A DNA stretch of 64,000 nt from Candidatus Saccharimonadota bacterium (GTDB lineage: Bacteria; Patescibacteriota; Saccharimonadia; Saccharimonadales; Saccharimonadaceae): assembly GCA_028286365.1 (NCBI GenBank), contig JAQBRR010000001.1, positions 1 to 64,000 of the forward strand, written 5' to 3'. Positions within the stretch are counted from its first letter, which is position 1, and each line of letters begins with the position of its first letter. Positions 1-64,000 of the stretch are shown here, one piece after another. The position numbers were made by a program, and so were the translations under genes. The notes below the pieces were generated by a model. It saw only the letters and a program-made list of their open reading frames with translations. It did not search any database and had not been told where the DNA came from.

Positions 1-76
1 GCTTTTCGCAGGATTCCACGTCCTTCATCGCCTCTTACTGCCAAGGCATCCACCGTTTGCGCTTCTCTTCTTGACC
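1..76 (-). rRNA. 23S rRNA, 5' end only (partial)
   Basis: The minus strand reads GGTCAAGAAGAG then a block containing CGGTGGATGCCTTGGC and GAGGCGATGAAGGACG. This is the conserved 5' end of bacterial 23S rRNA, domain I. The gene runs off the left edge. It is the third member of the 16S, tRNA-Ala, 23S operon on the minus strand. The 5' end is placed by similarity and is accurate to a few bases. Confidence 0.95.
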
Positions 77-245
77 ATATAACCTCAATCCCCTGTCATA
101 AACAGAAAATCAAAAATACAATCCTAATCGCTTGTTAACTCTTCTTCACCAAATTGTTAATGAACCTCTGGATAGTCCAGATTACAAATCACTCATCAAT
201 AAATAAGTAACCTCTAATCTTAACAATCCCAATAAAACGAAAATA

Positions 246-321
246 TGGTGGAGCCGGGGAGGATCGAACTCCCGACCCCCTGCGTGCAAGGCAGGTGCTC
301 TCCCAGCTGAGCTACGACCCC
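246..321 (-). tRNA. tRNA-Ala(TGC) in the 16S-23S spacer
   Basis: The minus strand folds as a full cloverleaf. The acceptor 5' arm GGGGTCG pairs with CGGCTCC, the anticodon loop reads TTGCACG with anticodon TGC, the T arm has GTTCGATCC, and CCA is encoded. It lies between 16S and 23S, a common place for tRNA-Ala. No tRNA-Ile is present in this spacer. Confidence 0.97.
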
Positions 322-418
322 TCTTTTGCAACCCATTTGGCGTCGCAATTCTTCGTCTTATTACTTGAAAAACAAACTGAGTGGGCACTTTAAGAAGCGA
401 TTTATTACAACTTCATTT

Positions 419-1939
<1,521 letters not shown>

Positions 1940-1997
1940 AATGTTTCTATTTCAAAACAAATGACTCAATATCTCCTAAGAGACAATTTTTAGACTC

Positions 1998-2019
1998 ACA
2001 AACGTATAAATACGTTTGT
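1998..2019. repeat. Perfect inverted repeat in the pre-16S leader
   Basis: ACAAACGTA and TACGTTTGT form a 9-bp perfect hairpin around the loop TAAA, between the rRNA promoter and the 16S 5' end. Its outer strand at 2014-2027 can alternatively pair with the 16S trailer at 365-377 (12 bp with a small internal loop), the position expected for an RNase III processing stem. The two pairings exclude each other. Confidence 0.6.
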
Positions 2020-2134
2020 TTCATCAACATAATAAACTGACGATGATTTGCACAACTAAATTGTCAAAGTATCTGTTCAACTCCACGTTGGAATCGCTTC
2101 AATAATTACTTAAAGTTGCGACCAGACTTAAACA

Positions 2135-2164
2135 ATCATACTCTCTTTAATACACAGTAGTCAA
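2135..2164 (-). promoter_or_regulatory. rRNA operon promoter
   Basis: On the minus strand TTGACT (2159-2164) is followed after 18 bases by TATGAT (2135-2140). The position, about 195 nt upstream of 16S, suits a sigma70-type rRNA promoter. Its -35 begins only 13 nt below the stop of the PAP2-like gene, with no visible terminator between. Confidence 0.75.
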
Positions 2165-2176
2165 GGGTGTTTTTAC

Positions 2177-2623
2177 CTAATTGACTTGCAAAGTTGCGTA
2201 GTAGACGATAATGCCAACAATAAAGCCAATTATGACACCAACAACAACTTCAATTGGCGTGTGACCTTTGGCAGCACGAGGCAGTGGAACTCCACTTTTT
2301 TGCTCGCGAATAAGCGCGATGATAGCTGTTCCTTGTTCCCCTGATGACCTGCGAACCATAACAGCGTCGTACATAACGATTGCGGCGAACAGAGCTGCTA
2401 GACCGAATAAGCCTGAGCTTACACCGTCCTTAAGACCTACGACAACCAGTAGTGCGACAACGGTTGCACTGTGAGCACTCGGCATTCCACCAGATAGATA
2501 CAACTGCCGCTTGTTACTACTAAGGTTTTTGGATTTAGCACTTGCAATAATGTACTTCAGCCCCTGGGCTACTACCCATGCGGCGAGTGCTGCAATGAGA
2601 TAAGGAGAGACTGAAAGTATCAT
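2177..2623 (-). CDS. Divergent PAP2-family (DUF212/YuiD-like) membrane phosphatase-like protein
   Basis: This 148-residue membrane protein carries the PAP2-related motif SGGMPSAHSA (about residues 44-53) and a late GHTPIEV motif (about 120-126), both typical of the divergent PAP2/DUF212 family. Three to four hydrophobic segments surround them. The likely role is a membrane-embedded acid phosphatase or phosphotransferase fold; the substrate is unknown and activity is unproven for the family. The start ATG shares one base with the gyrA stop (TAATG), so it is translationally coupled as the last gene of gyrB-gyrA-PAP2. No terminator is visible before the rRNA promoter. Confidence 0.85.
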   Translation of the reverse strand: MILSVSPYLIAALAAWVVAQGLKYIIASAKSKNLSSNKRQLYLSGGMPSAHSATVVALLVVVGLKDGVSSGLFGLAALFAAIVMYDAVMVRRSSGEQGTAIIALIREQKSGVPLPRAAKGHTPIEVVVGVIIGFIVGIIVYYATLQVN

Positions 2624-5142
2624 TATTCGTCTCCTTCATCCTCGTCGATACTTGCGACTTGTTCAGGCATGAGCCCAAGTGATGACACTTTGTCACCTTC
2701 ACGCATACGCATAATGCGAACACCTTGGGTTGTACGTCCTAGTGTTGGAATATCCTTGAGTGCGACACGAATTGCCTGTCCTTGGTTAGAGATCAGTAGC
2801 ACTTCACTAGCATCTGGTTCGAGTGTTCGAACAGCAATGATCGGACCAGTCTTAGCTGTTACAACGGCAGCCTTAATACCGACACCGCCACGTTTGTGTG
2901 ATGGGAAGTTAGCCACCTTAGTTGCTTTACCGTAGCCATTTTCGCTAATAACCAGCAAACTGCGTCCATCGTCATCAACGATATCCATACCAACAACCTG
3001 GTCATTTGGTCGCAGTCTTACACCACGCACGCCACGAGCACTTCGACCCATTGGACGAGCATCTTTCTCGCCAAATCGAATCGCTTGACCTGCAGATGTT
3101 GAGATTATTACATCGTTTTCACCTGTCGTCTTCTGAATCCATCTTAGCTCATCACCATCATCGAGCTTAATCGCGATTAATCCGTTAGTACGAATATTGG
3201 CGTAATCTTTCAGCGGAGTTTTCTTGATCGTACCCTTTATCGTCGCCATGAATAGATATCCATCATCCTTAGCATCCTTTTCGTGACGAATAATTGAAGT
3301 AATCCGCTCCTCTGGCTGTAGATTCAAGAGATTCACTGCAGCAACACCCTTAGCCGCAAGGCTCGCAGCTGGTACTTCGTAGGCTTTTAATCGGAAGATG
3401 CGACCCTTATTCGTAAAGAATAGTAGGTAATCGTGAGTACTGGTTGGAACGAGCTGATCGATAACATCCTCTTCCTTGGTTGTCATACCACGCTTGCCCT
3501 TACCGCCACGGTGTTGGCGATGATATTCGCTCACAAGCGTTCGCTTAATGTAGTTCTCGGTTGTTAGTAAAATAACTGATTCTTCTTCTGGAATGAGCTC
3601 TTCATCGCTAAACTTGCCTAGTTCGCTATTAATCATCTTAGAGCGACGATCGTCACCGTATTTATCCTTCATTTCTAACAGTTCTTCTTTAATAATACGG
3701 AGGATTTCCTTCTCGTCAGCGAGAATTGCTTCTAGTTTATTGATAAGAGCAAGGAGCTCCTTCAATTCATTTTCGATCTTGTCACGTTCTAGGCCGGTAA
3801 GACGACGCAGTTGCATTGCAAGGATTGCCTGAGCCTGGATCTCTGACAGGCTAAACTTCTCTTGTAGCCCGACTTGAGCCTCTTCACTGGTCTTGCTGGC
3901 ACGTATCAATTTGATCACTTCATCGATGTGATCAAGAGCGATTTTGTAACCTTCCAAAATATGAGCACGAGCCTTAGCAGCCTTTAGCTCAAACTCAGTC
4001 CGACGACGAACGACTACCTGACGATGCTTAACAAACTCAGCCAAGATCTCTTGTAGGCCAAGCGTACGTGGCTGAATACCGTCAATGAGCGCCAACATAT
4101 TGTAATGGAAGCTGGTTTGTAGAGCTGTCATCTTGAACAACTGATTTAATATCTTTTTAGGGTATGAATCCTTACGCAGTTCAATCACAATACGAACTTT
4201 TCCACGAGCCGATTCGTCACGCAAATCGCTAATAACGATCTTTTTGTCCTTGTGCAGTTCAGCAATCTTCTCTATAAGTGTTGCTTTATTTACACCATAT
4301 GGCATTTCGCTAACAATAATTTGGCTACGGCCTTTTTTAGTTTCCTCGATTGATGTGACGGCACGAATCGTGACACTTCCACGACCAGTTTGATAGGCAA
4401 GCTTCATTGGTGTGCCACCATAGACGATTGCACCTGTTGGGAAATCTGGACCCTTTACATACTGTAGTAAGTCATCAATGGTTGCTTCAGGATCATCAAT
4501 CAAATGGATTGTTGCATCAACAAGCTCACCAAGGTTGTGTGGAGGAATACTTGTCGCCATACCAACGGCAATACCAATCTGACCATTTAATAGCAGGTTT
4601 GGTAGCCTAGACGGCAGTACCGATGGTTCCTGTTCCGTACCATCATAGTTATCACGAAAATCAACAGTATCTTTATCAAGATCTGTTAATAGTTCATTAC
4701 CTGCTCGACCCAATCTGGCCTCAGTATAACGGCTAGCAGCTGGTGGATCTCCATCCATTGAACCGTAGTTACCTTGTCCAGTAACAAGTGGATAACGCAT
4801 AACCCAATCTTGAGCCAAACGGACCATCGAGAAGTAAATAGATGAATCACCATGTGGGTGGTACTTACCCATAACGTCACCTACGATACGCGCACTCTTG
4901 AGGAAACGGCCACCTGGACGTAGGTTTTGTTCGCCCATTGAATACAAAATGCGACGATGTACGGGCTTGAGTCCGTCACGAACATCAGGCAAGGCTCGAT
5001 CAATAATAACGCTCATTGAATAGCGTAGGAAGCTGTCTTCCATAACATCCTCGACAGTACGGTTTTCGACTGATCGAGAGTGAATTTGAGGAATATCCGG
5101 TAGGATGTCCCCTTCTAGTGTTGTAGTAATGTCATCATCCAT
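2623..5142 (-). CDS. gyrA: DNA gyrase subunit A
   Basis: This is the 839-residue subunit of DNA gyrase that cuts and rejoins DNA. The breakage-reunion domain has the catalytic Tyr139 in [10 protein letters not shown], preceded by Arg138. The C-terminal pinwheel starts with a GyrA box, QHRGGKG, which separates it from ParC. The protein ends in an acidic tail (SIDEDEGDE). In the quinolone-resistance region ([11 protein letters not shown]) the position equal to E. coli Ser83 is Ser100, while the one equal to Asp87 is Phe104. It lies 2 nt below gyrB and overlaps the next gene by one base. Length is normal for GyrA. Confidence 0.97.
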
Positions 5143-5144
5143 GA

Positions 5145-7169
<2,025 letters not shown>

Positions 7170-7182
7170 TTACAATACTACC

Positions 7183-7211
7183 ATTATACCGAACAAATTG
7201 TGTTCACTCAA
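7183..7211 (-). promoter_or_regulatory. gyrB-gyrA operon promoter
   Basis: On the minus strand TTGAGT (7206-7211) and TATAAT (7183-7188) are separated by 17 bases. The -10 is a perfect consensus, about 56 nt upstream of the GTG start, leaving a normal 5' leader with a Shine-Dalgarno. The same interval must also hold the divergent promoter for the gene at 7277, which I could not place. Confidence 0.8.
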
Positions 7212-7276
7212 GCTATTGCCTGAACATATTTCTTATGCTAATCTGAGCACAAGAGGTAATCAACAAAAATAAAAAA

Positions 7277-8518
7277 ATGTTTAGAAAAATAGTATCGAAT
7301 CTCTCGTTCAGCCCAGCACTTGTTGGGCAATTAGGCTTTTACGCAAAGCGACTCCGTAAAGAGGAAGCAACTCGTCGAATTGGCCTTATATTTGTCGCAC
7401 TCGCACTCGTCGTACAGTGTTTAGCCGTATTTCAACCGCCACAGTCTGCCAATGCTATTGCGGCAGCTGATTTGGTGTCTGGAGGCCTTGGAATCGGACC
7501 AACTCGCTCATTTAACAAATTCTTAGTTCCCTACGATGCTAATACTGGGCATCTCAGAGATATCTATAACTATGCAGGTATTACTCGTCAAGAAATTGTC
7601 GATACACAATATAGCTCATTTTTGACTAAAAAAAGTCAACTCGACTGGGGACGCGTTCCATCTGCAGGTGATAGTGCCATCACTATCACGAATACAACTG
7701 GTACAGCAAAAATTATGACTGTTTATGCTGGTCCTATCACGACACTTAATGGAACAGGTACCCGTATTTACGCTTGGGTTGGTCATTCAGCAAAAGTAGG
7801 TTGGTTTGCCATTATGCAAGCTTGCGGTAATCTCGTACTAACCGTCACACCGACACCACCAACGCCTCCTGCACCGCCAACTCCGCCACCACCGACACCA
7901 CCAACGCCTCCAAAGCCACCGACACCACCTCCCCTACCAGCAAACGTCATTCAATCAAAAACTGCAATGAACATGACTCAAGGCAGAGTAGATGCAGCTA
8001 CAACGACCGCTAACGCGGGTGACTTGATTACCTATACAATTACTGTAAAAAATGAGGGCGGCGTTGCGGCACTCACTAAACTCAGTGATTACCTGGGGGA
8101 CGTACTTCAATACTCAACACTAGTTGATAACGGAGGTGGAGCGCTTGATAGCACGACAAATTACCTTACATGGACTGATATAAATCTTGCACCAGGAGAA
8201 ACGCAGGCAAGAACTTTCTCAGTACAGCTACTTAGTACAATTCCTGCAACGGCTCAGGGACAAACTGATCCATCATCATATGACTGTCGCATGCAGAATA
8301 CCTTCGGTGCTAATGTAACCGTTACCATTGCAGTTGCCTGTCCTGCTCCAAAAGCCGTTGAACAAGTCGTTACGCAACTTCCTCACACTGGCCCAACTGA
8401 AAATCTGATCTTCGCTGGAGTCGTACTGGCCGTCGTAACGTACTTCTATGCGCGTGCTCGTCAAGTTGGTAAAGAAGTTCGACTTATACGACGTGATCTT
8501 AATTCGGGAACAATCTAA
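7277..8518 (+). CDS. LPXTG-anchored surface protein with proline-rich stalk and DUF11-like domain
   Basis: The 413-residue protein has an unusually long N-region (about 35 residues, very basic, KRLRKEEATRR) before a hydrophobic core and a likely signal peptidase site after SANA near residue 60. A globular part follows, then a stalk of repeated PTPP units (about 192-222), a DUF11-like beta domain (about 225-355), and a textbook sortase signal: LPHTG at 368-372, a hydrophobic stretch and a basic tail. It is therefore predicted to be covalently wall-linked by a sortase, and no sortase gene lies in this window. The ATG has only a distant AAGAGG about 20 nt upstream. It is followed 11 nt later by a two-TM protein. 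Ligand unknown. Confidence 0.8.
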   Translation: MFRKIVSNLSFSPALVGQLGFYAKRLRKEEATRRIGLIFVALALVVQCLAVFQPPQSANAIAAADLVSGGLGIGPTRSFNKFLVPYDANTGHLRDIYNYAGITRQEIVDTQYSSFLTKKSQLDWGRVPSAGDSAITITNTTGTAKIMTVYAGPITTLNGTGTRIYAWVGHSAKVGWFAIMQACGNLVLTVTPTPPTPPAPPTPPPPTPPTPPKPPTPPPLPANVIQSKTAMNMTQGRVDAATTTANAGDLITYTITVKNEGGVAALTKLSDYLGDVLQYSTLVDNGGGALDSTTNYLTWTDINLAPGETQARTFSVQLLSTIPATAQGQTDPSSYDCRMQNTFGANVTVTIAVACPAPKAVEQVVTQLPHTGPTENLIFAGVVLAVVTYFYARARQVGKEVRLIRRDLNSGTI

Positions 8519-8529
8519 AGGGTGGATGT

Positions 8530-9105
8530 ATGAGTGAAAATTTAGAAAAAACAGAGCCAAGCCAAGAAATAAAAATCGGATCATCAGAGACGTCTCTTGA
8601 ACGACAAGAAAAGTTAGCCAATAGACAAGAAAGCGGAATTGAAAGCCCTCGCGATGCGGATGCAGCAGCCGAGAGTGCCCGTGTTGAGGCGCTTGAGACA
8701 GCAATTAGCGTTGAAGCCGGTGGCAAAGAGAAAGATAGAAAATCAGAACCAACACTCGCTAAACGTCGCGGTCCTATCTCTAAGAAACAAAAAGAAGCTA
8801 GCTTTAAGCGTCAGATGAAGGACATTCAAGCACAACAACCTCCTGCTAACCGTGCCTTTAGTAAAGTCATCCATAATAAAGCCGTCGAAAAGACCAGTGA
8901 CGTTGTAGGTTCAACAGTTGCGAGACCAAATGCAATCCTAGCTGGTGCAGTGAGCGCCTTTATCTTGACCCTGGTGGTTTATGTGACTGCTAAGGTAATT
9001 GGGTTTGAACTCTCTGGGTTCGAAACAATTGCAGCATTTATTATCGGGTGGGTTATCGGCCTTGTTTACGACTATCTCCGAGTTGTTATCACTGGTAAAA
9101 AATAA
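8530..9105 (+). CDS. Uncharacterised charged protein with two C-terminal TM segments
   Basis: I do not recognise a family. The first ~130 of 191 residues are highly charged and probably disordered or coiled (many Glu, Lys, Arg, Ala). Two hydrophobic segments lie near residues 137-160 and 163-183, with a short basic tail (ITGKK), so most of the protein is probably cytoplasmic. The start ATG sits behind GGGTGG. It begins 11 nt after the LPXTG protein and is likely co-transcribed with it. It converges on the TraG-like ATPase gene, leaving only 9 nt between stops. Confidence 0.75.
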   Translation: MSENLEKTEPSQEIKIGSSETSLERQEKLANRQESGIESPRDADAAAESARVEALETAISVEAGGKEKDRKSEPTLAKRRGPISKKQKEASFKRQMKDIQAQQPPANRAFSKVIHNKAVEKTSDVVGSTVARPNAILAGAVSAFILTLVVYVTAKVIGFELSGFETIAAFIIGWVIGLVYDYLRVVITGKK

Positions 9106-9114
9106 GCTCTTAAT

Positions 9115-11928
9115 TTAACGTAGCTTCACGGATATTTCTTCGTGTACCGTGTCATCGTGGTGTATATGTAGATTATCTTTTGGTTTCTCTTCGTTAGTTG
9201 ATTCAGCATTCACGACTACCTCTTGGGGCTCTACAGAAGCCTCTGTTACGGTATCATCAGCTGGAGCCTCAGATGGCTGCTCAGGGGCATTAGAGGGCGT
9301 AGAAGGTTTCTGTGAAGGTGCAGCAGGTGTAATTTGCTGACGTTTAGCCAACCAATCATCCAAGAATGAAGAACCGCCGCCCGCAGGAGCTGGCACGGCC
9401 CCGGGACGTGAGGCGTTGAGCCTTTCTTCCTGAGCCTTTTTTAGTGCCTCAAGTTTTGCCTTCTTTGCCACGTCCCCTGCCCCTAAACGTGCATATATCT
9501 CTTTCTCTACCTGCGCGCGTGGTCGACCATATTTAGCAGACGACAGTTTTTTTAGTGCATCGATTAATTGCGGACTACTTGTACCCATTGGAGGTACTAG
9601 AGACATGCTAAAGGCAGCTGACGGCACGTTGTTAATCATGACAGAGGCAATCGTTTGATAGTTTGGTAGTTTAGTCAAATCTTCGGCATCGAAGGTCGGG
9701 GCAAACTTCTTGACCAAGATCTCGGCATCTGTAATACCAATACGACCACTAATCACCGTCCCGATGTTTCCGATGATAGCTTCTCTAATCTTATCTGTTA
9801 GCTGAGTTAAGAATTGGTTAGCGAGAACCAAATTCAGGCGATATTTCCTGGCCTCAGACAAGATTGATTCAAAGCTGTCAGTCGCAAAGTTCTGGAACTC
9901 ATCAACGTAAAGCGCAAAGTCCTGTCGCTCTGCTTCGGGTATATTGGCACGGCCCATTGCAGCCGCCTGAAACTTCATTACAAAGATCATACCAATGAGC
10001 TGTGAATTCATCTCACCCATGCGACCTTTTGAAACATTCACGAGCAAGATCTTTTTGTTATCCATAATATCGCGCATATTGAAGCCACTTTTGCTCTGCC
10101 CAATAATATTACGCATCATGTCGTTCGATAGAAACGCACCAAACTTACTTGTAAACCAACCGAGCATTTCGGACTTACTCGCCTCACTTGTCTGAGCCAT
10201 CTCTTTATTCCAGAAATCAAGGACCGACTGAATCGTGACATGTTTCAATTTTTCATCCGCAAAGGCTTGATCAATAAAAACCTGTTGTGTATCTAAGAAT
10301 GAAGAGCCTGCCGGATCGCTCATTACAGTGAGAGCTGCGTTGCGAAACCACGTTTCGAATCGTGGACCGATGATACCAGTATGTCCCGGGTCATAGAGTC
10401 GATACAGCATTGAGATTGCTTCTTGAACCAAGAAGTCGCGCTGGTCTGGGCTTTCAAACTCAAACAAATTGAGTCCTATCGGATTTTCCATATCAGCAGG
10501 ATCAAAGTAAATCACATCCTCGACGCGCTCTTTAGGCACCATGCCAAGGAGTCTTTCGGCCGAGTCACCGTGGGGATCAATGAACGCAAAGCCCTTACCG
10601 TCCATCATGTCTTGGTACGCCAAATTCTCAAGCGCTACAGACTTACCTGTACCAGTCTGACCAATAATATACGTATGTCGTCGTCGATCATTGGTACTCA
10701 GGCGAATCTGCTTTTTAATACCACGAAATTCGTTATAGCCAAGCAAGAAGCCCTCATCCATAACTTGCGTCGGACCATCAACCTGTTTCGCCATCTGTCG
10801 CTCAACTTGTGATGTCGGAATACTGCTTTGGTCAGGCAAGTGAAACAGGGTCGCGAGCTCAATACTGTTGAGTATATTGTGGCTCACTCCCTGAGGGAAA
10901 AATCTGAATATATACGCAGTTACCAATTCCTCTACGTTCTTCGCAAGTGCAAATTTAAAGCCATTATTGGTTGCAGAATCAAATAACGAAAATGCTGCTA
11001 CAACGTTTTTAAGTAATACCTGCGCCTGTCCGACGCTTGCTGATGAAACAACAACGCGGACTAATGTTTCAAAACCAGGATGTCTGGTCTTGTCTTCGAT
11101 TGCCTCAACTGTGCCTTGTTCTAGCGACGATAGCTGTGATGACATTTGGCGTTCTTCAGGTGAACCTTCACTATGTCCTGGTGGTTTCCATAACGCACCC
11201 ATAACTCCAGTCATAGCCCCAAGACCACCGCTGTGACTTGATTTGTGCTCTGTTTTATCTTTCTTAATCTTTTCGACAGCTTCCACGGATTGATGCGTCC
11301 AGTCATCATGTGCCGGACGTAGTAGTAGTTGAATCGCAATGCCATCTTCACGAGACGCAGCCGATAAAGCATTAAGGAGCGCCCTAGCTGCATCGCGCTT
11401 TGATTCCTGATAGGTTGCTATAGGATATACGAAGTTTTTCTTAAGAGTAAATTCCCCACCAATCGTGCCGCTTAATTTACCCGACTGGTTAAAAATATTT
11501 CGATCATCAACCTCTTGCAAGCGAGCTGATGGATACGCTGCAGCCACTGCCTGGCGAATAACATCAATAAGAACCGTTGGCACAACTACGTAGTAATGAA
11601 CCAATCCACCATGGGCAACAATCTCAAGTGAGATATGACGCTGGCCGTAGATCCTGCTTTTAAATCCCTTGGTTGCAGTGCTTGAGATGATATTGTACAT
11701 GACCTGAGCCTGTGAAATTATCTCTTCAGTAACATCTCGTTCGTCTCGCCCATTACCTTCTAAATCATCGCTTGCAGGTGGAATGTGAATATACATCGAC
11801 ACCATTTTGAGCCCACGTTCATAATTCTTTGCCTCACGAAGTGTTTTTTTGTACTGAGAAAAAACAAATACTGCGACTGCAGCTACAAGTACAATAACAA
11901 TGACTGTCGTAAGAAGAAAACCAAGCAT
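9115..11928 (-). CDS. TraG/VirD4-like (HerA/FtsK-superfamily) membrane ATPase
   Basis: This 937-residue protein has one N-terminal TM segment (about 1-25), a ~390-residue extracytoplasmic or adaptor region, and a P-loop motor. Walker A GQTGTGKS is at 423-430, followed by FIDPHGD at 449-455. Walker B is seen in LYVDEFQNFA, and a sensor-like LANQFLTQL lies further on. The C-terminal ~130 residues are low-complexity (Ala, Pro, Glu). These are features of type IV secretion coupling-type ATPases. No VirB-type channel genes lie nearby, so a complete secretion system is not shown here. Candidate roles are DNA or protein export, or DNA translocation. The gene with the next two forms a probable minus-strand unit. 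Confidence 0.8.
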   Translation of the reverse strand: MLGFLLTTVIVIVLVAAVAVFVFSQYKKTLREAKNYERGLKMVSMYIHIPPASDDLEGNGRDERDVTEEIISQAQVMYNIISSTATKGFKSRIYGQRHISLEIVAHGGLVHYYVVVPTVLIDVIRQAVAAAYPSARLQEVDDRNIFNQSGKLSGTIGGEFTLKKNFVYPIATYQESKRDAARALLNALSAASREDGIAIQLLLRPAHDDWTHQSVEAVEKIKKDKTEHKSSHSGGLGAMTGVMGALWKPPGHSEGSPEERQMSSQLSSLEQGTVEAIEDKTRHPGFETLVRVVVSSASVGQAQVLLKNVVAAFSLFDSATNNGFKFALAKNVEELVTAYIFRFFPQGVSHNILNSIELATLFHLPDQSSIPTSQVERQMAKQVDGPTQVMDEGFLLGYNEFRGIKKQIRLSTNDRRRHTYIIGQTGTGKSVALENLAYQDMMDGKGFAFIDPHGDSAERLLGMVPKERVEDVIYFDPADMENPIGLNLFEFESPDQRDFLVQEAISMLYRLYDPGHTGIIGPRFETWFRNAALTVMSDPAGSSFLDTQQVFIDQAFADEKLKHVTIQSVLDFWNKEMAQTSEASKSEMLGWFTSKFGAFLSNDMMRNIIGQSKSGFNMRDIMDNKKILLVNVSKGRMGEMNSQLIGMIFVMKFQAAAMGRANIPEAERQDFALYVDEFQNFATDSFESILSEARKYRLNLVLANQFLTQLTDKIREAIIGNIGTVISGRIGITDAEILVKKFAPTFDAEDLTKLPNYQTIASVMINNVPSAAFSMSLVPPMGTSSPQLIDALKKLSSAKYGRPRAQVEKEIYARLGAGDVAKKAKLEALKKAQEERLNASRPGAVPAPAGGGSSFLDDWLAKRQQITPAAPSQKPSTPSNAPEQPSEAPADDTVTEASVEPQEVVVNAESTNEEKPKDNLHIHHDDTVHEEISVKLR

Positions 11929-11951
11929 ATATTGCCTATAGCCAAGCGGGC

Positions 11952-12368
11952 TTAATTAGCCTCGCCTAGCTCCCTCCCGTAGCGTTTCTTTTGATAATCC
12001 TTCTGTAGCTCGGTGACCGCATTCTCTTGTTGAAATGGATCATTACGAGTATCAGCGATAATCTTCTTCGCACGATCAACCCATTCCTTTTCAATAAGAT
12101 CATCGTCACCCGCTAAGGCAGGCGTAGCAACAAGAGTCAGATCTTGAGTGGCACTACTATCATCATTCACCACTGTAGTTGGAGTGGCCACTGCCACACC
12201 AGCCATATCAGATACCCTCGCTGCTGTTTCTGCCACTTGCTCGGTGTGTTCTGCGCCTGTTTCTAAGAGTCCACGTTCAGGTTGAACTGGCTGCGGTACA
12301 TGCTCTGGCCCATACTGTATAGGGGCTTGTTCTGGGCCAAACTTAGGTGCAGAGGTCTCTGGTTCCAT
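11952..12368 (-). CDS. Small acidic protein of unknown function upstream of the TraG-like ATPase
   Basis: The first half of this 138-residue protein is Pro/Gln/Glu-rich and likely disordered (GPEQAP, YGPEHVPQP). The last ~45 residues look like a compact helical module (WVDRAKKIIADTRNDP then QKDYQKKRYGREL). I have the impression that this C-terminal pattern recurs in CPR genomes, but did not check. The start is probably leaderless: TATAAT at 12376-12381 lies 7 nt before the ATG, and there is no Shine-Dalgarno. It sits 23 nt upstream of the ATPase gene, so it may act with it. Confidence 0.75.
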   Translation of the reverse strand: MEPETSAPKFGPEQAPIQYGPEHVPQPVQPERGLLETGAEHTEQVAETAARVSDMAGVAVATPTTVVNDDSSATQDLTLVATPALAGDDDLIEKEWVDRAKKIIADTRNDPFQQENAVTELQKDYQKKRYGRELGEAN

Positions 12369-12413
12369 ATCTGTAATTATAGCATAGTGGCATGACGCTT
12401 ATGTATGAAAATA

Positions 12414-12800
12414 TTAACGAATTCTTTTTGTAATGTAGATGCATCCAATTACTGTAAACGCGACTACGAGAAGAAAGCCGTAGACCCCTATTGCACCAAC
12501 TGATTGTAGGCCAATGAGCATAATAGGCGCCGCAGCGACAACTGTTGAATAGTAATATGCCAGACGAAAAGGCATTGGACTAAGTGGCTTTTTAACAGTA
12601 AACGCACTCCCAAGATGAGCTAGTAAGCGGCTAAAACTATATAAAAAATAAGTCATCACGCCGAGTGATGACAAATATCCAAGAATAAATACAGCTAATA
12701 TACCGAGTGGCCCAACTGTAGTAGGCACTGATATGTTCAGCAGGACCGCTAGCAAGCAGAGGCTTGTTATTGTTATTATCGCTACTATCTTTTCCAACAT
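12414..12800 (-). CDS. Four-TM integral membrane protein of unknown function
   Basis: The 128-residue protein is hydrophobic almost throughout, with four predicted TM segments (about residues 3-24, 31-58, 80-100, 103-123) and a basic C-terminus (KRIR). No family motif was recognised. It is the first gene of the minus-strand run ending in the TraG-like ATPase. A TATAGT box lies 10 nt upstream of the ATG and no Shine-Dalgarno is visible, so the transcript may be nearly leaderless. Confidence 0.7.
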   Translation of the reverse strand: MLEKIVAIITITSLCLLAVLLNISVPTTVGPLGILAVFILGYLSSLGVMTYFLYSFSRLLAHLGSAFTVKKPLSPMPFRLAYYYSTVVAAAPIMLIGLQSVGAIGVYGFLLVVAFTVIGCIYITKRIR

Positions 12801-12849
12801 TCTTATGGTTACTATACCATGATGATGACAAGGTTTTGAACTAGCCTGA

Positions 12850-13190
12850 GCGGCAAATGTAACGTTCGGATTGAAACTGTCGCTCCTATATAAAAATTTG
12901 AGCCGTTAACCGCGAACCACCTGCCGCTGCAGGTTATTGTACTGACCGCTCCCATAGGGGGCATAGGGTCTGTACGGGCGTTTCCTCGGCGCGTCCGACT
13001 TTCTCACCGACACCATCGGGGAGAAAGTCGGACACACTGGTACTAAGCTTTGGCTTCACGCCATTAGGCGGAGCATCGGTAACGCCAACAGATGTACAAA
13101 GGTGCGTGATATGCATGTGCAAGTCATTATACGTACAACGTGTCGTTACCGAATATCCGTCAAAGAACGTTCAGTCTGTGTGATCTAATT
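12850..13190. ncRNA. GC-rich, highly structured non-coding island (candidate RNA, strand undecided)
   Basis: This stretch is clearly richer in G and C than the AT-rich DNA after it. It is packed with inverted repeats. A 13-bp perfect stem GTCCGACTTTCTC/GAGAAAGTCGGAC surrounds a CCGA/TCGG inner stem. GTACTGACC/GGTCTGTAC encloses GCTCCC/GGGGGC. Other hairpins are CCTGC/GCAGG and CGCC/GGCG, the latter inside TTGGC/GCCAA. A perfect TATAAT for the minus strand lies at 13126-13131 without a good -35. No convincing ORF covers it. It resembles no RNA family I can recall (RNase P, tmRNA and SRP RNA are excluded by motif). Confidence 0.5.
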
Positions 13191-13973
13191 GTAAAGGTGT
13201 TTTTTGGCTTTGTGTTTGTGTTTGTAAAAGCTTGTTTTTACAGTAGCATAACCTTATTAATCGGTCAATCTTCTCGTAATATTTATTGATGTTAATCTCA
13301 CATTCTATAAAAATATTTTCTCTTATTAATAGATTGAAATGATCGATTGAAGATTTTATTACAACGGTGTTTATATAACAACATAAAAAGTATGTTGATC
13401 ACCTCTCTACTATATTTAGGCCTCTAGCGGAGCTTAAGGGGCCTTATAGTTTCTTGCCTGTTCGAGCACTGAGCAAAAATAGACGTTGGCTGATCGAAAA
13501 AATACGATGATCTAATACCCTACTTTTGTACTCAACTAGACGCATCGTCTTATCGCAAATCGATAGTAATTTAATATACAGTGCTTTATATATGAACCTT
13601 CAATAATTCCAAAAACAGCTATTTAAAATATTATTCCTTCATATTTATTTTATAGCTAAAATGGTTTGTTTATCATGACTCTGTCTTAAACAAATTATGT
13701 CTAGTAAAATGTGCCCTGATACAAAAGTCCAGTATAAGTAAGTCTTCCTTAGGCTACTTTCATGCATTGTTCTTAGGAGCACAGAACTTCCGCCTAGTAT
13801 ATACAATCCAACTCATGAGATCCCGGTACATCACGTTAGAACATGCTTTAATTTTTTATATATTTAACGTGAAGTTTGCCCTTCTTGATTTGACCGACTA
13901 AACGATTAACAGATGACTTAAAGTCTCTTATCCACACGTAGTATTTTTTACGGAAGATTTTTTATAATTATCA
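13191..13973. other. AT-rich intergenic stretch without recognised genes
   Basis: About 780 bases of strongly AT-rich sequence contain no plausible ORF. I see a single perfect DnaA-box-like TTATCCACA at 13928-13936, a hairpin-like TGTAAAA/TTTTACA at 13223-13242, and CACGTTA/TAACGTG around 13832-13871. Gene orientation does not cleanly diverge here over the whole window, so I do not call an origin. Confidence 0.5.
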
Positions 13974-14002
13974 TTGACACAAGCGGTATCAGGGCATATT
14001 AT
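13974..14002 (+). promoter_or_regulatory. Strong sigma70-type promoter for the sRNA candidate
   Basis: A perfect TTGACA (13974-13979), 17 bases, then TATTAT (13997-14002). Predicted transcription starts near 14009. No CDS follows within 600 bases, which is why an RNA product is proposed. Confidence 0.75.
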
Positions 14003-14008
14003 AGGGGT

Positions 14009-14108
14009 AGCTCCTGAATAAAAAACTTATACAGAAGCCCAAAATAAACAGAAAATCAAAAAACTCCACATTAAAACAACCGTTCCTCGCAGGCGGTTGT
14101 TTTATTTT
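14009..14108 (+). ncRNA. Candidate small RNA (~100 nt), promoter- and terminator-bounded
   Basis: The interval between a near-consensus promoter and a strong intrinsic terminator (14073-14103 plus T-rich tail) has no start codon-led ORF. Its body is A-rich and largely unpaired, the usual layout of a base-pairing sRNA. Bases 14044-14062 are identical to + strand bases 98-116 (19 of 19), so the RNA would be exactly complementary to the 16S-23S spacer transcript about 20 nt before mature 23S. That match could be chance given the A-rich composition. No known sRNA family was recognised. Confidence 0.55.
14073..14108 (+). terminator. Intrinsic terminator of the sRNA candidate
   Basis: AAAACAACCG (14073-14082) pairs with CGGTTGTTTT (14094-14103), 10 bp, and is followed by ATTTTAT. 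The stem with A-run before and T-run after could work on both strands. Confidence 0.8.
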
Positions 14109-14130
14109 ATATAGCGATCTTATTTCATAA

Positions 14131-14158
14131 CAAAAGCATCCACTGATTAGTGGATGCT
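14131..14158 (-). terminator. Intrinsic terminator after tmRNA
   Basis: AGCATCCACT (14135-14144) and AGTGGATGCT (14149-14158) form a 10-bp perfect stem with a GATT loop. On the minus strand it is followed by TTTTG. It lies 11 nt after the tmRNA 3' end. Confidence 0.85.
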
Positions 14159-14169
14159 GTGTATCATTT

Positions 14170-14576
14170 TGGTGGAGCTGCCGGGCACTGCCCCCGGGTC
14201 CGAAAGGTAACTGATTATCTATCTACAAGTTTAGTCTTGCCTGGCTTTTAATGATGAACTAGGGCTAAAGGCTAGACATAAAATGCCCCAATCATCACGC
14301 AATAAAATGTTTCAATCTGATGTTGCTGCCCAACAGATCAATAAGCGACATATTTATAACACCACTCCCTATCTATGTCGCCTGTAGAGGGTGATGACCG
14401 AGCGTATTAGGCTGCGATTGGCGCAAGAGTAAGGCCACGGAATGAATTAACAAACGCGAAAACCTTAGCTTTTACTGTTTCAAATGCTGTTGCAATTAAA
14501 ATATGTGGGTTACGCCCACGGTCGACTTGCAAAATAATCTGTTAAAATCCTTCCGTCGAAAGCTAAAGTCAGCCCC
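14170..14576 (-). ncRNA. ssrA: tmRNA (transfer-messenger RNA), one-piece
   Basis: The 407-nt gene begins GGGGCTGA and ends with CAGCTCCACCA, giving the tRNA-like acceptor (7 bp, one G-U) with encoded CCA. The T arm GTTCGAA-type region is seen near the 3' end as CCTTTCGGACCCGGGGGC. The tag frame starts at GCA (14491-14493) and ends at TAA (14407-14409). It encodes 28 residues beginning ATAFETVKAK and ending LTLAPIAA, an alanine-terminated degradation tag that is long for the family. A TATACT box at 14591-14596 is correctly placed as -10. It rescues stalled ribosomes together with SmpB (not in this window). Confidence 0.93.
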
Positions 14577-14642
14577 AACGTAACAGATTGAGTATAGCAT
14601 AATTTGCGTCTTATTACTAGTCATGCTTAAATTAAGCTTAGT

Positions 14643-16148
14643 ATGGTGGCGAAGGTTATAACGGTTGCACCAATTGGCTTCGATGGATCAATCATCGAAG
14701 TAGAAAGCGATGCCACTAATAATTTGCCTGCGTTCCAGATAGTAGGACTCGGTAATAAAGCGATTGAAGAGGCAAAAGAACGAGTTCGTAGCGCGATTAC
14801 TAACTCTTTCCTTGAGTTTCCCAAGAAGCGTATCACGATCAACCTCGCTCCAGCCGAACTTCCGAAGGACGGAGCGCACTACGACCTCCCTATCGCGTTG
14901 GCAGTCTTGTGCGTTAGCGGTCAACTGCGACAGAAGGAGCTAGATCATGCAGTTTACGCGGGAGAACTAGCCTTAAATGGCGACCTACGTGCAATTAAAG
15001 GTGTCATTAATGTAGCTGAAACAGCGAAACAAGCCGGGTATACACGAATATACATACCCAAGGCGAACGCTGAGCAAGCAAGTCTTATTCATGATATTGA
15101 AATCATCCCCGTCACCTCTCTGAAAGACTTATATCTTCACCTTAAAGGCGAAGTCGTGTTACCTCCCTATATGCAACAACCCCTCGCTGCGACAACTCCT
15201 CGCCTTACGCACCCCTTACTTGACGACATATACGGACAAGAGCAGGCCAAGCGAGCACTTATCATTGCTGCTGCGGGACATCATAATATACTCCTTACTG
15301 GCTCCCCTGGTGCAGGTAAAACAATGCTCGCCAAAGCCCTCGCTAACCTCTTACCAGCGCTCAGTGATGACGAGCGGGTTGCTACGACAAAGATGCATAG
15401 CCTCGCAGGTGAAGTTAATGATGAAATTATGACCAAGCGCGCTTTTCGCTCACCACACCACACTGCTAGTCGTATAGCGATGGTTGGTGGTGGCAATCGT
15501 CCCAAACCTGGCGAGATCAGTCTTGCGCATTTAGGAGTACTCTTCCTTGATGAATTACCTGAGTATCCTCGCTCAACCCTCGAAGCATTACGACAACCCC
15601 TTGAAGATAGAAAGATCGCTGTCAGTCGTGCGGGTGGACACATAACGTATCCGGCAGACTTTATGTTAGTTGCCACAATGAATCCCTGCCCCTGCGGTTT
15701 TTATGGTGATAGCTCAAAGGAATGCTCCTGTACGAGTAACCAAATTTCGGCTTACCAAAAGCGCTTATCTGGACCACTACTCGATAGGATTGATCTAATT
15801 GTACATGTGTCACGAGTTCCAAATGATACATTACTAAATACAATTGAGTTGAGTAAATCACAACATATGCAAGCAAAAAATCTCATTGATTTTGCGTTAG
15901 AAAAACAACATAACAGATATAAGAGTAGTCTTAAATACAACGCATCTATTACAAGTAGCCTGGTTACTAAGCATATTCCCCTGCCACCTGAAGCGAAAAA
16001 ACTTCTGGCCCGTGCCGCAGATAAGCTCGGGCTGAGCGCCCGAAGTTATTTTAAAATCATAAAAGTAGCTCGTACAATCGCTGATCTTGCTAGTGAAGAG
16101 GACGTCTCGGCAGCTCATATTAGTGAAGCCTTGCAGTACCGCGGTTAA
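14643..16148 (+). CDS. comM: YifB/ComM-family Mg-chelatase-like AAA+ ATPase
   Basis: This 501-residue protein has an N-terminal Lon-protease-like S5 fold (about 1-170), a Mg-chelatase AAA+ core with Walker A GSPGAGKT (220-227) and Walker B VLFLDELPEY, the conserved NPCPCGFYGD cysteine motif, and the C-terminal Mg_chelatase_C region. ComM-type proteins are branch-migration helicases that help integrate DNA taken up during transformation. A type IV pilus and DNA-repair genes in the same window fit a natural competence role, but that is inference. It diverges from tmRNA across a 66-bp shared promoter region, and the ATG has no clear Shine-Dalgarno. Confidence 0.92.
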   Translation: MVAKVITVAPIGFDGSIIEVESDATNNLPAFQIVGLGNKAIEEAKERVRSAITNSFLEFPKKRITINLAPAELPKDGAHYDLPIALAVLCVSGQLRQKELDHAVYAGELALNGDLRAIKGVINVAETAKQAGYTRIYIPKANAEQASLIHDIEIIPVTSLKDLYLHLKGEVVLPPYMQQPLAATTPRLTHPLLDDIYGQEQAKRALIIAAAGHHNILLTGSPGAGKTMLAKALANLLPALSDDERVATTKMHSLAGEVNDEIMTKRAFRSPHHTASRIAMVGGGNRPKPGEISLAHLGVLFLDELPEYPRSTLEALRQPLEDRKIAVSRAGGHITYPADFMLVATMNPCPCGFYGDSSKECSCTSNQISAYQKRLSGPLLDRIDLIVHVSRVPNDTLLNTIELSKSQHMQAKNLIDFALEKQHNRYKSSLKYNASITSSLVTKHIPLPPEAKKLLARAADKLGLSARSYFKIIKVARTIADLASEEDVSAAHISEALQYRG

Positions 16149-16215
16149 TAGGCTTGAAATACATAGCCATATCTGGTAGAATAGCTAGCGAGTAAACGCT
16201 CAAAAGGAGACGACG

Positions 16216-16722
16216 ATCAGTACATCAATTCGTATCAATGAAGCAATTCGTGCAGATCAGCTACGTGTTATCGGACCCGACGGAGACCAACTTGGAATCC
16301 TTAGTCGAAGTGAAGCACTTAAAATAGCTGAGGAAGCAGGCGTTGACCTCGTTGAAATCTCTCCTAATGCAGATCCTCCTGTAGTAAAAGTTATCGACTG
16401 GGGTAAATACCAGTACCAAAAGATGAAAGAGCTACAAAAAAGCCGCAAGAATTCCAAGACCGCTGAGCTAAAGCAAATGCGCATGGGACTCAAGATTGGG
16501 GCTAATGATCTGGAGATCAAACTTCGCAAGATTCGTGAGTTTCTGAGCGAAGGACACAAGGTGAAGATATTGGTGGTCTTTCGCGGACGCGAGATGGCTC
16601 ACCAAGAACTAGGATTTGTAATGATTGAAAAAATCGCCGCGAGCCTGGAAGAGTATGCAATATTAGAACAAAAGCCTCAGATGGCTGGCCGCAATCTGAG
16701 CATAGTTATAAGGAGTAAGTGA
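16216..16722 (+). CDS. infC: Translation initiation factor IF-3 with ATC start codon
   Basis: The 168-residue IF-3 starts RINEAIRADQLRVIG within the first residues and ends with the RNA-binding C-domain (QMAGRNLSIVIRSK). The reading frame opens at 16189 and contains no ATG, GTG or TTG until well inside the N domain. ATC at 16216 has AGGAG at 16205-16209, six bases upstream. An AUU/AUC/AUA start is the known device by which IF-3 represses its own synthesis in many bacteria. An ATG-only caller would truncate the gene to the ATG at 16423. The stop TGA overlaps the rpmI ATG. First gene of infC-rpmI-rplT. Confidence 0.95.
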   Translation: MSTSIRINEAIRADQLRVIGPDGDQLGILSRSEALKIAEEAGVDLVEISPNADPPVVKVIDWGKYQYQKMKELQKSRKNSKTAELKQMRMGLKIGANDLEIKLRKIREFLSEGHKVKILVVFRGREMAHQELGFVMIEKIAASLEEYAILEQKPQMAGRNLSIVIRSK

Positions 16723-16916
16723 TGCCAAAAATGAAAACCCATAAAGGAACCGCTAAGCGGATCAAAGTTACCAGCACTGGTAAGTTGACCCGTCGCCGCG
16801 CTTTTGGCGCACATTTGCTCGCAGGTAAAAGCAAAGGCCGTAAGCGAAATATTAAAACTACCGCACTTGTTACCGGTGCGATGGCTAAAAACGTTCGACG
16901 AGCGTTAGGAATCTAA
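16722..16916 (+). CDS. rpmI: 50S ribosomal protein L35
   Basis: A 64-residue basic protein starting MPKMKTHKGTAKR, typical L35, length normal. The ATG at 16722 overlaps the infC TGA (TGATG) and has AGGAG six bases before it. The GTG at 16719 is rejected because it would leave only three bases of spacing. It is a 23S-binding large-subunit protein, the second gene of the conserved infC-rpmI-rplT operon. Confidence 0.96.
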   Translation: MPKMKTHKGTAKRIKVTSTGKLTRRRAFGAHLLAGKSKGRKRNIKTTALVTGAMAKNVRRALGI

Positions 16917-16919
16917 GTT

Positions 16920-17264
16920 ATGCGAGTTAAAAGAGGCGTTACAGCACGTGCAAAGCACAAAAAGATATTAAAACTAGCTAAAGGTATGCAACATGATCGT
17001 ACTCGTTCATACCGATTAGCAAAGCAAGCCGTTATCAAGGCTCTTCGTTACGCATACCGTGATCGTCGTAACAAGAAGCGTGACTTACGTGGCACCTGGA
17101 TCACCAGGATCAATGCAGCCGCACGCGAGCTAGGTGTTACTTACGGTAAACTTATTGCCGGTCTCAAGGCAAGCAACATCGAACTAGACCGTAAAGTTCT
17201 TGCAGAACTTGCTGTTAGTGAACCAAAAGCTTTCGCTGAAGTCGTTAAATCAGCAAAAATCTAG
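16920..17264 (+). CDS. rplT: 50S ribosomal protein L20
   Basis: A 114-residue basic protein with the L20 N-terminal pattern [15 protein letters not shown] and a central [12 protein letters not shown]20 binds 23S rRNA early in assembly and in some bacteria represses the infC operon; no L20 control site is obvious here. It begins 3 nt after rpmI. The end of the operon is marked by the terminator at 17279-17318. Confidence 0.96.
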
Positions 17265-17278
17265 TTTAGATAAACTAT

Positions 17279-17318
17279 CCTATTAAAAAATCGCTCAGAT
17301 GAGCGATTTTTTAATAGG
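17279..17318. terminator. Bidirectional intrinsic terminator between rplT and rnpB
   Basis: A perfect 19-bp inverted repeat with a 2-base centre: CCTATTAAAAAATCGCTCA followed by its exact complement. The A6/T6 runs inside the arms provide the U-tract on either strand, so it can end rplT (+) and rnpB (-). Confidence 0.92.
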
Positions 17319-17653
17319 CAGTACATCGATAAGCCGGGTTCTGTCGAGGGTAATCATCTATCTAGCCGAATAGTTGCCTATTAGGTCAAGCGGATATCGG
17401 CCTGCGGACGAGCAGCCCTTAATGCAGACCTCCTTGCAGCTAACAGGGTTTACCTCCACGCCATGTCACCATGGAATGCTGTGAGCTCTTACCTCACTCG
17501 TTTCATCTTTTCCCTCTTTTCAGGGGGTAGTTTCGTTTCTGTGGCACTTTCCCTAGAGTTGCCTCCGGTCGCCGTTAACGACTGTTATTGCTCTACGCTG
17601 CCCGGACTTTCCTCTTATACCCGAAGGCACAAGCGATCACCTAATGAACTGCC
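17317..17653 (-). ncRNA. rnpB: RNase P RNA (catalytic subunit)
   Basis: The minus strand has the universal P RNA landmarks: GAGGAAAGTCCGGGC near the 5' end, GAAACTACCCC, and ACAGAACCCGGCTTAT near the 3' end. Helix P1 is formed by GGCAGT (17648-17653) and ACTGCC (17317-17322). At about 337 nt it is a bacterial A-type-like molecule. It processes tRNA 5' ends; several of its substrates lie in this window. A TATACT box at 17661-17666 is placed as -10. Ends are approximate. Confidence 0.95.
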
Positions 17654-17672
17654 TGCTAACAGTATACCAAAG

Positions 17673-18551
17673 TTAGATAGGATCGTTTTCATGTTCATCA
17701 AGGAACTTGTTGACCAATGCATCAGCCATTTTATTAAGTTCCCTCGGAACATGATGAAATTTCACGCTCTCAAACTGCTCTAAAAGTGCTTGAACACGCT
17801 CATTGATAGGCCATAGTTCTCTATTCTTAATCTTGTAAAGACCGTTAAGTTGATTGACGACAAGCATGCTATCTATTCGAAACTCCAAGGACTTCATGCC
17901 ACGTTCAATTGCCTTCTCTAGACCCAAACGAACACCATGATATTCAGCCTGATTATTCGTCGTGATACCCAAGTATTCGCCCCCCTGATCAACAACAGCC
18001 TCACTATCCAGGATGACAAAGGCGGCTGCTGAGGGACCAGGATTGCCACGTGATCCACCGTCTGAATATATAATAATGTGTGATTTTTTTGTAGTATTTT
18101 CGTCTACATTTCGATATGTGTTATTATCTTGAACTTGTGAGTCATGAGTTGCGATATTTAAACCCAACAGATAAAATGCACTGTCTCTGAGTTCATTTTG
18201 TTGTATTTCTGACGTCGTTTTCCATTCATACTGGTCATAACTTCGACCTAAATTTACAGGTGTTTGCTCAGTAACAGTATTAACGGAATACACAATAAAG
18301 ATATGCTGAATGTCACCTTCTTCGCGATTATTCATAGACATCACGTCCTTGAGTTGTACGGCCTGAACATCTATACCAACATCATTATGAAGATGCCGTC
18401 GTATGCCATCATCAGGCTGTTCGTCATCCTCCAAGGTACCACCAGGTAACTCATACTTACCAACAATACCAGGGCGTCCCTGTGACCTGCGTAAGAATAA
18501 TGTCTTGTCTTGATTCTGGATGATAGCCTGTACGACGACTCTTTGTTTCAT
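17673..18551 (-). CDS. Fusion protein: degenerate Nudix domain + ribonuclease HI
   Basis: 292 residues counted from ATG 18551. The frame stays open upstream, but that part overlaps a separate ncRNA locus and looks non-coding. Residues 1-140 have a Nudix fold: box G38-G59 with R52, but the REUxEE core reads RHLHND, so two metal-binding glutamates are lost (H53, N56) and one is Asp57. Residues 155-292 are RNase HI with all four carboxylates (D164 in YSDGGSRG, E203 in NNQAEY, D227, D277 in MADALV). The RNase H part should be active on RNA-DNA hybrids. The Nudix part may only bind nucleotides or nucleic acid. Confidence 0.88.
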   Translation of the reverse strand: MKQRVVVQAIIQNQDKTLFLRRSQGRPGIVGKYELPGGTLEDDEQPDDGIRRHLHNDVGIDVQAVQLKDVMSMNNREEGDIQHIFIVYSVNTVTEQTPVNLGRSYDQYEWKTTSEIQQNELRDSAFYLLGLNIATHDSQVQDNNTYRNVDENTTKKSHIIIYSDGGSRGNPGPSAAAFVILDSEAVVDQGGEYLGITTNNQAEYHGVRLGLEKAIERGMKSLEFRIDSMLVVNQLNGLYKIKNRELWPINERVQALLEQFESVKFHHVPRELNKMADALVNKFLDEHENDPI

Positions 18552-18636
18552 GGTAACTGTTCTTTCTATTTTTGTATCATGCTTGTGTGTATAGTGTACC
18601 ACTACTGTTATGGATTTAGGAGCCACTCTCGAGACA

Positions 18637-18792
18637 CAAAAAATCCCAGGGGTTGCTTTCGACGCTTGATATTCCCAACCGTAAAGGCAAGGTGGGTACC
18701 CGCAAATCATCTCCACAGAAATGAATAATTTTGAGTTCCCTATCTATATGATAATTCAGGAAAATCATGCACGCCTAGGCTTACCCTGGGAT
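18637..18792 (-). ncRNA. Candidate structured RNA (~156 nt) with paired 5' and 3' ends
   Basis: The minus strand has TATAAT at 18799-18804, so transcription should start near 18792, exactly at ATCCCAGGG. At the other end CCCTGGGAT (18643-18651) is its perfect complement and runs straight into TTTTTT (18638-18643). Internal hairpins are visible, for example CCCACC/GGTTGGG and CATTTC/GAGATG. A closed terminal helix plus this length resembles 6S RNA architecture, but I see no conserved 6S sequence, nor the SRP RNA tetraloop motif. It sits between the M50 protease gene and the Nudix-RNase H gene. Confidence 0.6.
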
Positions 18793-18798
18793 ACTTCT

Positions 18799-18804
18799 AT
18801 TATA
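18799..18804 (-). promoter_or_regulatory. -10 box of the 18637-18792 RNA
   Basis: A perfect TATAAT on the minus strand, 7 nt before the predicted RNA 5' end and just after the M50 protease stop (18808). No good -35 is seen at 16-18 bases, so this rests on the -10 and its fit to the RNA structure. Confidence 0.55.
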
Positions 18805-18807
18805 AAC

Positions 18808-19446
18808 CTAAACGGCGAAGATGTGGCTGAAGACTGCAATAAAAAAGTTAATAACAGTGGCCATAAAAGTACCTAAAGTAGATCCGGCAACGAGAACAAT
18901 CACGAACACGACAACGATGCCATATCGTTCAATTACTTCCATACCACGCTTAATGAACTCAGGGGCAAGCGCATATAGGACACGTGATCCATCGAGTGGA
19001 GGTATCGGTATCAGATTAAATATAAAGAATCCTAGATTTACCGATACTAATGCACTAAAAATTTGACCCTCAATAGTGTGTACCGGTGGCATGCCAACTA
19101 ACGTCCAAACACCAAAACTAATAAATGCGATTATGAAGTTCGTCAGTGGTCCAGCTAGCGCAACTAAGGCGGCTCCCCATTCTCCAAAACGAACATTATA
19201 GGGGTTAAATGGCACAGGTTTTGCTCCACCAAATATAGGTAATCCCGAGACAGCCAAAATAATCGGTAGGATAATCGTCATAAATGGATCGATGTGTTTA
19301 ATAGGGTTAAGGCTTAGTCGTCCCTGGGCTTTAGCGGTATCATCACCTAACCAGTACGCAACAAAACCGTGCATTGCTTCGTGAAAAGTCATCGAAAACA
19401 AAATCACACCTAAAACGATGGCAATATAGACAATATCAATACTCAT
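18808..19446 (-). CDS. Site-2-protease family (M50) intramembrane metalloprotease
   Basis: This 212-residue membrane protein has the zinc motif HEAMH in its first TM segment and the second metal motif LIPIPPLDGSR near residue 160, with about six hydrophobic segments. It belongs to the short, PDZ-less M50 class (Rip/SpoIVFB-like) that cleaves membrane proteins. No anti-sigma substrate is nearby. I start it at ATG 19446 (MSIDIVYIAI), because a perfect TATAAT at 19454-19459 lies 7 nt before it and no Shine-Dalgarno exists, indicating a leaderless mRNA. An upstream in-frame start would overlap the promoter. Confidence 0.88.
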   Translation of the reverse strand: MSIDIVYIAIVLGVILFSMTFHEAMHGFVAYWLGDDTAKAQGRLSLNPIKHIDPFMTIILPIILAVSGLPIFGGAKPVPFNPYNVRFGEWGAALVALAGPLTNFIIAFISFGVWTLVGMPPVHTIEGQIFSALVSVNLGFFIFNLIPIPPLDGSRVLYALAPEFIKRGMEVIERYGIVVVFVIVLVAGSTLGTFMATVINFFIAVFSHIFAV

Positions 19447-19473
19447 TAATTCTATTATAACGTAGTTGTAGTT

Positions 19474-19522
19474 CAAAAAGCCCAACCGCGGGTGGCGTTC
19501 GATGGGGCAACACCCGCTTTTG
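19474..19522. terminator. Terminator-like hairpin upstream of the M50 gene
   Basis: GCGGGTG (19488-19494) pairs with CACCCGC (19511-19517), followed on + by TTTTG. Outer bases CAAAAAGC and GCTTTTG can extend it. No gene on either strand obviously ends here, so it may belong to an unrecognised transcript or act as insulation between the M50 and rpmB promoters. Confidence 0.45.
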
Positions 19523-19597
19523 ATGTTTCTAAAAGAAAATCAAAAGAAGGGGTAAATCGGACGACAGGACCCGAGGGGCCTTTACATCTCTCACCTC

Positions 19598-19626
19598 TTG
19601 ACTTAACAGTGACCAAAATGTATACT
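19598..19626 (+). promoter_or_regulatory. rpmB promoter
   Basis: TTGACT (19598-19603), 17 bases, TATACT (19621-19626). It lies 35 nt upstream of the rpmB ATG, leaving a short leader with GTGGAAG as a weak ribosome binding site. Confidence 0.8.
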
Positions 19627-19661
19627 AATACAGATTGTTAAAAATAAGTGGAAGTAAGACT

Positions 19662-19856
19662 ATGGCAGCACGATGTGAACTAACCGGCAAAGGCAAACAA
19701 TTTGGCCACAATGTGAGCTTCTCTTTACGTCGCACTAACCGCGTTTTCAAACCAAACCTCCAGAAGAAGACTTTTGAGTTCAACGGTCAGAAAATGACTA
19801 TGATTCTCAGCACTCAAGCTATTCGTACGCTTAAGAAAAAAGGTATCTTAGCCTAA
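19662..19856 (+). CDS. rpmB: 50S ribosomal protein L28
   Basis: A 64-residue L28 starting [20 protein letters not shown], with the family RCELTGK motif. The upstream in-frame codons from 19635 do not match L28, so ATG 19662 is chosen. It stands alone between its own promoter (19598-19626) and terminator (19872-19897). It is a late-assembling large-subunit protein. Length is normal for the short L28 type. Confidence 0.95.
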
Positions 19857-19871
19857 CTCTATCTTTATAAC

Positions 19872-19897
19872 AAAAACCTCCCGTTTGGGAGGTTTTT
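19872..19897. terminator. Terminator after rpmB
   Basis: AAAAACCTCCC (19872-19882), loop GTTT, GGGAGGTTTTT (19887-19897): an 11-bp perfect stem with built-in U-tract. The A-run before it would also serve the convergent minus-strand gene ending at 19913. Confidence 0.9.
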
Positions 19898-19912
19898 TAG
19901 TTCAATACTATG

Positions 19913-20548
19913 TTAACTACGAGTCAACTCAACAACTGTAAGAGTCGTAGGGATTACTGCGGTGCTTTTAATTTTATACTTAGCAATCGTTTCGACCGGG
20001 GCACCCAATTCACTGACAAATTGAGAAAGATCATCTTGTGGCACCTCGTAAGTTAATGCCTTATCTGCATAATGAACAGGAATAACGACCTTAGGGTCGA
20101 TCTTGCTGACTAGACTAGCGGCGCCGGTGGCATCCAACGTGTAGCCATTACCACCAACAGGGATAATCAAGATATCAAGCAGCCCAAGCTCCTCCAGCTG
20201 ATCGTCGCTGAGTTTCTCGTAAATATTGCCAATCAGACCAATTCGGACATCGCCTACTTCAATTCGATACATTGTGCTAAGAAGTGGCTGTCCCTCGGCG
20301 TCTAGATGACGCTGGGCAGGAATTCCTTTTATATCAAAATCAGCAACACCGTATTCACCTGGGCCCTCGATAAGTAATTTAGCGTCCTGTCCATTGGTCG
20401 CGAAACGTACTTCAGTCGCTATTTCAACTGCGTCTTTAATCACAATATCCTTTAATCCAACAATCGATAATTTCGGGTCAATTACGAGCGTTGCCTTTTT
20501 TGTTGCGATGAGCAGCGTGTTGCCACCTTTATATTCAATATCAAACAT
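19913..20548 (-). CDS. Degenerate metallo-beta-lactamase-fold protein (COG2220-like)
   Basis: This 211-residue protein follows the overall strand pattern of Zn-dependent hydrolases related to UPF0173/COG2220. It has DPKLS after the first strands, GPGEYGVADFDIKGIP in the middle and VVIPVHY near residue 165. The metal-binding HxHxDH motif that should follow the first Asp is absent: that region reads EVRFATNGQDAK. Only the late His remains, so catalytic activity is doubtful. Ribosome binding site AGGGGAA. It begins 12 nt after the regulator gene at 20561-21166, so the two are probably one operon. Function unknown. Confidence 0.7.
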   Translation of the reverse strand: MFDIEYKGGNTLLIATKKATLVIDPKLSIVGLKDIVIKDAVEIATEVRFATNGQDAKLLIEGPGEYGVADFDIKGIPAQRHLDAEGQPLLSTMYRIEVGDVRIGLIGNIYEKLSDDQLEELGLLDILIIPVGGNGYTLDATGAASLVSKIDPKVVIPVHYADKALTYEVPQDDLSQFVSELGAPVETIAKYKIKSTAVIPTTLTVVELTRS

Positions 20549-20560
20549 GTGATTCCCCTT

Positions 20561-21166
20561 TTACTTCTGGTCTATTAGGACGTTATCTTTATCAATGACG
20601 ACAGTATACTTACCATTTAATATTTCCGTAATGAACCTATCCCGAATACTCAATCGGTAATAGAACTCATCATATGATAACACGGTGTAATTGATATCAC
20701 GACCTTCACCTTTTTCTATTAATTTAATAGCGGCTTTTACCTTGGCAGCCACGAGATTTCCAACTAATACGACATCGACTTGGCTAGAAGATCCACGGAC
20801 AAGCACACCAGCGAATAGAGCAAGCCTAAGGCCTGGAATCGCACGAACAGCGATACTATATTCATCCGATGAACTATCATCGACAAGAGGCGCGATAGTA
20901 ACCTCACTGATATTATCACCAAAAATTGCGCGAAGTGGTACGTAATAATCATATCGCTGATTCACTTGGTAGTAGAGTTTGTTATCAGCACTGTCGCTGG
21001 TAATGATACCGACTTCCAGCATATTGGAGAGTTCGCGACGAACTGAATTAATCTGTTCGTCGATTTTGCGTGTTATTTCGCGCACATAAAAAGATTGACC
21101 TGGACTGTTCAGGAATAGATGCAATAATTTTACCCTTGTTTTTGAACCAAATAATGCGTCAATCAT
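20561..21166 (-). CDS. Winged-helix protein with nucleotidyltransferase-like domain
   Basis: Residues 1-80 of 201 form a winged helix-turn-helix of the kind that starts MIDALFGSKTRVKLLHLFL and reads SFYVREITRKI, as in ArsR/MarR-like regulators. Residues ~100-190 resemble a minimal nucleotidyltransferase fold (ALFAGVLVRG then SSQVDVVLVG), where the usual GS-x10-DxD motif is only partly kept. Such fusions are annotated as transcriptional regulators. It has a good ribosome binding site (AGGGGG). It precedes the degenerate MBL-fold gene and probably forms a two-gene operon with it. Target unknown. Confidence 0.65.
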   Translation of the reverse strand: MIDALFGSKTRVKLLHLFLNSPGQSFYVREITRKIDEQINSVRRELSNMLEVGIITSDSADNKLYYQVNQRYDYYVPLRAIFGDNISEVTIAPLVDDSSSDEYSIAVRAIPGLRLALFAGVLVRGSSSQVDVVLVGNLVAAKVKAAIKLIEKGEGRDINYTVLSYDEFYYRLSIRDRFITEILNGKYTVVIDKDNVLIDQK

Positions 21167-21207
21167 GCGTATCCCCCTGGTAACTTTCGTGTTCTATAAT
21201 ACCACGA

Positions 21208-22089
21208 TTACGCAGTACTAGCGAGCTGATCAGACAAATATGTGTTCGCTCTACCTAAGTCATCCCAGTGAATAAACTTATTACGTTTTAGCCATGTCAG
21301 CTGACGCTTTGCAAGTCGCCAGTCAACGATTGCTGCCTGACTTTTTAGTTCATTGAATGTGACCTCATTTTGCAAATATTGACGTACCAATGGGTAGATA
21401 TTTGACGTCATTGATTCCGAATTCCAGCCATATTTTTTGCCCAATTTTATTGCCTCTTCTACGACTCCGTTTTCTAACATTTGTTCGATTCTTGCTTCAA
21501 TTTGGTCACGTAGCTTATTTTTGTCCGTTGTAATTCCAACAATAATATTTTTATAAATCGGTGTTCTATTCGGTGTAACATTAGCTGTAGAATTCTCAAT
21601 TGCTCGTATAATATAACGCTTATTTTTATCGTTTTCAGGAAGGTTAATCCGATGCTGCTCACAGTAGTCGTAAAGTTCATCTAACGACATCTGTTGTAAT
21701 TCTAACCTCAATTTTTCATTTACAACACCGCCAAATTGATAGCCAAAAAAGACTGCATCAATATACAAACCTGTGCCTCCTACCAAAAACGGAATATGAC
21801 CCCTCCCACGTATTTCTACTATCTTTTGGTCAGCATATTTCTTGAAATCAGCCGCCGTAAAACGATCTCCAGGCTCGACCAAGTCGAGTCCCCAATGTGG
21901 TACTAATTTTTGCTCAGCTTGGCTTGGCTTGGCAGTAGCAATATCGAGGCCCCTATAGATCGTTCGAGAGTCTGCACAAATAATTTCACCATTAAAACGC
22001 CTAGCAAGATCAGTAGCAAGACTCGTTTTACCACTCGCTGTGGGGCCAACTATCACAACAAGAGGTAGCTCTACAGATTCGGCTGCCAT
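21208..22089 (-). CDS. miaA: tRNA dimethylallyltransferase
   Basis: This 293-residue enzyme adds the isopentenyl group to A37 of tRNAs that read UNN codons. It has the P-loop GPTASGKTSLA near residue 13, DSRTIYRGLDIATAKPS for substrate tRNA binding, GGTGLYIDA, and the terminal LAKRQLTWLKRN. It overlaps the 3' end of the alkyltransferase-like gene by 19 nt, with GAGGAA as ribosome binding site inside that gene. Third in thrS-atl-miaA. Length is normal. Confidence 0.95.
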   Translation of the reverse strand: MAAESVELPLVVIVGPTASGKTSLATDLARRFNGEIICADSRTIYRGLDIATAKPSQAEQKLVPHWGLDLVEPGDRFTAADFKKYADQKIVEIRGRGHIPFLVGGTGLYIDAVFFGYQFGGVVNEKLRLELQQMSLDELYDYCEQHRINLPENDKNKRYIIRAIENSTANVTPNRTPIYKNIIVGITTDKNKLRDQIEARIEQMLENGVVEEAIKLGKKYGWNSESMTSNIYPLVRQYLQNEVTFNELKSQAAIVDWRLAKRQLTWLKRNKFIHWDDLGRANTYLSDQLASTA

Positions 22090-22382
22090 CTGTGTTCCTC
22101 GAAATTATCAACAATGTGGTTCGTGCAGGTTATGCCTTCTTGAGCTAGTAACTGCGCTTGGACTTCCCTACCGCCATAAAAGCCTGAAGCAAGCCCTCCG
22201 AACCGATTAACTAACCTGTGCCACGGTAAGTTAGAGTCACCGTAATGTGCTACTCCGCCGACAATTCGAGATGCATGCGCATGACCAGCGAGGGCCGCCA
22301 GATCGCCATATGTCGTCACTTGACCATAGGGTACTTGTGCCATCAAGCTCTCTATTTTGTCGCGAAAACTATTATCAACCAT
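22071..22382 (-). CDS. Alkyltransferase-like protein (ATL, MGMT family without catalytic Cys)
   Basis: A 103-residue member of the O6-alkylguanine transferase DNA-binding domain family. The motif that is PCHR in active enzymes reads PWHRLV here, with Trp replacing the alkyl-accepting Cys. This is the hallmark of ATL proteins, which flip damaged guanine and hand the lesion to nucleotide excision repair. VPYGQVTTYGDLA and the Tyr/Arg finger region ASRIVGG are kept. Two bases separate it from thrS and it overlaps miaA by 19, so it is co-translated in that operon. Repair neighbours (aag, udg) are elsewhere in the window. Confidence 0.9.
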   Translation of the reverse strand: MVDNSFRDKIESLMAQVPYGQVTTYGDLAALAGHAHASRIVGGVAHYGDSNLPWHRLVNRFGGLASGFYGGREVQAQLLAQEGITCTNHIVDNFEEHRWQPNL

Positions 22383-22384
22383 GC

Positions 22385-24196
22385 CTATAGCTTCTGTAGA
22401 TATGTAGCCAGCTCGTCGAGTTTAAACTTCTCTTCGCCAGATTGAGTCCGAACGCTAACTTCTCTATTGTCTTTATCTTGTTGTCCGATAATTAGCTGCA
22501 CGGGAATTTTCCAGGTTGTAGCTTCGCGAATTTTCTTGCCTAACGACTCGTTACGATCATCTAAACTGTATCGAATTTCGTTATACTTCACAGGTTTCAT
22601 TAGTGTTAGCCCGTCTAGAACGGCCTTAACCTCGTCAACATAATCGAGGACCGTATCGTTAATCGTTAGGATGCGAATCTGTTCGGGCGCAACCCAGAAC
22701 GGGAACCAACCAGCGGTGTGCTCGATAAAGACGCTCAGGAAGCGCTCAATCGAGCCCAAGAGTGCACAGTGGATCATCACAGGTGTTTGGGCATTACCTT
22801 CCCCGTCCGTGTACTGCAAACCGAAACGACCTGGCTGTACAAAGTCGAGCTGGACCGTTGCTACTTGATGCTCACGACCAATCGCATCGGTCGCCATAAA
22901 GTCGATCTTAGGACCGTAAAAGGCAGCTTCACCATCTTGCTCAAAGTAATCTAATTCATTTGCCACAACTGCAGCCTTTAATTGTTCTTGGGCAGAATCC
23001 CACAGTGATTGCTCACCAAGATATCCATCACCACCGTCGCGGTATGACAACCTGACACGTAAGTTCATGTCGATCGTGCTATATAGTTCGCGTGCACTCG
23101 CGAGTAGGTTGTTGATCTCGGTCTCGATCTGATCAGGACGACAAAATACGTGGCTATCGTCCTGCGTCAGCGAACGAACACGGTTCAAGCCACCTAATTC
23201 ACCCGTTTTTTCATCACGGTAATCAGTAGTCGTTTCCAGGTACCTAATCGGCATATCACGGTAACTCCGTGGGCGACTAGCATATATCTGTGTGTGGTGC
23301 GGACAGTTCATTGGCTTTAAGGCCATTTTGTCGTCTGTTTCCTGACTTGTAACGAGGAATAGTTCGTCGCCAAATTTAGCCCAGTGGCCAGATGTCTCAT
23401 ATAGGTCAGTCTTGGTAATGTGCGGCGTCCATACTTTCTGGAACCCAAACCCTAGACGTAACTGATTAGAATAGCTTGCAAACAAGTCGCGCAGAATCGT
23501 CCCACGTGGCGTAAATAGCGGCAAGCCCGCACCAACCAGTTGAGAAACCGTATAGATATCAAGTTCTTTGCCCAAGCGTCGGTGATCGCGTAGTTTGGCT
23601 TGTTCTAGCATCTCAAGGTGCTGGTCTAATTCCTCCTGAGTCGCAAATGCGACACCGTAGAGACGCTGCATTTGAGGGTTCTTCTCGTTACCTCGCCAAT
23701 AAGCGCCAGCGACGCGAAGTAACTTGAATACGCCGACGTCCTTGGTGTTTGCAACGTGTGGACCACGACACAGATCGACAAAATTACCATTTTTGTAAAA
23801 TGATACGTTTTCAATTGCTGATTTGCCATCAGTCGCTAGCCCTAGTTCGCTCAAATCTAAGTCCTTAGCGACGGTCGTACCAGAGCGCTTCAGGTCGTTT
23901 AATAATTCCTCTTTGTATGGCTGCTTGTTCTGTTTAGCCCAATCAATTGCCTGATCTATCGGCATCTCAAATCTCTCAAAGTCATCACCATAGCCAATGA
24001 TGCCACGCATTTCCTTTTCAATCTTGGGAAAGTTCGCTTCTGATATCTTGATTTCACCTAGGTCAATATCGTAGTAAAACCCATTTTCAACCACTGGACC
24101 GACACCAAACTTAGCCTCCGGCCACAGGCGTTGCACTGCAGCAGCCGTGATATGTGCGAGGCTGTGCCTCATTGCGTGTAATTGTTCGTCGTTCAT
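22385..24196 (-). CDS. thrS: Threonyl-tRNA synthetase lacking the N-terminal TGS domain
   Basis: This 603-residue class II synthetase starts directly in the editing (N2) domain: H11 and H15 of HSLAH and the later CRGPH are the editing-site motifs. The ~60-residue N1/TGS domain of usual ThrRS is absent. The catalytic domain keeps the zinc ligands (Cys in MNCPHH, His in DDSHVF, His in MIHCALLGS), motif 2 (TTDYRDEKTGELGGL) and the C-terminal anticodon domain. The ribosome binding site is AAAGGAG. A leader with a T-box-like antiterminator and a terminator precedes it, suggesting control by uncharged tRNA-Thr. First gene of thrS-atl-miaA. Confidence 0.95.
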   Translation of the reverse strand: MNDEQLHAMRHSLAHITAAAVQRLWPEAKFGVGPVVENGFYYDIDLGEIKISEANFPKIEKEMRGIIGYGDDFERFEMPIDQAIDWAKQNKQPYKEELLNDLKRSGTTVAKDLDLSELGLATDGKSAIENVSFYKNGNFVDLCRGPHVANTKDVGVFKLLRVAGAYWRGNEKNPQMQRLYGVAFATQEELDQHLEMLEQAKLRDHRRLGKELDIYTVSQLVGAGLPLFTPRGTILRDLFASYSNQLRLGFGFQKVWTPHITKTDLYETSGHWAKFGDELFLVTSQETDDKMALKPMNCPHHTQIYASRPRSYRDMPIRYLETTTDYRDEKTGELGGLNRVRSLTQDDSHVFCRPDQIETEINNLLASARELYSTIDMNLRVRLSYRDGGDGYLGEQSLWDSAQEQLKAAVVANELDYFEQDGEAAFYGPKIDFMATDAIGREHQVATVQLDFVQPGRFGLQYTDGEGNAQTPVMIHCALLGSIERFLSVFIEHTAGWFPFWVAPEQIRILTINDTVLDYVDEVKAVLDGLTLMKPVKYNEIRYSLDDRNESLGKKIREATTWKIPVQLIIGQQDKDNREVSVRTQSGEEKFKLDELATYLQKL

Positions 24197-24216
24197 ATCG
24201 TTACTCCTTTTGGTAA

Positions 24217-24383
24217 ATAAAAAACATGCGATGACTAGGTTTAAATCACTTTAAATCTATATATCGCATGTCTCGGGTCCACTGTTTAGGTAGACGGTTC
24301 CACCGGACTTTTACTTGTGAGAGACGTTTCGTACATCTACACGCCCACGGAACTCGGCAGATGGTTGGGCTGCGTCATCGTTC
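24217..24383 (-). promoter_or_regulatory. T-box-like riboswitch leader of thrS
   Basis: In the minus-strand RNA the bulge UGGAACC (24296-24302) is flanked by helix A1, GUCCGG (24303-24308) with CCG-A-GAC (24270-24276), and helix A2, GUCUAC (24290-24295) with GUGGAC (24277-24282), closed by a 7-nt loop. That is the architecture of a T-box antiterminator, and UGGNACC is its invariant core. An intrinsic terminator follows (arms 24224-24232 and 24263-24271, then a U-run), sharing two bases with A1. ACG, a Thr codon, occurs twice in the probable stem I internal loop (24325-24327, 24330-24332). Stem I itself is short and not classical. Confidence 0.65.
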
Positions 24384-24389
24384 AAACTT

Positions 24390-24395
24390 ATAATA
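24390..24395 (-). promoter_or_regulatory. Probable -10 box of the thrS leader
   Basis: TATTAT on the minus strand, about 190 nt upstream of thrS. The -35 at 17 bases (GGGGTG) is poor, so the start near 24383 is tentative. Confidence 0.45.
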
Positions 24396-24445
24396 CCACA
24401 TTCTTGCCTCTTCACCCCTATTTTGCTATCCTGTATAGAGTTCAC

Positions 24446-24522
24446 GGGTCCTTAGCTCATTTGGCTAGAGCGCCTCATTGACGTTGAGGAGGTGAGAGGT
24501 TCGAATCCTCTAGGACCCACCA
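24446..24522 (+). tRNA. tRNA-Val(GAC)
   Basis: The acceptor GGGTCCT pairs with AGGACCC, the anticodon stem CCTCA/TGAGG holds the loop TTGACGT with anticodon GAC, the T loop is GTTCGAATC, and CCA is encoded. It is followed by a hairpin at 24532-24552. Confidence 0.96.
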
Positions 24523-24531
24523 TATTTATTT

Positions 24532-24552
24532 GAAGACCTCATCGAGGTCTTC
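24532..24552. terminator. Hairpin between tRNA-Val and the convergent membrane-protein gene
   Basis: GAAGACCTC (24532-24540) and GAGGTCTTC (24544-24552) form a 9-bp perfect stem. Flanks are AT-rich on both sides but lack a long T-run, so it may be a weak two-way terminator. Confidence 0.65.
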
Positions 24553-24555
24553 AAT

Positions 24556-24858
24556 TTATATAGTAGCTAGTACGTAAGCTTGTACATATACGAGTGTAGT
24601 CAGGACATACAAGAAGACACTAATTACTATAGTGGCGAGTACTTTATATTTACTAATCCAGCCTTTAAGGCCTTTAATTCTTGGAAACCAGTATCCAATA
24701 AATATAGAAGCGGGAATAAATGGCCAACTAGCCTGAATAATCCATGGCAAACCTGGACTTGCATCTTCTGCAAAGTGGCTCATTGATAAGCCGACTATTA
24801 ATCCAACCTGAACGAGGATCGACAGTGTTATAACGGCCGCTATATCTTTATTTTTCAT
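24556..24858 (-). CDS. Small three-TM membrane protein of unknown function
   Basis: A 100-residue protein with hydrophobic segments near 8-27, 38-56 and 72-96 and a short basic loop (PRIKGLKGWISKYK) between the last two. No family recognised. TATGAT at 24870-24875 lies 11 nt upstream of the ATG and no Shine-Dalgarno is present, so translation is probably from a very short or absent leader. It stands alone, convergent to tRNA-Val. Confidence 0.65.
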   Translation of the reverse strand: MKNKDIAAVITLSILVQVGLIVGLSMSHFAEDASPGLPWIIQASWPFIPASIFIGYWFPRIKGLKGWISKYKVLATIVISVFLYVLTTLVYVQAYVLATI

Positions 24859-24947
24859 ATTTTTAGTTTATCATAAGCACGTTATCAAGCTCGTACCTAG
24901 GTGTCTTAAATAAGGGATGTACAAAGATCATCATACGTAGAATCTAT

Positions 24948-24976
24948 CGCCCCACTTGTCAGGGGCGCTTTTTATT
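24948..24976 (+). terminator. Orphan intrinsic terminator
   Basis: CGCCCC (24948-24953) and GGGGCG (24962-24967) with CTTTTTATTT after it. No + strand gene is visible upstream within 400 bases except tRNA-Val, which has its own hairpin. It could end an unrecognised short transcript from 24876-24947. Confidence 0.6.
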
Positions 24977-25070
24977 TACCCACTATTCCAATAAGTTTTC
25001 CACCCACCTATTTCTATCTGTATGCATAAGCGTATATCATGGGATGAATATTGGTTGAATACCTGTACCA

Positions 25071-25099
25071 TTGACAATATTCATCGCTTATGCTAATAT
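25071..25099 (+). promoter_or_regulatory. Promoter of the 44-residue ORF
   Basis: A perfect TTGACA (25071-25076), 17 bases, TAATAT (25094-25099). Transcription should begin at or next to the ATG at 25106, giving a leaderless mRNA. Confidence 0.75.
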
Positions 25100-25105
25100 G
25101 TATGT

Positions 25106-25240
25106 ATGGTTAAGAAACAACAGATTGACCCCCTTCCTCCAACCTCACAACTTGAACGCTTCGTTCTGGGTTTTGAGTACGACAAGACACTACAGGAAGT
25201 AAGGCGTGAAGTACGTGTTCGTACTGACAAAGGCGCTTAA
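25106..25240 (+). CDS. 44-residue small protein of unknown function
   Basis: This short ORF starts MVKKQQIDPLPPTSQLERF and ends VRVRTDKGA. It is supported by its context: a near-consensus promoter placed so that the ATG is the first codon of the RNA, and an intrinsic terminator 21 nt after the stop. The composition is soluble and amphipathic, with a charged C-terminal helix (KTLQEVRREVRVR). No family recognised. The complete promoter-ORF-terminator cassette suggests a genuine independently expressed microprotein. Confidence 0.7.
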   Translation: MVKKQQIDPLPPTSQLERFVLGFEYDKTLQEVRREVRVRTDKGA

Positions 25241-25261
25241 ACTAACATTCGCTCATTAGCT

Positions 25262-25296
25262 AATACCCCACTCGGAAACGAATGGGGTATTTTATT
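25262..25296 (+). terminator. Terminator of the small-protein cassette
   Basis: AATACCCCA (25262-25270) and TGGGGTATT (25283-25291) form a 9-bp stem followed by TTATTT. The glycosyltransferase gene ends on the other strand at 25316, so it may serve both. Confidence 0.85.
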
Positions 25297-25315
25297 TGCC
25301 TAAGCCTACGTGTAC

Positions 25316-26998
25316 TTAAGAAGGTGTATCTATGTGTGTATGCTTTAGCTCTTTGGCATGTTGCCTGGCTGCCTGAGCAGACTCATGCGTTGCTTTGTCT
25401 GTTACATCAAACTTATCTAGGTATTTACCAAGGAATAAGCGCCCCTGTGAATAGAGTGCTGAGCCTGCGCTATAGCCTACCGCGCTGATCGGCATCAGGA
25501 ACCATTGAAGGATCATCCAGATGGTTCGGTGGCGCTTGTAACGCGCTGGACGTGGAGGAAGTAACTTAAATGCAAGGAATACTGTAATCAATAGCCCAAT
25601 AGTGGCAATCTGTTGCATTGAGCTAATCAGATCTGGTAATTGGTGTGCAACGGGGTCTCGGAACGCCTGTGCATTGATAAGAAGTGGCACCCAACCACCA
25701 AATGCAACAAGAATAGAAACACTCGCAAGTGTTATATGGCCGTCTAACAGTCGTAGAAAGCGTCCAAAGCCTCCGAAAAACGAAACGTTGCGATCACGCG
25801 TGAATACACGAACAGCCACATATGGGACGTCTGAGGCACCATATGCCCATCTTCGAAGCTGAATAAACTGCGCCTTCAGAGTCTTTATGTATGTATTCGA
25901 GAGTACAGCATCCTGATAGATTGGCACATACAGGGGTAGAACGGCATAGTTACCGTTAAAATAGAAGTAGCTTCGCCAATACTGATGACCGTCTTCGACG
26001 ATAGTACGCGTGCTCCAAAAGTCCATCTCAACCAGCGCATCCATTGGTTGTGAATGAGATGCAAAATTACGAAGCGCATGGGGGCGCATTGAACTGATAA
26101 TATTCCAAAATGAGTTACCTGTCGCGACGACACGCATCAGCGCTGGTGCATCCCAGATATTACTAAAAAACAAAGACACAGGCTGGTACGAAAGGTGTTT
26201 ACGATCTTCGTGAACAACATATTCGTACGTTAAATAGTCAAAGTAAGTTGAGTGAGGTCGATTGTCGCTATCAAGCGTTGTGACGATGACGTCTTTGTAT
26301 TCGATACCTTGTGTTGGTAGCCAATCACGCATATATCGTCCTGCATAGGTAATGTTGCCACCTTTACCTATTACTTCGTCAGGTAGATCATCGGGATGCT
26401 CAATCAGATGAAATGAGTGAAATTTGCTACCGAACTCTTTCTTTAAACGTTCGGCTGTCTCTTTGATAGCATCACCGCCTCGTTGTTCATAGGCGATAGC
26501 AATGATCAAATGTTTTTTATCATACGTCGTATCAAGAACAGATTGGATTGTTGGCTGCAAAATCTCGTATGCCTCATTGTAGGTCGCGATAATTACGAGG
26601 TTATAAAGACTAGATGGCTGCGGAAAAGCCTGGGGATCAGCCGACATGAGCCGTAAATTATCAGTGTGAGACCCCATACCATAGGCATGCGCCTTAGAAT
26701 GCTGTAAACGTTCAAATGACTCCACGGGATTCTCTAGATCCTGTAGACGTCCTCGCCAATCAACTTTTTGTGACTTTTCTAGCCTGTTACGTCCCCCGAC
26801 AGTGTGATAAGCAATTCCAACGGCCTTAACAAGTAGTGTAATAATGATAAGCATCAAGTAGATAGCTGCAAGAAGTGGGCTCAGGAGTGATAACACGACA
26901 AGTAGTAATAGTGCGCCGTAGCTCAGCGTCGCTGGTAACATCTCAAACAGGCGATACTTGAGCGTTCGCTTACCAAGCGGTAGTTCAAGATCAATCAC
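25316..26998 (-). CDS. Membrane family-2 glycosyltransferase (processive, cellulose-synthase-like)
   Basis: The 560-residue protein has two N-terminal TM segments (about 24-62), a GT-A domain, and about three C-terminal TM segments. It carries LVIIATYNEAYE (134-145), the metal motif DSD at 243-245, the catalytic-base motif TIVEDGHQYW (E335, D336), and QLRRW at 380-384. This motif set is that of processive GT2 synthases, which build and export a polysaccharide; the product is unknown. The start is GTG at 26996-26998, 3 nt after the upstream gene, and no Shine-Dalgarno is seen. It probably forms an operon with the small membrane protein before it. Confidence 0.88.
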   Translation of the reverse strand: MIDLELPLGKRTLKYRLFEMLPATLSYGALLLLVVLSLLSPLLAAIYLMLIIITLLVKAVGIAYHTVGGRNRLEKSQKVDWRGRLQDLENPVESFERLQHSKAHAYGMGSHTDNLRLMSADPQAFPQPSSLYNLVIIATYNEAYEILQPTIQSVLDTTYDKKHLIIAIAYEQRGGDAIKETAERLKKEFGSKFHSFHLIEHPDDLPDEVIGKGGNITYAGRYMRDWLPTQGIEYKDVIVTTLDSDNRPHSTYFDYLTYEYVVHEDRKHLSYQPVSLFFSNIWDAPALMRVVATGNSFWNIISSMRPHALRNFASHSQPMDALVEMDFWSTRTIVEDGHQYWRSYFYFNGNYAVLPLYVPIYQDAVLSNTYIKTLKAQFIQLRRWAYGASDVPYVAVRVFTRDRNVSFFGGFGRFLRLLDGHITLASVSILVAFGGWVPLLINAQAFRDPVAHQLPDLISSMQQIATIGLLITVFLAFKLLPPRPARYKRHRTIWMILQWFLMPISAVGYSAGSALYSQGRLFLGKYLDKFDVTDKATHESAQAARQHAKELKHTHIDTPS

Positions 26999-27001
26999 GC
27001 T

Positions 27002-27394
27002 TTATACCGAGCAGACATTGATGTTTACGTAAATATTGATAACGGCATAGGCGGTCATCCAAGCGAGAATAACGATAGCAATTCCAAACCATGCAAACAA
27101 AACAGCCAGTGCATGGCCCTTTATCATCAGTAGCTTAACGGCTAACGTGATATGTAGAGCCGCAGCGAAAAGACCAAATGCGCCAAATGTCAGTAGGTAG
27201 TACCACTGATCTCGATACAAATGAGTAATTCCAAAAGCCGAACAGTGTGATACAAGTTGTAATTCACTCGGGTGGACACTGAGTCCAATGTATATAGCAA
27301 AACTAATCGCGAGTAGCGCTAAAATACTAGATAGCACTAACAGATAGCGGTCAGCTAGTAATGAGTTCAAGGAATCTTTAATAGTTTTTTTCAT
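27002..27394 (-). CDS. Three-TM membrane protein upstream of the glycosyltransferase
   Basis: A 130-residue protein with TM segments near 18-38, 65-90 and 95-118 and a conserved-looking external segment HCSAFGITHLYRDQWYY. I associate that kind of segment with uncharacterised CPR proteins but did not check it. It is followed after 3 nt by the GT2 gene, so it may assist it or simply be co-transcribed. No enzymatic motif is visible. Confidence 0.7.
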   Translation of the reverse strand: MKKTIKDSLNSLLADRYLLVLSSILALLAISFAIYIGLSVHPSELQLVSHCSAFGITHLYRDQWYYLLTFGAFGLFAAALHITLAVKLLMIKGHALAVLFAWFGIAIVILAWMTAYAVINIYVNINVCSV

Positions 27395-27406
27395 GACATT
27401 GATATA

Positions 27407-27482
27407 TGGAGCCGCTGTCCGGAATCGAACCGGAGACCTACGCTTTACGAAAGCGCCGCTCTACCAACTGAGCTACAGCGGC
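27407..27482 (-). tRNA. tRNA-Thr(CGT)
   Basis: The acceptor GCCGCTG pairs with CAGCGGC, the anticodon loop is TTCGTAA with anticodon CGT (reads ACG), the T loop is GGTTCGATTCC, discriminator T, and CCA encoded. ACG is also the Thr codon found in the putative specifier region of the thrS leader 3 kb away. Confidence 0.96.
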
Positions 27483-27546
27483 GCACTCGGGCGATCACTG
27501 GATATTATAGCATTCTAGGGCATGAAAATAAACGCCCTCTCCCCTG

Positions 27547-27575
27547 TTGCCTCGTCGACCGAAAACTGTTAGAAT
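27547..27575 (+). promoter_or_regulatory. tRNA-Asp promoter
   Basis: TTGCCT (27547-27552), 17 bases, TAGAAT (27570-27575), 23 nt upstream of tRNA-Asp. Confidence 0.65.
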
Positions 27576-27598
27576 ACGTGAAGTTCACTCGAATATAT

Positions 27599-27674
27599 GT
27601 GCTCGTAGTGAAGGGGTTATCACGCCTCCCTGTCACGGAGGAGATCGCCGGTTCAAATCCGGTCGAGCACGCCA
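27599..27674 (+). tRNA. tRNA-Asp(GTC)
   Basis: The acceptor GTGCTCG pairs with CGAGCAC, the anticodon stem CCTCC/GGAGG holds CTGTCAC with anticodon GTC, the T loop is GGTTCAAATCC, discriminator G as usual for Asp, and CCA is encoded. Confidence 0.96.
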
Positions 27675-27678
27675 AGCA

Positions 27679-27707
27679 TTGATTTAATACCGCTTTTGTG
27701 GTATTAT
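27679..27707 (+). promoter_or_regulatory. Candidate promoter embedded in the tRNA-Asp terminator
   Basis: TTGATT (27679-27684), 17 bases, TATTAT (27702-27707). The -10 lies in the 3' arm of the terminator hairpin. Transcription would start near 27714, just after the T-run, and serve the gene at 27764. Confidence 0.45.
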
Positions 27708-27713
27708 TTTTTT
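27685..27713 (+). terminator. Terminator of tRNA-Asp
   Basis: TAATACCGC (27685-27693) pairs with GTGGTATTA (27698-27706) with one G-T pair, and is followed by seven T. Confidence 0.88.
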
Positions 27714-27763
27714 ACAAGTAAACCAAAACAAAAAATGTTCAATGAAAGCACCGACACAAAGCA

Positions 27764-28309
27764 ATGACAAATACCAATGAAGATACTTCTGTAAGACGAG
27801 CCGACGATGAGACCTTTAGGGTATTATCCGATGAAGAGCGTGAGCAACAGCTACTCGCTCTTGCCGATGCATACACGAGCGATGTAAATCAGGATAATCT
27901 ACCTCTTGATGAATACAAGGTAATTGATCAAAAATGGGAAAAGAAGCTACGAGAACTCGGTGTCCGTAAGACTAATAATCTTCATGTGTGGTTTTCATCT
28001 GAAACTGGTCCGCTCAAGGCCTTCTATGACATCCATGGCAAGGATACGGAAAAAACAACTCCTGCGGTTATTTATCTCAGACAGCTACAAATAGATGAAC
28101 CAGAGTTGTATGCAGCGTGCGTTGAAGCTGATAAAGAGAATGCCGAAGCTTTTGCAGATTGGCTACGTAAGACCGGAGGTATGGGCCCTCAGACCGTCGA
28201 TCATACGCGAGCGAGATGGACACTTGATCTACGCATGACGACAGCTTTTGATCATATGCTCACCTACCCCGGTGCGAGTGAAGAGCTCCTCGATACGTTA
28301 GATATTTAA
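27764..28309 (+). CDS. Acidic soluble protein of unknown function
   Basis: I recognise no family in this 181-residue protein. It is acidic and mostly helical in character, with no signal peptide or TM segment. There is a Trp-containing middle (NNLHVWFSSETGPLKAFYD) and a charged C-terminal half. The ATG has no Shine-Dalgarno. A 10-codon ORF at 27735-27767 ends TGA overlapping this ATG (CAATGACA), which could couple translation. The 3' end overlaps the sod stop by three bases in a convergent arrangement (TTTAAA). Confidence 0.7.
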   Translation: MTNTNEDTSVRRADDETFRVLSDEEREQQLLALADAYTSDVNQDNLPLDEYKVIDQKWEKKLRELGVRKTNNLHVWFSSETGPLKAFYDIHGKDTEKTTPAVIYLRQLQIDEPELYAACVEADKENAEAFADWLRKTGGMGPQTVDHTRARWTLDLRMTTAFDHMLTYPGASEELLDTLDI

Positions 28310-28911
28310 ACTTTTGTTACTGGCTTGTAACGCTCTGCAACAAAGTCCCAGTTGACTACATTCCACCACGACTTCACATAATCATCGCGTTTATTTTTAT
28401 AATCTAGGTAGTATGCGTGCTCCCATACGTCTAGCCCAAGAAGAGGCGCAGGTAGACCTTGAATAAGTGGGCTATCCTGGTTAGCCGAGGTAATAATTTC
28501 AAGATTTGGTTGTAACCATGCCCAACCGCTTCCAAAGACCGCAAGTGACTTCGTTGTAAATTCATCTACGAAAGCTTGGAATGATCCGTATTTTTCAATA
28601 ATAGCTGTCGCTAATGCTCCCGTTGGTTCGCCACCACCTTGTGGTGACATCCACTCCCAAAAAAGGCTGTGGTTATAGTGTCCACCACCGTGATTTCTAA
28701 CCGCCTGACGTATACTTTCAGGTACCGCTTCGAGACCAATAAGTAGCTCTTCGACCGTTTTACCCTCTAGCTCAGGCACGCTTACGATCGCAGCATTTAG
28801 CTTATCGACATAGGTTTGGTGATGTTTATCATGATGAAGTTGCATGATATCTTTACTGATATACGCACCGAGCGCGTCGTAATCGTATGGTAAATTTGGT
28901 AGTTTAAACAT
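28306..28911 (-). CDS. sodA: Superoxide dismutase, Fe/Mn family (Mn-like signature)
   Basis: This 201-residue cytoplasmic enzyme dismutes superoxide. Metal ligands H26 (LHHDKHH), H81 (YNHSLFW), D161 and H165 (DVWEHAYY) are all present. The GGGHYNH segment before H81 is the form more often seen in Mn or cambialistic enzymes than in Fe enzymes, so metal choice is a tentative call. The ribosome binding site is AGGAGG, 8 nt before the ATG. It lies 12 nt below the membrane PPIase gene. Confidence 0.95.
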   Translation of the reverse strand: MFKLPNLPYDYDALGAYISKDIMQLHHDKHHQTYVDKLNAAIVSVPELEGKTVEELLIGLEAVPESIRQAVRNHGGGHYNHSLFWEWMSPQGGGEPTGALATAIIEKYGSFQAFVDEFTTKSLAVFGSGWAWLQPNLEIITSANQDSPLIQGLPAPLLGLDVWEHAYYLDYKNKRDDYVKSWWNVVNWDFVAERYKPVTKV

Positions 28912-28923
28912 AATGTCCTCCTA

Positions 28924-29991
28924 TTAGTTATTAGTTCCTGTTCCTGTTGCTGTCGTTGGAATAGAAATGTATTCGGTTACCTTATTAGTCTTCTTCAGGT
29001 TATCAAGACGTTTTGTGAATTCAGTAAGAGGAATTTGGATGTATTCGTAACTTACTTGTGTATCATTTATGTCGAGTACTCGAATGAGATAGTAGCCATC
29101 ACCTGCTGAGGTTGTTGTGGATTTTATAACACCTGACACTTCACCCTTTTGCATTTTGCTCGCTGCTGCAGCTAGGCCACCGTCCTGGTTAGTTTTAGGT
29201 ACAAGGCCCGGCGCACCATATACTGTTTGGACACCACCGAGTGCGTTTGTGGTCGCAACAATTGATTGAAAGTTACTATTAGGTGCTTTCACTTGAACAG
29301 CCAACGAAACGCTCATTTGGGTTGCCGCCGTATCAATTGTGAAGGCAACTTTCTGACGAAGTAACTCATCACTAAGAACGTGTCGGTATTCATCAGGGCT
29401 CCAGCCTAAAATATCGAGAATCGAGGCATCATACGTTTGTTGTGATATTTCACCGTCTGAAGATTGGCGCTGAGCTGTTAAATAAGTATTTAGCTCGTCA
29501 TCGGTAACAGTCAAATTAAGCTGCTTGGCTAGTTTTGCACCGTATGCATCAGCAATGACGGCCTCCATGGCCTTCTCTTTATGGTAGTCCGCCTGACGTT
29601 TGCCATCTTCGCTGTTAATGTTAATTTGTCCCTGTTGTTCAAGATTATGAATTGCACTGCGATAGCGCATCAGATAATCACCATAAAGCACGGGCTGACC
29701 ATCGACGTTTGCAACTGGAAGTGGCAAAACGCGGGTCACGTTGTAGACAAATGTACTCGTATTCTGAACAAGATATAGCTGCCACCAGCCGACTGCGGCA
29801 AGGAGAATAATAGAGGCAATGCTAATAATAATGGCATTAATAACCAATTTGTGACGTGCGTATTGAATAGGATATTTGAACCGTCGTCCTCCTGCGAGGA
29901 TTCGCTCACGATGCTCAGCAACCGTTTCATTCGTAATGCGTGAAGAAACCTCTACACCCTTTTTACGAAACTTAGATAGTAACTTCTTCAT
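28924..29991 (-). CDS. Membrane-anchored peptidyl-prolyl isomerase / SurA-like chaperone
   Basis: 355 residues from ATG 29991, chosen for the AAGGAG seven bases upstream. A basic cytoplasmic N-terminus precedes one TM segment (about 45-70), then a SurA_N-like helical region with NVDGQPVLYGDYL (the usual start of the chaperone domain) and a parvulin-type region (about 230-330; GGLAAAASKMQKGEVSG matches the GGdLG-x-EvS pattern). The protein is predicted to fold proteins outside the membrane, like PrsA. It overlaps the PH-domain gene by 20 nt and is followed by sod. Confidence 0.82.
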   Translation of the reverse strand: MKKLLSKFRKKGVEVSSRITNETVAEHRERILAGGRRFKYPIQYARHKLVINAIIISIASIILLAAVGWWQLYLVQNTSTFVYNVTRVLPLPVANVDGQPVLYGDYLMRYRSAIHNLEQQGQININSEDGKRQADYHKEKAMEAVIADAYGAKLAKQLNLTVTDDELNTYLTAQRQSSDGEISQQTYDASILDILGWSPDEYRHVLSDELLRQKVAFTIDTAATQMSVSLAVQVKAPNSNFQSIVATTNALGGVQTVYGAPGLVPKTNQDGGLAAAASKMQKGEVSGVIKSTTTSAGDGYYLIRVLDINDTQVSYEYIQIPLTEFTKRLDNLKKTNKVTEYISIPTTATGTGTNN

Positions 29992-30517
29992 GCTCTCCTT
30001 GATTCTTAACGGCACTATTTACCGCATTTTGTAGCTTATTGAATATTTTGTCAGGATGTTCGACTTGATGAATGACAAGATCACCAACAAACGTCTGAAT
30101 AACGATGGTTCCATACTGGAAAACTTCACCGCTGAATCCTGGTATATTATAGCTTATGTTTTGAATCTTGGACAGGTGAAGCTCGATGACGTCCTTACCA
30201 AATAGCCCGCGCTGTGTCACCTGCCTTATCCGCTGGTCTGTGACGATATAGATCGTGAAATACCACAAAATAAAGTGATAGAAAAAGAGAATGAGCCCAA
30301 GAGCAAATCCTCCAACTGGTAACCAATAGAGCTCAATATTGCTCTGCCAGATGAGCATTGGAATCGCAGTGATCAAAAGGGGTATCAGCAATAGGTAAAA
30401 GCCCTTACGCATAGCAATAATATGTCGGCGAAAGATAAACAATAATTGTTCATCATCACGCTGACCGTCGAAGTCAGGCTGCGTTTCTGATTCGTTAGAT
30501 ATATCTTCTTTACTCAT
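29972..30517 (-). CDS. Bacterial PH-domain (YdbS/bPH2-like) membrane protein
   Basis: Of 181 residues, the first ~38 are cytoplasmic and acidic. Two TM segments (about 40-60, 68-92) follow, then a C-terminal PH-like domain starting YIVTDQRIRQVTQRGLFGKDV with LHLSKIQNISYNIPG, the signature of the bPH2/YdbS family. Function is generally unknown (membrane-associated). It overlaps the downstream PPIase gene by 20 nt and lies just after tRNA-Arg. Confidence 0.85.
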   Translation of the reverse strand: MSKEDISNESETQPDFDGQRDDEQLLFIFRRHIIAMRKGFYLLLIPLLITAIPMLIWQSNIELYWLPVGGFALGLILFFYHFILWYFTIYIVTDQRIRQVTQRGLFGKDVIELHLSKIQNISYNIPGFSGEVFQYGTIVIQTFVGDLVIHQVEHPDKIFNKLQNAVNSAVKNQGEHEEVTI

Positions 30518-30523
30518 AATCTT

Positions 30524-30600
30524 TGGTACCCCGGGCAGGAGTTGAACCTACAACCTTATCCTTAGGACGGATCTGCTCTATCCAGTTGAGCTACCGAGGC
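30524..30600 (-). tRNA. tRNA-Arg(CCT)
   Basis: The acceptor GCCTCGG pairs with CCGGGGT including G-U pairs, the anticodon loop GTCCTAA gives CCT, the T loop is GGTTCAACTCC, discriminator A, and CCA is encoded. Confidence 0.94.
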
Positions 30601-30643
30601 ATATCCTACCTCATTGTAGCATGATTCATAGCAGTTACCTCTG

Positions 30644-31147
30644 TTAACGAGTGAACTTCTCGTTCAATACGCTGTAGTCGTACAGTTCGTCTTCAGAGAA
30701 CCAGTGTGGAATTTCTTTCTCGGCATCGCTCGCATCACCTGATGCATGAATAAGGTTTGGAATCCCCTTCTTGTGAGCATCACCATAGCCATAACTCATA
30801 TGTGAGTAATCGCCACGAATCGTGCCTGGAGCTGATGATTTTGGTTCGGTTGAACCAACCAACTTTCGGACTAACTCGACAGCTTCAACGCCTTCAAATA
30901 CCATCGCAATGACTGGACCTTGGCTCATCATATCAAGTACATTGTCGAATGTTTCTTGTCCTCGGCGTGTAATTACCTGGCCAATCTCTTCGTAATGCTT
31001 GTAATAGTGTTTTTGGTCGGGCGCTAGCATTTTTGTGCCAACGATCTTTAGACCAACACGTTCAAATCGACTGAGAATTTCACCGACAACACCTCGTTGT
31101 ACAGCATCAGGCTTAAATAATATTAGTGTTCTTTCGACAGTACTCAT
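30644..31147 (-). CDS. ndk: Nucleoside diphosphate kinase
   Basis: This 167-residue enzyme balances NTP pools through a phospho-His intermediate. The catalytic His134 is in NLIHASGD, and RTLILFKPDAVQRG and GTIRGDY match the family. It is about 25 residues longer than typical NDK because of an insertion (SHMSYGYGDAHKKGIP) between RGDY and the active-site His; such insertions occur in some NDK lineages. Ribosome binding site GAGGAGA. It stands alone below uppP with a 25-nt gap. Confidence 0.94.
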   Translation of the reverse strand: MSTVERTLILFKPDAVQRGVVGEILSRFERVGLKIVGTKMLAPDQKHYYKHYEEIGQVITRRGQETFDNVLDMMSQGPVIAMVFEGVEAVELVRKLVGSTEPKSSAPGTIRGDYSHMSYGYGDAHKKGIPNLIHASGDASDAEKEIPHWFSEDELYDYSVLNEKFTR

Positions 31148-31172
31148 TCAATTTCTCCTCTTATAATTACCC

Positions 31173-31967
31173 TTATTGTACCAAAAGTACTACGGTGATG
31201 ATAGCAGCAAGGCCGATACGATACCAACCAAATAAAGCCAGACTATGACGTGCAAGATAGCGCATCATAAAACCAACCGCAAACAAACCAGCGATAAGGG
31301 CGGCAAAGTTGCTAATCAAAAGCATTGATAAATGCGTCATCATATATGCTCTTTCGGTTGATCCTGCGAAAAGCTTCAACATCACACCCAGCATGATTGG
31401 CAGAGATGCCAAGAAGCTATACTCAGCAGCTGCAGCTGGACTTAGGCCTGCGAGTCGCCCCGTTATGATCGTCGTCCCAGAGCGAGATACACCAGGAATG
31501 AGTGCCAATACTTGGACGATACCGATGATTAATGCCTTTACTGGGCTTAACTTTTCACCACTTTCAACAGGCTTTGCCATCGGTAACTTCTCAAGGATAA
31601 CCATGACGAATCCAACAACAGCGAGAGCAACAGTAACGACAACAATACTCCCAAAGAACCATGATGAGTTAATAAAGTCTGATAAGACATATCCGACGAT
31701 ACCCGCAGGTACTGCTGTAATAAGAATATTACGAGCCAGTGTTACGTTCTTTTTTACAAAAATGTCATGAAGGATAGATACAATTTTCTTACGAAAGTAT
31801 ACAAGTAATGCAAGCGTCGTTCCAATATCAATAAATTCGAGAAAAAGATGGTCTGACGCTCCTGAAAAGAGTGTTTGAGCAATTACTAAATGTCCGGAGC
31901 TACTAACCGGAATAAACTCCGTTAGGCCCTGGATAATCCCCAAAATAATAATTTGTATCGTATGCAT
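31173..31967 (-). CDS. uppP: Undecaprenyl-diphosphatase (BacA family)
   Basis: This 264-residue multi-TM protein recycles the lipid carrier for wall and polysaccharide synthesis. The two BacA signatures are present: GLTEFIPVSSSGHL (14-27) and PGVSRSGTT (about 158). About seven to eight TM segments. The ATG lies 7 nt downstream of TACAAT (31975-31980) with no Shine-Dalgarno, so the mRNA is probably leaderless. It diverges from the Xer recombinase gene, the two promoters lying within about 45 bp. Confidence 0.95.
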   Translation of the reverse strand: MHTIQIIILGIIQGLTEFIPVSSSGHLVIAQTLFSGASDHLFLEFIDIGTTLALLVYFRKKIVSILHDIFVKKNVTLARNILITAVPAGIVGYVLSDFINSSWFFGSIVVVTVALAVVGFVMVILEKLPMAKPVESGEKLSPVKALIIGIVQVLALIPGVSRSGTTIITGRLAGLSPAAAAEYSFLASLPIMLGVMLKLFAGSTERAYMMTHLSMLLISNFAALIAGLFAVGFMMRYLARHSLALFGWYRIGLAAIITVVLLVQ

Positions 31968-32013
31968 CTCAACTATTGTACCGACTTATCGACTTTTAGG
32001 CTATGCTTATTAT

Positions 32014-32922
32014 ATGTACATGTCAGAGTTGTTACTCGAATACATTGAACACTTGGAAGTTGAGGGTGGTCGTTCCGCGCGTACTGCCGAGAACTATACG
32101 CTCTACTTGGAACGCTTCGTCGAATTTACGAATGACATTACTGTTGAAAAAATTACATCAGAGATAATTCGTAAGTATAGACTGTGGCTGAATCGTTACA
32201 AGAATGGTAACGACGACGAGTTAGCAACGATCACCCAGAGCTATCACCTTATTGCCCTACGTGGTTTCTTAGGATACTTATCTAAACGTGACATCGTGAG
32301 TCTATCGCCTGATAAAATCGAACTACCCAAGACAGCCCGTAAGCAAGTTACTTTCCTCGACTATGACGAAGTGGAACGCCTGCTTGATCAAATTGATACA
32401 TCTTCAGAAGTTGGACTGCGCGACCGTGCGATTATTGAACTCCTCTTTTCTAGTGGCCTGCGTGTATCAGAATTAGTTAATTTAAACCGAGACCACATCA
32501 ACACCAAACGCCGAGAGTTCATGGTGCGTGGTAAGGGCCAGAAGGATCGCCCTATCTTTATTAGTGAAGCGGCAGCTAGTCAGGTCGACGATTACCTCGC
32601 AAAACGTACCGATACCTTGCCTCCCCTATTTCTGAGCTATAGTCGCAACAATATCACAAGTAATACTGGCAACTATAGGCGATTAACCGCCCGAAGTATT
32701 CAGCGTATCATTATGAGTTATGCACGCCTTGCTGGTATCACCAAACACGTTAGTCCACACACAATGCGCCATAGCTTCGCCACTGACCTACTCATGAACG
32801 GTGCAGATCTGCGTAGTGTGCAAAGTATGCTGGGTCACAGCAACATCAGTACAACTCAAATCTACACACACGTCACCGATCAGCATCTCAAAGAAATCTA
32901 CGAAAAGTTTCATAGCTCTTAG
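32014..32922 (+). CDS. xerC: Xer-type tyrosine recombinase
   Basis: This 302-residue enzyme probably resolves chromosome dimers. An N-terminal SAM-like core-binding domain (about 1-95) and the catalytic domain carry R150 (SGLRVSE), K in RGKGQKD, H249-xx-R252 (HTMRHSF), H275 (LGHSN) and the nucleophile Y284 (TQIYTHV). It is the only Xer in the window, so C versus D cannot be told. Two ATGs, 32014 and 32020, each follow a -10-like box by six bases (TATGCT 32002-32007, TATTAT 32008-32013), so the mRNA is likely leaderless at one of them. Its stop abuts the convergent pilus gene (TAGCTA). Confidence 0.92.
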   Translation: MYMSELLLEYIEHLEVEGGRSARTAENYTLYLERFVEFTNDITVEKITSEIIRKYRLWLNRYKNGNDDELATITQSYHLIALRGFLGYLSKRDIVSLSPDKIELPKTARKQVTFLDYDEVERLLDQIDTSSEVGLRDRAIIELLFSSGLRVSELVNLNRDHINTKRREFMVRGKGQKDRPIFISEAAASQVDDYLAKRTDTLPPLFLSYSRNNITSNTGNYRRLTARSIQRIIMSYARLAGITKHVSPHTMRHSFATDLLMNGADLRSVQSMLGHSNISTTQIYTHVTDQHLKEIYEKFHSS

Positions 32923-34146
32923 CTATGGCGTACAACTGTTTGAATAATCACTAGCCTTGTAAGTTATAACAAAGTTTTTACAGAAGTTACCTGTAAGATC
33001 AATAGCGGCTTCTGGATAAATAAAACTACTGTCTGTTAGTGTAACTCGAGTACTAACACGCCTGTATAGATCGTTGGCCCGACCTGTTGAATCGATGCTT
33101 GGCTGTACGTTATCAAAGTTTACCAGTGATGAACCGTTATACAACGTCACACTATAATTTGATGCATTATATAGTGCGCTTAGCCGCAAGAAAGCTGTTG
33201 GACTCCCACCATTGATTGGCGTTGGCAAATCAAGCTTAACACTACAAGCAAACCCACCACCACTGAGGCTGCCATTACAACTCACCGGTACTGGGGCTCC
33301 GCCTGCGGTCAAGCGAAAATCCTTAGTGACAAATGAAACTTCATCAACTGTCGTATTAACCGTGCCTTTCGTACCTGTTGGGTATAAGAATACTGTGTTT
33401 GCGTTACTCTGGCCTAAAGCGTTCGTGTTATCAAAATCCGTTTCGCTGAAGCTCGATCCAAACTGCATAAGTTGTGTACGCATAATCGATGGGCGATCTG
33501 GTCCCCACCCCGTTGCCGTTTGGTTATATAGCGGAGGGTGAAGTGTAGCCGGGCTTCCGCCAACAGGTATCGATGCTATAGGCAACAAACTAACACTAAG
33601 GTTATTATTTGAAATATTTTTACTGTCATACCACTGGACCAGAACACTTGTAACCGTTGATTGACTCTTGATTGGAATGATCGCAGAAGCATTGGCCGAT
33701 AGACTGCCAAGATAATTAGGAGTTTGCGTCTCTATCTTCACACACGTATAGGCTTGATCAAGCGTTGCGCTCCCGTTACCTTGCGCGACAACTGGTACTT
33801 CAGGCTTAGCGAGCGTAAGAGGATCGATAATATGTGCAAGTCCTTGGTTGCATGTCGCTGTACCTGTCGCTGGATCTATAGCAGTAAGATCCGTGTACGC
33901 CTGACTACAGGCTGCGACACCGTCTGTTGCACAAACATTTTGATACCTTAGAAGTGCACGTTTGCCGTCTTCAACTCCAGCCTGTGCAGAGTCAAGTGCA
34001 CTCTGAGAAAGATCGTTTGTACTCGCCTGCTGTTGATCTGTCAGCATCAAACGAACAAAACCAACTGTTATCACTGTAATGAGAAGGGCTGAGAACAAAA
34101 CAATTAGTAAGGATACAGCACCTTGTTGGTTATGGAGTTTACTCAT
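32923..34146 (-). CDS. PilX-like minor pilus protein
   Basis: The 407-residue protein starts with a short basic stretch and a class-III-like hydrophobic N-terminus (NQQGAVSLLIVLFSALL), as in PilX proteins whose N-terminus begins with RQxG-x-A. A long beta-rich, Ser/Thr/Asn-rich extracellular part has paired cysteines. ATG 34146 is chosen because of AGAGGGT upstream. It is the last gene of the minor-pilin run and 19 nt below the previous gene. It likely sits at the pilus tip or helps prime assembly; binding target unknown. Confidence 0.72.
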   Translation of the reverse strand: MSKLHNQQGAVSLLIVLFSALLITVITVGFVRLMLTDQQQASTNDLSQSALDSAQAGVEDGKRALLRYQNVCATDGVAACSQAYTDLTAIDPATGTATCNQGLAHIIDPLTLAKPEVPVVAQGNGSATLDQAYTCVKIETQTPNYLGSLSANASAIIPIKSQSTVTSVLVQWYDSKNISNNNLSVSLLPIASIPVGGSPATLHPPLYNQTATGWGPDRPSIMRTQLMQFGSSFSETDFDNTNALGQSNANTVFLYPTGTKGTVNTTVDEVSFVTKDFRLTAGGAPVPVSCNGSLSGGGFACSVKLDLPTPINGGSPTAFLRLSALYNASNYSVTLYNGSSLVNFDNVQPSIDSTGRANDLYRRVSTRVTLTDSSFIYPEAAIDLTGNFCKNFVITYKASDYSNSCTP

Positions 34147-34165
34147 TATTACCCTCTTTCTCATA

Positions 34166-34894
34166 CTATTGGACCACACTTCCCGCACGAGCTACAATAC
34201 TAAAGTTTTGCACAACACAGTATGAAAGATCAGCGCCGATTGTACCGGGAGCTTTGCAGGTACTGCGTCCATTTGTCAGAGCGTTCTGATCATTCGTACC
34301 AACATCAAACGTTATTGTATAGAGTTGCTGGCCAGTTAATGTATCGAGGGCAGACGTGGTCGTTGATATCGAAAAGTTCTGAATTGCCAAACTATGATCG
34401 CCGACATTGAGTAGTTCAGTCGCAGTAGTCGGATCGACCTTGAGAGCGAGATTTGTACAATAAGCAGCACTCGTATCATAAACTTTTACAAGTCTAATTG
34501 GACTGCTCGTAGCTGTGATTAGTAGCGCCTCATTTGTGTACAAATTACGAGTTGACGATGAACCAACCTGTATCGCAGATCCATAGTTCCATATATAACT
34601 GTATTGCCCTAAACATAGCCGTCCACCATATGGTGATGCCAGAGGCTGCTGGAAATAATGACTACCTGCGGTTTGACTGACCGAAAAAGGAACGCTCGCC
34701 GCAACGTTTGTTTGCAGTTCAGTTACAATACTTCGCCCAACTTGGCTTACATCTTTAACGATGATACCCCTGTTGTATATATTACTAATCTGGAGGATTG
34801 TCATCGCTATCGCAAGAAGCAATACAGATATAAAAGTCATCGCGAGCAGCAGCTCAATAAGTGTAAATCCTTTGTTTTTATTAACGTGGTTCAT
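34166..34894 (-). CDS. Minor type IV pilin (prepilin-type N-terminus)
   Basis: 242 residues. The N-terminus MNHVNKNKG is followed by FTLIELLLAMTFISVLLLA, a classic prepilin peptidase site (cut after Gly9) with Glu at +5. A C-terminal globular domain with several cysteines follows. It is PilW-like in size and position. It overlaps the previous minor pilin by 14 nt and belongs to a block of four minor-pilin-like genes, which in other systems form an initiation complex at the pilus tip. Confidence 0.85.
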   Translation of the reverse strand: MNHVNKNKGFTLIELLLAMTFISVLLLAIAMTILQISNIYNRGIIVKDVSQVGRSIVTELQTNVAASVPFSVSQTAGSHYFQQPLASPYGGRLCLGQYSYIWNYGSAIQVGSSSTRNLYTNEALLITATSSPIRLVKVYDTSAAYCTNLALKVDPTTATELLNVGDHSLAIQNFSISTTTSALDTLTGQQLYTITFDVGTNDQNALTNGRSTCKAPGTIGADLSYCVVQNFSIVARAGSVVQ

Positions 34895-35510
34895 ACAGCC
34901 TCACAATCGTTCCAAGTGTTACCGGTACTGGCTGACCTGGGCTATCCCAACATGCAAAAATATGAAAATCAATATAACCAATACTCGTCTGATTAGGATC
35001 GCCGCTTGTTATAGGATTATAGCTCACACCCTCAATCCATATACCCAATGAACCTGTCAGAGTGGTTCCTGTATAGGCCAATTGCGCGTACGTCTTAGCC
35101 GTTTGCAGATGTGTCGCATCTGCAAAGGTTGCAAGTTGTGTATTAAGTATAAAACTACCAGGAGCATAAGAGGTCGGACATGACGTAACACCAAGTGTTG
35201 AAAGGGTTGCAATAGGATGTGTCTTGATATTAGTCGACATAATTACCCACTGGCCAGCAGGAGTTGTATTCGCAAAGATCGTTCCAGCACGAAAGGCGGT
35301 AACATATGAACTATTCAAAAAACGGAGTGTTTCAGCCTGACTATTCATTTGATCACGTACTAAACTAATTTCTAGAGCCCTCTGTGATGAAGCCGAGCCC
35401 TGGTTCATAACTGCTAAGCCCCCCACTGCCACGAGACTAAATACGCTGACAGCAAATAATACCTCGATGAGCGTATCACCGCGGCTAAAAGTTATGCGCC
35501 TTCTTAACAT
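34881..35510 (-). CDS. Minor type IV pilin (divergent cleavage site)
   Basis: 209 residues. The N-terminus reads FSRGDTLIEVLFAVSVFSLVA: Gly with Asp at the +1 position where Phe is usual, and Glu at +5 kept. It is PilV-like by size. The start overlaps the upstream minor pilin gene by 7 nt and its end overlaps the next by 14, so translation is coupled. Prepilin peptidase should still cut after the Gly. Confidence 0.82.
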   Translation of the reverse strand: MLRRRITFSRGDTLIEVLFAVSVFSLVAVGGLAVMNQGSASSQRALEISLVRDQMNSQAETLRFLNSSYVTAFRAGTIFANTTPAGQWVIMSTNIKTHPIATLSTLGVTSCPTSYAPGSFILNTQLATFADATHLQTAKTYAQLAYTGTTLTGSLGIWIEGVSYNPITSGDPNQTSIGYIDFHIFACWDSPGQPVPVTLGTIVRLYEPR

Positions 35511-36328
35511 TTTAGCCCACTCCCAAGTGCTGCACTTGTGTCATTTGATCGTGTCTCAACAGATGTTTGATCGGTTGCATACGCGTGAAGATAGACAGCC
35601 ATGTTTAAGGATGCTAAGACAAGACCCTGTGAGTCGACACATATTGTACGCGCTTCTTGGCTCGGTGGTGTACCAACGCCAATCTTTAGCATTGCCTTCA
35701 GTTTGCCATTATTCATACTGCCTATTGCAGGTGGATTGTCAGCCGTAAAAGTATAAACCGACCCACTTTCTGGTGACCGGATTATCAGAATAGCAATTGA
35801 CCTAGGCATTGGTGCGTTTGTTGGCGCACTAGGCTCATTCTGTGAACTAGTCCCCGCCACAGGCCATGCGATCACCGTCCCCCACGCCAGGCTATCAATC
35901 TGTTCGCTAACTGTTGAAAGTCCCAAAGTGTAGTTAGCTTTCAAATCACCAATATCACCGCTAGTCCCGTTAACGTCTGGAGGAGGGTTCGCGACAACCG
36001 TCGCTACAGTCGTAGCACCTCCATCAATCATAATATAACGGCCGATGAGAACACAGTCACTCTGGCCAGGATTCTGCGTCGTACCTGATTGTGTTGTTGC
36101 CGCTGAGGTATTACAGTTCCATGTACCATCCCGATCATTTTCAACGTTTGTAACAGCGCTATATTGGCTTTGTAAAAATGACTTTAGCGATGTTACGCTA
36201 TCGTGATATCGCTGAATATTTAGTGACGTACCCACGCCAACCAATAGTCCAGCAATTAACATCCCTGTAATAGCCAGGAAAAGCATGGTTTCGATGATCG
36301 TAAATCCAGCGTTATGAGAAGTGCCCAT
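35504..36328 (-). CDS. Minor type IV pilin (FimT/PilE-like)
   Basis: 274 residues. MGTSHNAG then FTIIETMLFLAITGMLIAG gives a prepilin cleavage site after Gly8 with Glu at +5, followed by the helical stalk and a beta-rich head. The start is probably leaderless: TATAAT lies 8 nt before the ATG and no Shine-Dalgarno is seen, so this may begin a separate transcript for the four minor-pilin genes. Confidence 0.85.
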   Translation of the reverse strand: MGTSHNAGFTIIETMLFLAITGMLIAGLLVGVGTSLNIQRYHDSVTSLKSFLQSQYSAVTNVENDRDGTWNCNTSAATTQSGTTQNPGQSDCVLIGRYIMIDGGATTVATVVANPPPDVNGTSGDIGDLKANYTLGLSTVSEQIDSLAWGTVIAWPVAGTSSQNEPSAPTNAPMPRSIAILIIRSPESGSVYTFTADNPPAIGSMNNGKLKAMLKIGVGTPPSQEARTICVDSQGLVLASLNMAVYLHAYATDQTSVETRSNDTSAALGSGLKC

Positions 36329-36368
36329 TTGGCATCATTATAGCATAAGCACTAAGGCGATATAACCC

Positions 36369-37247
36369 TTATAAAAGGCTACTAATGTACCAATCTACAA
36401 GAGATAGCCCAACGAGCTGCGCGACAATCGTACCTAGGATAAGTAATGGACCAAAGGGAACGTGTGAATTACGCTTTAGTTTGCCACTAATCATCCCGGG
36501 AATTACGATAATGCATCCTATGAGATTCGCTGCAAAGATAGCAATAAACGCAAGTTGATAGTCAGCGAGAAGTAGCGCAAGACCAAATCCCAATTTGATA
36601 TCTCCAAAACCAACCCACCTACCTTTTGAAATCTTATATAGAACAAAGTACAGACCACTGAGAATGAGAACCGATCCACCAATACTTGCAAGCGTGCTAG
36701 CAATATCACTCGACAGGAGGACTGCGATGACACTGCTTAGTACCCCTAACCCAATGATCAAGAAATTTATTTTGTCCGGTAGCAAAAACCACTTTGTGTC
36801 GTATAAAAATAAAATTGCAAAGCCAACGCCTGCTACCAGCCATATTATAAGACGTGTGATCTCTAGAGGATTTGCCAGCGAATATGGCCAAAACATATAC
36901 GACAAGACAAAAAACAACGCAACACCAAGTTCAATAAGCGGTTCAACGTAGCCGATCGGCTTGCGGCAGTTACGACACTTACCGCCGAGGCTGATCCAGC
37001 TAACGAGCGGAATAAGATCATACCACCTGAGAACATATGAGCAGTGGAGGCACTGCGAACGGTCATTAACTACAGTGGCTTCGGTCAGTTTTTTGAGCTT
37101 CTTGTACTCACTCTTGTCATACTCATCGCCGTTCTTTTTGTCTTCAACTAGTTGCCTAGACCGCAAACGCCAAGTCATTGCACCTGCAAAGCTTCCGAGA
37201 CACAAGCCGACGAGCACAAGAGCAATGTAGATGACAGCTATTTCCAT
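36369..37247 (-). CDS. pilD: Prepilin peptidase / N-methyltransferase
   Basis: This 292-residue membrane aspartic protease removes prepilin leader peptides. It has the N-terminal methylation domain with two CxxC pairs (CLHC and CRNC), and two catalytic aspartates, in YDTKWFLLPD and in GFGDIKL (GxGD). About eight TM segments. A charged insert (EDKKNGDEYDKSEYKKLKK) precedes the first CxxC. It lies between the major-pilin gene and the minor pilins, so all its substrates are encoded next to it. Confidence 0.93.
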   Translation of the reverse strand: MEIAVIYIALVLVGLCLGSFAGAMTWRLRSRQLVEDKKNGDEYDKSEYKKLKKLTEATVVNDRSQCLHCSYVLRWYDLIPLVSWISLGGKCRNCRKPIGYVEPLIELGVALFFVLSYMFWPYSLANPLEITRLIIWLVAGVGFAILFLYDTKWFLLPDKINFLIIGLGVLSSVIAVLLSSDIASTLASIGGSVLILSGLYFVLYKISKGRWVGFGDIKLGFGLALLLADYQLAFIAIFAANLIGCIIVIPGMISGKLKRNSHVPFGPLLILGTIVAQLVGLSLVDWYISSLL

Positions 37248-37265
37248 ACTTCTATGATATCAGAT

Positions 37266-37778
37266 CTAGTTCGTCTGACAGTAGACGGATCCCGTAGACG
37301 GACCGCTTTCAAGCCCAACAGCGATTGCTGATTGTCGAGTAGTTCCTCTGATAAGTGAGCCGGGGGCTGCAGTCGCGCTTGGGTCACATTGATATCCGAA
37401 GTACACGAGTATTTCATCTGATTGAAGAACATCATCAACTGATGGAGCAGCAGTTAAGTCTGCCGTGAGCGTTTTTGCAGCGCCAAATGCCGTTGTCCTG
37501 ACGGTGATTGTCGAACCGCTCGCAAGCACTGCGCTACTATTTCCTGTTATGTATTGTCCGATTTGAAGAGCTGATGGCGCACTACCTCTGTTATTACTTT
37601 GGTAGCTAGTAATTGCAGATGCGACCGTCCCAACCTCAGATTTACGTGCTGAGTCACGTTGACTACGCTGCAAGGCAGGTAGGGCAATGAAAACCATTAA
37701 GAAGATGAGTCCCGCGATGGCGAGGACCAACACAACTTCGATAATTGTAAAACCTTTTTCTTTTCGCTGAACGTTCAT
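37266..37778 (-). CDS. Major-type prepilin (type IV pilin)
   Basis: 170 residues from ATG 37778; a GTG five codons upstream is possible but sits inside the AAAGGTGG ribosome binding site. The leader MNVQRKEKG is cut before FTIIEVVLVLAIAGLIFL, with Glu at +5. The mature head has a pair of cysteines near the C-terminus, like the D-region disulphide of type IVa pilins. Its length and separate position, just below pilC, suggest the main pilin subunit, but which pilin is major cannot be proven from sequence. Confidence 0.86.
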   Translation of the reverse strand: MNVQRKEKGFTIIEVVLVLAIAGLIFLMVFIALPALQRSQRDSARKSEVGTVASAITSYQSNNRGSAPSALQIGQYITGNSSAVLASGSTITVRTTAFGAAKTLTADLTAAPSVDDVLQSDEILVYFGYQCDPSATAAPGSLIRGTTRQSAIAVGLESGPSTGSVYCQTN

Positions 37779-37865
37779 AGGAATTTTTTCCACCTTTCGT
37801 ATGAACTAATTAGGTATCTGCGTATGACGCTTACGTTTAATGATAGCGCATCTCCTGCGCGGTGT

Positions 37866-39077
37866 CTAGACACTAATTCCGTTAACTAAACTGTAAATTG
37901 GCAACAAGATTGCACCGACCATACCACCCGCTACAACCGCAAGGACAACCATGAGGATTGGTTCAATTGAGGTAGAAATAGTACGAATCTGCTCATCAAG
38001 TTCATCCTCGTATACTTGGGCTGCTTTACCCATCATCTTATCAATCTGTCCTGATTGTTCACCAATGCTAATCATCTGTGGGACGAGCGGAAGAATATAA
38101 TCTTCGGGCTGCAGTGCAACAGACAGCGCCTTACCACCCTTCACCTTATCAGCTGCATGCATGATACTTTTTGCTATCAACGTATTGTTAACTGCCTTTG
38201 AAGTAATTCCTAGCATGTCGAGCATGCTGACTCCACTTCCTAGAAGTGTCTGACCTGTACGTGCGAATCTAGCCATATACAGCTTGCGGAACATCTTACC
38301 GAATATCGGTACATTCAACTTGAAGGCGTCTTTAAATTTAATACCTCCCTCTGTTTTGAGATATTGGAGCAAGAAATAGACACCAATTCCGACAACAATA
38401 ATCACAATCCACCAGAAATGCTCCAAAAAGTTTGCGACAGTCACCATAATTTGCGTAAGGATCGGTAATTCTTTTTTGAGGTCATGATAGAGCTTCTCAA
38501 CCTGCGGCACGACGGTAAAGAGCATGAATGCCATGACTCCAAAGATGACGACCAGCACAATAAGTGGATATGTCAGAGCACCCTTAATCTTACTCATCGT
38601 GGCAGCATCTTTTTCCTGTTGATCGGCCACCCGCTGCAAGGCCTCGTCGAGTGTACCTGAAGCTTCACCGGCTGATACAAGCGCAATAATAACTGGATCA
38701 AAAACCGTCTCGTGTTTTTTAAACGAATCAGACAGCGTTTTACCACCCTCGACTGAAGCAATAATATCCTGAAGGACCGTCTGTAATTGTTTGTTCTCGG
38801 TTTGATCGAGTACCGTATGAAGGCTCTGTGACAGAGGTAGACCAGCAGCAATCAGCGTTGAAAGCTGACGCATAAAGACGATTCTATCTTTGGTCGTGAT
38901 GCGACCAGACAGTTTCGCGAGGAACCCGCCCTCACCAATAGTTTCCTTAATTGAAAGTGGCGTAAAACCCTGCTTGACGAGGAGTTTTGCAGCACCATTT
39001 TCTGAATCGGCCTGCAAAGTAGACTTCACAATCTTGTTCGTTGCCTGATCACGAGCCTCATATGCGAACTTTTTCAC
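37866..39077 (-). CDS. pilC: Type IV pilus inner-membrane platform protein
   Basis: 403 residues of the PilC/GspF family: two homologous cytoplasmic helical domains, with GLPLSQSL in the first and GSGVSMLDML in the second, and three TM segments. It transfers rotation from the PilB/PilT motors to the growing pilus. It starts 5 nt after pilT and ends the pilB-pilT-pilC run; the pilin gene follows about 90 nt later. Confidence 0.93.
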   Translation of the reverse strand: MKKFAYEARDQATNKIVKSTLQADSENGAAKLLVKQGFTPLSIKETIGEGGFLAKLSGRITTKDRIVFMRQLSTLIAAGLPLSQSLHTVLDQTENKQLQTVLQDIIASVEGGKTLSDSFKKHETVFDPVIIALVSAGEASGTLDEALQRVADQQEKDAATMSKIKGALTYPLIVLVVIFGVMAFMLFTVVPQVEKLYHDLKKELPILTQIMVTVANFLEHFWWIVIIVVGIGVYFLLQYLKTEGGIKFKDAFKLNVPIFGKMFRKLYMARFARTGQTLLGSGVSMLDMLGITSKAVNNTLIAKSIMHAADKVKGGKALSVALQPEDYILPLVPQMISIGEQSGQIDKMMGKAAQVYEDELDEQIRTISTSIEPILMVVLAVVAGGMVGAILLPIYSLVNGISV

Positions 39078-39082
39078 CTAGT

Positions 39083-40153
39083 CTAGCCTCTCATTAATCT
39101 TTCAAATTCAACGACATCAACGGCGAACTCACGAGCATTGTCATAGGTCACCGTACCATTTTGGACCAAACTAACGAGCGTTCTATCCATTGTCTGCATT
39201 CCCTGGTCAGCGCCGGTCTGGATAACTGCATCAAGTTGATGCGCCTTACCCTCACGAATAATATTACGTACGGCTGAGTTTGCAACGAGTATTTCAGCAG
39301 CCACGGCTCGTCCTCCACCGATGGCAGGTACAAGACGTTGCGAACAGATCGCCATCAAGATATTAGACAGCTGCGCACGAATCTGAGGCTGTTGGTGTGG
39401 AGGGAATACGTCGATCATACGATCAATTGATTGAGCAGCACTGTTGGTGTGAAGTGTTGCAAACACCAAGTGCCCTGTCTCAGCAATCGTAATAGCAGCG
39501 CTAATTGTCTCGAGGTCGCGCATCTCACCAATCAGGACAACATCTGGATCTTGACGCAGACTTGAACGAAGCGCCGCCGAGAAACTATATGTGTCGTAGT
39601 GCACTTCACGTTGCACAACAACTGACTTCTTGGATTTGTGCGTAAACTCGATTGGATCTTCGATTGTGATGATATGCTGTGCTCGCTCGGTGTTTATCTT
39701 GTCGACAAGCGCTGCAAGTGTCGTCGACTTACCACTTCCCGTTGGACCAGTCACGAGGACCAAGCCACGTGGATAATCAGCAAATCCGAGGACGACATTT
39801 GGCATACCCAGCTCTGCAAGAGTCTTGATGTCATTTGGAATCAGACGAAGTGCAGCTGCGAGATTTCCACGTTCATGATAGGCATTCACACGAAATCGCC
39901 CGAGTGTACCGAAGGCAAAGCTAAAGTCGAACTCCTTGTCCTTTAGAAGGATTTGGCGTTGGTCCTGATCCAAAATGGCAAAAATAAGCCCCTCAACCGC
40001 AGGTTCATCAAGCGGATTGAAACCAGCAATCGGCATGAGTGATCCATCTATACGTAGCATAGGAGGTAATCCCACTTGAATGTGAAGGTCAGAGGCACGC
40101 TTGCGTACCACTTCTTCGAGCAGTACTTCGATTCTTAGTTCTTGATTATTCAT
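39083..40153 (-). CDS. pilT: Type IV pilus retraction ATPase
   Basis: This 356-residue hexameric ATPase depolymerises pili. It shows the PilT N-terminal PAS-like domain, Walker A GPTGSGKSTT, the Asp box TIEDPIEF, Walker B LRQDPDVVLIGEMRD and the His box GHLVFATLHTNSAAQS. Its presence implies retractile pili, useful for twitching, attachment to a host or DNA uptake. It sits between pilB and pilC with gaps of 15 and 5 nt. Confidence 0.95.
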   Translation of the reverse strand: MNNQELRIEVLLEEVVRKRASDLHIQVGLPPMLRIDGSLMPIAGFNPLDEPAVEGLIFAILDQDQRQILLKDKEFDFSFAFGTLGRFRVNAYHERGNLAAALRLIPNDIKTLAELGMPNVVLGFADYPRGLVLVTGPTGSGKSTTLAALVDKINTERAQHIITIEDPIEFTHKSKKSVVVQREVHYDTYSFSAALRSSLRQDPDVVLIGEMRDLETISAAITIAETGHLVFATLHTNSAAQSIDRMIDVFPPHQQPQIRAQLSNILMAICSQRLVPAIGGGRAVAAEILVANSAVRNIIREGKAHQLDAVIQTGADQGMQTMDRTLVSLVQNGTVTYDNAREFAVDVVEFERLMRG

Positions 40154-40168
40154 TTCCCACCTCTTTCA

Positions 40169-41932
40169 TTATGCTGTGTCCGCCGCAACGCGATTAACTT
40201 CTTCAATCGTTGTTATGCCCTGCAAGGCCTTTAGGTATCCGTCTTGCCTCATGGTAATCATTCCTTGTGAGACTGCGAGGCGTTGAATTTCAGAGCTTGT
40301 TGCCCTGGCCACAATCAGATTTTGAATATCTGTGTTAACGTCCATTACCTCGTAGAGTCCAGCCCGTCCACTGTATCCATGCGGTGATTGCGCAGAATCA
40401 ATACCCTTGACTAAAGTATAAGCGCTTTGGCCCGCGAGAGGCAAGTCTTTATATCCCAGATCTTGTGCAGTTCGTGCCACATCAGCCTGAGTCTTCGGTA
40501 ATAAGTGTCCAATTGTCGTTAGGATGTTCTGAGTTTCAATCGGATTCGACTGATATGATTCACGATTCACGCCTACTCGCCTAACAAGACGCTGACCAAT
40601 AATCGTATTGACGGTACTGGCGATCAAGAAAGGTTCAATGCCCATGTCGAGCAGACGAGGGAGTACTCCAGCAGCACTGTTGGTGTGCAGCGTACTAAAT
40701 ACGAGGTGTCCCGTCAGGGCTGCTTGCACTGCCAAGTTAGCTGTTTCACCATCACGAATCTCCCCCACCATCACAACATCAGGGTCCTGACGCAGAATAG
40801 AACGAAGCCCTGCCGCAAACGTGAGGCCAACGTCAGCATTGACCTGAATCTGATTTACACCATCCATCTTGTACTCAACTGGATCCTCAAGAGTCACGAT
40901 ATTAACTGTGTCGTTCTTGATTTCCTTGATAAGTGCATACAGACTGGTCGTTTTACCACTACCAGTTGGACCAGACGTTAACACCATGCCGTTCGGATGT
41001 TTAATACCCCGACGAATCGCACGAAGCGCTCGGCCAGCGTAGCCCATCTGCTCAATATCGAATGTATTGCCTGACTTATCAAGCAAACGAATAACAACTT
41101 GTTCACCCCATACAACGGGGCTGATAGCGATACGAAGGTCAACTTCTTTATTAGCAACCTTCACTGTAAATTGACCATCTTGAGGTACACGGTGTTCGTC
41201 AATCTTCAGATTGGATAAAATTTTTATACGACTGACAAGAGCAGGTTCGATACTCTTAGGTAGTTGCATGATTTCACGTAGCACTCCATCGACGCGACAA
41301 CGAATCTTGAGCGTTCCCTCGAGAGGCTCGACGTGAATATCGCTCGCTCGAGACTTAACGGCGTATTCCAAAATAGTACTGAGTGCCTTGCTAATCGGTG
41401 AATCTTCAACGATTGTTTTAACTTCATTGTCTGAATCGAGACTTGCCTCAGCCTGGCTCGCCTCGGCAGCCTCACCGACACTCGAAAGGTCTGTACGATA
41501 TTGATCAAGGACGTGACGGACACCTGCCTCAGATGCCATAAAGACCTTTAATGGTCGTTCGATACGGTTTGCTAGGTAGTCGACGGCCTGGACATTATTT
41601 GCATCGATCATAGCAACTGCTAATCGATTTTGGACCTCAGCGAGCGGAACAGCCATGAAGCGTTCAGCAATGTCTTCTGGTAGTAAGGTGAGAATATTCT
41701 GATCAATAATACTGTTCGTTAAGTTAACATACGGCACACCTGATACCTGCGCAATAGCGTGCGTCAACATTTCGTCATCAACAATATGCTGCTCAGTGAG
41801 GATTGCGAATAACGGCTGATTAGATGCTGCCGACTTCGCTTCTGCGTCCTTGAGAACAGATTCTGTGACAAGTCCCTCATCAATCAGTAGACTGATTAAT
41901 TTTCCTTGAACGTCACTAGTAAGAAGAGCCAT
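40169..41932 (-). CDS. pilB: Type IV pilus assembly ATPase
   Basis: 587 residues. MshEN/GspE_N domains (about 1-150), a linker, then the ATPase core with GPTGSGKTTSLYAL, TLEDPVEYK, LRQDPDVVMVGEIRD and GHLVFSTLHTNSAA. It powers pilus extension. Odd point: the zinc-binding tetracysteine found in most PilB/GspE proteins after the arginine of QRLVRR is missing. The protein has only one cysteine, and the region is an unusual insert before GYSGRAGLYEVM. The fold may be kept without zinc. Confidence 0.95.
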   Translation of the reverse strand: MALLTSDVQGKLISLLIDEGLVTESVLKDAEAKSAASNQPLFAILTEQHIVDDEMLTHAIAQVSGVPYVNLTNSIIDQNILTLLPEDIAERFMAVPLAEVQNRLAVAMIDANNVQAVDYLANRIERPLKVFMASEAGVRHVLDQYRTDLSSVGEAAEASQAEASLDSDNEVKTIVEDSPISKALSTILEYAVKSRASDIHVEPLEGTLKIRCRVDGVLREIMQLPKSIEPALVSRIKILSNLKIDEHRVPQDGQFTVKVANKEVDLRIAISPVVWGEQVVIRLLDKSGNTFDIEQMGYAGRALRAIRRGIKHPNGMVLTSGPTGSGKTTSLYALIKEIKNDTVNIVTLEDPVEYKMDGVNQIQVNADVGLTFAAGLRSILRQDPDVVMVGEIRDGETANLAVQAALTGHLVFSTLHTNSAAGVLPRLLDMGIEPFLIASTVNTIIGQRLVRRVGVNRESYQSNPIETQNILTTIGHLLPKTQADVARTAQDLGYKDLPLAGQSAYTLVKGIDSAQSPHGYSGRAGLYEVMDVNTDIQNLIVARATSSEIQRLAVSQGMITMRQDGYLKALQGITTIEEVNRVAADTA

Positions 41933-41942
41933 AGGTCAGACC

Positions 41943-42194
41943 TTACTGTGTCCCAGTAGTAGAAGTATCAGATGATGTTGTACTGGTAATTTGAACCTCA
42001 ACAGAAGGATTAATCGCATTTTTATTAAAGATTGTTGGGTCTGGCGCCACGATAGTCGTACTAATTGGAGCAATTGTCTTCACCTTTTCTCCTGCATTCG
42101 TGATATTACCAAATATGCTATTGCCGACAAAGTATGCAACCAGCACACTCACTGAGGCAATAAATACAATCATCGCTAAATCTGATCTTTTCAT
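41943..42194 (-). CDS. Small single-TM protein in the pilP position
   Basis: 83 residues: a short basic start, one TM segment (about 7-28) and a Ser/Thr-rich extracytoplasmic tail. It overlaps the pilO-like gene by 4 nt and lies between pilO and pilB, where pilP is found in Gram-negative systems. No PilP domain is recognisable. It may be an alignment-complex anchor replaced in a lineage without an outer-membrane secretin, but this is inference. Confidence 0.65.
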   Translation of the reverse strand: MKRSDLAMIVFIASVSVLVAYFVGNSIFGNITNAGEKVKTIAPISTTIVAPDPTIFNKNAINPSVEVQITSTTSSDTSTTGTQ

Positions 42195-42901
42195 GGCTTT
42201 ACCAACTTATCTGTTAATTGTACGACAACCGCAGGCTCGTAGAATGCTTGGGCTTCTACGCTTAATACTTCAGTTGAGCCTTGGCTTTCTATGTGAAGGC
42301 TCGTCACATTGATTGCTCGAATTGATCGTTCCAGATTCGTCAGGACCTGCTGAAGTGCCGTACGGCTACCACTGACCGAGAATCTAAACGTAATCACATT
42401 GTTCGAAATAGCTGACGACGAGTCGGTCGTAGTCGCTGCAGTCGTATCTGAACTGCCGTCAGTCGATAGCTGTTCAACGCCAATAACTGGATCAACCTGC
42501 AATGATTGGATCGTGAGTCCGTCAATGCCTGCAAGTAGCTTATTCTGCAGTGAGGCCCCTAATGCAGGTGAGTTCGCATCAGATGGCAACGCATCCAAAA
42601 TTGCCTGAATAGCTTGATCGGTTGGTTTCGCCTGAGAGGCGATCAAGTCTTCGTTCGTGTTAAGTGCGCGGACATTTGCCTCTAGTTCACTCACGTTTGC
42701 ATTGTTGGTATTCAAAGTACTGATTGTTTTATTTTTCTCTGCAAGGACTTTTTCATTAAAGAAAAGTTTCTGGGCTAGGAAGATTGAACCGACAAGCCCA
42801 AAACCAACGACAACAGATACTGCAGCAACCCATACAAACATGACACGATTTGCCTTCGCTATTTGTGTTCGTTTGCGTATTGCGACATCATTTGGTGGCA
42901 T
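42191..42901 (-). CDS. pilO: PilO-like pilus alignment protein
   Basis: 236 residues: a basic cytoplasmic tip, one TM segment (about 23-45), a coiled-coil (EKNKTISTLNTNNANVSELE) and an alpha/beta extracytoplasmic domain. This matches the PilO fold by layout and by gene order pilM-pilN-pilO. A Ser/Thr/Asp-rich low-complexity insert lies near residues 150-165. Sequence motifs of PilO are weak in general, so context carries much of the call. Confidence 0.75.
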   Translation of the reverse strand: MPPNDVAIRKRTQIAKANRVMFVWVAAVSVVVGFGLVGSIFLAQKLFFNEKVLAEKNKTISTLNTNNANVSELEANVRALNTNEDLIASQAKPTDQAIQAILDALPSDANSPALGASLQNKLLAGIDGLTIQSLQVDPVIGVEQLSTDGSSDTTAATTTDSSSAISNNVITFRFSVSGSRTALQQVLTNLERSIRAINVTSLHIESQGSTEVLSVEAQAFYEPAVVVQLTDKLVKP

Positions 42902-42902
42902 A

Positions 42903-43628
42903 TTACTTCCCCGTTCCTAAATCTGTTGCCTTATCGACGAAAATACTGGTTGGAATACCAAGATACGAATCGGTGGCATTACCATTGTTCGATACAACAA
43001 CAGTAAGATTAGTCGATCCCGGAGAAAATAGTTCGGGAGCATAGTTGAACTGCATCGTGAAACGCAGCACGTTTGCGCCCGTTGAATCTTCACCGTAGCT
43101 GGTACTACCTGTACTAACGTTAGAAGCAAGCGTCACGGTCTGATCAGAGCCACTATTTGTAAACTTCACCTGTGCGCCCTCGATAGTCTTTTTAAAGACC
43201 TCAACCGCAGCATAGCTATTGAGTGCCTGGCCCTCGAGTGAGATTGTCGAAGTGCTCGAATCAACCGACAGTGTTGAAATCTGTACGCTATTCGGTGCAG
43301 GTGGAATAATCGCCGTAAGGACACTAAAGATTCGTGAATCGATATTTTTGTTAGCGTGCATCGCGCTCAAGAGCGTTAGTTGATTCTGAATTGTCAGTGT
43401 CTTGGACAGATCTTGAACACTCGTTAATTTATTCGCCCCGTCCTTAATAGCAGCATCCGCGATACCGCCTCGGATGGACTGAACGCCAAACACATAAATC
43501 GCGAGTATAGTTACAGCGCCAGCAGTAATAAAAGCGATGAGGATAGAGAAAGAAATCACTGTCGCGCGAACACGTTGAGCTTTAATCAGCTCTTGTTTGA
43601 CATCAGGGACAAGGTTAATCTCGATCAT
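42903..43628 (-). CDS. pilN: PilN-like pilus alignment protein
   Basis: 241 residues starting MIEINLVPDVKQEL. INL(L/V)P at the N-terminus is the PilN motif that docks into PilM. One TM segment (about 24-50) precedes a helical linker and an alpha/beta extracytoplasmic domain. It overlaps pilM by 4 nt and lies 1 nt before the pilO-like gene. Confidence 0.85.
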   Translation of the reverse strand: MIEINLVPDVKQELIKAQRVRATVISFSILIAFITAGAVTILAIYVFGVQSIRGGIADAAIKDGANKLTSVQDLSKTLTIQNQLTLLSAMHANKNIDSRIFSVLTAIIPPAPNSVQISTLSVDSSTSTISLEGQALNSYAAVEVFKKTIEGAQVKFTNSGSDQTVTLASNVSTGSTSYGEDSTGANVLRFTMQFNYAPELFSPGSTNLTVVVSNNGNATDSYLGIPTSIFVDKATDLGTGK

Positions 43629-44674
43629 TTCGTGTTTCTCCGCTGCGCAAGACCGATGACAGATGCAAATTCAGACGCAATACCAGCCAAGCGTTGTTGG
43701 TCAGCCTGTGCGACCTTAACCCGCTGCCAAGGATTCGCAACACTCGACGCAATACCAGTCTTGGCCGTGACGTAATCACCAAATTGGGGAACGATTGCCG
43801 AAAAACCAGAAAGCAAAATACCACCAACAGGAGTGTTGGGATAGCGAGTTTGGAAAAATTTAATAGACTTTACAAGTTCTGCCGCAAAGTTATCAAGCGT
43901 ACCCTCGATAGCATGATAAACCTGTCCTTCTAGGCGATCTGGAGCAAGTCCAAACTTCAAAATAAACTGGCGCGCCTGGTCCTCTTGAACACTCAAGTTT
44001 TGAACGGCTGCTTTGATGAGCGAGTTCAGTCCCATTGGTATTGAACGTACCAAGCGAGGTGTATCACCATAGGTAATCGCAAGATCGGTCGATTGTTCGC
44101 CAACATCAATAATCAGTCGTGCATCCTTAATTCCAGCTGGAAGTAAGGATCGTATCATCGCAAGTGGATCAGGCTCAGCCGCAATAACGTTCAAACCAAG
44201 ACTTTCGATAAATTCAAGTTGTTCCTCTGCATAAGCATTAGCCGTGCTCGCAAGTAGTACCTCTTGTTGTTTTGGATTGTGTAACGACTGACCCAGAACT
44301 GCCCAATCTACCTTGGCCTCATCGATAGCCATCGGAATATACTGATCCATCTGGTACTTGATCGTACTCTTGAGTTCTGCCTCTGGCATGGAGGCTATAT
44401 CGATAACAGTCGTGAACGTTTTACTCGAAGGCAGTCCAATGGCGACATTTTTTTCTTTGATACCACTTTGGCCAACAGCGGTCATAATTACCTCACCCAA
44501 ACGCCTAATACCCTCGGCTGAGCCTGATGTTGCAACACGTTCGTCAAGCGGCACGTAACCGTAGTGTTGCAAGGTCCAGCTATCAGCTCCGTTAGAAGAA
44601 AGCTGGACTACCCGAACCGCATTGGTACCGATATCCAGTGCAAAAAAGTCGCCCACTCCTTTTAGTAATGCCAT
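43625..44674 (-). CDS. pilM: Actin-like pilus assembly protein
   Basis: 349 residues with the actin/FtsA-like ATP-binding fold of PilM: FALDIGTNAVRVVQL (phosphate 1), LIIDVGEQSTDLAI (phosphate 2) and GGILLSGFSA (adenosine). It is cytoplasmic and binds the PilN N-terminus. I start it at ATG 44674; a perfect TATAAT (44685-44690) ends 10 nt before it and overlaps the alternative ATG at 44686. So the pilMNO-pilBTC transcript probably begins here with almost no leader. Confidence 0.9.
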   Translation of the reverse strand: MALLKGVGDFFALDIGTNAVRVVQLSSNGADSWTLQHYGYVPLDERVATSGSAEGIRRLGEVIMTAVGQSGIKEKNVAIGLPSSKTFTTVIDIASMPEAELKSTIKYQMDQYIPMAIDEAKVDWAVLGQSLHNPKQQEVLLASTANAYAEEQLEFIESLGLNVIAAEPDPLAMIRSLLPAGIKDARLIIDVGEQSTDLAITYGDTPRLVRSIPMGLNSLIKAAVQNLSVQEDQARQFILKFGLAPDRLEGQVYHAIEGTLDNFAAELVKSIKFFQTRYPNTPVGGILLSGFSAIVPQFGDYVTAKTGIASSVANPWQRVKVAQADQQRLAGIASEFASVIGLAQRRNTK

Positions 44675-44740
44675 ATTGGTTCTCATTATACCGAAAGCAC
44701 AAGCGTAAAAGCAAGCGACAAGTCTAATTATTCGTCAGAG

Positions 44741-46594
44741 TTAGAATCGAGGTGGTAACTCTTGGTTGTAGACTGTTTGCACACGACCGGTTGTTGAGGC
44801 ACGAGCGAATGCCCACATATACGCATCAGGTCGTAGATTAAAGACTTCTGCTGGATCGTTCGTCGTTGCACCGCCAGTTCGACGTAGCCATAGCTTTTGT
44901 GCCATGACAGGACCATTAACCTGAAGCACATTGTCACAGGCACCAGTTTGGGTCGCATTTGTAGTTAGTGCCGTCGTGTAATCAGCACTGACATGACAAG
45001 TGTCGAGAATACCAGTGTTCGCGATGTTAGACCCTTGGGCAATCAACCATGCATCAACCTGCTTCACGTTGGGATTGATATAAATATCTTTAGCGATAAT
45101 GACCATTTGTGGAATATCGTAAATTGATTGAAGTGCTGAATTATCATAGGTGACATTATTAGCAATCGTCACGTCAGCATTTGGCGCATTAATAACGATC
45201 CACTCACCCTTTGCGATGTTTTTGGCTCCTCCTGCTGCAACTGTTATTGGATCAGTACTTGCATCAGAAGTATACAAGCCTTGCGGAGTCGCAATAGTGT
45301 CGTCGTACACTGGTGTTCCGCTGACAATCGGAAAATCAGATGCAATATCAGGAATTGTTCGCCCTGTCGCGTATCCACCAATAGGCGTCGAAGCATTACA
45401 AGAAGTTTTAGGGTTTGAGGTCGTCGCATTTACGAACGTTAGGAGGCTGTATGAACATGCGTCCGATACCTTAGAGCCGCCAGAGAATGCCGAGCCAGAG
45501 CCAAGTCCTGACGGTGTCAGGAGACTCGTTTTTGTCGCAAAGATGCCGTATTCAACCCAACTACCAAATACATTATTCGGAGGATTCTGGCCATTTTGTG
45601 GATTTAGACTACTAATAGATGTATTCGCACTTGATAACTGCGGTGCACCACCAGTAAATGCCCGACCCAGGATCAAATCATTACCATGCACCTGCACTTT
45701 TGGTTTCTTACCAATCGTCACACAGCTTGGTGTTGATGTTGCTGTTCCGCCAGTATTAGCTCCTGGCGTCGCGGTTGTCGTACGACATAACTGTTTACCA
45801 AAGTCAGAGGCCTGCACCAGATACGTGGATGTCTGCGACGAAGGATCGCCTGGTGAACTTCCCGATGGAAGTGACCAACCGGCTGTACCGCCGCCACCTC
45901 CAGCAGGGAAATTTCCACCATTTTGATACTGATAGATAACTTTTGCGTTTGTCTTATTGGCACCACTATCAACAGTAACCTTGTGGGTCCAAGTGATCAA
46001 TTCGCCAGGTTCAGCATATGCGTTAGGGGTCGATGTAGTGGCAGTAACTGACCATGGTGGGTTAGGCGGTGCATCGTTCCAACAGAACCATGCCACATTT
46101 GTTCCCCAATTCCACTGAGGATCATGAAAATTAGCAGACGCATAGTCGCTATGCACAGTTGCGACAGTTGCCTGCGTATTCTGATAGTGCGATGCATTGC
46201 CGGCCGTATAGTTAAGACCCTTAAAACGATAGGAACCATCATTGTAGTACGCGACAAACACCCATACCTTATTATTCCCCGTACTCCTACATTTCGTTGC
46301 TACATTTGACCACAGAGTCCTGGATCCATCGGCATTCTTAATGAAGGCCTGAAAACCAGTCGGATTACTGTTGGAGGCCGAGGAGAATTTCATCCAGTCT
46401 GTACCCGATGTCGTACAAGCGTCTGGTGGAGTTCTCGTACAGCCCGTACCCGGGCCTGTACCACCTTGAGCACCATAGACAGTAGTCAACGTAAAGAATA
46501 GTCCGAGAAAAATAAGCAGGACAGCTCCAAGAGTTGCGACACCTAGCCTTACCTTATTACGGTGTTGAAGGATTTTCATAGCTACTGTAATCAT
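44741..46594 (-). CDS. Large secreted/surface protein adjoining the pilus operon
   Basis: 617 residues from ATG 46594, chosen because TATAAA (46601-46606) lies 6 nt upstream and no Shine-Dalgarno exists. A basic start and one hydrophobic segment (about 14-40) are followed by a long Ser/Thr/Gly/Asn-rich beta-type ectodomain with several cysteine pairs and no C-terminal anchor. The C-terminal ~120 residues (VDAWLIAQGSNIANTGI; VMAQKLWLRRTGG; ending in YNQELPPRF) look like a distinct domain. I associate such domains with CPR surface proteins (unchecked). It could be a pilus-linked adhesin; function unproven. Confidence 0.7.
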   Translation of the reverse strand: MITVAMKILQHRNKVRLGVATLGAVLLIFLGLFFTLTTVYGAQGGTGPGTGCTRTPPDACTTSGTDWMKFSSASNSNPTGFQAFIKNADGSRTLWSNVATKCRSTGNNKVWVFVAYYNDGSYRFKGLNYTAGNASHYQNTQATVATVHSDYASANFHDPQWNWGTNVAWFCWNDAPPNPPWSVTATTSTPNAYAEPGELITWTHKVTVDSGANKTNAKVIYQYQNGGNFPAGGGGGTAGWSLPSGSSPGDPSSQTSTYLVQASDFGKQLCRTTTATPGANTGGTATSTPSCVTIGKKPKVQVHGNDLILGRAFTGGAPQLSSANTSISSLNPQNGQNPPNNVFGSWVEYGIFATKTSLLTPSGLGSGSAFSGGSKVSDACSYSLLTFVNATTSNPKTSCNASTPIGGYATGRTIPDIASDFPIVSGTPVYDDTIATPQGLYTSDASTDPITVAAGGAKNIAKGEWIVINAPNADVTIANNVTYDNSALQSIYDIPQMVIIAKDIYINPNVKQVDAWLIAQGSNIANTGILDTCHVSADYTTALTTNATQTGACDNVLQVNGPVMAQKLWLRRTGGATTNDPAEVFNLRPDAYMWAFARASTTGRVQTVYNQELPPRF

Positions 46595-46667
46595 AAGCTG
46601 TTTATACCCGTACCGCAAGTCTATCCCATCACCGACGTAGCCCTTTTCACCTCTAAGGTGGTCACGG

Positions 46668-47552
46668 CTACTCGGACGAGCCAGCTTCGGAGGAATTTTG
46701 ACTTGCATCTTGTCCAGCTTCAACAACGGAGTTCATAGCTCCGTACAACTGTAGTGTTTCAACCATTCTTGAGCGATTTGGGTATGTATCAAGGTTGTAT
46801 TCGGGAGACCATTGAGCAGGCATCTCTACACCGATAGAACGTAAAACATCTGTGTCCCTAGTAGAAAGCCTATTAAGGTCGTCACGGGCTGATTTCTCGG
46901 ATACCACGTCGAAAACTCTCACAAGGATGGTTTTTGGTTCTCTGTTAGCGTCATTTGCGCCACGAATACGAGTCACAACGCTTTGCTCAAAGTATACTGG
47001 CTGTCCATTCAACATGCCCTTGTATATTTTTTTAATAACACCCTCGACTATATCGGTACGCAAAACTTTTGCGTTAGTGGCGTGTAGCAAACCTGTAATC
47101 ATAACATTTGTTTGCTCTGGGTCGTCTACGGTCTCACTATATGGCTCACTATTATCGTGGAGAGTTTTATATTCTTCCTCAGTTAAATTATCGCCAGGAA
47201 AACGTACGTCATTTAAGTTATAGCCAGCCACGATGTTTAAGCTGGCGAAGCCTTCGTATTCGGGCTGAGCCTGCTTACGTCTAATACTATCTAAATTGCC
47301 CTTTAAGTGCTGTTGGAGTTTCTCTGCATCCTGCTGAGAGCCTAACATTGTAGCAAGACTATTCAATAGCTCGCTTTGGTTAGCTGGCTGTTCAACAGTT
47401 ACTTCCGTTGGTTCCAGAACCCAGCTCCGTGCAACTTCATTAACATAACGCAGCGCTTCATTGATAACGGCCGCTTCTTTGTTAAAGCCTACTTCAGCTT
47501 TTCCTACAGGTCGCTGTGGTTGGTCTGGTAGTGGAGGTTGTTGTTGGTTCAT
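46668..47552 (-). CDS. Soluble protein of unknown function upstream of the pilus region
   Basis: 294 residues. The N-terminus is Pro/Gln-rich and the rest is mixed alpha/beta, with no TM segment or signal peptide. I see no family motif. A TAAAAT box and A-rich sequence precede the ATG and no Shine-Dalgarno is visible. It ends with a Ser/Glu-rich tail (DASQNSSEAGSSE). It diverges from ychF and lies 73 nt above the surface-protein gene. Confidence 0.65.
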   Translation of the reverse strand: MNQQQPPLPDQPQRPVGKAEVGFNKEAAVINEALRYVNEVARSWVLEPTEVTVEQPANQSELLNSLATMLGSQQDAEKLQQHLKGNLDSIRRKQAQPEYEGFASLNIVAGYNLNDVRFPGDNLTEEEYKTLHDNSEPYSETVDDPEQTNVMITGLLHATNAKVLRTDIVEGVIKKIYKGMLNGQPVYFEQSVVTRIRGANDANREPKTILVRVFDVVSEKSARDDLNRLSTRDTDVLRSIGVEMPAQWSPEYNLDTYPNRSRMVETLQLYGAMNSVVEAGQDASQNSSEAGSSE

Positions 47553-47645
47553 ATTTTTATTTATTTTAGTACTCTATGGTTTGCACTATAGCAAATTTAT
47601 CCTATTTTATCAATACTCACCTCTGTTATGGTACAATGATTAAGT

Positions 47646-48722
47646 ATGAGTTTATCTATCGGTATCGTTGGCCTACCTAATGTCGGTAAATCGACATTAT
47701 TTAATGCGCTAACAAATAATGATATTTTGGCCGCTAATTACCCATTCGCCACGATCGAGCCAAATACTGGTATTGTTGCTGTCCCTGACCCTCGTTTGCA
47801 GGTACTCGCAGATCTTTATAAGTCATCAAAGGTAATCCCCGCGACCGTTACGTTCGTTGATATTGCCGGCCTCGTTGCTGGTGCGAGTAAGGGTGAAGGC
47901 CTTGGTAATAAATTCCTCGCGAACATCCGTCAGTGCGATGCCATTGTTCATATCGTTCGCGCCTTTGATAACGACGACATCGTTCACGTCGAGGAACGCA
48001 TCGACCCTAAAGCCGACATTGAGATTATTAATACCGAACTGATCCTTGCCGATATCCAGACAATCGAAACGCGCCTACCCAAGGTTATTAAAGAATCAAA
48101 AGCCATCCCAGCCTCGCGCGCTGCTGCCGAATACCTCCAAGAATTACTCAATCATTTGAACGCTGGTACGCCACTCTCTGCCCTGCCGTCACTCAAGCAA
48201 GAATACGTCAGCGACCTACATCTACTCACCGCCAAGCCTGTTATATATGTCTTCAATGTCGACGAAAATACACTCGTTGATGAGGCTAAAAAGGCAGAAC
48301 TAACAGCACTTGTCTCTCCTGCCCGAACAATATTTGTATGCGCTCAGTTAGAGGACGAAATTAAAGGATTAACAGAGGCAGATGCTACCGAACTACTCGA
48401 AAGTTACGGCGTTAAAGAGACTGGACTTGGCCAAATGATCCATGCTGCCTACGATATTCTCGGCCTTCAAAGCTACCTCACCGCAGGGACCGATGAAGTC
48501 CGTGCCTGGACAATCAAAAAAGGTGCTACTGCCCCACAGGCAGCTGGTGTCATTCATGGTGATTTCGAACGTGGCTTTATCGCAGCCGCTATTGTCGACT
48601 ACGATGACCTCATTTCAGCAGGTTCAGAAACTGCCGCTAAATCACTCGGCAAAATGCGTACTGAGGGCAAAGAGTACGTCATGCGTCCAGGCGACATTGT
48701 CGAGTTCCGTTTCAACGTTTAA
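47646..48722 (+). CDS. ychF: YchF/OLA1-family ribosome-associated GTPase/ATPase
   Basis: 358 residues of the Obg-related YchF family. The P-loop [11 protein letters not shown] is at 8-18, [20 protein letters not shown] is the G3/switch region, a coiled-coil insert follows, and the TGS domain ends the protein ([23 protein letters not shown], then [10 protein letters not shown]). In place of the NKxD specificity motif it reads NVDE, the change that makes YchF prefer ATP. It binds ribosomes. The ATG follows TACAAT (47632-47637) by 8 nt with no Shine-Dalgarno, so it is probably leaderless. Confidence 0.96.
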
Positions 48723-48743
48723 TCAACTAAGAAGCTAAGAATA

Positions 48744-49319
48744 TTATTTTTGCTTGTGAAAGAATTTTTCAACATGCAAAATATTGTGTCCACCGTTTGA
48801 CTGAGAGGTCGTGTCGGGCAAAGTGACTACCAATGGCTGATTCGATGGTCCTGGATCGCCCAATATATAGGCAGGGTTACCTGATATGAGTAGTTCAATG
48901 AAGTATGTGCCATCGGCAGCATTACTGATAGTTTGATCGTAGTGTCCAGGACCTGTGACGAGTACTGCTCCGAATGATTGTTGATAGTTCAAGGCCGCAT
49001 CAACCAAAGCCTGCGTTGCGCCATTGGCAAGTACGTAATCAAACTGCACCCTGACACTGTTACCTGCCGATACATCGACGGTGACGTTTGATATTTCAGC
49101 TTCCGCACTAGAAGAAATTGGCACGCCGTTATTTGGCCCTCCCTTCGCGTAGCTGTTATTTATGACAGCAAATGTACAGACACCAATGGTAACAAGGGTT
49201 AGCGCGGCTAGAATTATCTTAGTCGGCTTACTTATAATCTTTTTCTTGGCGTTTACTTTGTTACTAGCCTTGGTTGTGTTCTTTACGGGTTTTTTTGTTT
49301 TAGTGATAACTTTATTCAT
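48744..49319 (-). CDS. Secreted or membrane-anchored protein of unknown function
   Basis: 191 residues. A very Lys-rich cytoplasmic tip (TKTKKPVKNTTKASNKVNAK) is followed by one hydrophobic segment (about 33-53) and an extracytoplasmic beta-type domain containing YDQTISNAADGTYFIELLI. No family recognised. TATAAC (49326-49331) lies 6 nt before the ATG with no Shine-Dalgarno (leaderless candidate). The gene is convergent with ychF, 21 nt apart, without a clear terminator. Confidence 0.7.
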   Translation of the reverse strand: MNKVITKTKKPVKNTTKASNKVNAKKKIISKPTKIILAALTLVTIGVCTFAVINNSYAKGGPNNGVPISSSAEAEISNVTVDVSAGNSVRVQFDYVLANGATQALVDAALNYQQSFGAVLVTGPGHYDQTISNAADGTYFIELLISGNPAYILGDPGPSNQPLVVTLPDTTSQSNGGHNILHVEKFFHKQK

Positions 49320-49439
49320 AGCTCTGTTATATCACTTGTGCTAATAAAAAGTAAGTACCGCCCTACTCCAAACCTACAATCTAATTAGTACCAATAATTT
49401 CTCAGTAGACATTTCGCCGCTAACCTTAAATTTAGCTGA

Positions 49440-49458
49440 GCAGAGGTCCGTCCTCTGC
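49440..49458. terminator. Hairpin downstream of tlyA
   Basis: GCAGAGG and CCTCTGC form a 7-bp perfect stem with a 5-base loop, about 80 nt below the tlyA stop. There is no T-run on either side, so it is at best a weak terminator or processing stem for the rpsF-tlyA operon. Confidence 0.35.
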
Positions 49459-49537
49459 AGAGTACAATTCAGTGGATTCGTCAAATTCACGTTAGAAAGT
49501 ACGAGTTGTCAGATTTAAGAATAGACCTAGAGAAAAA

Positions 49538-50260
49538 TTATTTAATGGGCTTCAGTAGGTAAAAGCGCTCTTGGTTGCCTTTGGCGCCAGCGACGTCACT
49601 GTCGCGTTTGTCGACGATCACGAATAGGTTCTTGGCCCAGATTTCGAAATCCTTGAGGATTTGGCGGCGGATTGAATCGTTCTTGATGATACCTTTGTTG
49701 GTTTGATCCTTACCTGCCTCGAACTGCGGCTTTACCATCGCAACAACTTGTGTGTCGGGACTCGATAAATTCTCGTGCAGGTGTGGCAAGATGTCGCGTA
49801 GGCTAATAAATGACACGTCGATAACGATAATGTCGGGCATTTTCTTCAAATGAAAGTCTCGAATGTCGGTTTTCTCGTGTAGTTCAATCTGTGGATTGCG
49901 TCGAAGCGATGGATGTAGTTGATCAGTACCCACATCAACAGCATAGACTTTTTTAGCGCCATTTTTGAGTGAAAAATCAGTAAATCCGCCAGTACTACTA
50001 CCGACATCCAGGACTACTTTGCCGCCAAAATCTAATTTTAGTACTTCGGCGACGGATGCTAACTTTAGCCCCGCCCTACTAACATACTGAGTCTCGGCCA
50101 TCAGCTTGATGACTGAATCAGGACGCACGAATAGACCCGGTTTGGTCATGACGCGACCATCAACCGTGACTTTGCCCATCTTGATCCAGCTTTCCGCCTG
50201 GGAACGTGTCGCGGTCAGGCCGCGTTCGGTCATGACCATATCCAAGCGCTGCTTGGTCAT
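49538..50260 (-). CDS. tlyA: TlyA/hemolysin-A-family rRNA 2'-O-methyltransferase
   Basis: 240 residues from ATG 50260 (MTKQRLDMVM). The S4 RNA-binding domain (about 3-62) is followed by an FtsJ/RrmJ-like SAM methyltransferase with VLDVGSSTGGFTDFSL (motif I), VYAVDVGTDQLH and DIIVIDVSFISLRDILP. TlyA enzymes methylate 16S and 23S rRNA, which also gives capreomycin sensitivity. The start is 10 nt after efp with AGGAA upstream. Longer in-frame starts would lie inside efp and are rejected. Last gene of the rpsF operon. Confidence 0.92.
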   Translation of the reverse strand: MTKQRLDMVMTERGLTATRSQAESWIKMGKVTVDGRVMTKPGLFVRPDSVIKLMAETQYVSRAGLKLASVAEVLKLDFGGKVVLDVGSSTGGFTDFSLKNGAKKVYAVDVGTDQLHPSLRRNPQIELHEKTDIRDFHLKKMPDIIVIDVSFISLRDILPHLHENLSSPDTQVVAMVKPQFEAGKDQTNKGIIKNDSIRRQILKDFEIWAKNLFVIVDKRDSDVAGAKGNQERFYLLKPIK

Positions 50261-50270
50261 CAGTGAATTC

Positions 50271-50843
50271 CTACGCTTTCTTTCGTTCGCGGTATTCGCC
50301 AGAGGTTGTATCGACAGAGATAACATCACCAGTCTTGATGAATGAAGGAACCTTTACGACGAGACCAGTTTCGAGCGTTGCATCCTTTAGGACGCTACTG
50401 GTTGTATCACCTTTGGTAATACTCTCAGCGTAGGTTACTTCTAGATAGACGTTCTTGGGTAGTTCAACGTTAGTAATAATACCGTCAAATGACTGCAGGC
50501 TGAGGCCTTCGCCTTCCTTTAAATATCCTGCTGAATCTTCAACCAAATCGGATGATAATTCGAACTGCTCGAATGACTCTGGATCCATGAAGTGGTAACT
50601 GGTGCCGTCGCTGTACAGATACTGCACACTACGACTTGTAACGTCTGCAGAGTCAATCTTCTCCTGACCTTTGAAAGTCTTTGGAATGACGCTGCCATCG
50701 ATTAGGTTCTTTAACTTTACGTTCACAATACTACCGCCACGTCCCATAACCTTTTGGTTATAGTCGGTTACGCGAAATGGCTTGCCGTCAATTTGAACGA
50801 CGACGCCTTTTTTCAGATCGGTTGGCGAATAATAACCAGCCAT
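50271..50843 (-). CDS. efp: Elongation factor P
   Basis: 190 residues with all three OB/KOW domains. It relieves ribosome stalling at polyproline, and the proline-rich stalk of the LPXTG protein in this window would need it. The loop that carries the modified residue reads MGRGGS, with Arg35 in the place of E. coli Lys34. Arg at the tip is known in the EarP/rhamnosylated class, though other parts of that class signature are not checked and no earP, epmA or ymfI is in the window. It lies 4 nt below rpsR. Confidence 0.95.
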   Translation of the reverse strand: MAGYYSPTDLKKGVVVQIDGKPFRVTDYNQKVMGRGGSIVNVKLKNLIDGSVIPKTFKGQEKIDSADVTSRSVQYLYSDGTSYHFMDPESFEQFELSSDLVEDSAGYLKEGEGLSLQSFDGIITNVELPKNVYLEVTYAESITKGDTTSSVLKDATLETGLVVKVPSFIKTGDVISVDTTSGEYRERKKA

Positions 50844-50847
50844 CTAA

Positions 50848-51051
50848 CTATCCCTGAGTTACGAATGGTAGCAGCGCAAGGTGACGTGCACGCTTGATAG
50901 CAACCGCTAGTTGACGCTGTTGTTTCGCACTTAGGCCAGTCTTGCCAATTGGCTCGATTTGACCGTAAATGTTAATGAATCGTTGTAGCACTTTGACGTC
51001 TTTGTAGTCAAAGAATGCTGGGGTGTCTTTTTTAAATCTCTTTATAGCCAT
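50848..51051 (-). CDS. rpsR: 30S ribosomal protein S18
   Basis: 67 residues from [18 protein letters not shown], with the conserved [23 protein letters not shown] core (positions 43-65). ATG 51051 has AGGAGAA upstream; a longer in-frame start lies inside ssb and is rejected. S18 partners S6 on the platform of the small subunit. In many bacteria rplI (L9) follows; here efp follows directly. Confidence 0.95.
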
Positions 51052-51061
51052 AATATTTCTC

Positions 51062-51499
51062 CTAGAATGGGATCTCACTTAAATCAATAGGTTTGTCGTC
51101 GATATCTTCGATAACGACATCTTCGCTTTTCTTGCTTGGTGCGCTTGGGCGTGGTGCAGCTGATGAACCAGCGTTGTCGCTAGGACCATCAAGGAAGGTA
51201 ACATCAGTTGCGGTTACTTCAACGCGGCTGCGCTTTTTACCAGTTTCTTTGTCGTCCCAGCTGTCCTGGCGCAATCGTCCTTGGACTAATACGCGGCGGC
51301 CCTTGGCTAGGTACTGCACGACTAATTCGCCGAGTTTTTCCCAGGCTGTTACTTCAAAGAAATCTGCAGCGTCGCTATCACCACCACGGTCGACGGCAAT
51401 GCTAAAGCTAGCGATTGTTTTGCCACTACTGGTTGAGCGCTGTTCAGGATCACGAGTTAGGCGACCCATCAGGATTACTTGGTTAATACTTTTTGCCAT
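51062..51499 (-). CDS. ssb: Single-stranded DNA-binding protein
   Basis: 145 residues: an N-terminal OB fold (about 1-105, [21 protein letters not shown]), a short disordered Ser/Pro/Ala linker and the acidic tip DLSEIPF that docks repair and replication partners. Ribosome binding site GAGGAG. It is part of rpsF-ssb-rpsR-efp-tlyA, the usual location of ssb. Confidence 0.96.
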
Positions 51500-51504
51500 T
51501 AGAC

Positions 51505-51897
51505 CTACTCCTCTTCTTTATTATCACGAGAATGACGACGATCTTCAATATCATCATCGTTAGATGTGCGGTTTTTAGCAGCAATTGCTTGCTCTTCGAG
51601 GGCTTTGCGGCCTTTTTCGTCAACGGTAACTAACAGGTAACGTAGGACTTCTTCGGTAATGTTTAGCGTGTTACTGATCTTTAGTAGTGCGTCAGCTGGA
51701 AGCTTTACTTCAAAGTATACGTACACACCGAAGTCTTGCTTCTTGATTGTGTACATGAGCTTTTTCTTGCCCCAGTTGTCTTCAACAGTGATTGTACCAC
51801 CGTTAACTTTAATAAGATCGCGTACTTTCGCAAGTGGCGCGTCGATGTCGACCTCTAGGTCGGGGTGGATCAGAACGGTTAGTTCGTAATCTTTCAT
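51505..51897 (-). CDS. rpsF: 30S ribosomal protein S6
   Basis: 130 residues from MKDYELTVLIHPDLEVD. ATG 51897 is chosen for AGGAGG upstream; the extra upstream codons do not match S6. The ~25-residue C-terminal tail is highly charged (SNDDDIEDRRHSRDNKEEE), longer than in short S6 proteins and rich in acidic residues, as in those that are glutamylated. First gene of the operon, read from the promoter at 51969-51997. Confidence 0.95.
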   Translation of the reverse strand: MKDYELTVLIHPDLEVDIDAPLAKVRDLIKVNGGTITVEDNWGKKKLMYTIKKQDFGVYVYFEVKLPADALLKISNTLNITEEVLRYLLVTVDEKGRKALEEQAIAAKNRTSNDDDIEDRRHSRDNKEEE

Positions 51898-51968
51898 TTT
51901 AGATTTCCTCCTCTGGAATCCATTATGGATGCTTGTCTCGCTGGACAAGCCGAGTTGATAACCCTTTG

Positions 51969-51997
51969 ATTATAGCCGATTTGTGTGGATAAGTCTA
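51969..51997 (-). promoter_or_regulatory. rpsF operon promoter with a DnaA-box-like sequence in the spacer
   Basis: TAGACT (51992-51997), 17 bases, perfect TATAAT (51969-51974) on the minus strand. The spacer and last -35 base contain TTATCCACA (51984-51992), an exact DnaA-box consensus. It could link expression of ssb and ribosomal proteins to DnaA, or be chance. Confidence 0.75.
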
Positions 51998-52048
51998 GCG
52001 TAAAAGTCTTCTTTGACTTTGGCGATTATGTTAGCCCGTAAGCTTACT

Positions 52049-53095
52049 TTAGCCCAGATAAATGGTGTTTTCGTCTTCAACCACCACTGGAGGCTTTGGC
52101 CTGTCGTTAACTACAATTGGCTGAGCCGGTTTGGTCTGAACATCCGCCGATGGATTATGGGTATCAGCGGTGTTGCCCGCGCCTATCTTCTGTACGACTT
52201 CTGACATAGTATAGTGTACAAACTGCTCACCCAAACCAGTAAGCACATAGAGTTTCCCGTCATCGAATGCGGACGTATAGGCTTTTGATTGCGAGTAGCC
52301 ACGTGCATTCTTGGGAGCTTTCGGCTGTGGTATAAAGTTGCCATCATAGTCTGTAGGCCTGTGCTGTCTAATAATATGGCCCATTGAAAGCTCATCAATA
52401 TAGAGTTTAAAAAGGTCTGATTGTGCAGAGTCCTCTCTCGGCAAGTTAACGTCACCGCCATTATCTATACCATTCATTGAGAACCAAATATCTCGACGAC
52501 TGATGCCCTGATTATTGTTATATATGGCCTTAATGACTTTGAAATGTCCTTCTGAGTAGACATCAATCCAATTAACAAACGTGTGTATGACATCGTCAGT
52601 TGTTATTTGTACTCCAGCTGCGTTAATAAGTAGATTTCTTATTAGAAGCCTCTTATCTTCGCTCTCTGCGGCAGACCAGTCACGAAAACACTTCTTCAAT
52701 AGTGCTAGGTAATCCTCACTCTCGAGTCGGTTGATCACATGCTCATCTTGAAGATCAAGCTTCTCTAAAACCTCGACTAAAGTTGCGCCTATTTCACGCA
52801 TCTCGTCAGCCTGTAGCTTGAGCCAAACATTGATCAGCTGGTTTATCTTATCTTGATCTTGCTGAGACTTAAATGTCATCAAACCACCTAAAGCACCCCC
52901 AGCAGTATTACCGGCTAGTTCTCCCAAATCACCGCCAGGAGCTCCCCCAATCTGAGTACCCAACGTTCTACCGATGGCAGATGTTGTACTGCTAAAGATT
53001 GCAGCCATTAACTGCATGAAGGCAGGTCCGTTACCCTTATGGAGTTCTGTATTTAGTTCGCTCTCCAGGTTAGTGTCTTGTAGAGTGGTGGCCAT
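52049..53095 (-). CDS. Unknown protein with Gly-rich N-terminal segment (defence-island neighbour)
   Basis: 348 residues. After an acidic start there is a segment rich in Gly and Ala (LGTQIGGAPGGDLGELAG; about 43-75) like those of proteins that insert in or wrap membranes. A helical middle (about 80-180) and a winged-helix-like region (GISRRDIWFSMNGIDNGG, about 195-215) follow. The C-terminal ~60 residues are Pro/Asn-rich. No family recognised. It begins 10 nt after the gene at 53106, and the two are probably one operon. Position beside DUF2726 and a restriction-modification pair suggests, but does not prove, a defence role. Confidence 0.65.
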   Translation of the reverse strand: MATTLQDTNLESELNTELHKGNGPAFMQLMAAIFSSTTSAIGRTLGTQIGGAPGGDLGELAGNTAGGALGGLMTFKSQQDQDKINQLINVWLKLQADEMREIGATLVEVLEKLDLQDEHVINRLESEDYLALLKKCFRDWSAAESEDKRLLIRNLLINAAGVQITTDDVIHTFVNWIDVYSEGHFKVIKAIYNNNQGISRRDIWFSMNGIDNGGDVNLPREDSAQSDLFKLYIDELSMGHIIRQHRPTDYDGNFIPQPKAPKNARGYSQSKAYTSAFDDGKLYVLTGLGEQFVHYTMSEVVQKIGAGNTADTHNPSADVQTKPAQPIVVNDRPKPPVVVEDENTIYLG

Positions 53096-53105
53096 TATCG
53101 CTTAT

Positions 53106-53675
53106 CTATTCTTCTTTAAGAGGAACGCCGAAGGCAGCGAGCCCTTCATCATTCTTCTGAAGCTGTTCGTTGCGAGCTGCGACTGCCTGTTGAACTGCGG
53201 TCTCGATGGCCTCATTTACTGCGCCAAGTTCACTATTAAGAGCACCTGCGTTTTGATTCATAAATTCCTTAATACGATTAAGCTGTGCGGGATCAGCTCC
53301 AACAATCTCAAAAGCAATCGTATCATCACCAACGCTCGTATCAACCCTTAACTGATTACTTGTAGACGGTTGAAGACCCAGTAATACACCGCTGCCACTG
53401 TAGGGAACTTCAAAACTGTAAATTGGTTCTACGATCTCTCGTTCTTCATCAAATATACTGTCGTATGCCTTTGATCGCTTCTCCCGTTGCCCAAGGCTCA
53501 CAAGTGAGTCCCAGTCAAGTTTTAGGGGTGTAAGTTGCATAGACCGTGCAAGTGTACCAGACTCAGCCTCTTCGAGCTCACCCTTGTTCATGCGCATGAC
53601 ACGCTTATACACGTCCCCTGCGCGTTGCTGTTGATATAAAACTATGTGATTTCCGCTAAATAATCGATCTTGCAT
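53106..53675 (-). CDS. Unknown acidic protein, partner of the 52049 gene
   Basis: 189 residues with no TM segment. The N-terminal half is mixed (LFSGNHIVLYQQQRAG; LTPLKLDWDSLVSLG) and the C-terminal third is a long amphipathic helix region (EAIETAVQQAVAARNEQLQ), suited to coiled-coil contacts. No family recognised. It has a strong ribosome binding site (AGGAGG). It is directly upstream of the Gly-rich protein gene, so a two-gene functional unit is likely. Confidence 0.65.
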   Translation of the reverse strand: MQDRLFSGNHIVLYQQQRAGDVYKRVMRMNKGELEEAESGTLARSMQLTPLKLDWDSLVSLGQREKRSKAYDSIFDEEREIVEPIYSFEVPYSGSGVLLGLQPSTSNQLRVDTSVGDDTIAFEIVGADPAQLNRIKEFMNQNAGALNSELGAVNEAIETAVQQAVAARNEQLQKNDEGLAAFGVPLKEE

Positions 53676-53790
53676 AAAATTTCCTCCTAGTTACATCGCA
53701 GCCTTTTCATCTTTTTGTGTTATAGCTGTTTACACTAGTATATGCCTGGCACTCTAGTTTGTCGAGTGCCAATTTGGAGACGTTGATACC

Positions 53791-54450
53791 TTATTCAAAC
53801 GGTATGTGCTCTTCTTTTAATTCCCGATACTCAACAACACTTCCTGGAGTCATTTTTAATACCTTCTGAGACGGTGCGCTGTTCAATTCCGTATTCACGT
53901 TGAACTCAACAAACTCGAGTGTTGGATGTACTTTTACAAGCTGGTACTTGTGGTCAACTGGATCAACCCGAGCCAATACGAATACATCGTTTGGTATTCC
54001 GACCCCCTTCAATGCTTTGCGTACTTCAGCCCACGACTTTGAACCCTTGAGGTCCTTGTTAATATGGCAGAGGATAGTTGTTGTATGCGGATAAGCTTTC
54101 TTAGAATTAAGCTTCGTCCTCTTCAAGAAATCGTCAACACCTTCACTGGAGTGAGTTTCAAGTGTAACTACCTCTATCTCCTGGACCTCTAAGATGTTAA
54201 AACTTTCCTTTTGAGGAACGATTCGCATCGTACGCACATCAGGTGTCTGTTCGTTTGGGTTAACAGGCTGTAGCCTATAGTTTTCACCATGGAGTTTATT
54301 CATCCCGATAACCATAATCGCGGTAGACATCATCTCATTAATTTGTTTACGCAAGGAATTATCAATCTCTTCACGTAATTTTCGATCGCCATGATACAAG
54401 ATGTTTGCTGGCGGATACCACACCTCATCAACTTCTATAATTTCGCTCAT
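53791..54450 (-). CDS. Uncharacterised alpha/beta protein
   Basis: 219 residues from ATG 54450 (MSEIIEVDEVWYPPANIL). The longer in-frame start is rejected because it would overlap TATAAT (54457-54462), which lies 6 nt before this ATG; the gene is thus a leaderless candidate. It is mixed alpha/beta with no TM segment. I see no known motif. It lies between two probable transcripts in the region next to the restriction-modification genes. Confidence 0.65.
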   Translation of the reverse strand: MSEIIEVDEVWYPPANILYHGDRKLREEIDNSLRKQINEMMSTAIMVIGMNKLHGENYRLQPVNPNEQTPDVRTMRIVPQKESFNILEVQEIEVVTLETHSSEGVDDFLKRTKLNSKKAYPHTTTILCHINKDLKGSKSWAEVRKALKGVGIPNDVFVLARVDPVDHKYQLVKVHPTLEFVEFNVNTELNSAPSQKVLKMTPGSVVEYRELKEEHIPFE

Positions 54451-54534
54451 AAGATCATTATAGTCCTGAGGCAACTAGTTACACACCTGCTCCAATACGG
54501 TCAGCCAAGTGGACTACAAGTGAAGGGTGCGATT

Positions 54535-55035
54535 TTAAGTCCTAGCAGCAACAGCTTCAAATGCTCGAGCGATTTCTTCGTCAGTTAAACCTGCAACATT
54601 ACGGAACCGTACCAATGGCAAACCAACGCCAGAAAGCATACGCTCAATTCCTTCATCACGAGCCCTTCGTTTGGTAGTATCGTGAGTAATATCATCCAAT
54701 TCGACTGCGTACATTGTTTTCATAGTCTTTTTGTCACACAAAATATAATCTACTGATGTCCGATTACTGCGTTGAAAAGCAGCCTTCCAATAACGACCCT
54801 TGGTTTGATTCTTTAAAAGCGCAGATAAATGGATTTGCGGAAAGACAAAATAACGATCCCCTGCTACTGAATTGAGTCTATGAAAAAAATCTGTCTCCCT
54901 CTCAGTCATAACAGACTCTTTGCGACTGTATTGATATACATCCGCTACTTTCTCACTCGGTCTAGCACGACTTCTAACTCCACTGACAATTACGATTACA
55001 AAAAGCACGACAACCAATAGTACTATGTAGTTCAT
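54535..55035 (-). CDS. Membrane-anchored DUF2726 protein (nuclease-like fold)
   Basis: 166 residues: one N-terminal TM segment (about 3-20), then a DUF2726-type domain with SVDYILCDKKTMKTMYAVELDD and RRARDEGIERMLSGVGLPLVR. The D...ExD pattern (VDYILCD; VELDD) resembles PD-(D/E)XK-like folds, as proposed for DUF2726. The substrate is unknown. TATAAT (55042-55047) lies 6 nt before the ATG, so the mRNA is probably leaderless. It diverges from the C5-methyltransferase. Confidence 0.75.
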   Translation of the reverse strand: MNYIVLLVVVLFVIVIVSGVRSRARPSEKVADVYQYSRKESVMTERETDFFHRLNSVAGDRYFVFPQIHLSALLKNQTKGRYWKAAFQRSNRTSVDYILCDKKTMKTMYAVELDDITHDTTKRRARDEGIERMLSGVGLPLVRFRNVAGLTDEEIARAFEAVAART

Positions 55036-55143
55036 AGTTAGATTATATCCTAGAAACAGGTTGTAATTGCATATGAAATAGCTGACGGTATTTATTGTTA
55101 ATACACGCTATATTTTAAAGTGTTATATGTTGTAATTAAAACT

Positions 55144-55170
55144 TTTTACTATATGATTTTTATAGTAAAA
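55144..55170. promoter_or_regulatory. Inverted repeat (possible operator) before the methyltransferase
   Basis: TTTTACTATA (55144-55153) and TATAGTAAAA (55161-55170) form a 10-bp perfect inverted repeat spaced by 7, ending 10 nt before the methyltransferase ATG. It overlaps the only -10-like boxes (TAAAAT 55166-55171, TAGTAT), so a protein bound here would block transcription. Confidence 0.55.
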
Positions 55171-55180
55171 TAGTATTAGC

Positions 55181-56164
55181 ATGAGTGACATACAAACAAT
55201 TCTAGATTTTGGTGAAAAGAAGCGCAATAAAAATGCCCTATTCACTTTTATAGATTTATTTGCGGGTATTGGGGGCACGCGCCTTGGATTTGAAAGTGCC
55301 GGTGGTGAGTGTATTTACACTTCAGAATGGGATCCACACTCACAGAAAACCTACTTTGCAAATTTTGGAGATTTCCCTGATGGCGATATCACAAAAGTTA
55401 AAGCGTCTGATATTCCTGATTTTGATGTACTGCTTGCTGGATTTCCTTGTCAGCCATTTAGTTCGATTGGTAAACGCCAAGGCTTCAAGCACGCTACACA
55501 AGGTACTTTATTCTATGATGTCGCAAGAATTATTGAAGAGAAAAAACCTCGTTCATTCTTATTAGAGAATGTTCCTGGATTAGTTACTCATGATAAAGGT
55601 AATACTTTCAAGGTAATACTTGAGGCGCTGAATACTCTTGGGTATAACGTTTCTTACAAAATTTTAGACTCTTCTAAATTTGGCGTCCCTCAACAGCGAA
55701 AAAGAATGTATATTGTTGGCTTTAGAAAAGACCTCGTCCCTGACGATTTTGAGTTTGAGTATCCAGTCGGTACGAATGATAAAGTCTATATTAATAGATT
55801 CCTCGAAGAAGGAGCCGAAGGCTATGGTATCAGTGAAAGGCTTCAAAAGTCATATATCTATAAGTTGGATGATGGCCGCCCGATGGTTGTCGATAAAAAT
55901 TCCAAGATACACGTCAAAACACTCGTCGCCTCTTATCATAAAATACAGCGACTAACAGGCACTTTCGTCAAAGACGGAGATACTGGATTAAGATTATTTA
56001 CCCAAAGTGAATGTAAGGCAATTATGGGCTTCCCAAAGAATTTTGTCGTACCAGTTTCAAGGACTCAAATGTACCGACAATTCGGCAATTCAGTTGTTGT
56101 TCCTGTAATCTCGGCTGTAGCCAAACAAATGGCTAAACAACTGGGGCAATCTATTGCTATTTAG
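55181..56164 (+). CDS. DNA (cytosine-5) methyltransferase, type II
   Basis: 327 residues with the ordered C5-MTase motifs: I FIDLFAGIGGTRLGF (23-37), IV GFPCQPFSSIG with catalytic C90, VI FLLENVPG (E129), VIII QQRKRMYIVGF, a target-recognition region (about 200-275), IX/X SECKAIMGFPKNF and QFGNSVVVPV. It is more AT-rich than neighbouring housekeeping genes (by eye), fitting horizontal gain. It converges on and overlaps an HNH nuclease gene by 8 nt. Target sequence not predictable here. Confidence 0.94.
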   Translation: MSDIQTILDFGEKKRNKNALFTFIDLFAGIGGTRLGFESAGGECIYTSEWDPHSQKTYFANFGDFPDGDITKVKASDIPDFDVLLAGFPCQPFSSIGKRQGFKHATQGTLFYDVARIIEEKKPRSFLLENVPGLVTHDKGNTFKVILEALNTLGYNVSYKILDSSKFGVPQQRKRMYIVGFRKDLVPDDFEFEYPVGTNDKVYINRFLEEGAEGYGISERLQKSYIYKLDDGRPMVVDKNSKIHVKTLVASYHKIQRLTGTFVKDGDTGLRLFTQSECKAIMGFPKNFVVPVSRTQMYRQFGNSVVVPVISAVAKQMAKQLGQSIAI

Positions 56165-56735
56165 TGGTCTGAGTATCCATATCGTACTTATCGTACAGCG
56201 CTAAAATCTCATTAGTGAAAGCAAGCATGGTAGTATCGTCCTGTTGTCTCGCTTCGGAATTTAGTTTCAGAAATACCCTTTTTCCTGTTTCGGTAATACC
56301 GTAGTTTTTCTTGAGAAAGTTGTGTTGAGCGCAAAGCGTTTCTCCATTGTCAATCGTCGCTTTCCCACCTAGATCTTTAGGTTTTCTATGATCTACGTGT
56401 AGTTCAACACCCTCGTTGGGGCCTCTGCCACATATGACACATCTGTAACCATCTCGTTCTTTGATTTCTTTCTTCTGTGCTTCTGTAAAATCCTCTAAGT
56501 CTCTATGTTCAATATGATCAGGGTCATATTTATAGATACCCTTGCCAACTTTAATAAGTGCACCTTTTTGCGCAAGGTTTCGGATAGCCCTATCCGTGTC
56601 TGCGAGCGGTTTACCTGTCAGTGACAGCCATTGCTTGGTTGCCCAATCTACTACTTCTGCGTGAGGAATATCTTGGTTCGGGTGATCAAGAAAATATTGA
56701 TAAATAAGTTGAGTCTGAGATATAGAATTAGTCAT
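56157..56735 (-). CDS. HNH endonuclease, putative restriction enzyme partner
   Basis: 192 residues from ATG 56735 (MTNSISQTQL). Residues 1-75 form a winged-helix-like DNA-binding domain. Residues ~95-150 carry an HNH nuclease motif with CVICG (C99, C102), VELHVDHRKPKDLGG (HVDH, 113-116), N130 and CAQHNFLKK (C135, H138). Placed tail-to-tail with the C5-methyltransferase (8-nt overlap), it is the likely cognate restriction endonuclease. TATTAC lies 6 nt before the ATG, and an 18-bp palindrome sits just upstream. Confidence 0.82.
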   Translation of the reverse strand: MTNSISQTQLIYQYFLDHPNQDIPHAEVVDWATKQWLSLTGKPLADTDRAIRNLAQKGALIKVGKGIYKYDPDHIEHRDLEDFTEAQKKEIKERDGYRCVICGRGPNEGVELHVDHRKPKDLGGKATIDNGETLCAQHNFLKKNYGITETGKRVFLKLNSEARQQDDTTMLAFTNEILALYDKYDMDTQTTK

Positions 56736-56749
56736 GCTTAAGTAATAGA

Positions 56750-56767
56750 TTAACATAATTATGTTAA
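56750..56767. promoter_or_regulatory. 18-bp perfect palindrome upstream of the HNH gene
   Basis: TTAACATAATTATGTTAA reads the same on both strands and lies 15 nt upstream of the HNH start, around its expected -35 region. It is a candidate operator. The nuclease itself carries a winged helix and could autoregulate. Confidence 0.55.
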
Positions 56768-56793
56768 TTATGCAAGTTTAGATTATATGCTAA

Positions 56794-57012
56794 CTACGCG
56801 CCGAGTAGCTGCAAAACATGATACACAACATAGACAGGCCATACAGCAGCCTGAAGTAGCGCGAGGACTACTCCCAAAAAAGTTTCGTTTGATTGCTGGA
56901 CGAAATAAATCGCCGCACCAATATAGGTTAATAGAACTGGTAGGCCTCGTGGGCCCCATGATCGTCCCCTATGAAATATGTTTACTGTTTTGTTTACGTG
57001 TTCTTCTGTCAT
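56794..57012 (-). CDS. Small two-TM protein of unknown function
   Basis: 72 residues: an N-terminal polar part with HRGRSWGPRG, then two hydrophobic segments (about 25-40 and 45-68). It has a good ribosome binding site (AGGAGG) before the ATG, which supports it as a real gene. No family recognised. It lies between the HNH gene and aag on the same strand. Confidence 0.65.
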   Translation of the reverse strand: MTEEHVNKTVNIFHRGRSWGPRGLPVLLTYIGAAIYFVQQSNETFLGVVLALLQAAVWPVYVVYHVLQLLGA

Positions 57013-57053
57013 AATAACTACCCTCCTGTAATTATTACTATACTCCCGTCAAG

Positions 57054-57626
57054 CTATGGTCTCGATACATATTCGTTTCCGGTTATATAGTAACGCCAAG
57101 GAACATCCTTTGCTTGGCTAATTCCAATACGCTTAGTCTGAGTAATCTTTCGTGGATTGATAGGTTCTTGAATAATTAATTTGAGCGGAGAAGTACTCAG
57201 ATCATGGCCATTCAATTGTTTGTCGATAGCAAGAGCCTGGCATAATTTTGCAGGACCATTGGTCAGGTCACGTCCTGAATGATTCCGTAATTCCTGCATA
57301 TATTTTGTTCCCTCTAATGGTTCTACCGCTCGAATGAGGACCGCTGAACCGATACCATCGACATCTGTCACGACATTGCAGCAATAATGCATGCCGTACG
57401 TAAAATAAACATATAAATGACCCTGTTCGCCAAACATGATGTCTGTACGAGGTGTCTTGCCTTTATAACTATGACTAGCTGCATCTGTCTGGTCATATGC
57501 TTCTGTCTCGACAATTTTTACACGTAGGAGTTTGCCGTCAACTTCACGTTCCAAAATACTGCCAAGTAATAGCGGTGCAACAATCGAAGCGGGCTTACTC
57601 AGAAAGTTGGCTAATGTTTTATTCAT
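57054..57626 (-). CDS. 3-methyladenine DNA glycosylase (AAG/MPG family)
   Basis: 190 residues of the AAG family of base-excision repair enzymes. The catalytic Glu is in VETEAYDQTDAASHSYKGKTPR, the base-flipping Tyr region is YFTYGMHYCCNVV, and LIRAVEP and NGPAKLCQAL are conserved. It removes alkylated and deaminated purines. It lies 2 nt below ftsK. With ATL and UDG it gives this window three base-damage repair genes. Confidence 0.94.
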   Translation of the reverse strand: MNKTLANFLSKPASIVAPLLLGSILEREVDGKLLRVKIVETEAYDQTDAASHSYKGKTPRTDIMFGEQGHLYVYFTYGMHYCCNVVTDVDGIGSAVLIRAVEPLEGTKYMQELRNHSGRDLTNGPAKLCQALAIDKQLNGHDLSTSPLKLIIQEPINPRKITQTKRIGISQAKDVPWRYYITGNEYVSRP

Positions 57627-57628
57627 CG

Positions 57629-59857
57629 TTACAGTTCGTCAGTTGTGTCTGACTGCAACTCATCAATACTACTCACTAGTACTTCGCGGGGGCGGGCACC
57701 GTCGGCAGGACCAATAATGCCTTGATCTTCCATCGTCTCAATCAAACGGGCTGCACGGGCATAACCAACACGCAGGCGTCGTTGTAACAAGCTGGCACTT
57801 GCCTTGCCGCTGTCCATGACAACGCGTAGTGCGTCCTTGTACATACCATCATCACTGCCGCTGTCATAATCCATCACTACCCCACCCTTGCCGTTTAGCT
57901 GTACAGGCTGTGCCACAACTTCGTCGTTATATTGTGGAGGAGATTGCAGGTGTAAATGAGTCATAACTTTTTGGACTTCATCCTCAGTCACCAGCGCTCC
58001 CTGGATACGTTTTGGCTTGCTCATTGACGGCGTTACATATAACATGTCACCCTCACCAAGTAGTTTCTCGGCACCAATCTGGTCGAGGATGGTACGGCTA
58101 TCGATCTGTGATGGAACCGTAAAGGCAATACGCGCAGGAATGTTCGCCTTGATGAGTCCCGTAATAACGTCAACCGATGGACGCTGCGTCGCAAGGACCA
58201 AGTGAATACCAACGGCACGAGCCTTTTGGGCAAGTCGGACAATAAGTGCCTCAACGTCGCGGGCTGCCACCATCATAAGATCAGCTAGCTCATCAATCAC
58301 AATCACAATGTACGGCATGGTGCTGTTTTCGAGTTCGTCGTCATCACTCTCGGCGCCTTCAACAGAGATTTTCTTGCCTGCGGCCTGGACCTTGGCGTTA
58401 TAGCTCTTGATGTCCTTAACCCGGTGTTCAGCCAGTAACGTGTAGCGTCGTTGCATTTCGTTCACTGCCCATTTGAGCGCACTAATCGTCTTGTCAGGTT
58501 CGGTAATAATCGGCGTGAGCAGATGTGGAATGTCCTGGTATGGCACCATTTCAACCTGTTTAGGGTCGACAAGAATTAGCTTCATTTCACTTGGACTGTT
58601 ACGATACAGCAAACTCGTAAGGAGCGTGTTAATCATAACTGATTTACCAGAACCAGTCTGACCAGCGATCAGAAGGTGCGGCATCTTGTTGAGTTCGCCC
58701 ACAACGGCCTCACCCGAAATATCCTTACCGATCGCAAATGCGAGTGGCTCGTGACTCGATGACCATTGTGAACTGGTCAGAATGGCGTGTAATCGTACAT
58801 CAGCTGCCTTGCGGTTCGGAACCTCAATACCAACGGCCTTTTGGCCAGGAATCGGAGCCTCAATACGAAGACTCTGTGCAGCCAAGTTTAGTGCGATGTT
58901 AGTCTCGAGTGCGCTAATACGAGTTAGCTTGACGCCACTTGGCGGTTTAAGCGTGTACTGAGTCACCTTTGGACCGATATTAGCGCCTTCCATTTCAACA
59001 TTAATGCCGAATTCACCAAGGGTATCCTTGATAATTTGGGCATTCTGTTGAATATCACCTGCATCAGCTGGCGATTGCTTCTTTTCTAGTAAATCAACGC
59101 TTGGAGCCTTCCAGTTAGGGTCACTAACGGTGACAAATGCTGCCTGATCCTCGGCAGCCTTGTCGCGAGTCACACTACTTCTTAGACTCGTTAGTCGTGA
59201 TTGGCGATCGCCTTGATCCATCATTGGTACACCAGCGTTAAGCTTTAGCTCACCAATCGCCGTTGATTTAGGCGCATCAATCGCTGCCGCGTTCTTCATG
59301 ACCTTGACGTTCGCTTCCTGCTCACTGGCATCACGACGAGCCAGTTGCCACAACTTACTAATAATCGTAAATGGTGAGACGCGAATAATGAATAGGATCG
59401 TGATGAGAATCAGCAGAACATATATAAAGGCGGCAACGCCAGCATTGACGAGTGCCAAAACCCCACCGTTCACAAGATCACCGATAGAACCGCCGGTTGT
59501 CTTGCCGTCGCTATTTTTTAACAGGCCAAATAATGAGGCAAACCAGATAATTGAGGTAATCGTGGCAAGCTTCATCACAAATGGCAGGCGGTTATCCTCG
59601 GCACGGAAAATCTCGACGGCGACATATATAAATAGCAGTGGCAGTACGTAGACAGCGTAGCCAATCAGGCTAAGTGTCGACTGGTACATCCAATCGAGGA
59701 CCGGACCACCAGCACCAAACCACGCGACGACAAATAACAAAGATAACGCAATCAGGAAGACTGCGCCAATTTGAGCCCAAAAGCCATTTGGTAGGCTGTG
59801 CTGTGGTGCAGTGTTCTTGACTACCTTTTTGTGTGAGCGTTTTTTTCTTTTAGCCAT
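57629..59857 (-). CDS. ftsK: DNA translocase FtsK/SpoIIIE
   Basis: 742 residues. Basic N-terminus, four TM segments within 1-165, a linker, and the motor with Walker A GQTGSGKS (399-406) and VIDELADLMM. The C-terminal gamma winged helix (about 670-735: ASASLLQRRLRVGYARAARL) reads chromosome orientation and activates Xer, whose gene is at 32014. It clears DNA from the septum at division. A TATAAT (59868-59873) lies 10 nt before the ATG with no Shine-Dalgarno. It heads ftsK-aag. Confidence 0.96.
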   Translation of the reverse strand: MAKRKKRSHKKVVKNTAPQHSLPNGFWAQIGAVFLIALSLLFVVAWFGAGGPVLDWMYQSTLSLIGYAVYVLPLLFIYVAVEIFRAEDNRLPFVMKLATITSIIWFASLFGLLKNSDGKTTGGSIGDLVNGGVLALVNAGVAAFIYVLLILITILFIIRVSPFTIISKLWQLARRDASEQEANVKVMKNAAAIDAPKSTAIGELKLNAGVPMMDQGDRQSRLTSLRSSVTRDKAAEDQAAFVTVSDPNWKAPSVDLLEKKQSPADAGDIQQNAQIIKDTLGEFGINVEMEGANIGPKVTQYTLKPPSGVKLTRISALETNIALNLAAQSLRIEAPIPGQKAVGIEVPNRKAADVRLHAILTSSQWSSSHEPLAFAIGKDISGEAVVGELNKMPHLLIAGQTGSGKSVMINTLLTSLLYRNSPSEMKLILVDPKQVEMVPYQDIPHLLTPIITEPDKTISALKWAVNEMQRRYTLLAEHRVKDIKSYNAKVQAAGKKISVEGAESDDDELENSTMPYIVIVIDELADLMMVAARDVEALIVRLAQKARAVGIHLVLATQRPSVDVITGLIKANIPARIAFTVPSQIDSRTILDQIGAEKLLGEGDMLYVTPSMSKPKRIQGALVTEDEVQKVMTHLHLQSPPQYNDEVVAQPVQLNGKGGVVMDYDSGSDDGMYKDALRVVMDSGKASASLLQRRLRVGYARAARLIETMEDQGIIGPADGARPREVLVSSIDELQSDTTDEL

Positions 59858-59935
59858 AATCTATACCATTATAGGCGCTTTCGCGTCGCTTTAATAGTTA
59901 TATTATAGCAAAATTTACTACATTTTGCAAGAGGC

Positions 59936-61591
59936 TTATGGTTGTCGGTTGCGTAGAGTAATCATACCGCTTTGATCTGATTGAAAGAATTTACTTATAC
60001 CAGCACTACCCATCGCCTTGCGGTTCTTGTATTTAAAGAGTTCCTTAGCGGCTAACTCTGAGAGAGGCGTTAGTCCAGGTTCATTAGTCTTCATTCGACG
60101 TTTGTGAAGCCTACCAAGTACCCTGAGATCCTCGGCACTTACCTCATAGTTTGCCTCTTTAAAGGCATGAGCAGCCGTACCAGCACGAGCAATTTCTCGG
60201 GCCTCTCTCGTCTGGAATTGTACCTCTACTGGGATCGCACTCTCACTACCCTCTGGAGTAAAGAGAAAAGTAACCTTGGCAACTTCATGTCCGTTAATAC
60301 TCGCTTTTTCATCAAGTTTAGTACCCAAATCACCGGCGTATCTGGAAACACTATCAATCATCTTAGCCCCTTTGGCATGCAAGGGCGTATCACGACCTGT
60401 CGCATTCACAGGGATCATATTCTGATTAAGTCTACCCATAATAATTCCACTAATAAGGCCAAAACTATAGCCAAGAAGTTCGGTCGACGGAACAATCACC
60501 GTTACACCAAGAAGGTCTGAACCACGGGTGTTATTCTCTAGGTCAATTTTCTTGGCCATTGAAGTATCTGTCTTGACCCGCCATACATAGCGCATCGTAT
60601 TGTAATCAAGCGTCGGCAAAGTATCCTCGAGGTCATCGATGCTCTGCTCGGATATTAGGCCTGATCCAAATTGTATACCGTGACCAGATACATCATTAAG
60701 CACACTGGTACCTTCTGAATCGGTCAAAAATAAATGAGACATCATCTCGGATACCGTATTAGGAAACTTGTTAGGAGGACCAAGCGCACGGAGCATCTCA
60801 CGCGCAACTTCGAGTTTTTCACCAGTGACTTCATCATATTGACCACCATTACGGCTCATACGAACTAGCGTCGACTCACGTTTAAGAGCCATACCAAAGC
60901 CGTCGTAACCAATAATTTCAAGAAGTGGCTGGTAAAAACTCTCGACGGCATACATCGTTTCGAGCAAACGATCCTCGGATACATCATCAGCGTGACGTAA
61001 CGTATTGTAGGCAGAAGCTGTTGCAATAAGGATGGATTCAATATTAACGCCCTCGGGATTCTGGACGATATCGTCTGGGGTGTCAGAGACAAGTTCAAGT
61101 ACTTCCTTGAGTGGAATGTTATTGTAACGACGCTCCCATGGACTCTGGTATAGTCGCTCAGTTGGCTCGGAACCAACTGGTTGTTCTGGTTCTAATGTCT
61201 CTCTAGCTTCCCAGTGGGCGTCAACGAATTTGTTAATTTTGACCATATCGGCAGCAAAGGCACGTACATATTCGCGGTCTTGTGGGTTATTGGATTCATA
61301 TTGCTGGAGAGCCGAGTAAGCTGCACTTGATAAGGCGATATCGGGTCCTGATAACTCATCCATTAGTGGTGCAAGCTGCACTGCCTCGTAAGCACTCGGG
61401 ACTAATTCCTTGAAACCGCCAAAGTCATAAACAACTTTCACGATGTCTGTTGCTCGTGCACGAATGCCATCTTGCTCTACGCTACTTAGCTTTTCAAAAA
61501 CTTCCCATGTACCCTCAACGGACGTCGACGGCTTCAAGGATAATGCGCCAGCGCGTTCATTCGATTTAGGGTTATCTACAGGGCGAGCCAT
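59936..61591 (-). CDS. Divergent RelA/SpoT-homologue-like protein
   Basis: 551 residues. The C-terminal half has the order and spacing of a ppGpp synthetase domain. RVKTDTSMAKKI (338-349) matches RxKxxxSxxxK, SDLLGVTVIVP (358-368) matches the D-containing strand (D359), IPVEVQFQT (453-461) matches EVQIRT (E456), then GTAAHAFKE (471-479). The usual Arg in xxRIIV and in QIRT are Thr and Gln. The N-terminal half is helical and lacks the HD hydrolase motif I would expect. It may make an alarmone-type nucleotide or only bind one. TATACT (61601-61606) lies 9 nt before the ATG. Confidence 0.55.
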   Translation of the reverse strand: MARPVDNPKSNERAGALSLKPSTSVEGTWEVFEKLSSVEQDGIRARATDIVKVVYDFGGFKELVPSAYEAVQLAPLMDELSGPDIALSSAAYSALQQYESNNPQDREYVRAFAADMVKINKFVDAHWEARETLEPEQPVGSEPTERLYQSPWERRYNNIPLKEVLELVSDTPDDIVQNPEGVNIESILIATASAYNTLRHADDVSEDRLLETMYAVESFYQPLLEIIGYDGFGMALKRESTLVRMSRNGGQYDEVTGEKLEVAREMLRALGPPNKFPNTVSEMMSHLFLTDSEGTSVLNDVSGHGIQFGSGLISEQSIDDLEDTLPTLDYNTMRYVWRVKTDTSMAKKIDLENNTRGSDLLGVTVIVPSTELLGYSFGLISGIIMGRLNQNMIPVNATGRDTPLHAKGAKMIDSVSRYAGDLGTKLDEKASINGHEVAKVTFLFTPEGSESAIPVEVQFQTREAREIARAGTAAHAFKEANYEVSAEDLRVLGRLHKRRMKTNEPGLTPLSELAAKELFKYKNRKAMGSAGISKFFQSDQSGMITLRNRQP

Positions 61592-61630
61592 AATAGAGGT
61601 AGTATAGCATACTTTTGCTATTTTGTCTAG

Positions 61631-63805
61631 CTAGTAACCGAGGTTGTCGACTTTGACGATTGGGTCAATTTCAGGGGTGTCTGGGATTACTGGTTCAGGG
61701 AAAGTCTTTGGCGCTGGAGTCTCAAGACGATAGGTGTTACCAGGGACAACGTCTTGGCGTGGTGCATGTTGCTTGTTGTCACGTTGCTGACCTTGGCCAC
61801 CACCGCTTCCACCAACTTCGTTGATGACAGGGATAACAATTGGCGTACGACGAGTCTGGTCATAAAGAATGTGAGTAATCTCGTCCTTGAGTTCCTTTTT
61901 GATCACATCAAGATCAACTCGTTTGCCAGAGAATGCGCGCGAAACCTTTTGCTTTAGGTACTGACGAATCGTTCCCATCAACTCTTCACTATCGCGAAGG
62001 TAAATGAATCCACGACTAATGATGTCAGGGCTAGTTAGCAGACGTCCGCTGCCGCGTTGAACGGTTAGAACAACGACGAACATACCCTCGGTTGCCATGT
62101 GGATGCGATCCTTGAGGACTACTTCGGACACGACGGTACCGCTGTCGTCATACATGATGCCGCCAACAGGGACACGGCCGGCTTTCTTGGCACCTTCCGT
62201 AGTTATTTCAACAACGTCACCACTGTCACAGACGAAAATGTTTGCGCGTGGAATACCAGCTTCCTTTTCGGCAAGCTCGGCGTTGTGAACCAACATGTGA
62301 AACTCACCATGAATTGGCAGGTAGTACTTTGGATTAAGTGCGGTAACCAACTTTACGTGGTCATCGTAGTAGCCGTGACCAGAAAGGTGCAGTGGGCCAA
62401 TGCCAGTGAGGTGAGTTTTGCCGTTTTGGATAACATCACTTCCCTCTCGCATCAGACCATCGACAGTACGAACAACGTACTTTTCGTTACCAGGAATTGG
62501 GTTCGAGCTAAAGACGATAACATCAGAGTTTTTGATCTTGATAAATTTGTGTGAACCACTAGCCATACGGTTAAGCACGGCGTTGAATTCACCCTGTGAA
62601 CCAGTACAAATGATGGTTACTTTGCCATCAGGCAATTTAACGATATCTTCCATCTTTACGACGGTGTCCTTAGGTACCTTGATGATACCAGCGCGAAGGG
62701 CTACTTCGAGGTTCTGGATCATGCTGTAACCAGCGAAGGCGACCTTGCGATCGTGATTCTTGGCTTCCTCGAGGATAACCTGCATACGGTGGATCTGAGA
62801 CGAGAAACAACTAAGGATCAAACGGTTGTTTTGGTATTTCTCCATAACTTGGCCAATGCTTGCCTGGATGTCGAATTCACCGTGGGTGTGTGTACCATCT
62901 GACTCACAGTTAGTTGATTCGTTCATCAGAAGCAAAATACCTTCCTTGGTCGCGATCTCGGTTAGACGCTCAAGGTCAAATTTACGTCCATCAACTGGGT
63001 TTTCCTCAAAACGCCAGTCACCTGTGTCGATGAGAACACCAAGTGGCGTACGAATAACGACGGCGGTTGCGTCTGGGATTGAGTGATTAACACGAACAAG
63101 TTCGATGCTAAAGCTGTCGCCAAGTTGTGCGCGTTCGTGTAGCTCTGGATTAAGTTCGTTGTATTCTGGCGTGTAGCCGCTAGTCGACTCTTCCATCGTG
63201 CGTTGAATCATACCAAGCGTAAACTTGCTGGCAAATACTGGCGCTGGAAGCTTGTCAGCAATGTGGCGGAAGGCCCCGATGTGATCAAGGTGTCCGTGTG
63301 TAAAGACGATTCCGCGGATCTTGTGCTTGTTTTCCTCGAGGTATGAAATATCAGGAATAATGTAGTTAATACCAGGGTAATCAGCACCTGGGAATAGGAA
63401 TCCACAGTCAATGACGATGATGTCGTTATCGTATTCAATCGCCATCATGTTCTTGCCGATGCCCATTTCGCCGAGGCCACCAATTGGCATAATGCGAAGT
63501 TTTGGACCGTTCGTGCGAGGCTGTTTTTTAAAATCAGCTGGGCTGAATTGTTTGCCGTCGTAGCCGTTAAAGACTGACTTGTTTACTGGCACATTAATGA
63601 TGTGCTGAGATGCGCGAACGTTAACGTCCTCGCTGGTTCGGCGCTGAGCGCGGAATACTTCACCCTTACGAGTTTGTGTATTAGCTAGGACCGTGTTGTT
63701 AGACTTCGGCCTAGGTTGGTTATTATTGTTGCCATTATTAAATGGTCGTTTATTTGTGTTGTCCCGATTATCGGGCTGGGGGGTTGCGATTCGTTGTGAA
63801 CCCAT
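61631..63805 (-). CDS. rnj: Ribonuclease J with extended N-terminus
   Basis: 724 residues. A ~100-residue Asn/Gln/Arg-rich disordered N-terminus precedes the MBL/beta-CASP nuclease core. The core starts PKLRIMPIGGLGEMG and has the metal motif HGHLDH (H170-H175), then the beta-CASP and C-terminal domains. The last ~70 residues are again low-complexity. RNase J makes endo- and 5'-3' exonucleolytic cuts and is central to mRNA decay where RNase E is absent. Typical enzymes are about 555 residues, so both tails are extra. Ribosome binding site AAAAGGAG lies within the end of the upstream gene, 2 nt away. Confidence 0.94.
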   Translation of the reverse strand: MGSQRIATPQPDNRDNTNKRPFNNGNNNNQPRPKSNNTVLANTQTRKGEVFRAQRRTSEDVNVRASQHIINVPVNKSVFNGYDGKQFSPADFKKQPRTNGPKLRIMPIGGLGEMGIGKNMMAIEYDNDIIVIDCGFLFPGADYPGINYIIPDISYLEENKHKIRGIVFTHGHLDHIGAFRHIADKLPAPVFASKFTLGMIQRTMEESTSGYTPEYNELNPELHERAQLGDSFSIELVRVNHSIPDATAVVIRTPLGVLIDTGDWRFEENPVDGRKFDLERLTEIATKEGILLLMNESTNCESDGTHTHGEFDIQASIGQVMEKYQNNRLILSCFSSQIHRMQVILEEAKNHDRKVAFAGYSMIQNLEVALRAGIIKVPKDTVVKMEDIVKLPDGKVTIICTGSQGEFNAVLNRMASGSHKFIKIKNSDVIVFSSNPIPGNEKYVVRTVDGLMREGSDVIQNGKTHLTGIGPLHLSGHGYYDDHVKLVTALNPKYYLPIHGEFHMLVHNAELAEKEAGIPRANIFVCDSGDVVEITTEGAKKAGRVPVGGIMYDDSGTVVSEVVLKDRIHMATEGMFVVVLTVQRGSGRLLTSPDIISRGFIYLRDSEELMGTIRQYLKQKVSRAFSGKRVDLDVIKKELKDEITHILYDQTRRTPIVIPVINEVGGSGGGQGQQRDNKQHAPRQDVVPGNTYRLETPAPKTFPEPVIPDTPEIDPIVKVDNLGY

Positions 63806-63807
63806 AG

Positions 63808-64000
63808 TTATTTTTTCTCCTTTTCGAGAAGTTTAATTATTGTTGGTAACTTCATAAAGTCTTCGATCAGTGTCGCTCGTAGCCCACCATTATACAGGGC
63901 TGCTGCTGGATGATAGAGCGGGACAATCACGATCTTGGTATCGCCAAACGATATACGTTTTGGGTCACCGTGGATCATGCTGATCTTTTGTTCAGGCAGG
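63808..64000 (-). CDS. Uracil-DNA glycosylase family 4, C-terminal part (partial)
   Basis: The minus strand encodes the last ~63 residues of a protein running off the right edge. ISMIHGDPKRISFG and VPLYHPAAALYNGGLR are the second half of the family-4 UDG pocket (the HPAA motif). This family is often an iron-sulfur enzyme; its cysteines would lie outside the window. It is immediately upstream of RNase J on the same strand, separated by 2 nt. Confidence 0.88.
   Translation of the reverse strand, partial: LPEQKISMIHGDPKRISFGDTKIVIVPLYHPAAALYNGGLRATLIEDFMKLPTIIKLLEKEKK

Follow-up and report, generated by a model that had tools for sequence, protein, structure and literature searches.

A minimal T-box-type leader upstream of thrS in Candidatus Saccharibacteria, very probably sensing the charging of tRNA-Thr(GGU)

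The DNA analysed here, referred to throughout as the window, comprises positions 1-64,000 of the forward strand of contig JAQBRR010000001.1 (assembly GCA_028286365.1, Candidatus Saccharimonadota bacterium). On its minus strand, thrS is preceded by a T-box element running from 24383 to 24219 (Table 1), which measures about 114 nt without its terminator. An earlier, sequence-only reading had recognised a tRNA-sensing T-box leader at this place, and comparison with relatives bears it out in kind, some of its details being wrong; the extent that it gave, 24217-24395, has to be divided, the element itself beginning at 24383 and the -10 box reaching up to 24395. A gene for tRNA-Val(GAC) (24446-24522, plus strand) lies head-to-head with the leader, and a tRNA gene is found at the corresponding place in many relatives.

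Table 1. Features of the thrS leader and its surroundings (positions in the window)
Feature	Position	Strand	Basis
Probable extended -10 promoter element, TATTAT	24390..24395	minus	sequence; -10-like hexamers in relatives
Stem I base helix P1a, 5' strand GAAC	24380..24383	minus	4/4 pairs with 24350-24353; covariation
Kink-turn, 5' side GAU-GA-C	24374..24379	minus	NNN-GA / GA signature; Rfam alignment of L184
P1b, 5' strand GCAG	24370..24373	minus	covariation with 24357-24360
Apical specifier loop of 9 nt, CCCAACCAU	24361..24369	minus	nearly always 9 nt, form NNY[A/C]ACNRN
Thr specifier codon ACC, next base a purine	24363..24365	minus	65 full-length sequences
P1b 3' strand, kink-turn GA, P1a 3' strand	24350..24360	minus	Stem I search; covariation
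H-type pseudoknot, putative equivalent of Stem IIA/B	24322..24349	minus	P2a/P2b pair counts; F-box position
P2a	CGU 24349-24347 with ACG 24332-24330	minus	pair counts
P2b	AGAUG 24338-24334 with CGUCU 24326-24322	minus	pair counts
Linker CUCACAAGUAAAA, place of a Stem III hairpin in some relatives	24309..24321	minus	leader comparison
Antiterminator	24270..24308	minus	A1 24308-24303 with 24276-24270; A2 24295-24290 with 24282-24277
T-box bulge UGGAACC, its UGGA complementing the tRNA-Thr UCCA end	24296..24302	minus	sequence; tRNA-Thr ends; relatives
Intrinsic terminator, GAGACAUGCGAU...AUCGCAUGU plus U-run	24219..24274	minus	fold, -18.9 kcal/mol; 64/64 relatives
Shine-Dalgarno AGGAG of thrS, outside the terminator	24204..24208	minus	sequence
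thrS, threonine--tRNA ligase, the regulated gene	22385..24196	minus	TIGR00418 equivalog, 599.5 bits (cut-off 383.65)

The comparison draws on 80 thrS loci of named genomes, most of them from Candidatus Saccharibacteria. One alignment (A4) holds the window and 65 loci matching a covariance model, and is fitted to that model, such that counts taken from it lean towards the model; two others (A2, of window-type leaders, and A3) are not so fitted, and covariation of the window type was assessed on a MAFFT alignment. The covariance models are home-made, so that their E-values are rough, and numbers of sequences do not equal numbers of independent events. Against the model built from relatives the window scores 122.9 bits (E about 1e-26), well beyond chance, being itself one of the 15 seeds, and relatives outside the seed reach 112.7 bits. 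Of 295 Saccharimonadia genomes, 115 are matched by this model, each of them once; a second model, drawn from more distant relatives, matches 37 of 380 Patescibacteria, among which 20 lie outside Saccharimonadia. No thrS locus yielded a second copy of the element at E<=1. Among 65 whole-genome loci chosen from model matches, 57 have a thrS gene in the same stretch as well, and those without it include a chance-level match in the window's own genome, here called the host genome (L122, E=4), and three that are short or cut by a contig end (L163, L165 and L168); in L157 (no thrS match in the stretch), L166 and L167 the element stands upstream of ileS and carries the bulge UGGUACC. Roughly one in five of the 80 thrS loci has no match, in some cases because the contig ends there. 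One relative, strain TM7i, has in addition a LOOT RNA (RF03000, above gathering; L027:2015-2141) some 0.7 kb upstream of its thrS T-box.

Stem I spans 34 nt and is built from P1a (4 bp), a kink-turn signature (three nucleotides, GA and one nucleotide, facing one nucleotide and GA), P1b (4 bp) and the apical loop. In the window-type relatives every pair of both helices shows compensatory changes (4/4 and 4/4) with 100% pairing, none of 500 shuffles reaches the observed pairing or covariation score of the whole structure, and sliding the partner strand by one column lowers pairing from 97% to 33-37%. A second group of relatives gives the same result, the outer half of P1a being weaker, and RNAalifold, run unguided on A2, returns the same Stem I together with the antiterminator helices A1 and A2. 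Covariation in Stem I, the pseudoknot and the antiterminator, whose absence from relatives had been named beforehand as grounds for giving up the T-box reading, is strong. The NNN-GA / GA signature, flanked by good helices, recurs in about 60 leaders, a frequency that is no independent measure since the search itself imposed the signature; it does, however, match the base of canonical T-box Stem I when a relative (L184) is aligned to the Rfam T-box model RF00230, and we take it that a kink-turn is likely to form here as at the base of other T-boxes. The sequence-only reading had called Stem I short and non-classical, and very short it is; it is nonetheless complete. A -10-like hexamer precedes Stem I by 3-9 nt in 57 of 64 relatives (by 6-7 nt in 48), which argues that Stem I is not the tail of a longer structure, and the position of the -10 element in the window would place the transcription start close to the 5' end of Stem I. 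A generic promoter scan returned no -35/-10 pair.

Across the 65 full-length copies from thrS loci, the specifier reads ACC in 53, ACU in six and ACG in six, always with a purine next (a count that omits one ACCG entry from a contig-end fragment row). Within the loop, the A and C hold fixed places, the third base is free and the preceding base may be either A or C, which leaves the threonine box ACN as the constant reading; in 65/65 it encodes the amino acid of the gene that follows. It had been suggested that the specifier is ACG, read by tRNA-Thr(CGU); at the invariant position the window instead has ACC, for which tRNA-Thr(GGU) is the reader. Two further candidates fall away: the ACG within GAUGACG lies in the kink-turn and P1b and differs from one relative to another, and AAC becomes CAC in that frame in relatives, whereas ACN is constant.

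Directly behind Stem I, after 0-1 nt and with no stem in between, begins an H-type pseudoknot, from which we conclude that Stem II is missing. Both of its helices show compensatory changes, P2b varying in length among relatives. In the RF00230 alignment of L184, GCCGUUA coincides with the model's F-box (CCGUUA), while the kink-turn falls on the base of Stem I, and on these grounds the pseudoknot would be the equivalent of Stem IIA/B. A partner-swap test on P2b also favours the pseudoknot, to which we give no weight, as the register had been picked on the same sequence and the test is biased. On alignment A3, RNAalifold did not return the pseudoknot helix and proposed a small local hairpin instead; pseudoknots lie beyond the scope of RNAalifold and RNAfold. 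Relatives differ further downstream, some having a Stem III hairpin and others a few As in its place. Taken together, the element appears to be a T-box without the distal Stem I motif that contacts the tRNA elbow and without the whole of Stem II.

The antiterminator is as the sequence-only reading had it, with A1 (GUCCGG/CCG(A)GAC) of 6 bp and one bulged A, a 7-nt bulge UGGAACC, and A2 (GUCUAC/GUGGAC) of 6 bp closed by the 7-nt loop CUAAACA. A1 is nearly invariant within the window-type group, where its support accordingly comes from conservation rather than covariation; across groups its second pair switches, UA becoming CG. In around a third of the relatives (L066, L071, L074, L075 and a GCCAAGG group) AA or GA facing GA takes the place of the C-G pair and bulged A of A1, and this may be a tandem sheared G-A pair. 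Conservation of UGGNACC in relatives, also asked for in advance, is found in the form UGGAACC in 61 of 66 aligned rows and UGGAACA in four more, the one remaining row being a contig-end fragment without a match. UGGAACA was seen in L006, L028, L064, L080 and L170, and the last position of the bulge is thus not invariant. The host genome has tRNA-Thr with anticodons GGU, UGU and CGU; the first of these, encoded elsewhere in the genome, can form three Watson-Crick pairs with ACC. All three carry U73 and end in UCCA, and hence fit the UGGA of the bulge, the variable base of which complements their discriminator; among the listed tRNAs, U73 occurs only in those for Thr, Lys and Cys.

As claimed, an intrinsic terminator follows and then the thrS ribosome binding site, and the position of the latter outside the terminator suggests that control should be transcriptional. 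The 5' arm of the terminator reuses GAGAC of the antiterminator, so that the two compete for about 5 nt if pairs with the U-tract are counted, and not for two bases as had been thought; formation of the antiterminator would undo the terminator's lowest pairs, those beside the U-run. A U-run terminator overlaps the antiterminator in all 64 relatives with enough sequence, its predicted hairpin drawing on the 7-nt A1 3' arm for five nucleotides in 61 and for 3-4 in the other three. RNAfold, which had been proposed as a check on the leader, prefers this same terminator state for the whole leader (-49.5 kcal/mol, against -44.0 with the antiterminator forced). At the level of sequence, antiterminator and terminator are predicted to exclude each other upstream of an amino-acid-related gene, as expected of a T-box.

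Structure, conservation, the match to codon and discriminator and this mutual exclusion can all be read from the aligned sequences; binding of tRNA, sensitivity to its charging and read-through are what we infer from them, in the form of the following model. The nascent leader would present ACC, in a short Stem I built on a kink-turn, to the anticodon of tRNA-Thr(GGU), and the adjoining pseudoknot may hold this contact in place. An uncharged tRNA could pair through its free UCCA end with the UGGA of the bulge and lock the antiterminator, which would withhold GAGAC from the terminator and let RNA polymerase read into thrS. With a charged tRNA the terminator, which in the full leader is the more stable state by about 5.5 kcal/mol, would form and thrS would not be transcribed. 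We regard it as very probable that the leader is a transcriptional T-box riboswitch sensing the charging of tRNA-Thr(GGU).

A terminator and an antiterminator are also what leader-peptide attenuation would use, with ribosomes stalling on a short Thr-rich ORF to decide between the structures. Yet the minus-strand ORF that overlaps the leader has no run of threonine codons, what is conserved is RNA structure, maintained through compensatory changes, and the -10 boxes, 6-7 nt ahead of Stem I in most relatives, leave no room for an upstream ribosome site; we give this explanation next to no credence. The reduced build of the element might instead be taken for that of a degenerate or passive relic, in which the structure persists and tRNA sensing has been lost, all the more as the missing elbow motif and Stem II strengthen tRNA binding in the T-boxes that have been studied (PMC7583486, PMC10482949). 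Such a relic seems extremely unlikely, given that the specifier, the UGGA bulge, both antiterminator helices and the terminator overlap persist, with compensatory changes, in about 65 relatives from several families and orders and in some other patescibacterial classes as well.

The T-box reading gains a built-in control from sister elements of other Patescibacteria, found with RF00230 or with the present models, in which specifier and discriminator match appear to change together with the gene. Ahead of ileS (L206, L208, L212, L157, L166 and L167) the loop has AUC and the bulge UGGU; ahead of aspS (L211) these are GAC and UGGC, and ahead of valS (L213 and L216) GUC and UGGU. The host genome's tRNA-Asp and tRNA-Val carry G73 and A73, respectively, as the bulges UGGC and UGGU require. 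The ileS identity of L157, L166 and L167 was assigned by eye from a conserved N-terminal sequence, and the genes of the other six (L206, L208, L212, L211, L213 and L216) were named by NCBIfam. This concerted change also bears on a different kind of attenuation, in which ThrRS or another factor binds a tRNA-like leader and controls the terminator. In E. coli, thrS is autoregulated by its own protein, ThrRS acting on its own mRNA, and a hairpin that displays a threonine codon in its loop might pass for a mimic of an anticodon arm. The loop, however, holds the codon ACN and no threonine anticodon, and so complements tRNA-Thr rather than mimicking it, and a protein-binding leader would leave the UGGN bulge, the F-box-like pseudoknot and the antiterminator unexplained, as it would the changes in the sister elements; we consider it very unlikely.

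A check of the leader against RF00230 had been recommended, and here the outcome was negative: an Rfam scan of the region yields no T-box, RF00230 matches neither the window leader nor the host genome up to E<=10, and at the gathering score (93 bits) the model finds nothing in 19 thrS loci. The null results in the region, the leader and the host genome at first pointed away from a T-box and were overruled by the comparative data; homologous elements elsewhere are matched below threshold (L184 at E=4.6e-9, L178 at E=1.6e-4), and the failure is one of detection, not a biological criterion. It does stand on the side against the T-box reading, along with the near-invariance of A1, the fifth or so of loci that are unmatched, and the absence of the elbow motif and Stem II. 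T-boxes proper are common in other Patescibacteria, RF00230 matching 96 of 287 sampled genomes at E<=0.01 and exceeding its gathering score in nine, from which it follows that some patescibacterial T-boxes are probably already annotated in databases. The sequence-only reading had known of no described example in Saccharibacteria, and this agrees with the open-licence literature, in which we found no description of a T-box from Saccharibacteria, Patescibacteria or the Candidate Phyla Radiation (CPR), yet T-boxes prove common across Patescibacteria. A survey from 2008 lists T-boxes in five phyla, mainly Firmicutes, in a table without patescibacterial genomes (PMC2494555).

A 2023 paper distinguishes four classes of T-box by the architecture of Stems I and II (PMC10482949). 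Stem I is long in class I, which also has Stem II, and in the glycine-specific class II, which lacks it; class III combines a short Stem I, whose specifier loop has 5-6 nt, with a required Stem II, and class IV has an intermediate Stem I. The closest likeness of the thrS element is perhaps best drawn feature by feature. With class III (Nocardia farcinica and Mycobacterium ileS; PMC10482949) it shares a short Stem I without the elbow-binding motif, a specifier in the apical loop, a kink-turn, a Stem IIA/B pseudoknot and a discriminator domain with a UGGN bulge, but its loop has 9 nt, the Stem II with S-turn that class III needs is absent with no stem intervening, its specificity is for Thr, and it has a transcription terminator where class III is mostly translational. 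With class II (B. subtilis glyQS; PMC10482949) it has in common the lack of Stem II and transcription termination, whereas glyQS is glycine-specific, has a long Stem I with elbow motif in contrast to a minimal one, and replaces the Stem II domain by a single-stranded linker, while the thrS element has the pseudoknot. With class I (B. subtilis tyrS, Firmicutes thrS; RF00230) go the kink-turn at the base of Stem I, an F-box-like pseudoknot, the UGGN bulge, the terminator and an aminoacyl-tRNA synthetase as target; at about 114 nt, with a Stem I of 34 nt, no distal Stem I, elbow-binding motif or Stem II, and RF00230-negative in the host genome, it fails as a member. Nor does it belong to class IV, which has an intermediate Stem I with the specifier in a side bulge. 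Nearer at hand, the patescibacterial ileS, aspS and valS T-boxes (L206, L208, L212, L211 and L216) likewise have a short Stem I with an apical specifier, a kink-turn-like signature, a pseudoknot and a terminator, differing in an extra stem with AGUA/GAA S-turn-like strands and in the bulge, UGGU or UGGC.

With its truncated Stem I and no Stem II, the thrS element fits the definition of a T-box and none of the four classes, and seems smaller and simpler than any class described. We think it likely, from this comparison of architectures, that it represents a fifth class: a minimal transcriptional tRNA sensor of about 114 nt, without elbow-binding motif or Stem II, in which a 9-nt loop, a kink-turn and an abutting pseudoknot would suffice for tRNA-Thr, and which is distributed in Saccharibacteria and some other Patescibacteria. 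This would extend tRNA-sensing regulation to the CPR, organisms that depend on hosts for nutrients and whose gene regulation is almost unstudied; the find also indicates that surveys based on Rfam overlook a whole set of T-boxes, and a naturally minimal T-box would make the contacts really needed for tRNA recognition directly testable.

Other leaders met along the way deserve a brief description. The Saccharimonadia ileS leaders (L157, L166, L167, L206, L208 and L212) have a short Stem I with apical AUC and a stem with AGUA/GAA S-turn-like strands, followed by a pseudoknot, UGGUACC and then intrinsic terminators, which would amount to a class III-like architecture with transcriptional output, class III being mostly translational. 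Rfam-type T-boxes (L186-L205 and L211-L225) stand before ileS, valS and aspS and, as judged by eye, before tyrS, proS, argS, argG and trpB; with up to seven per genome (G301 and G331), the CPR repertoire is sizeable.
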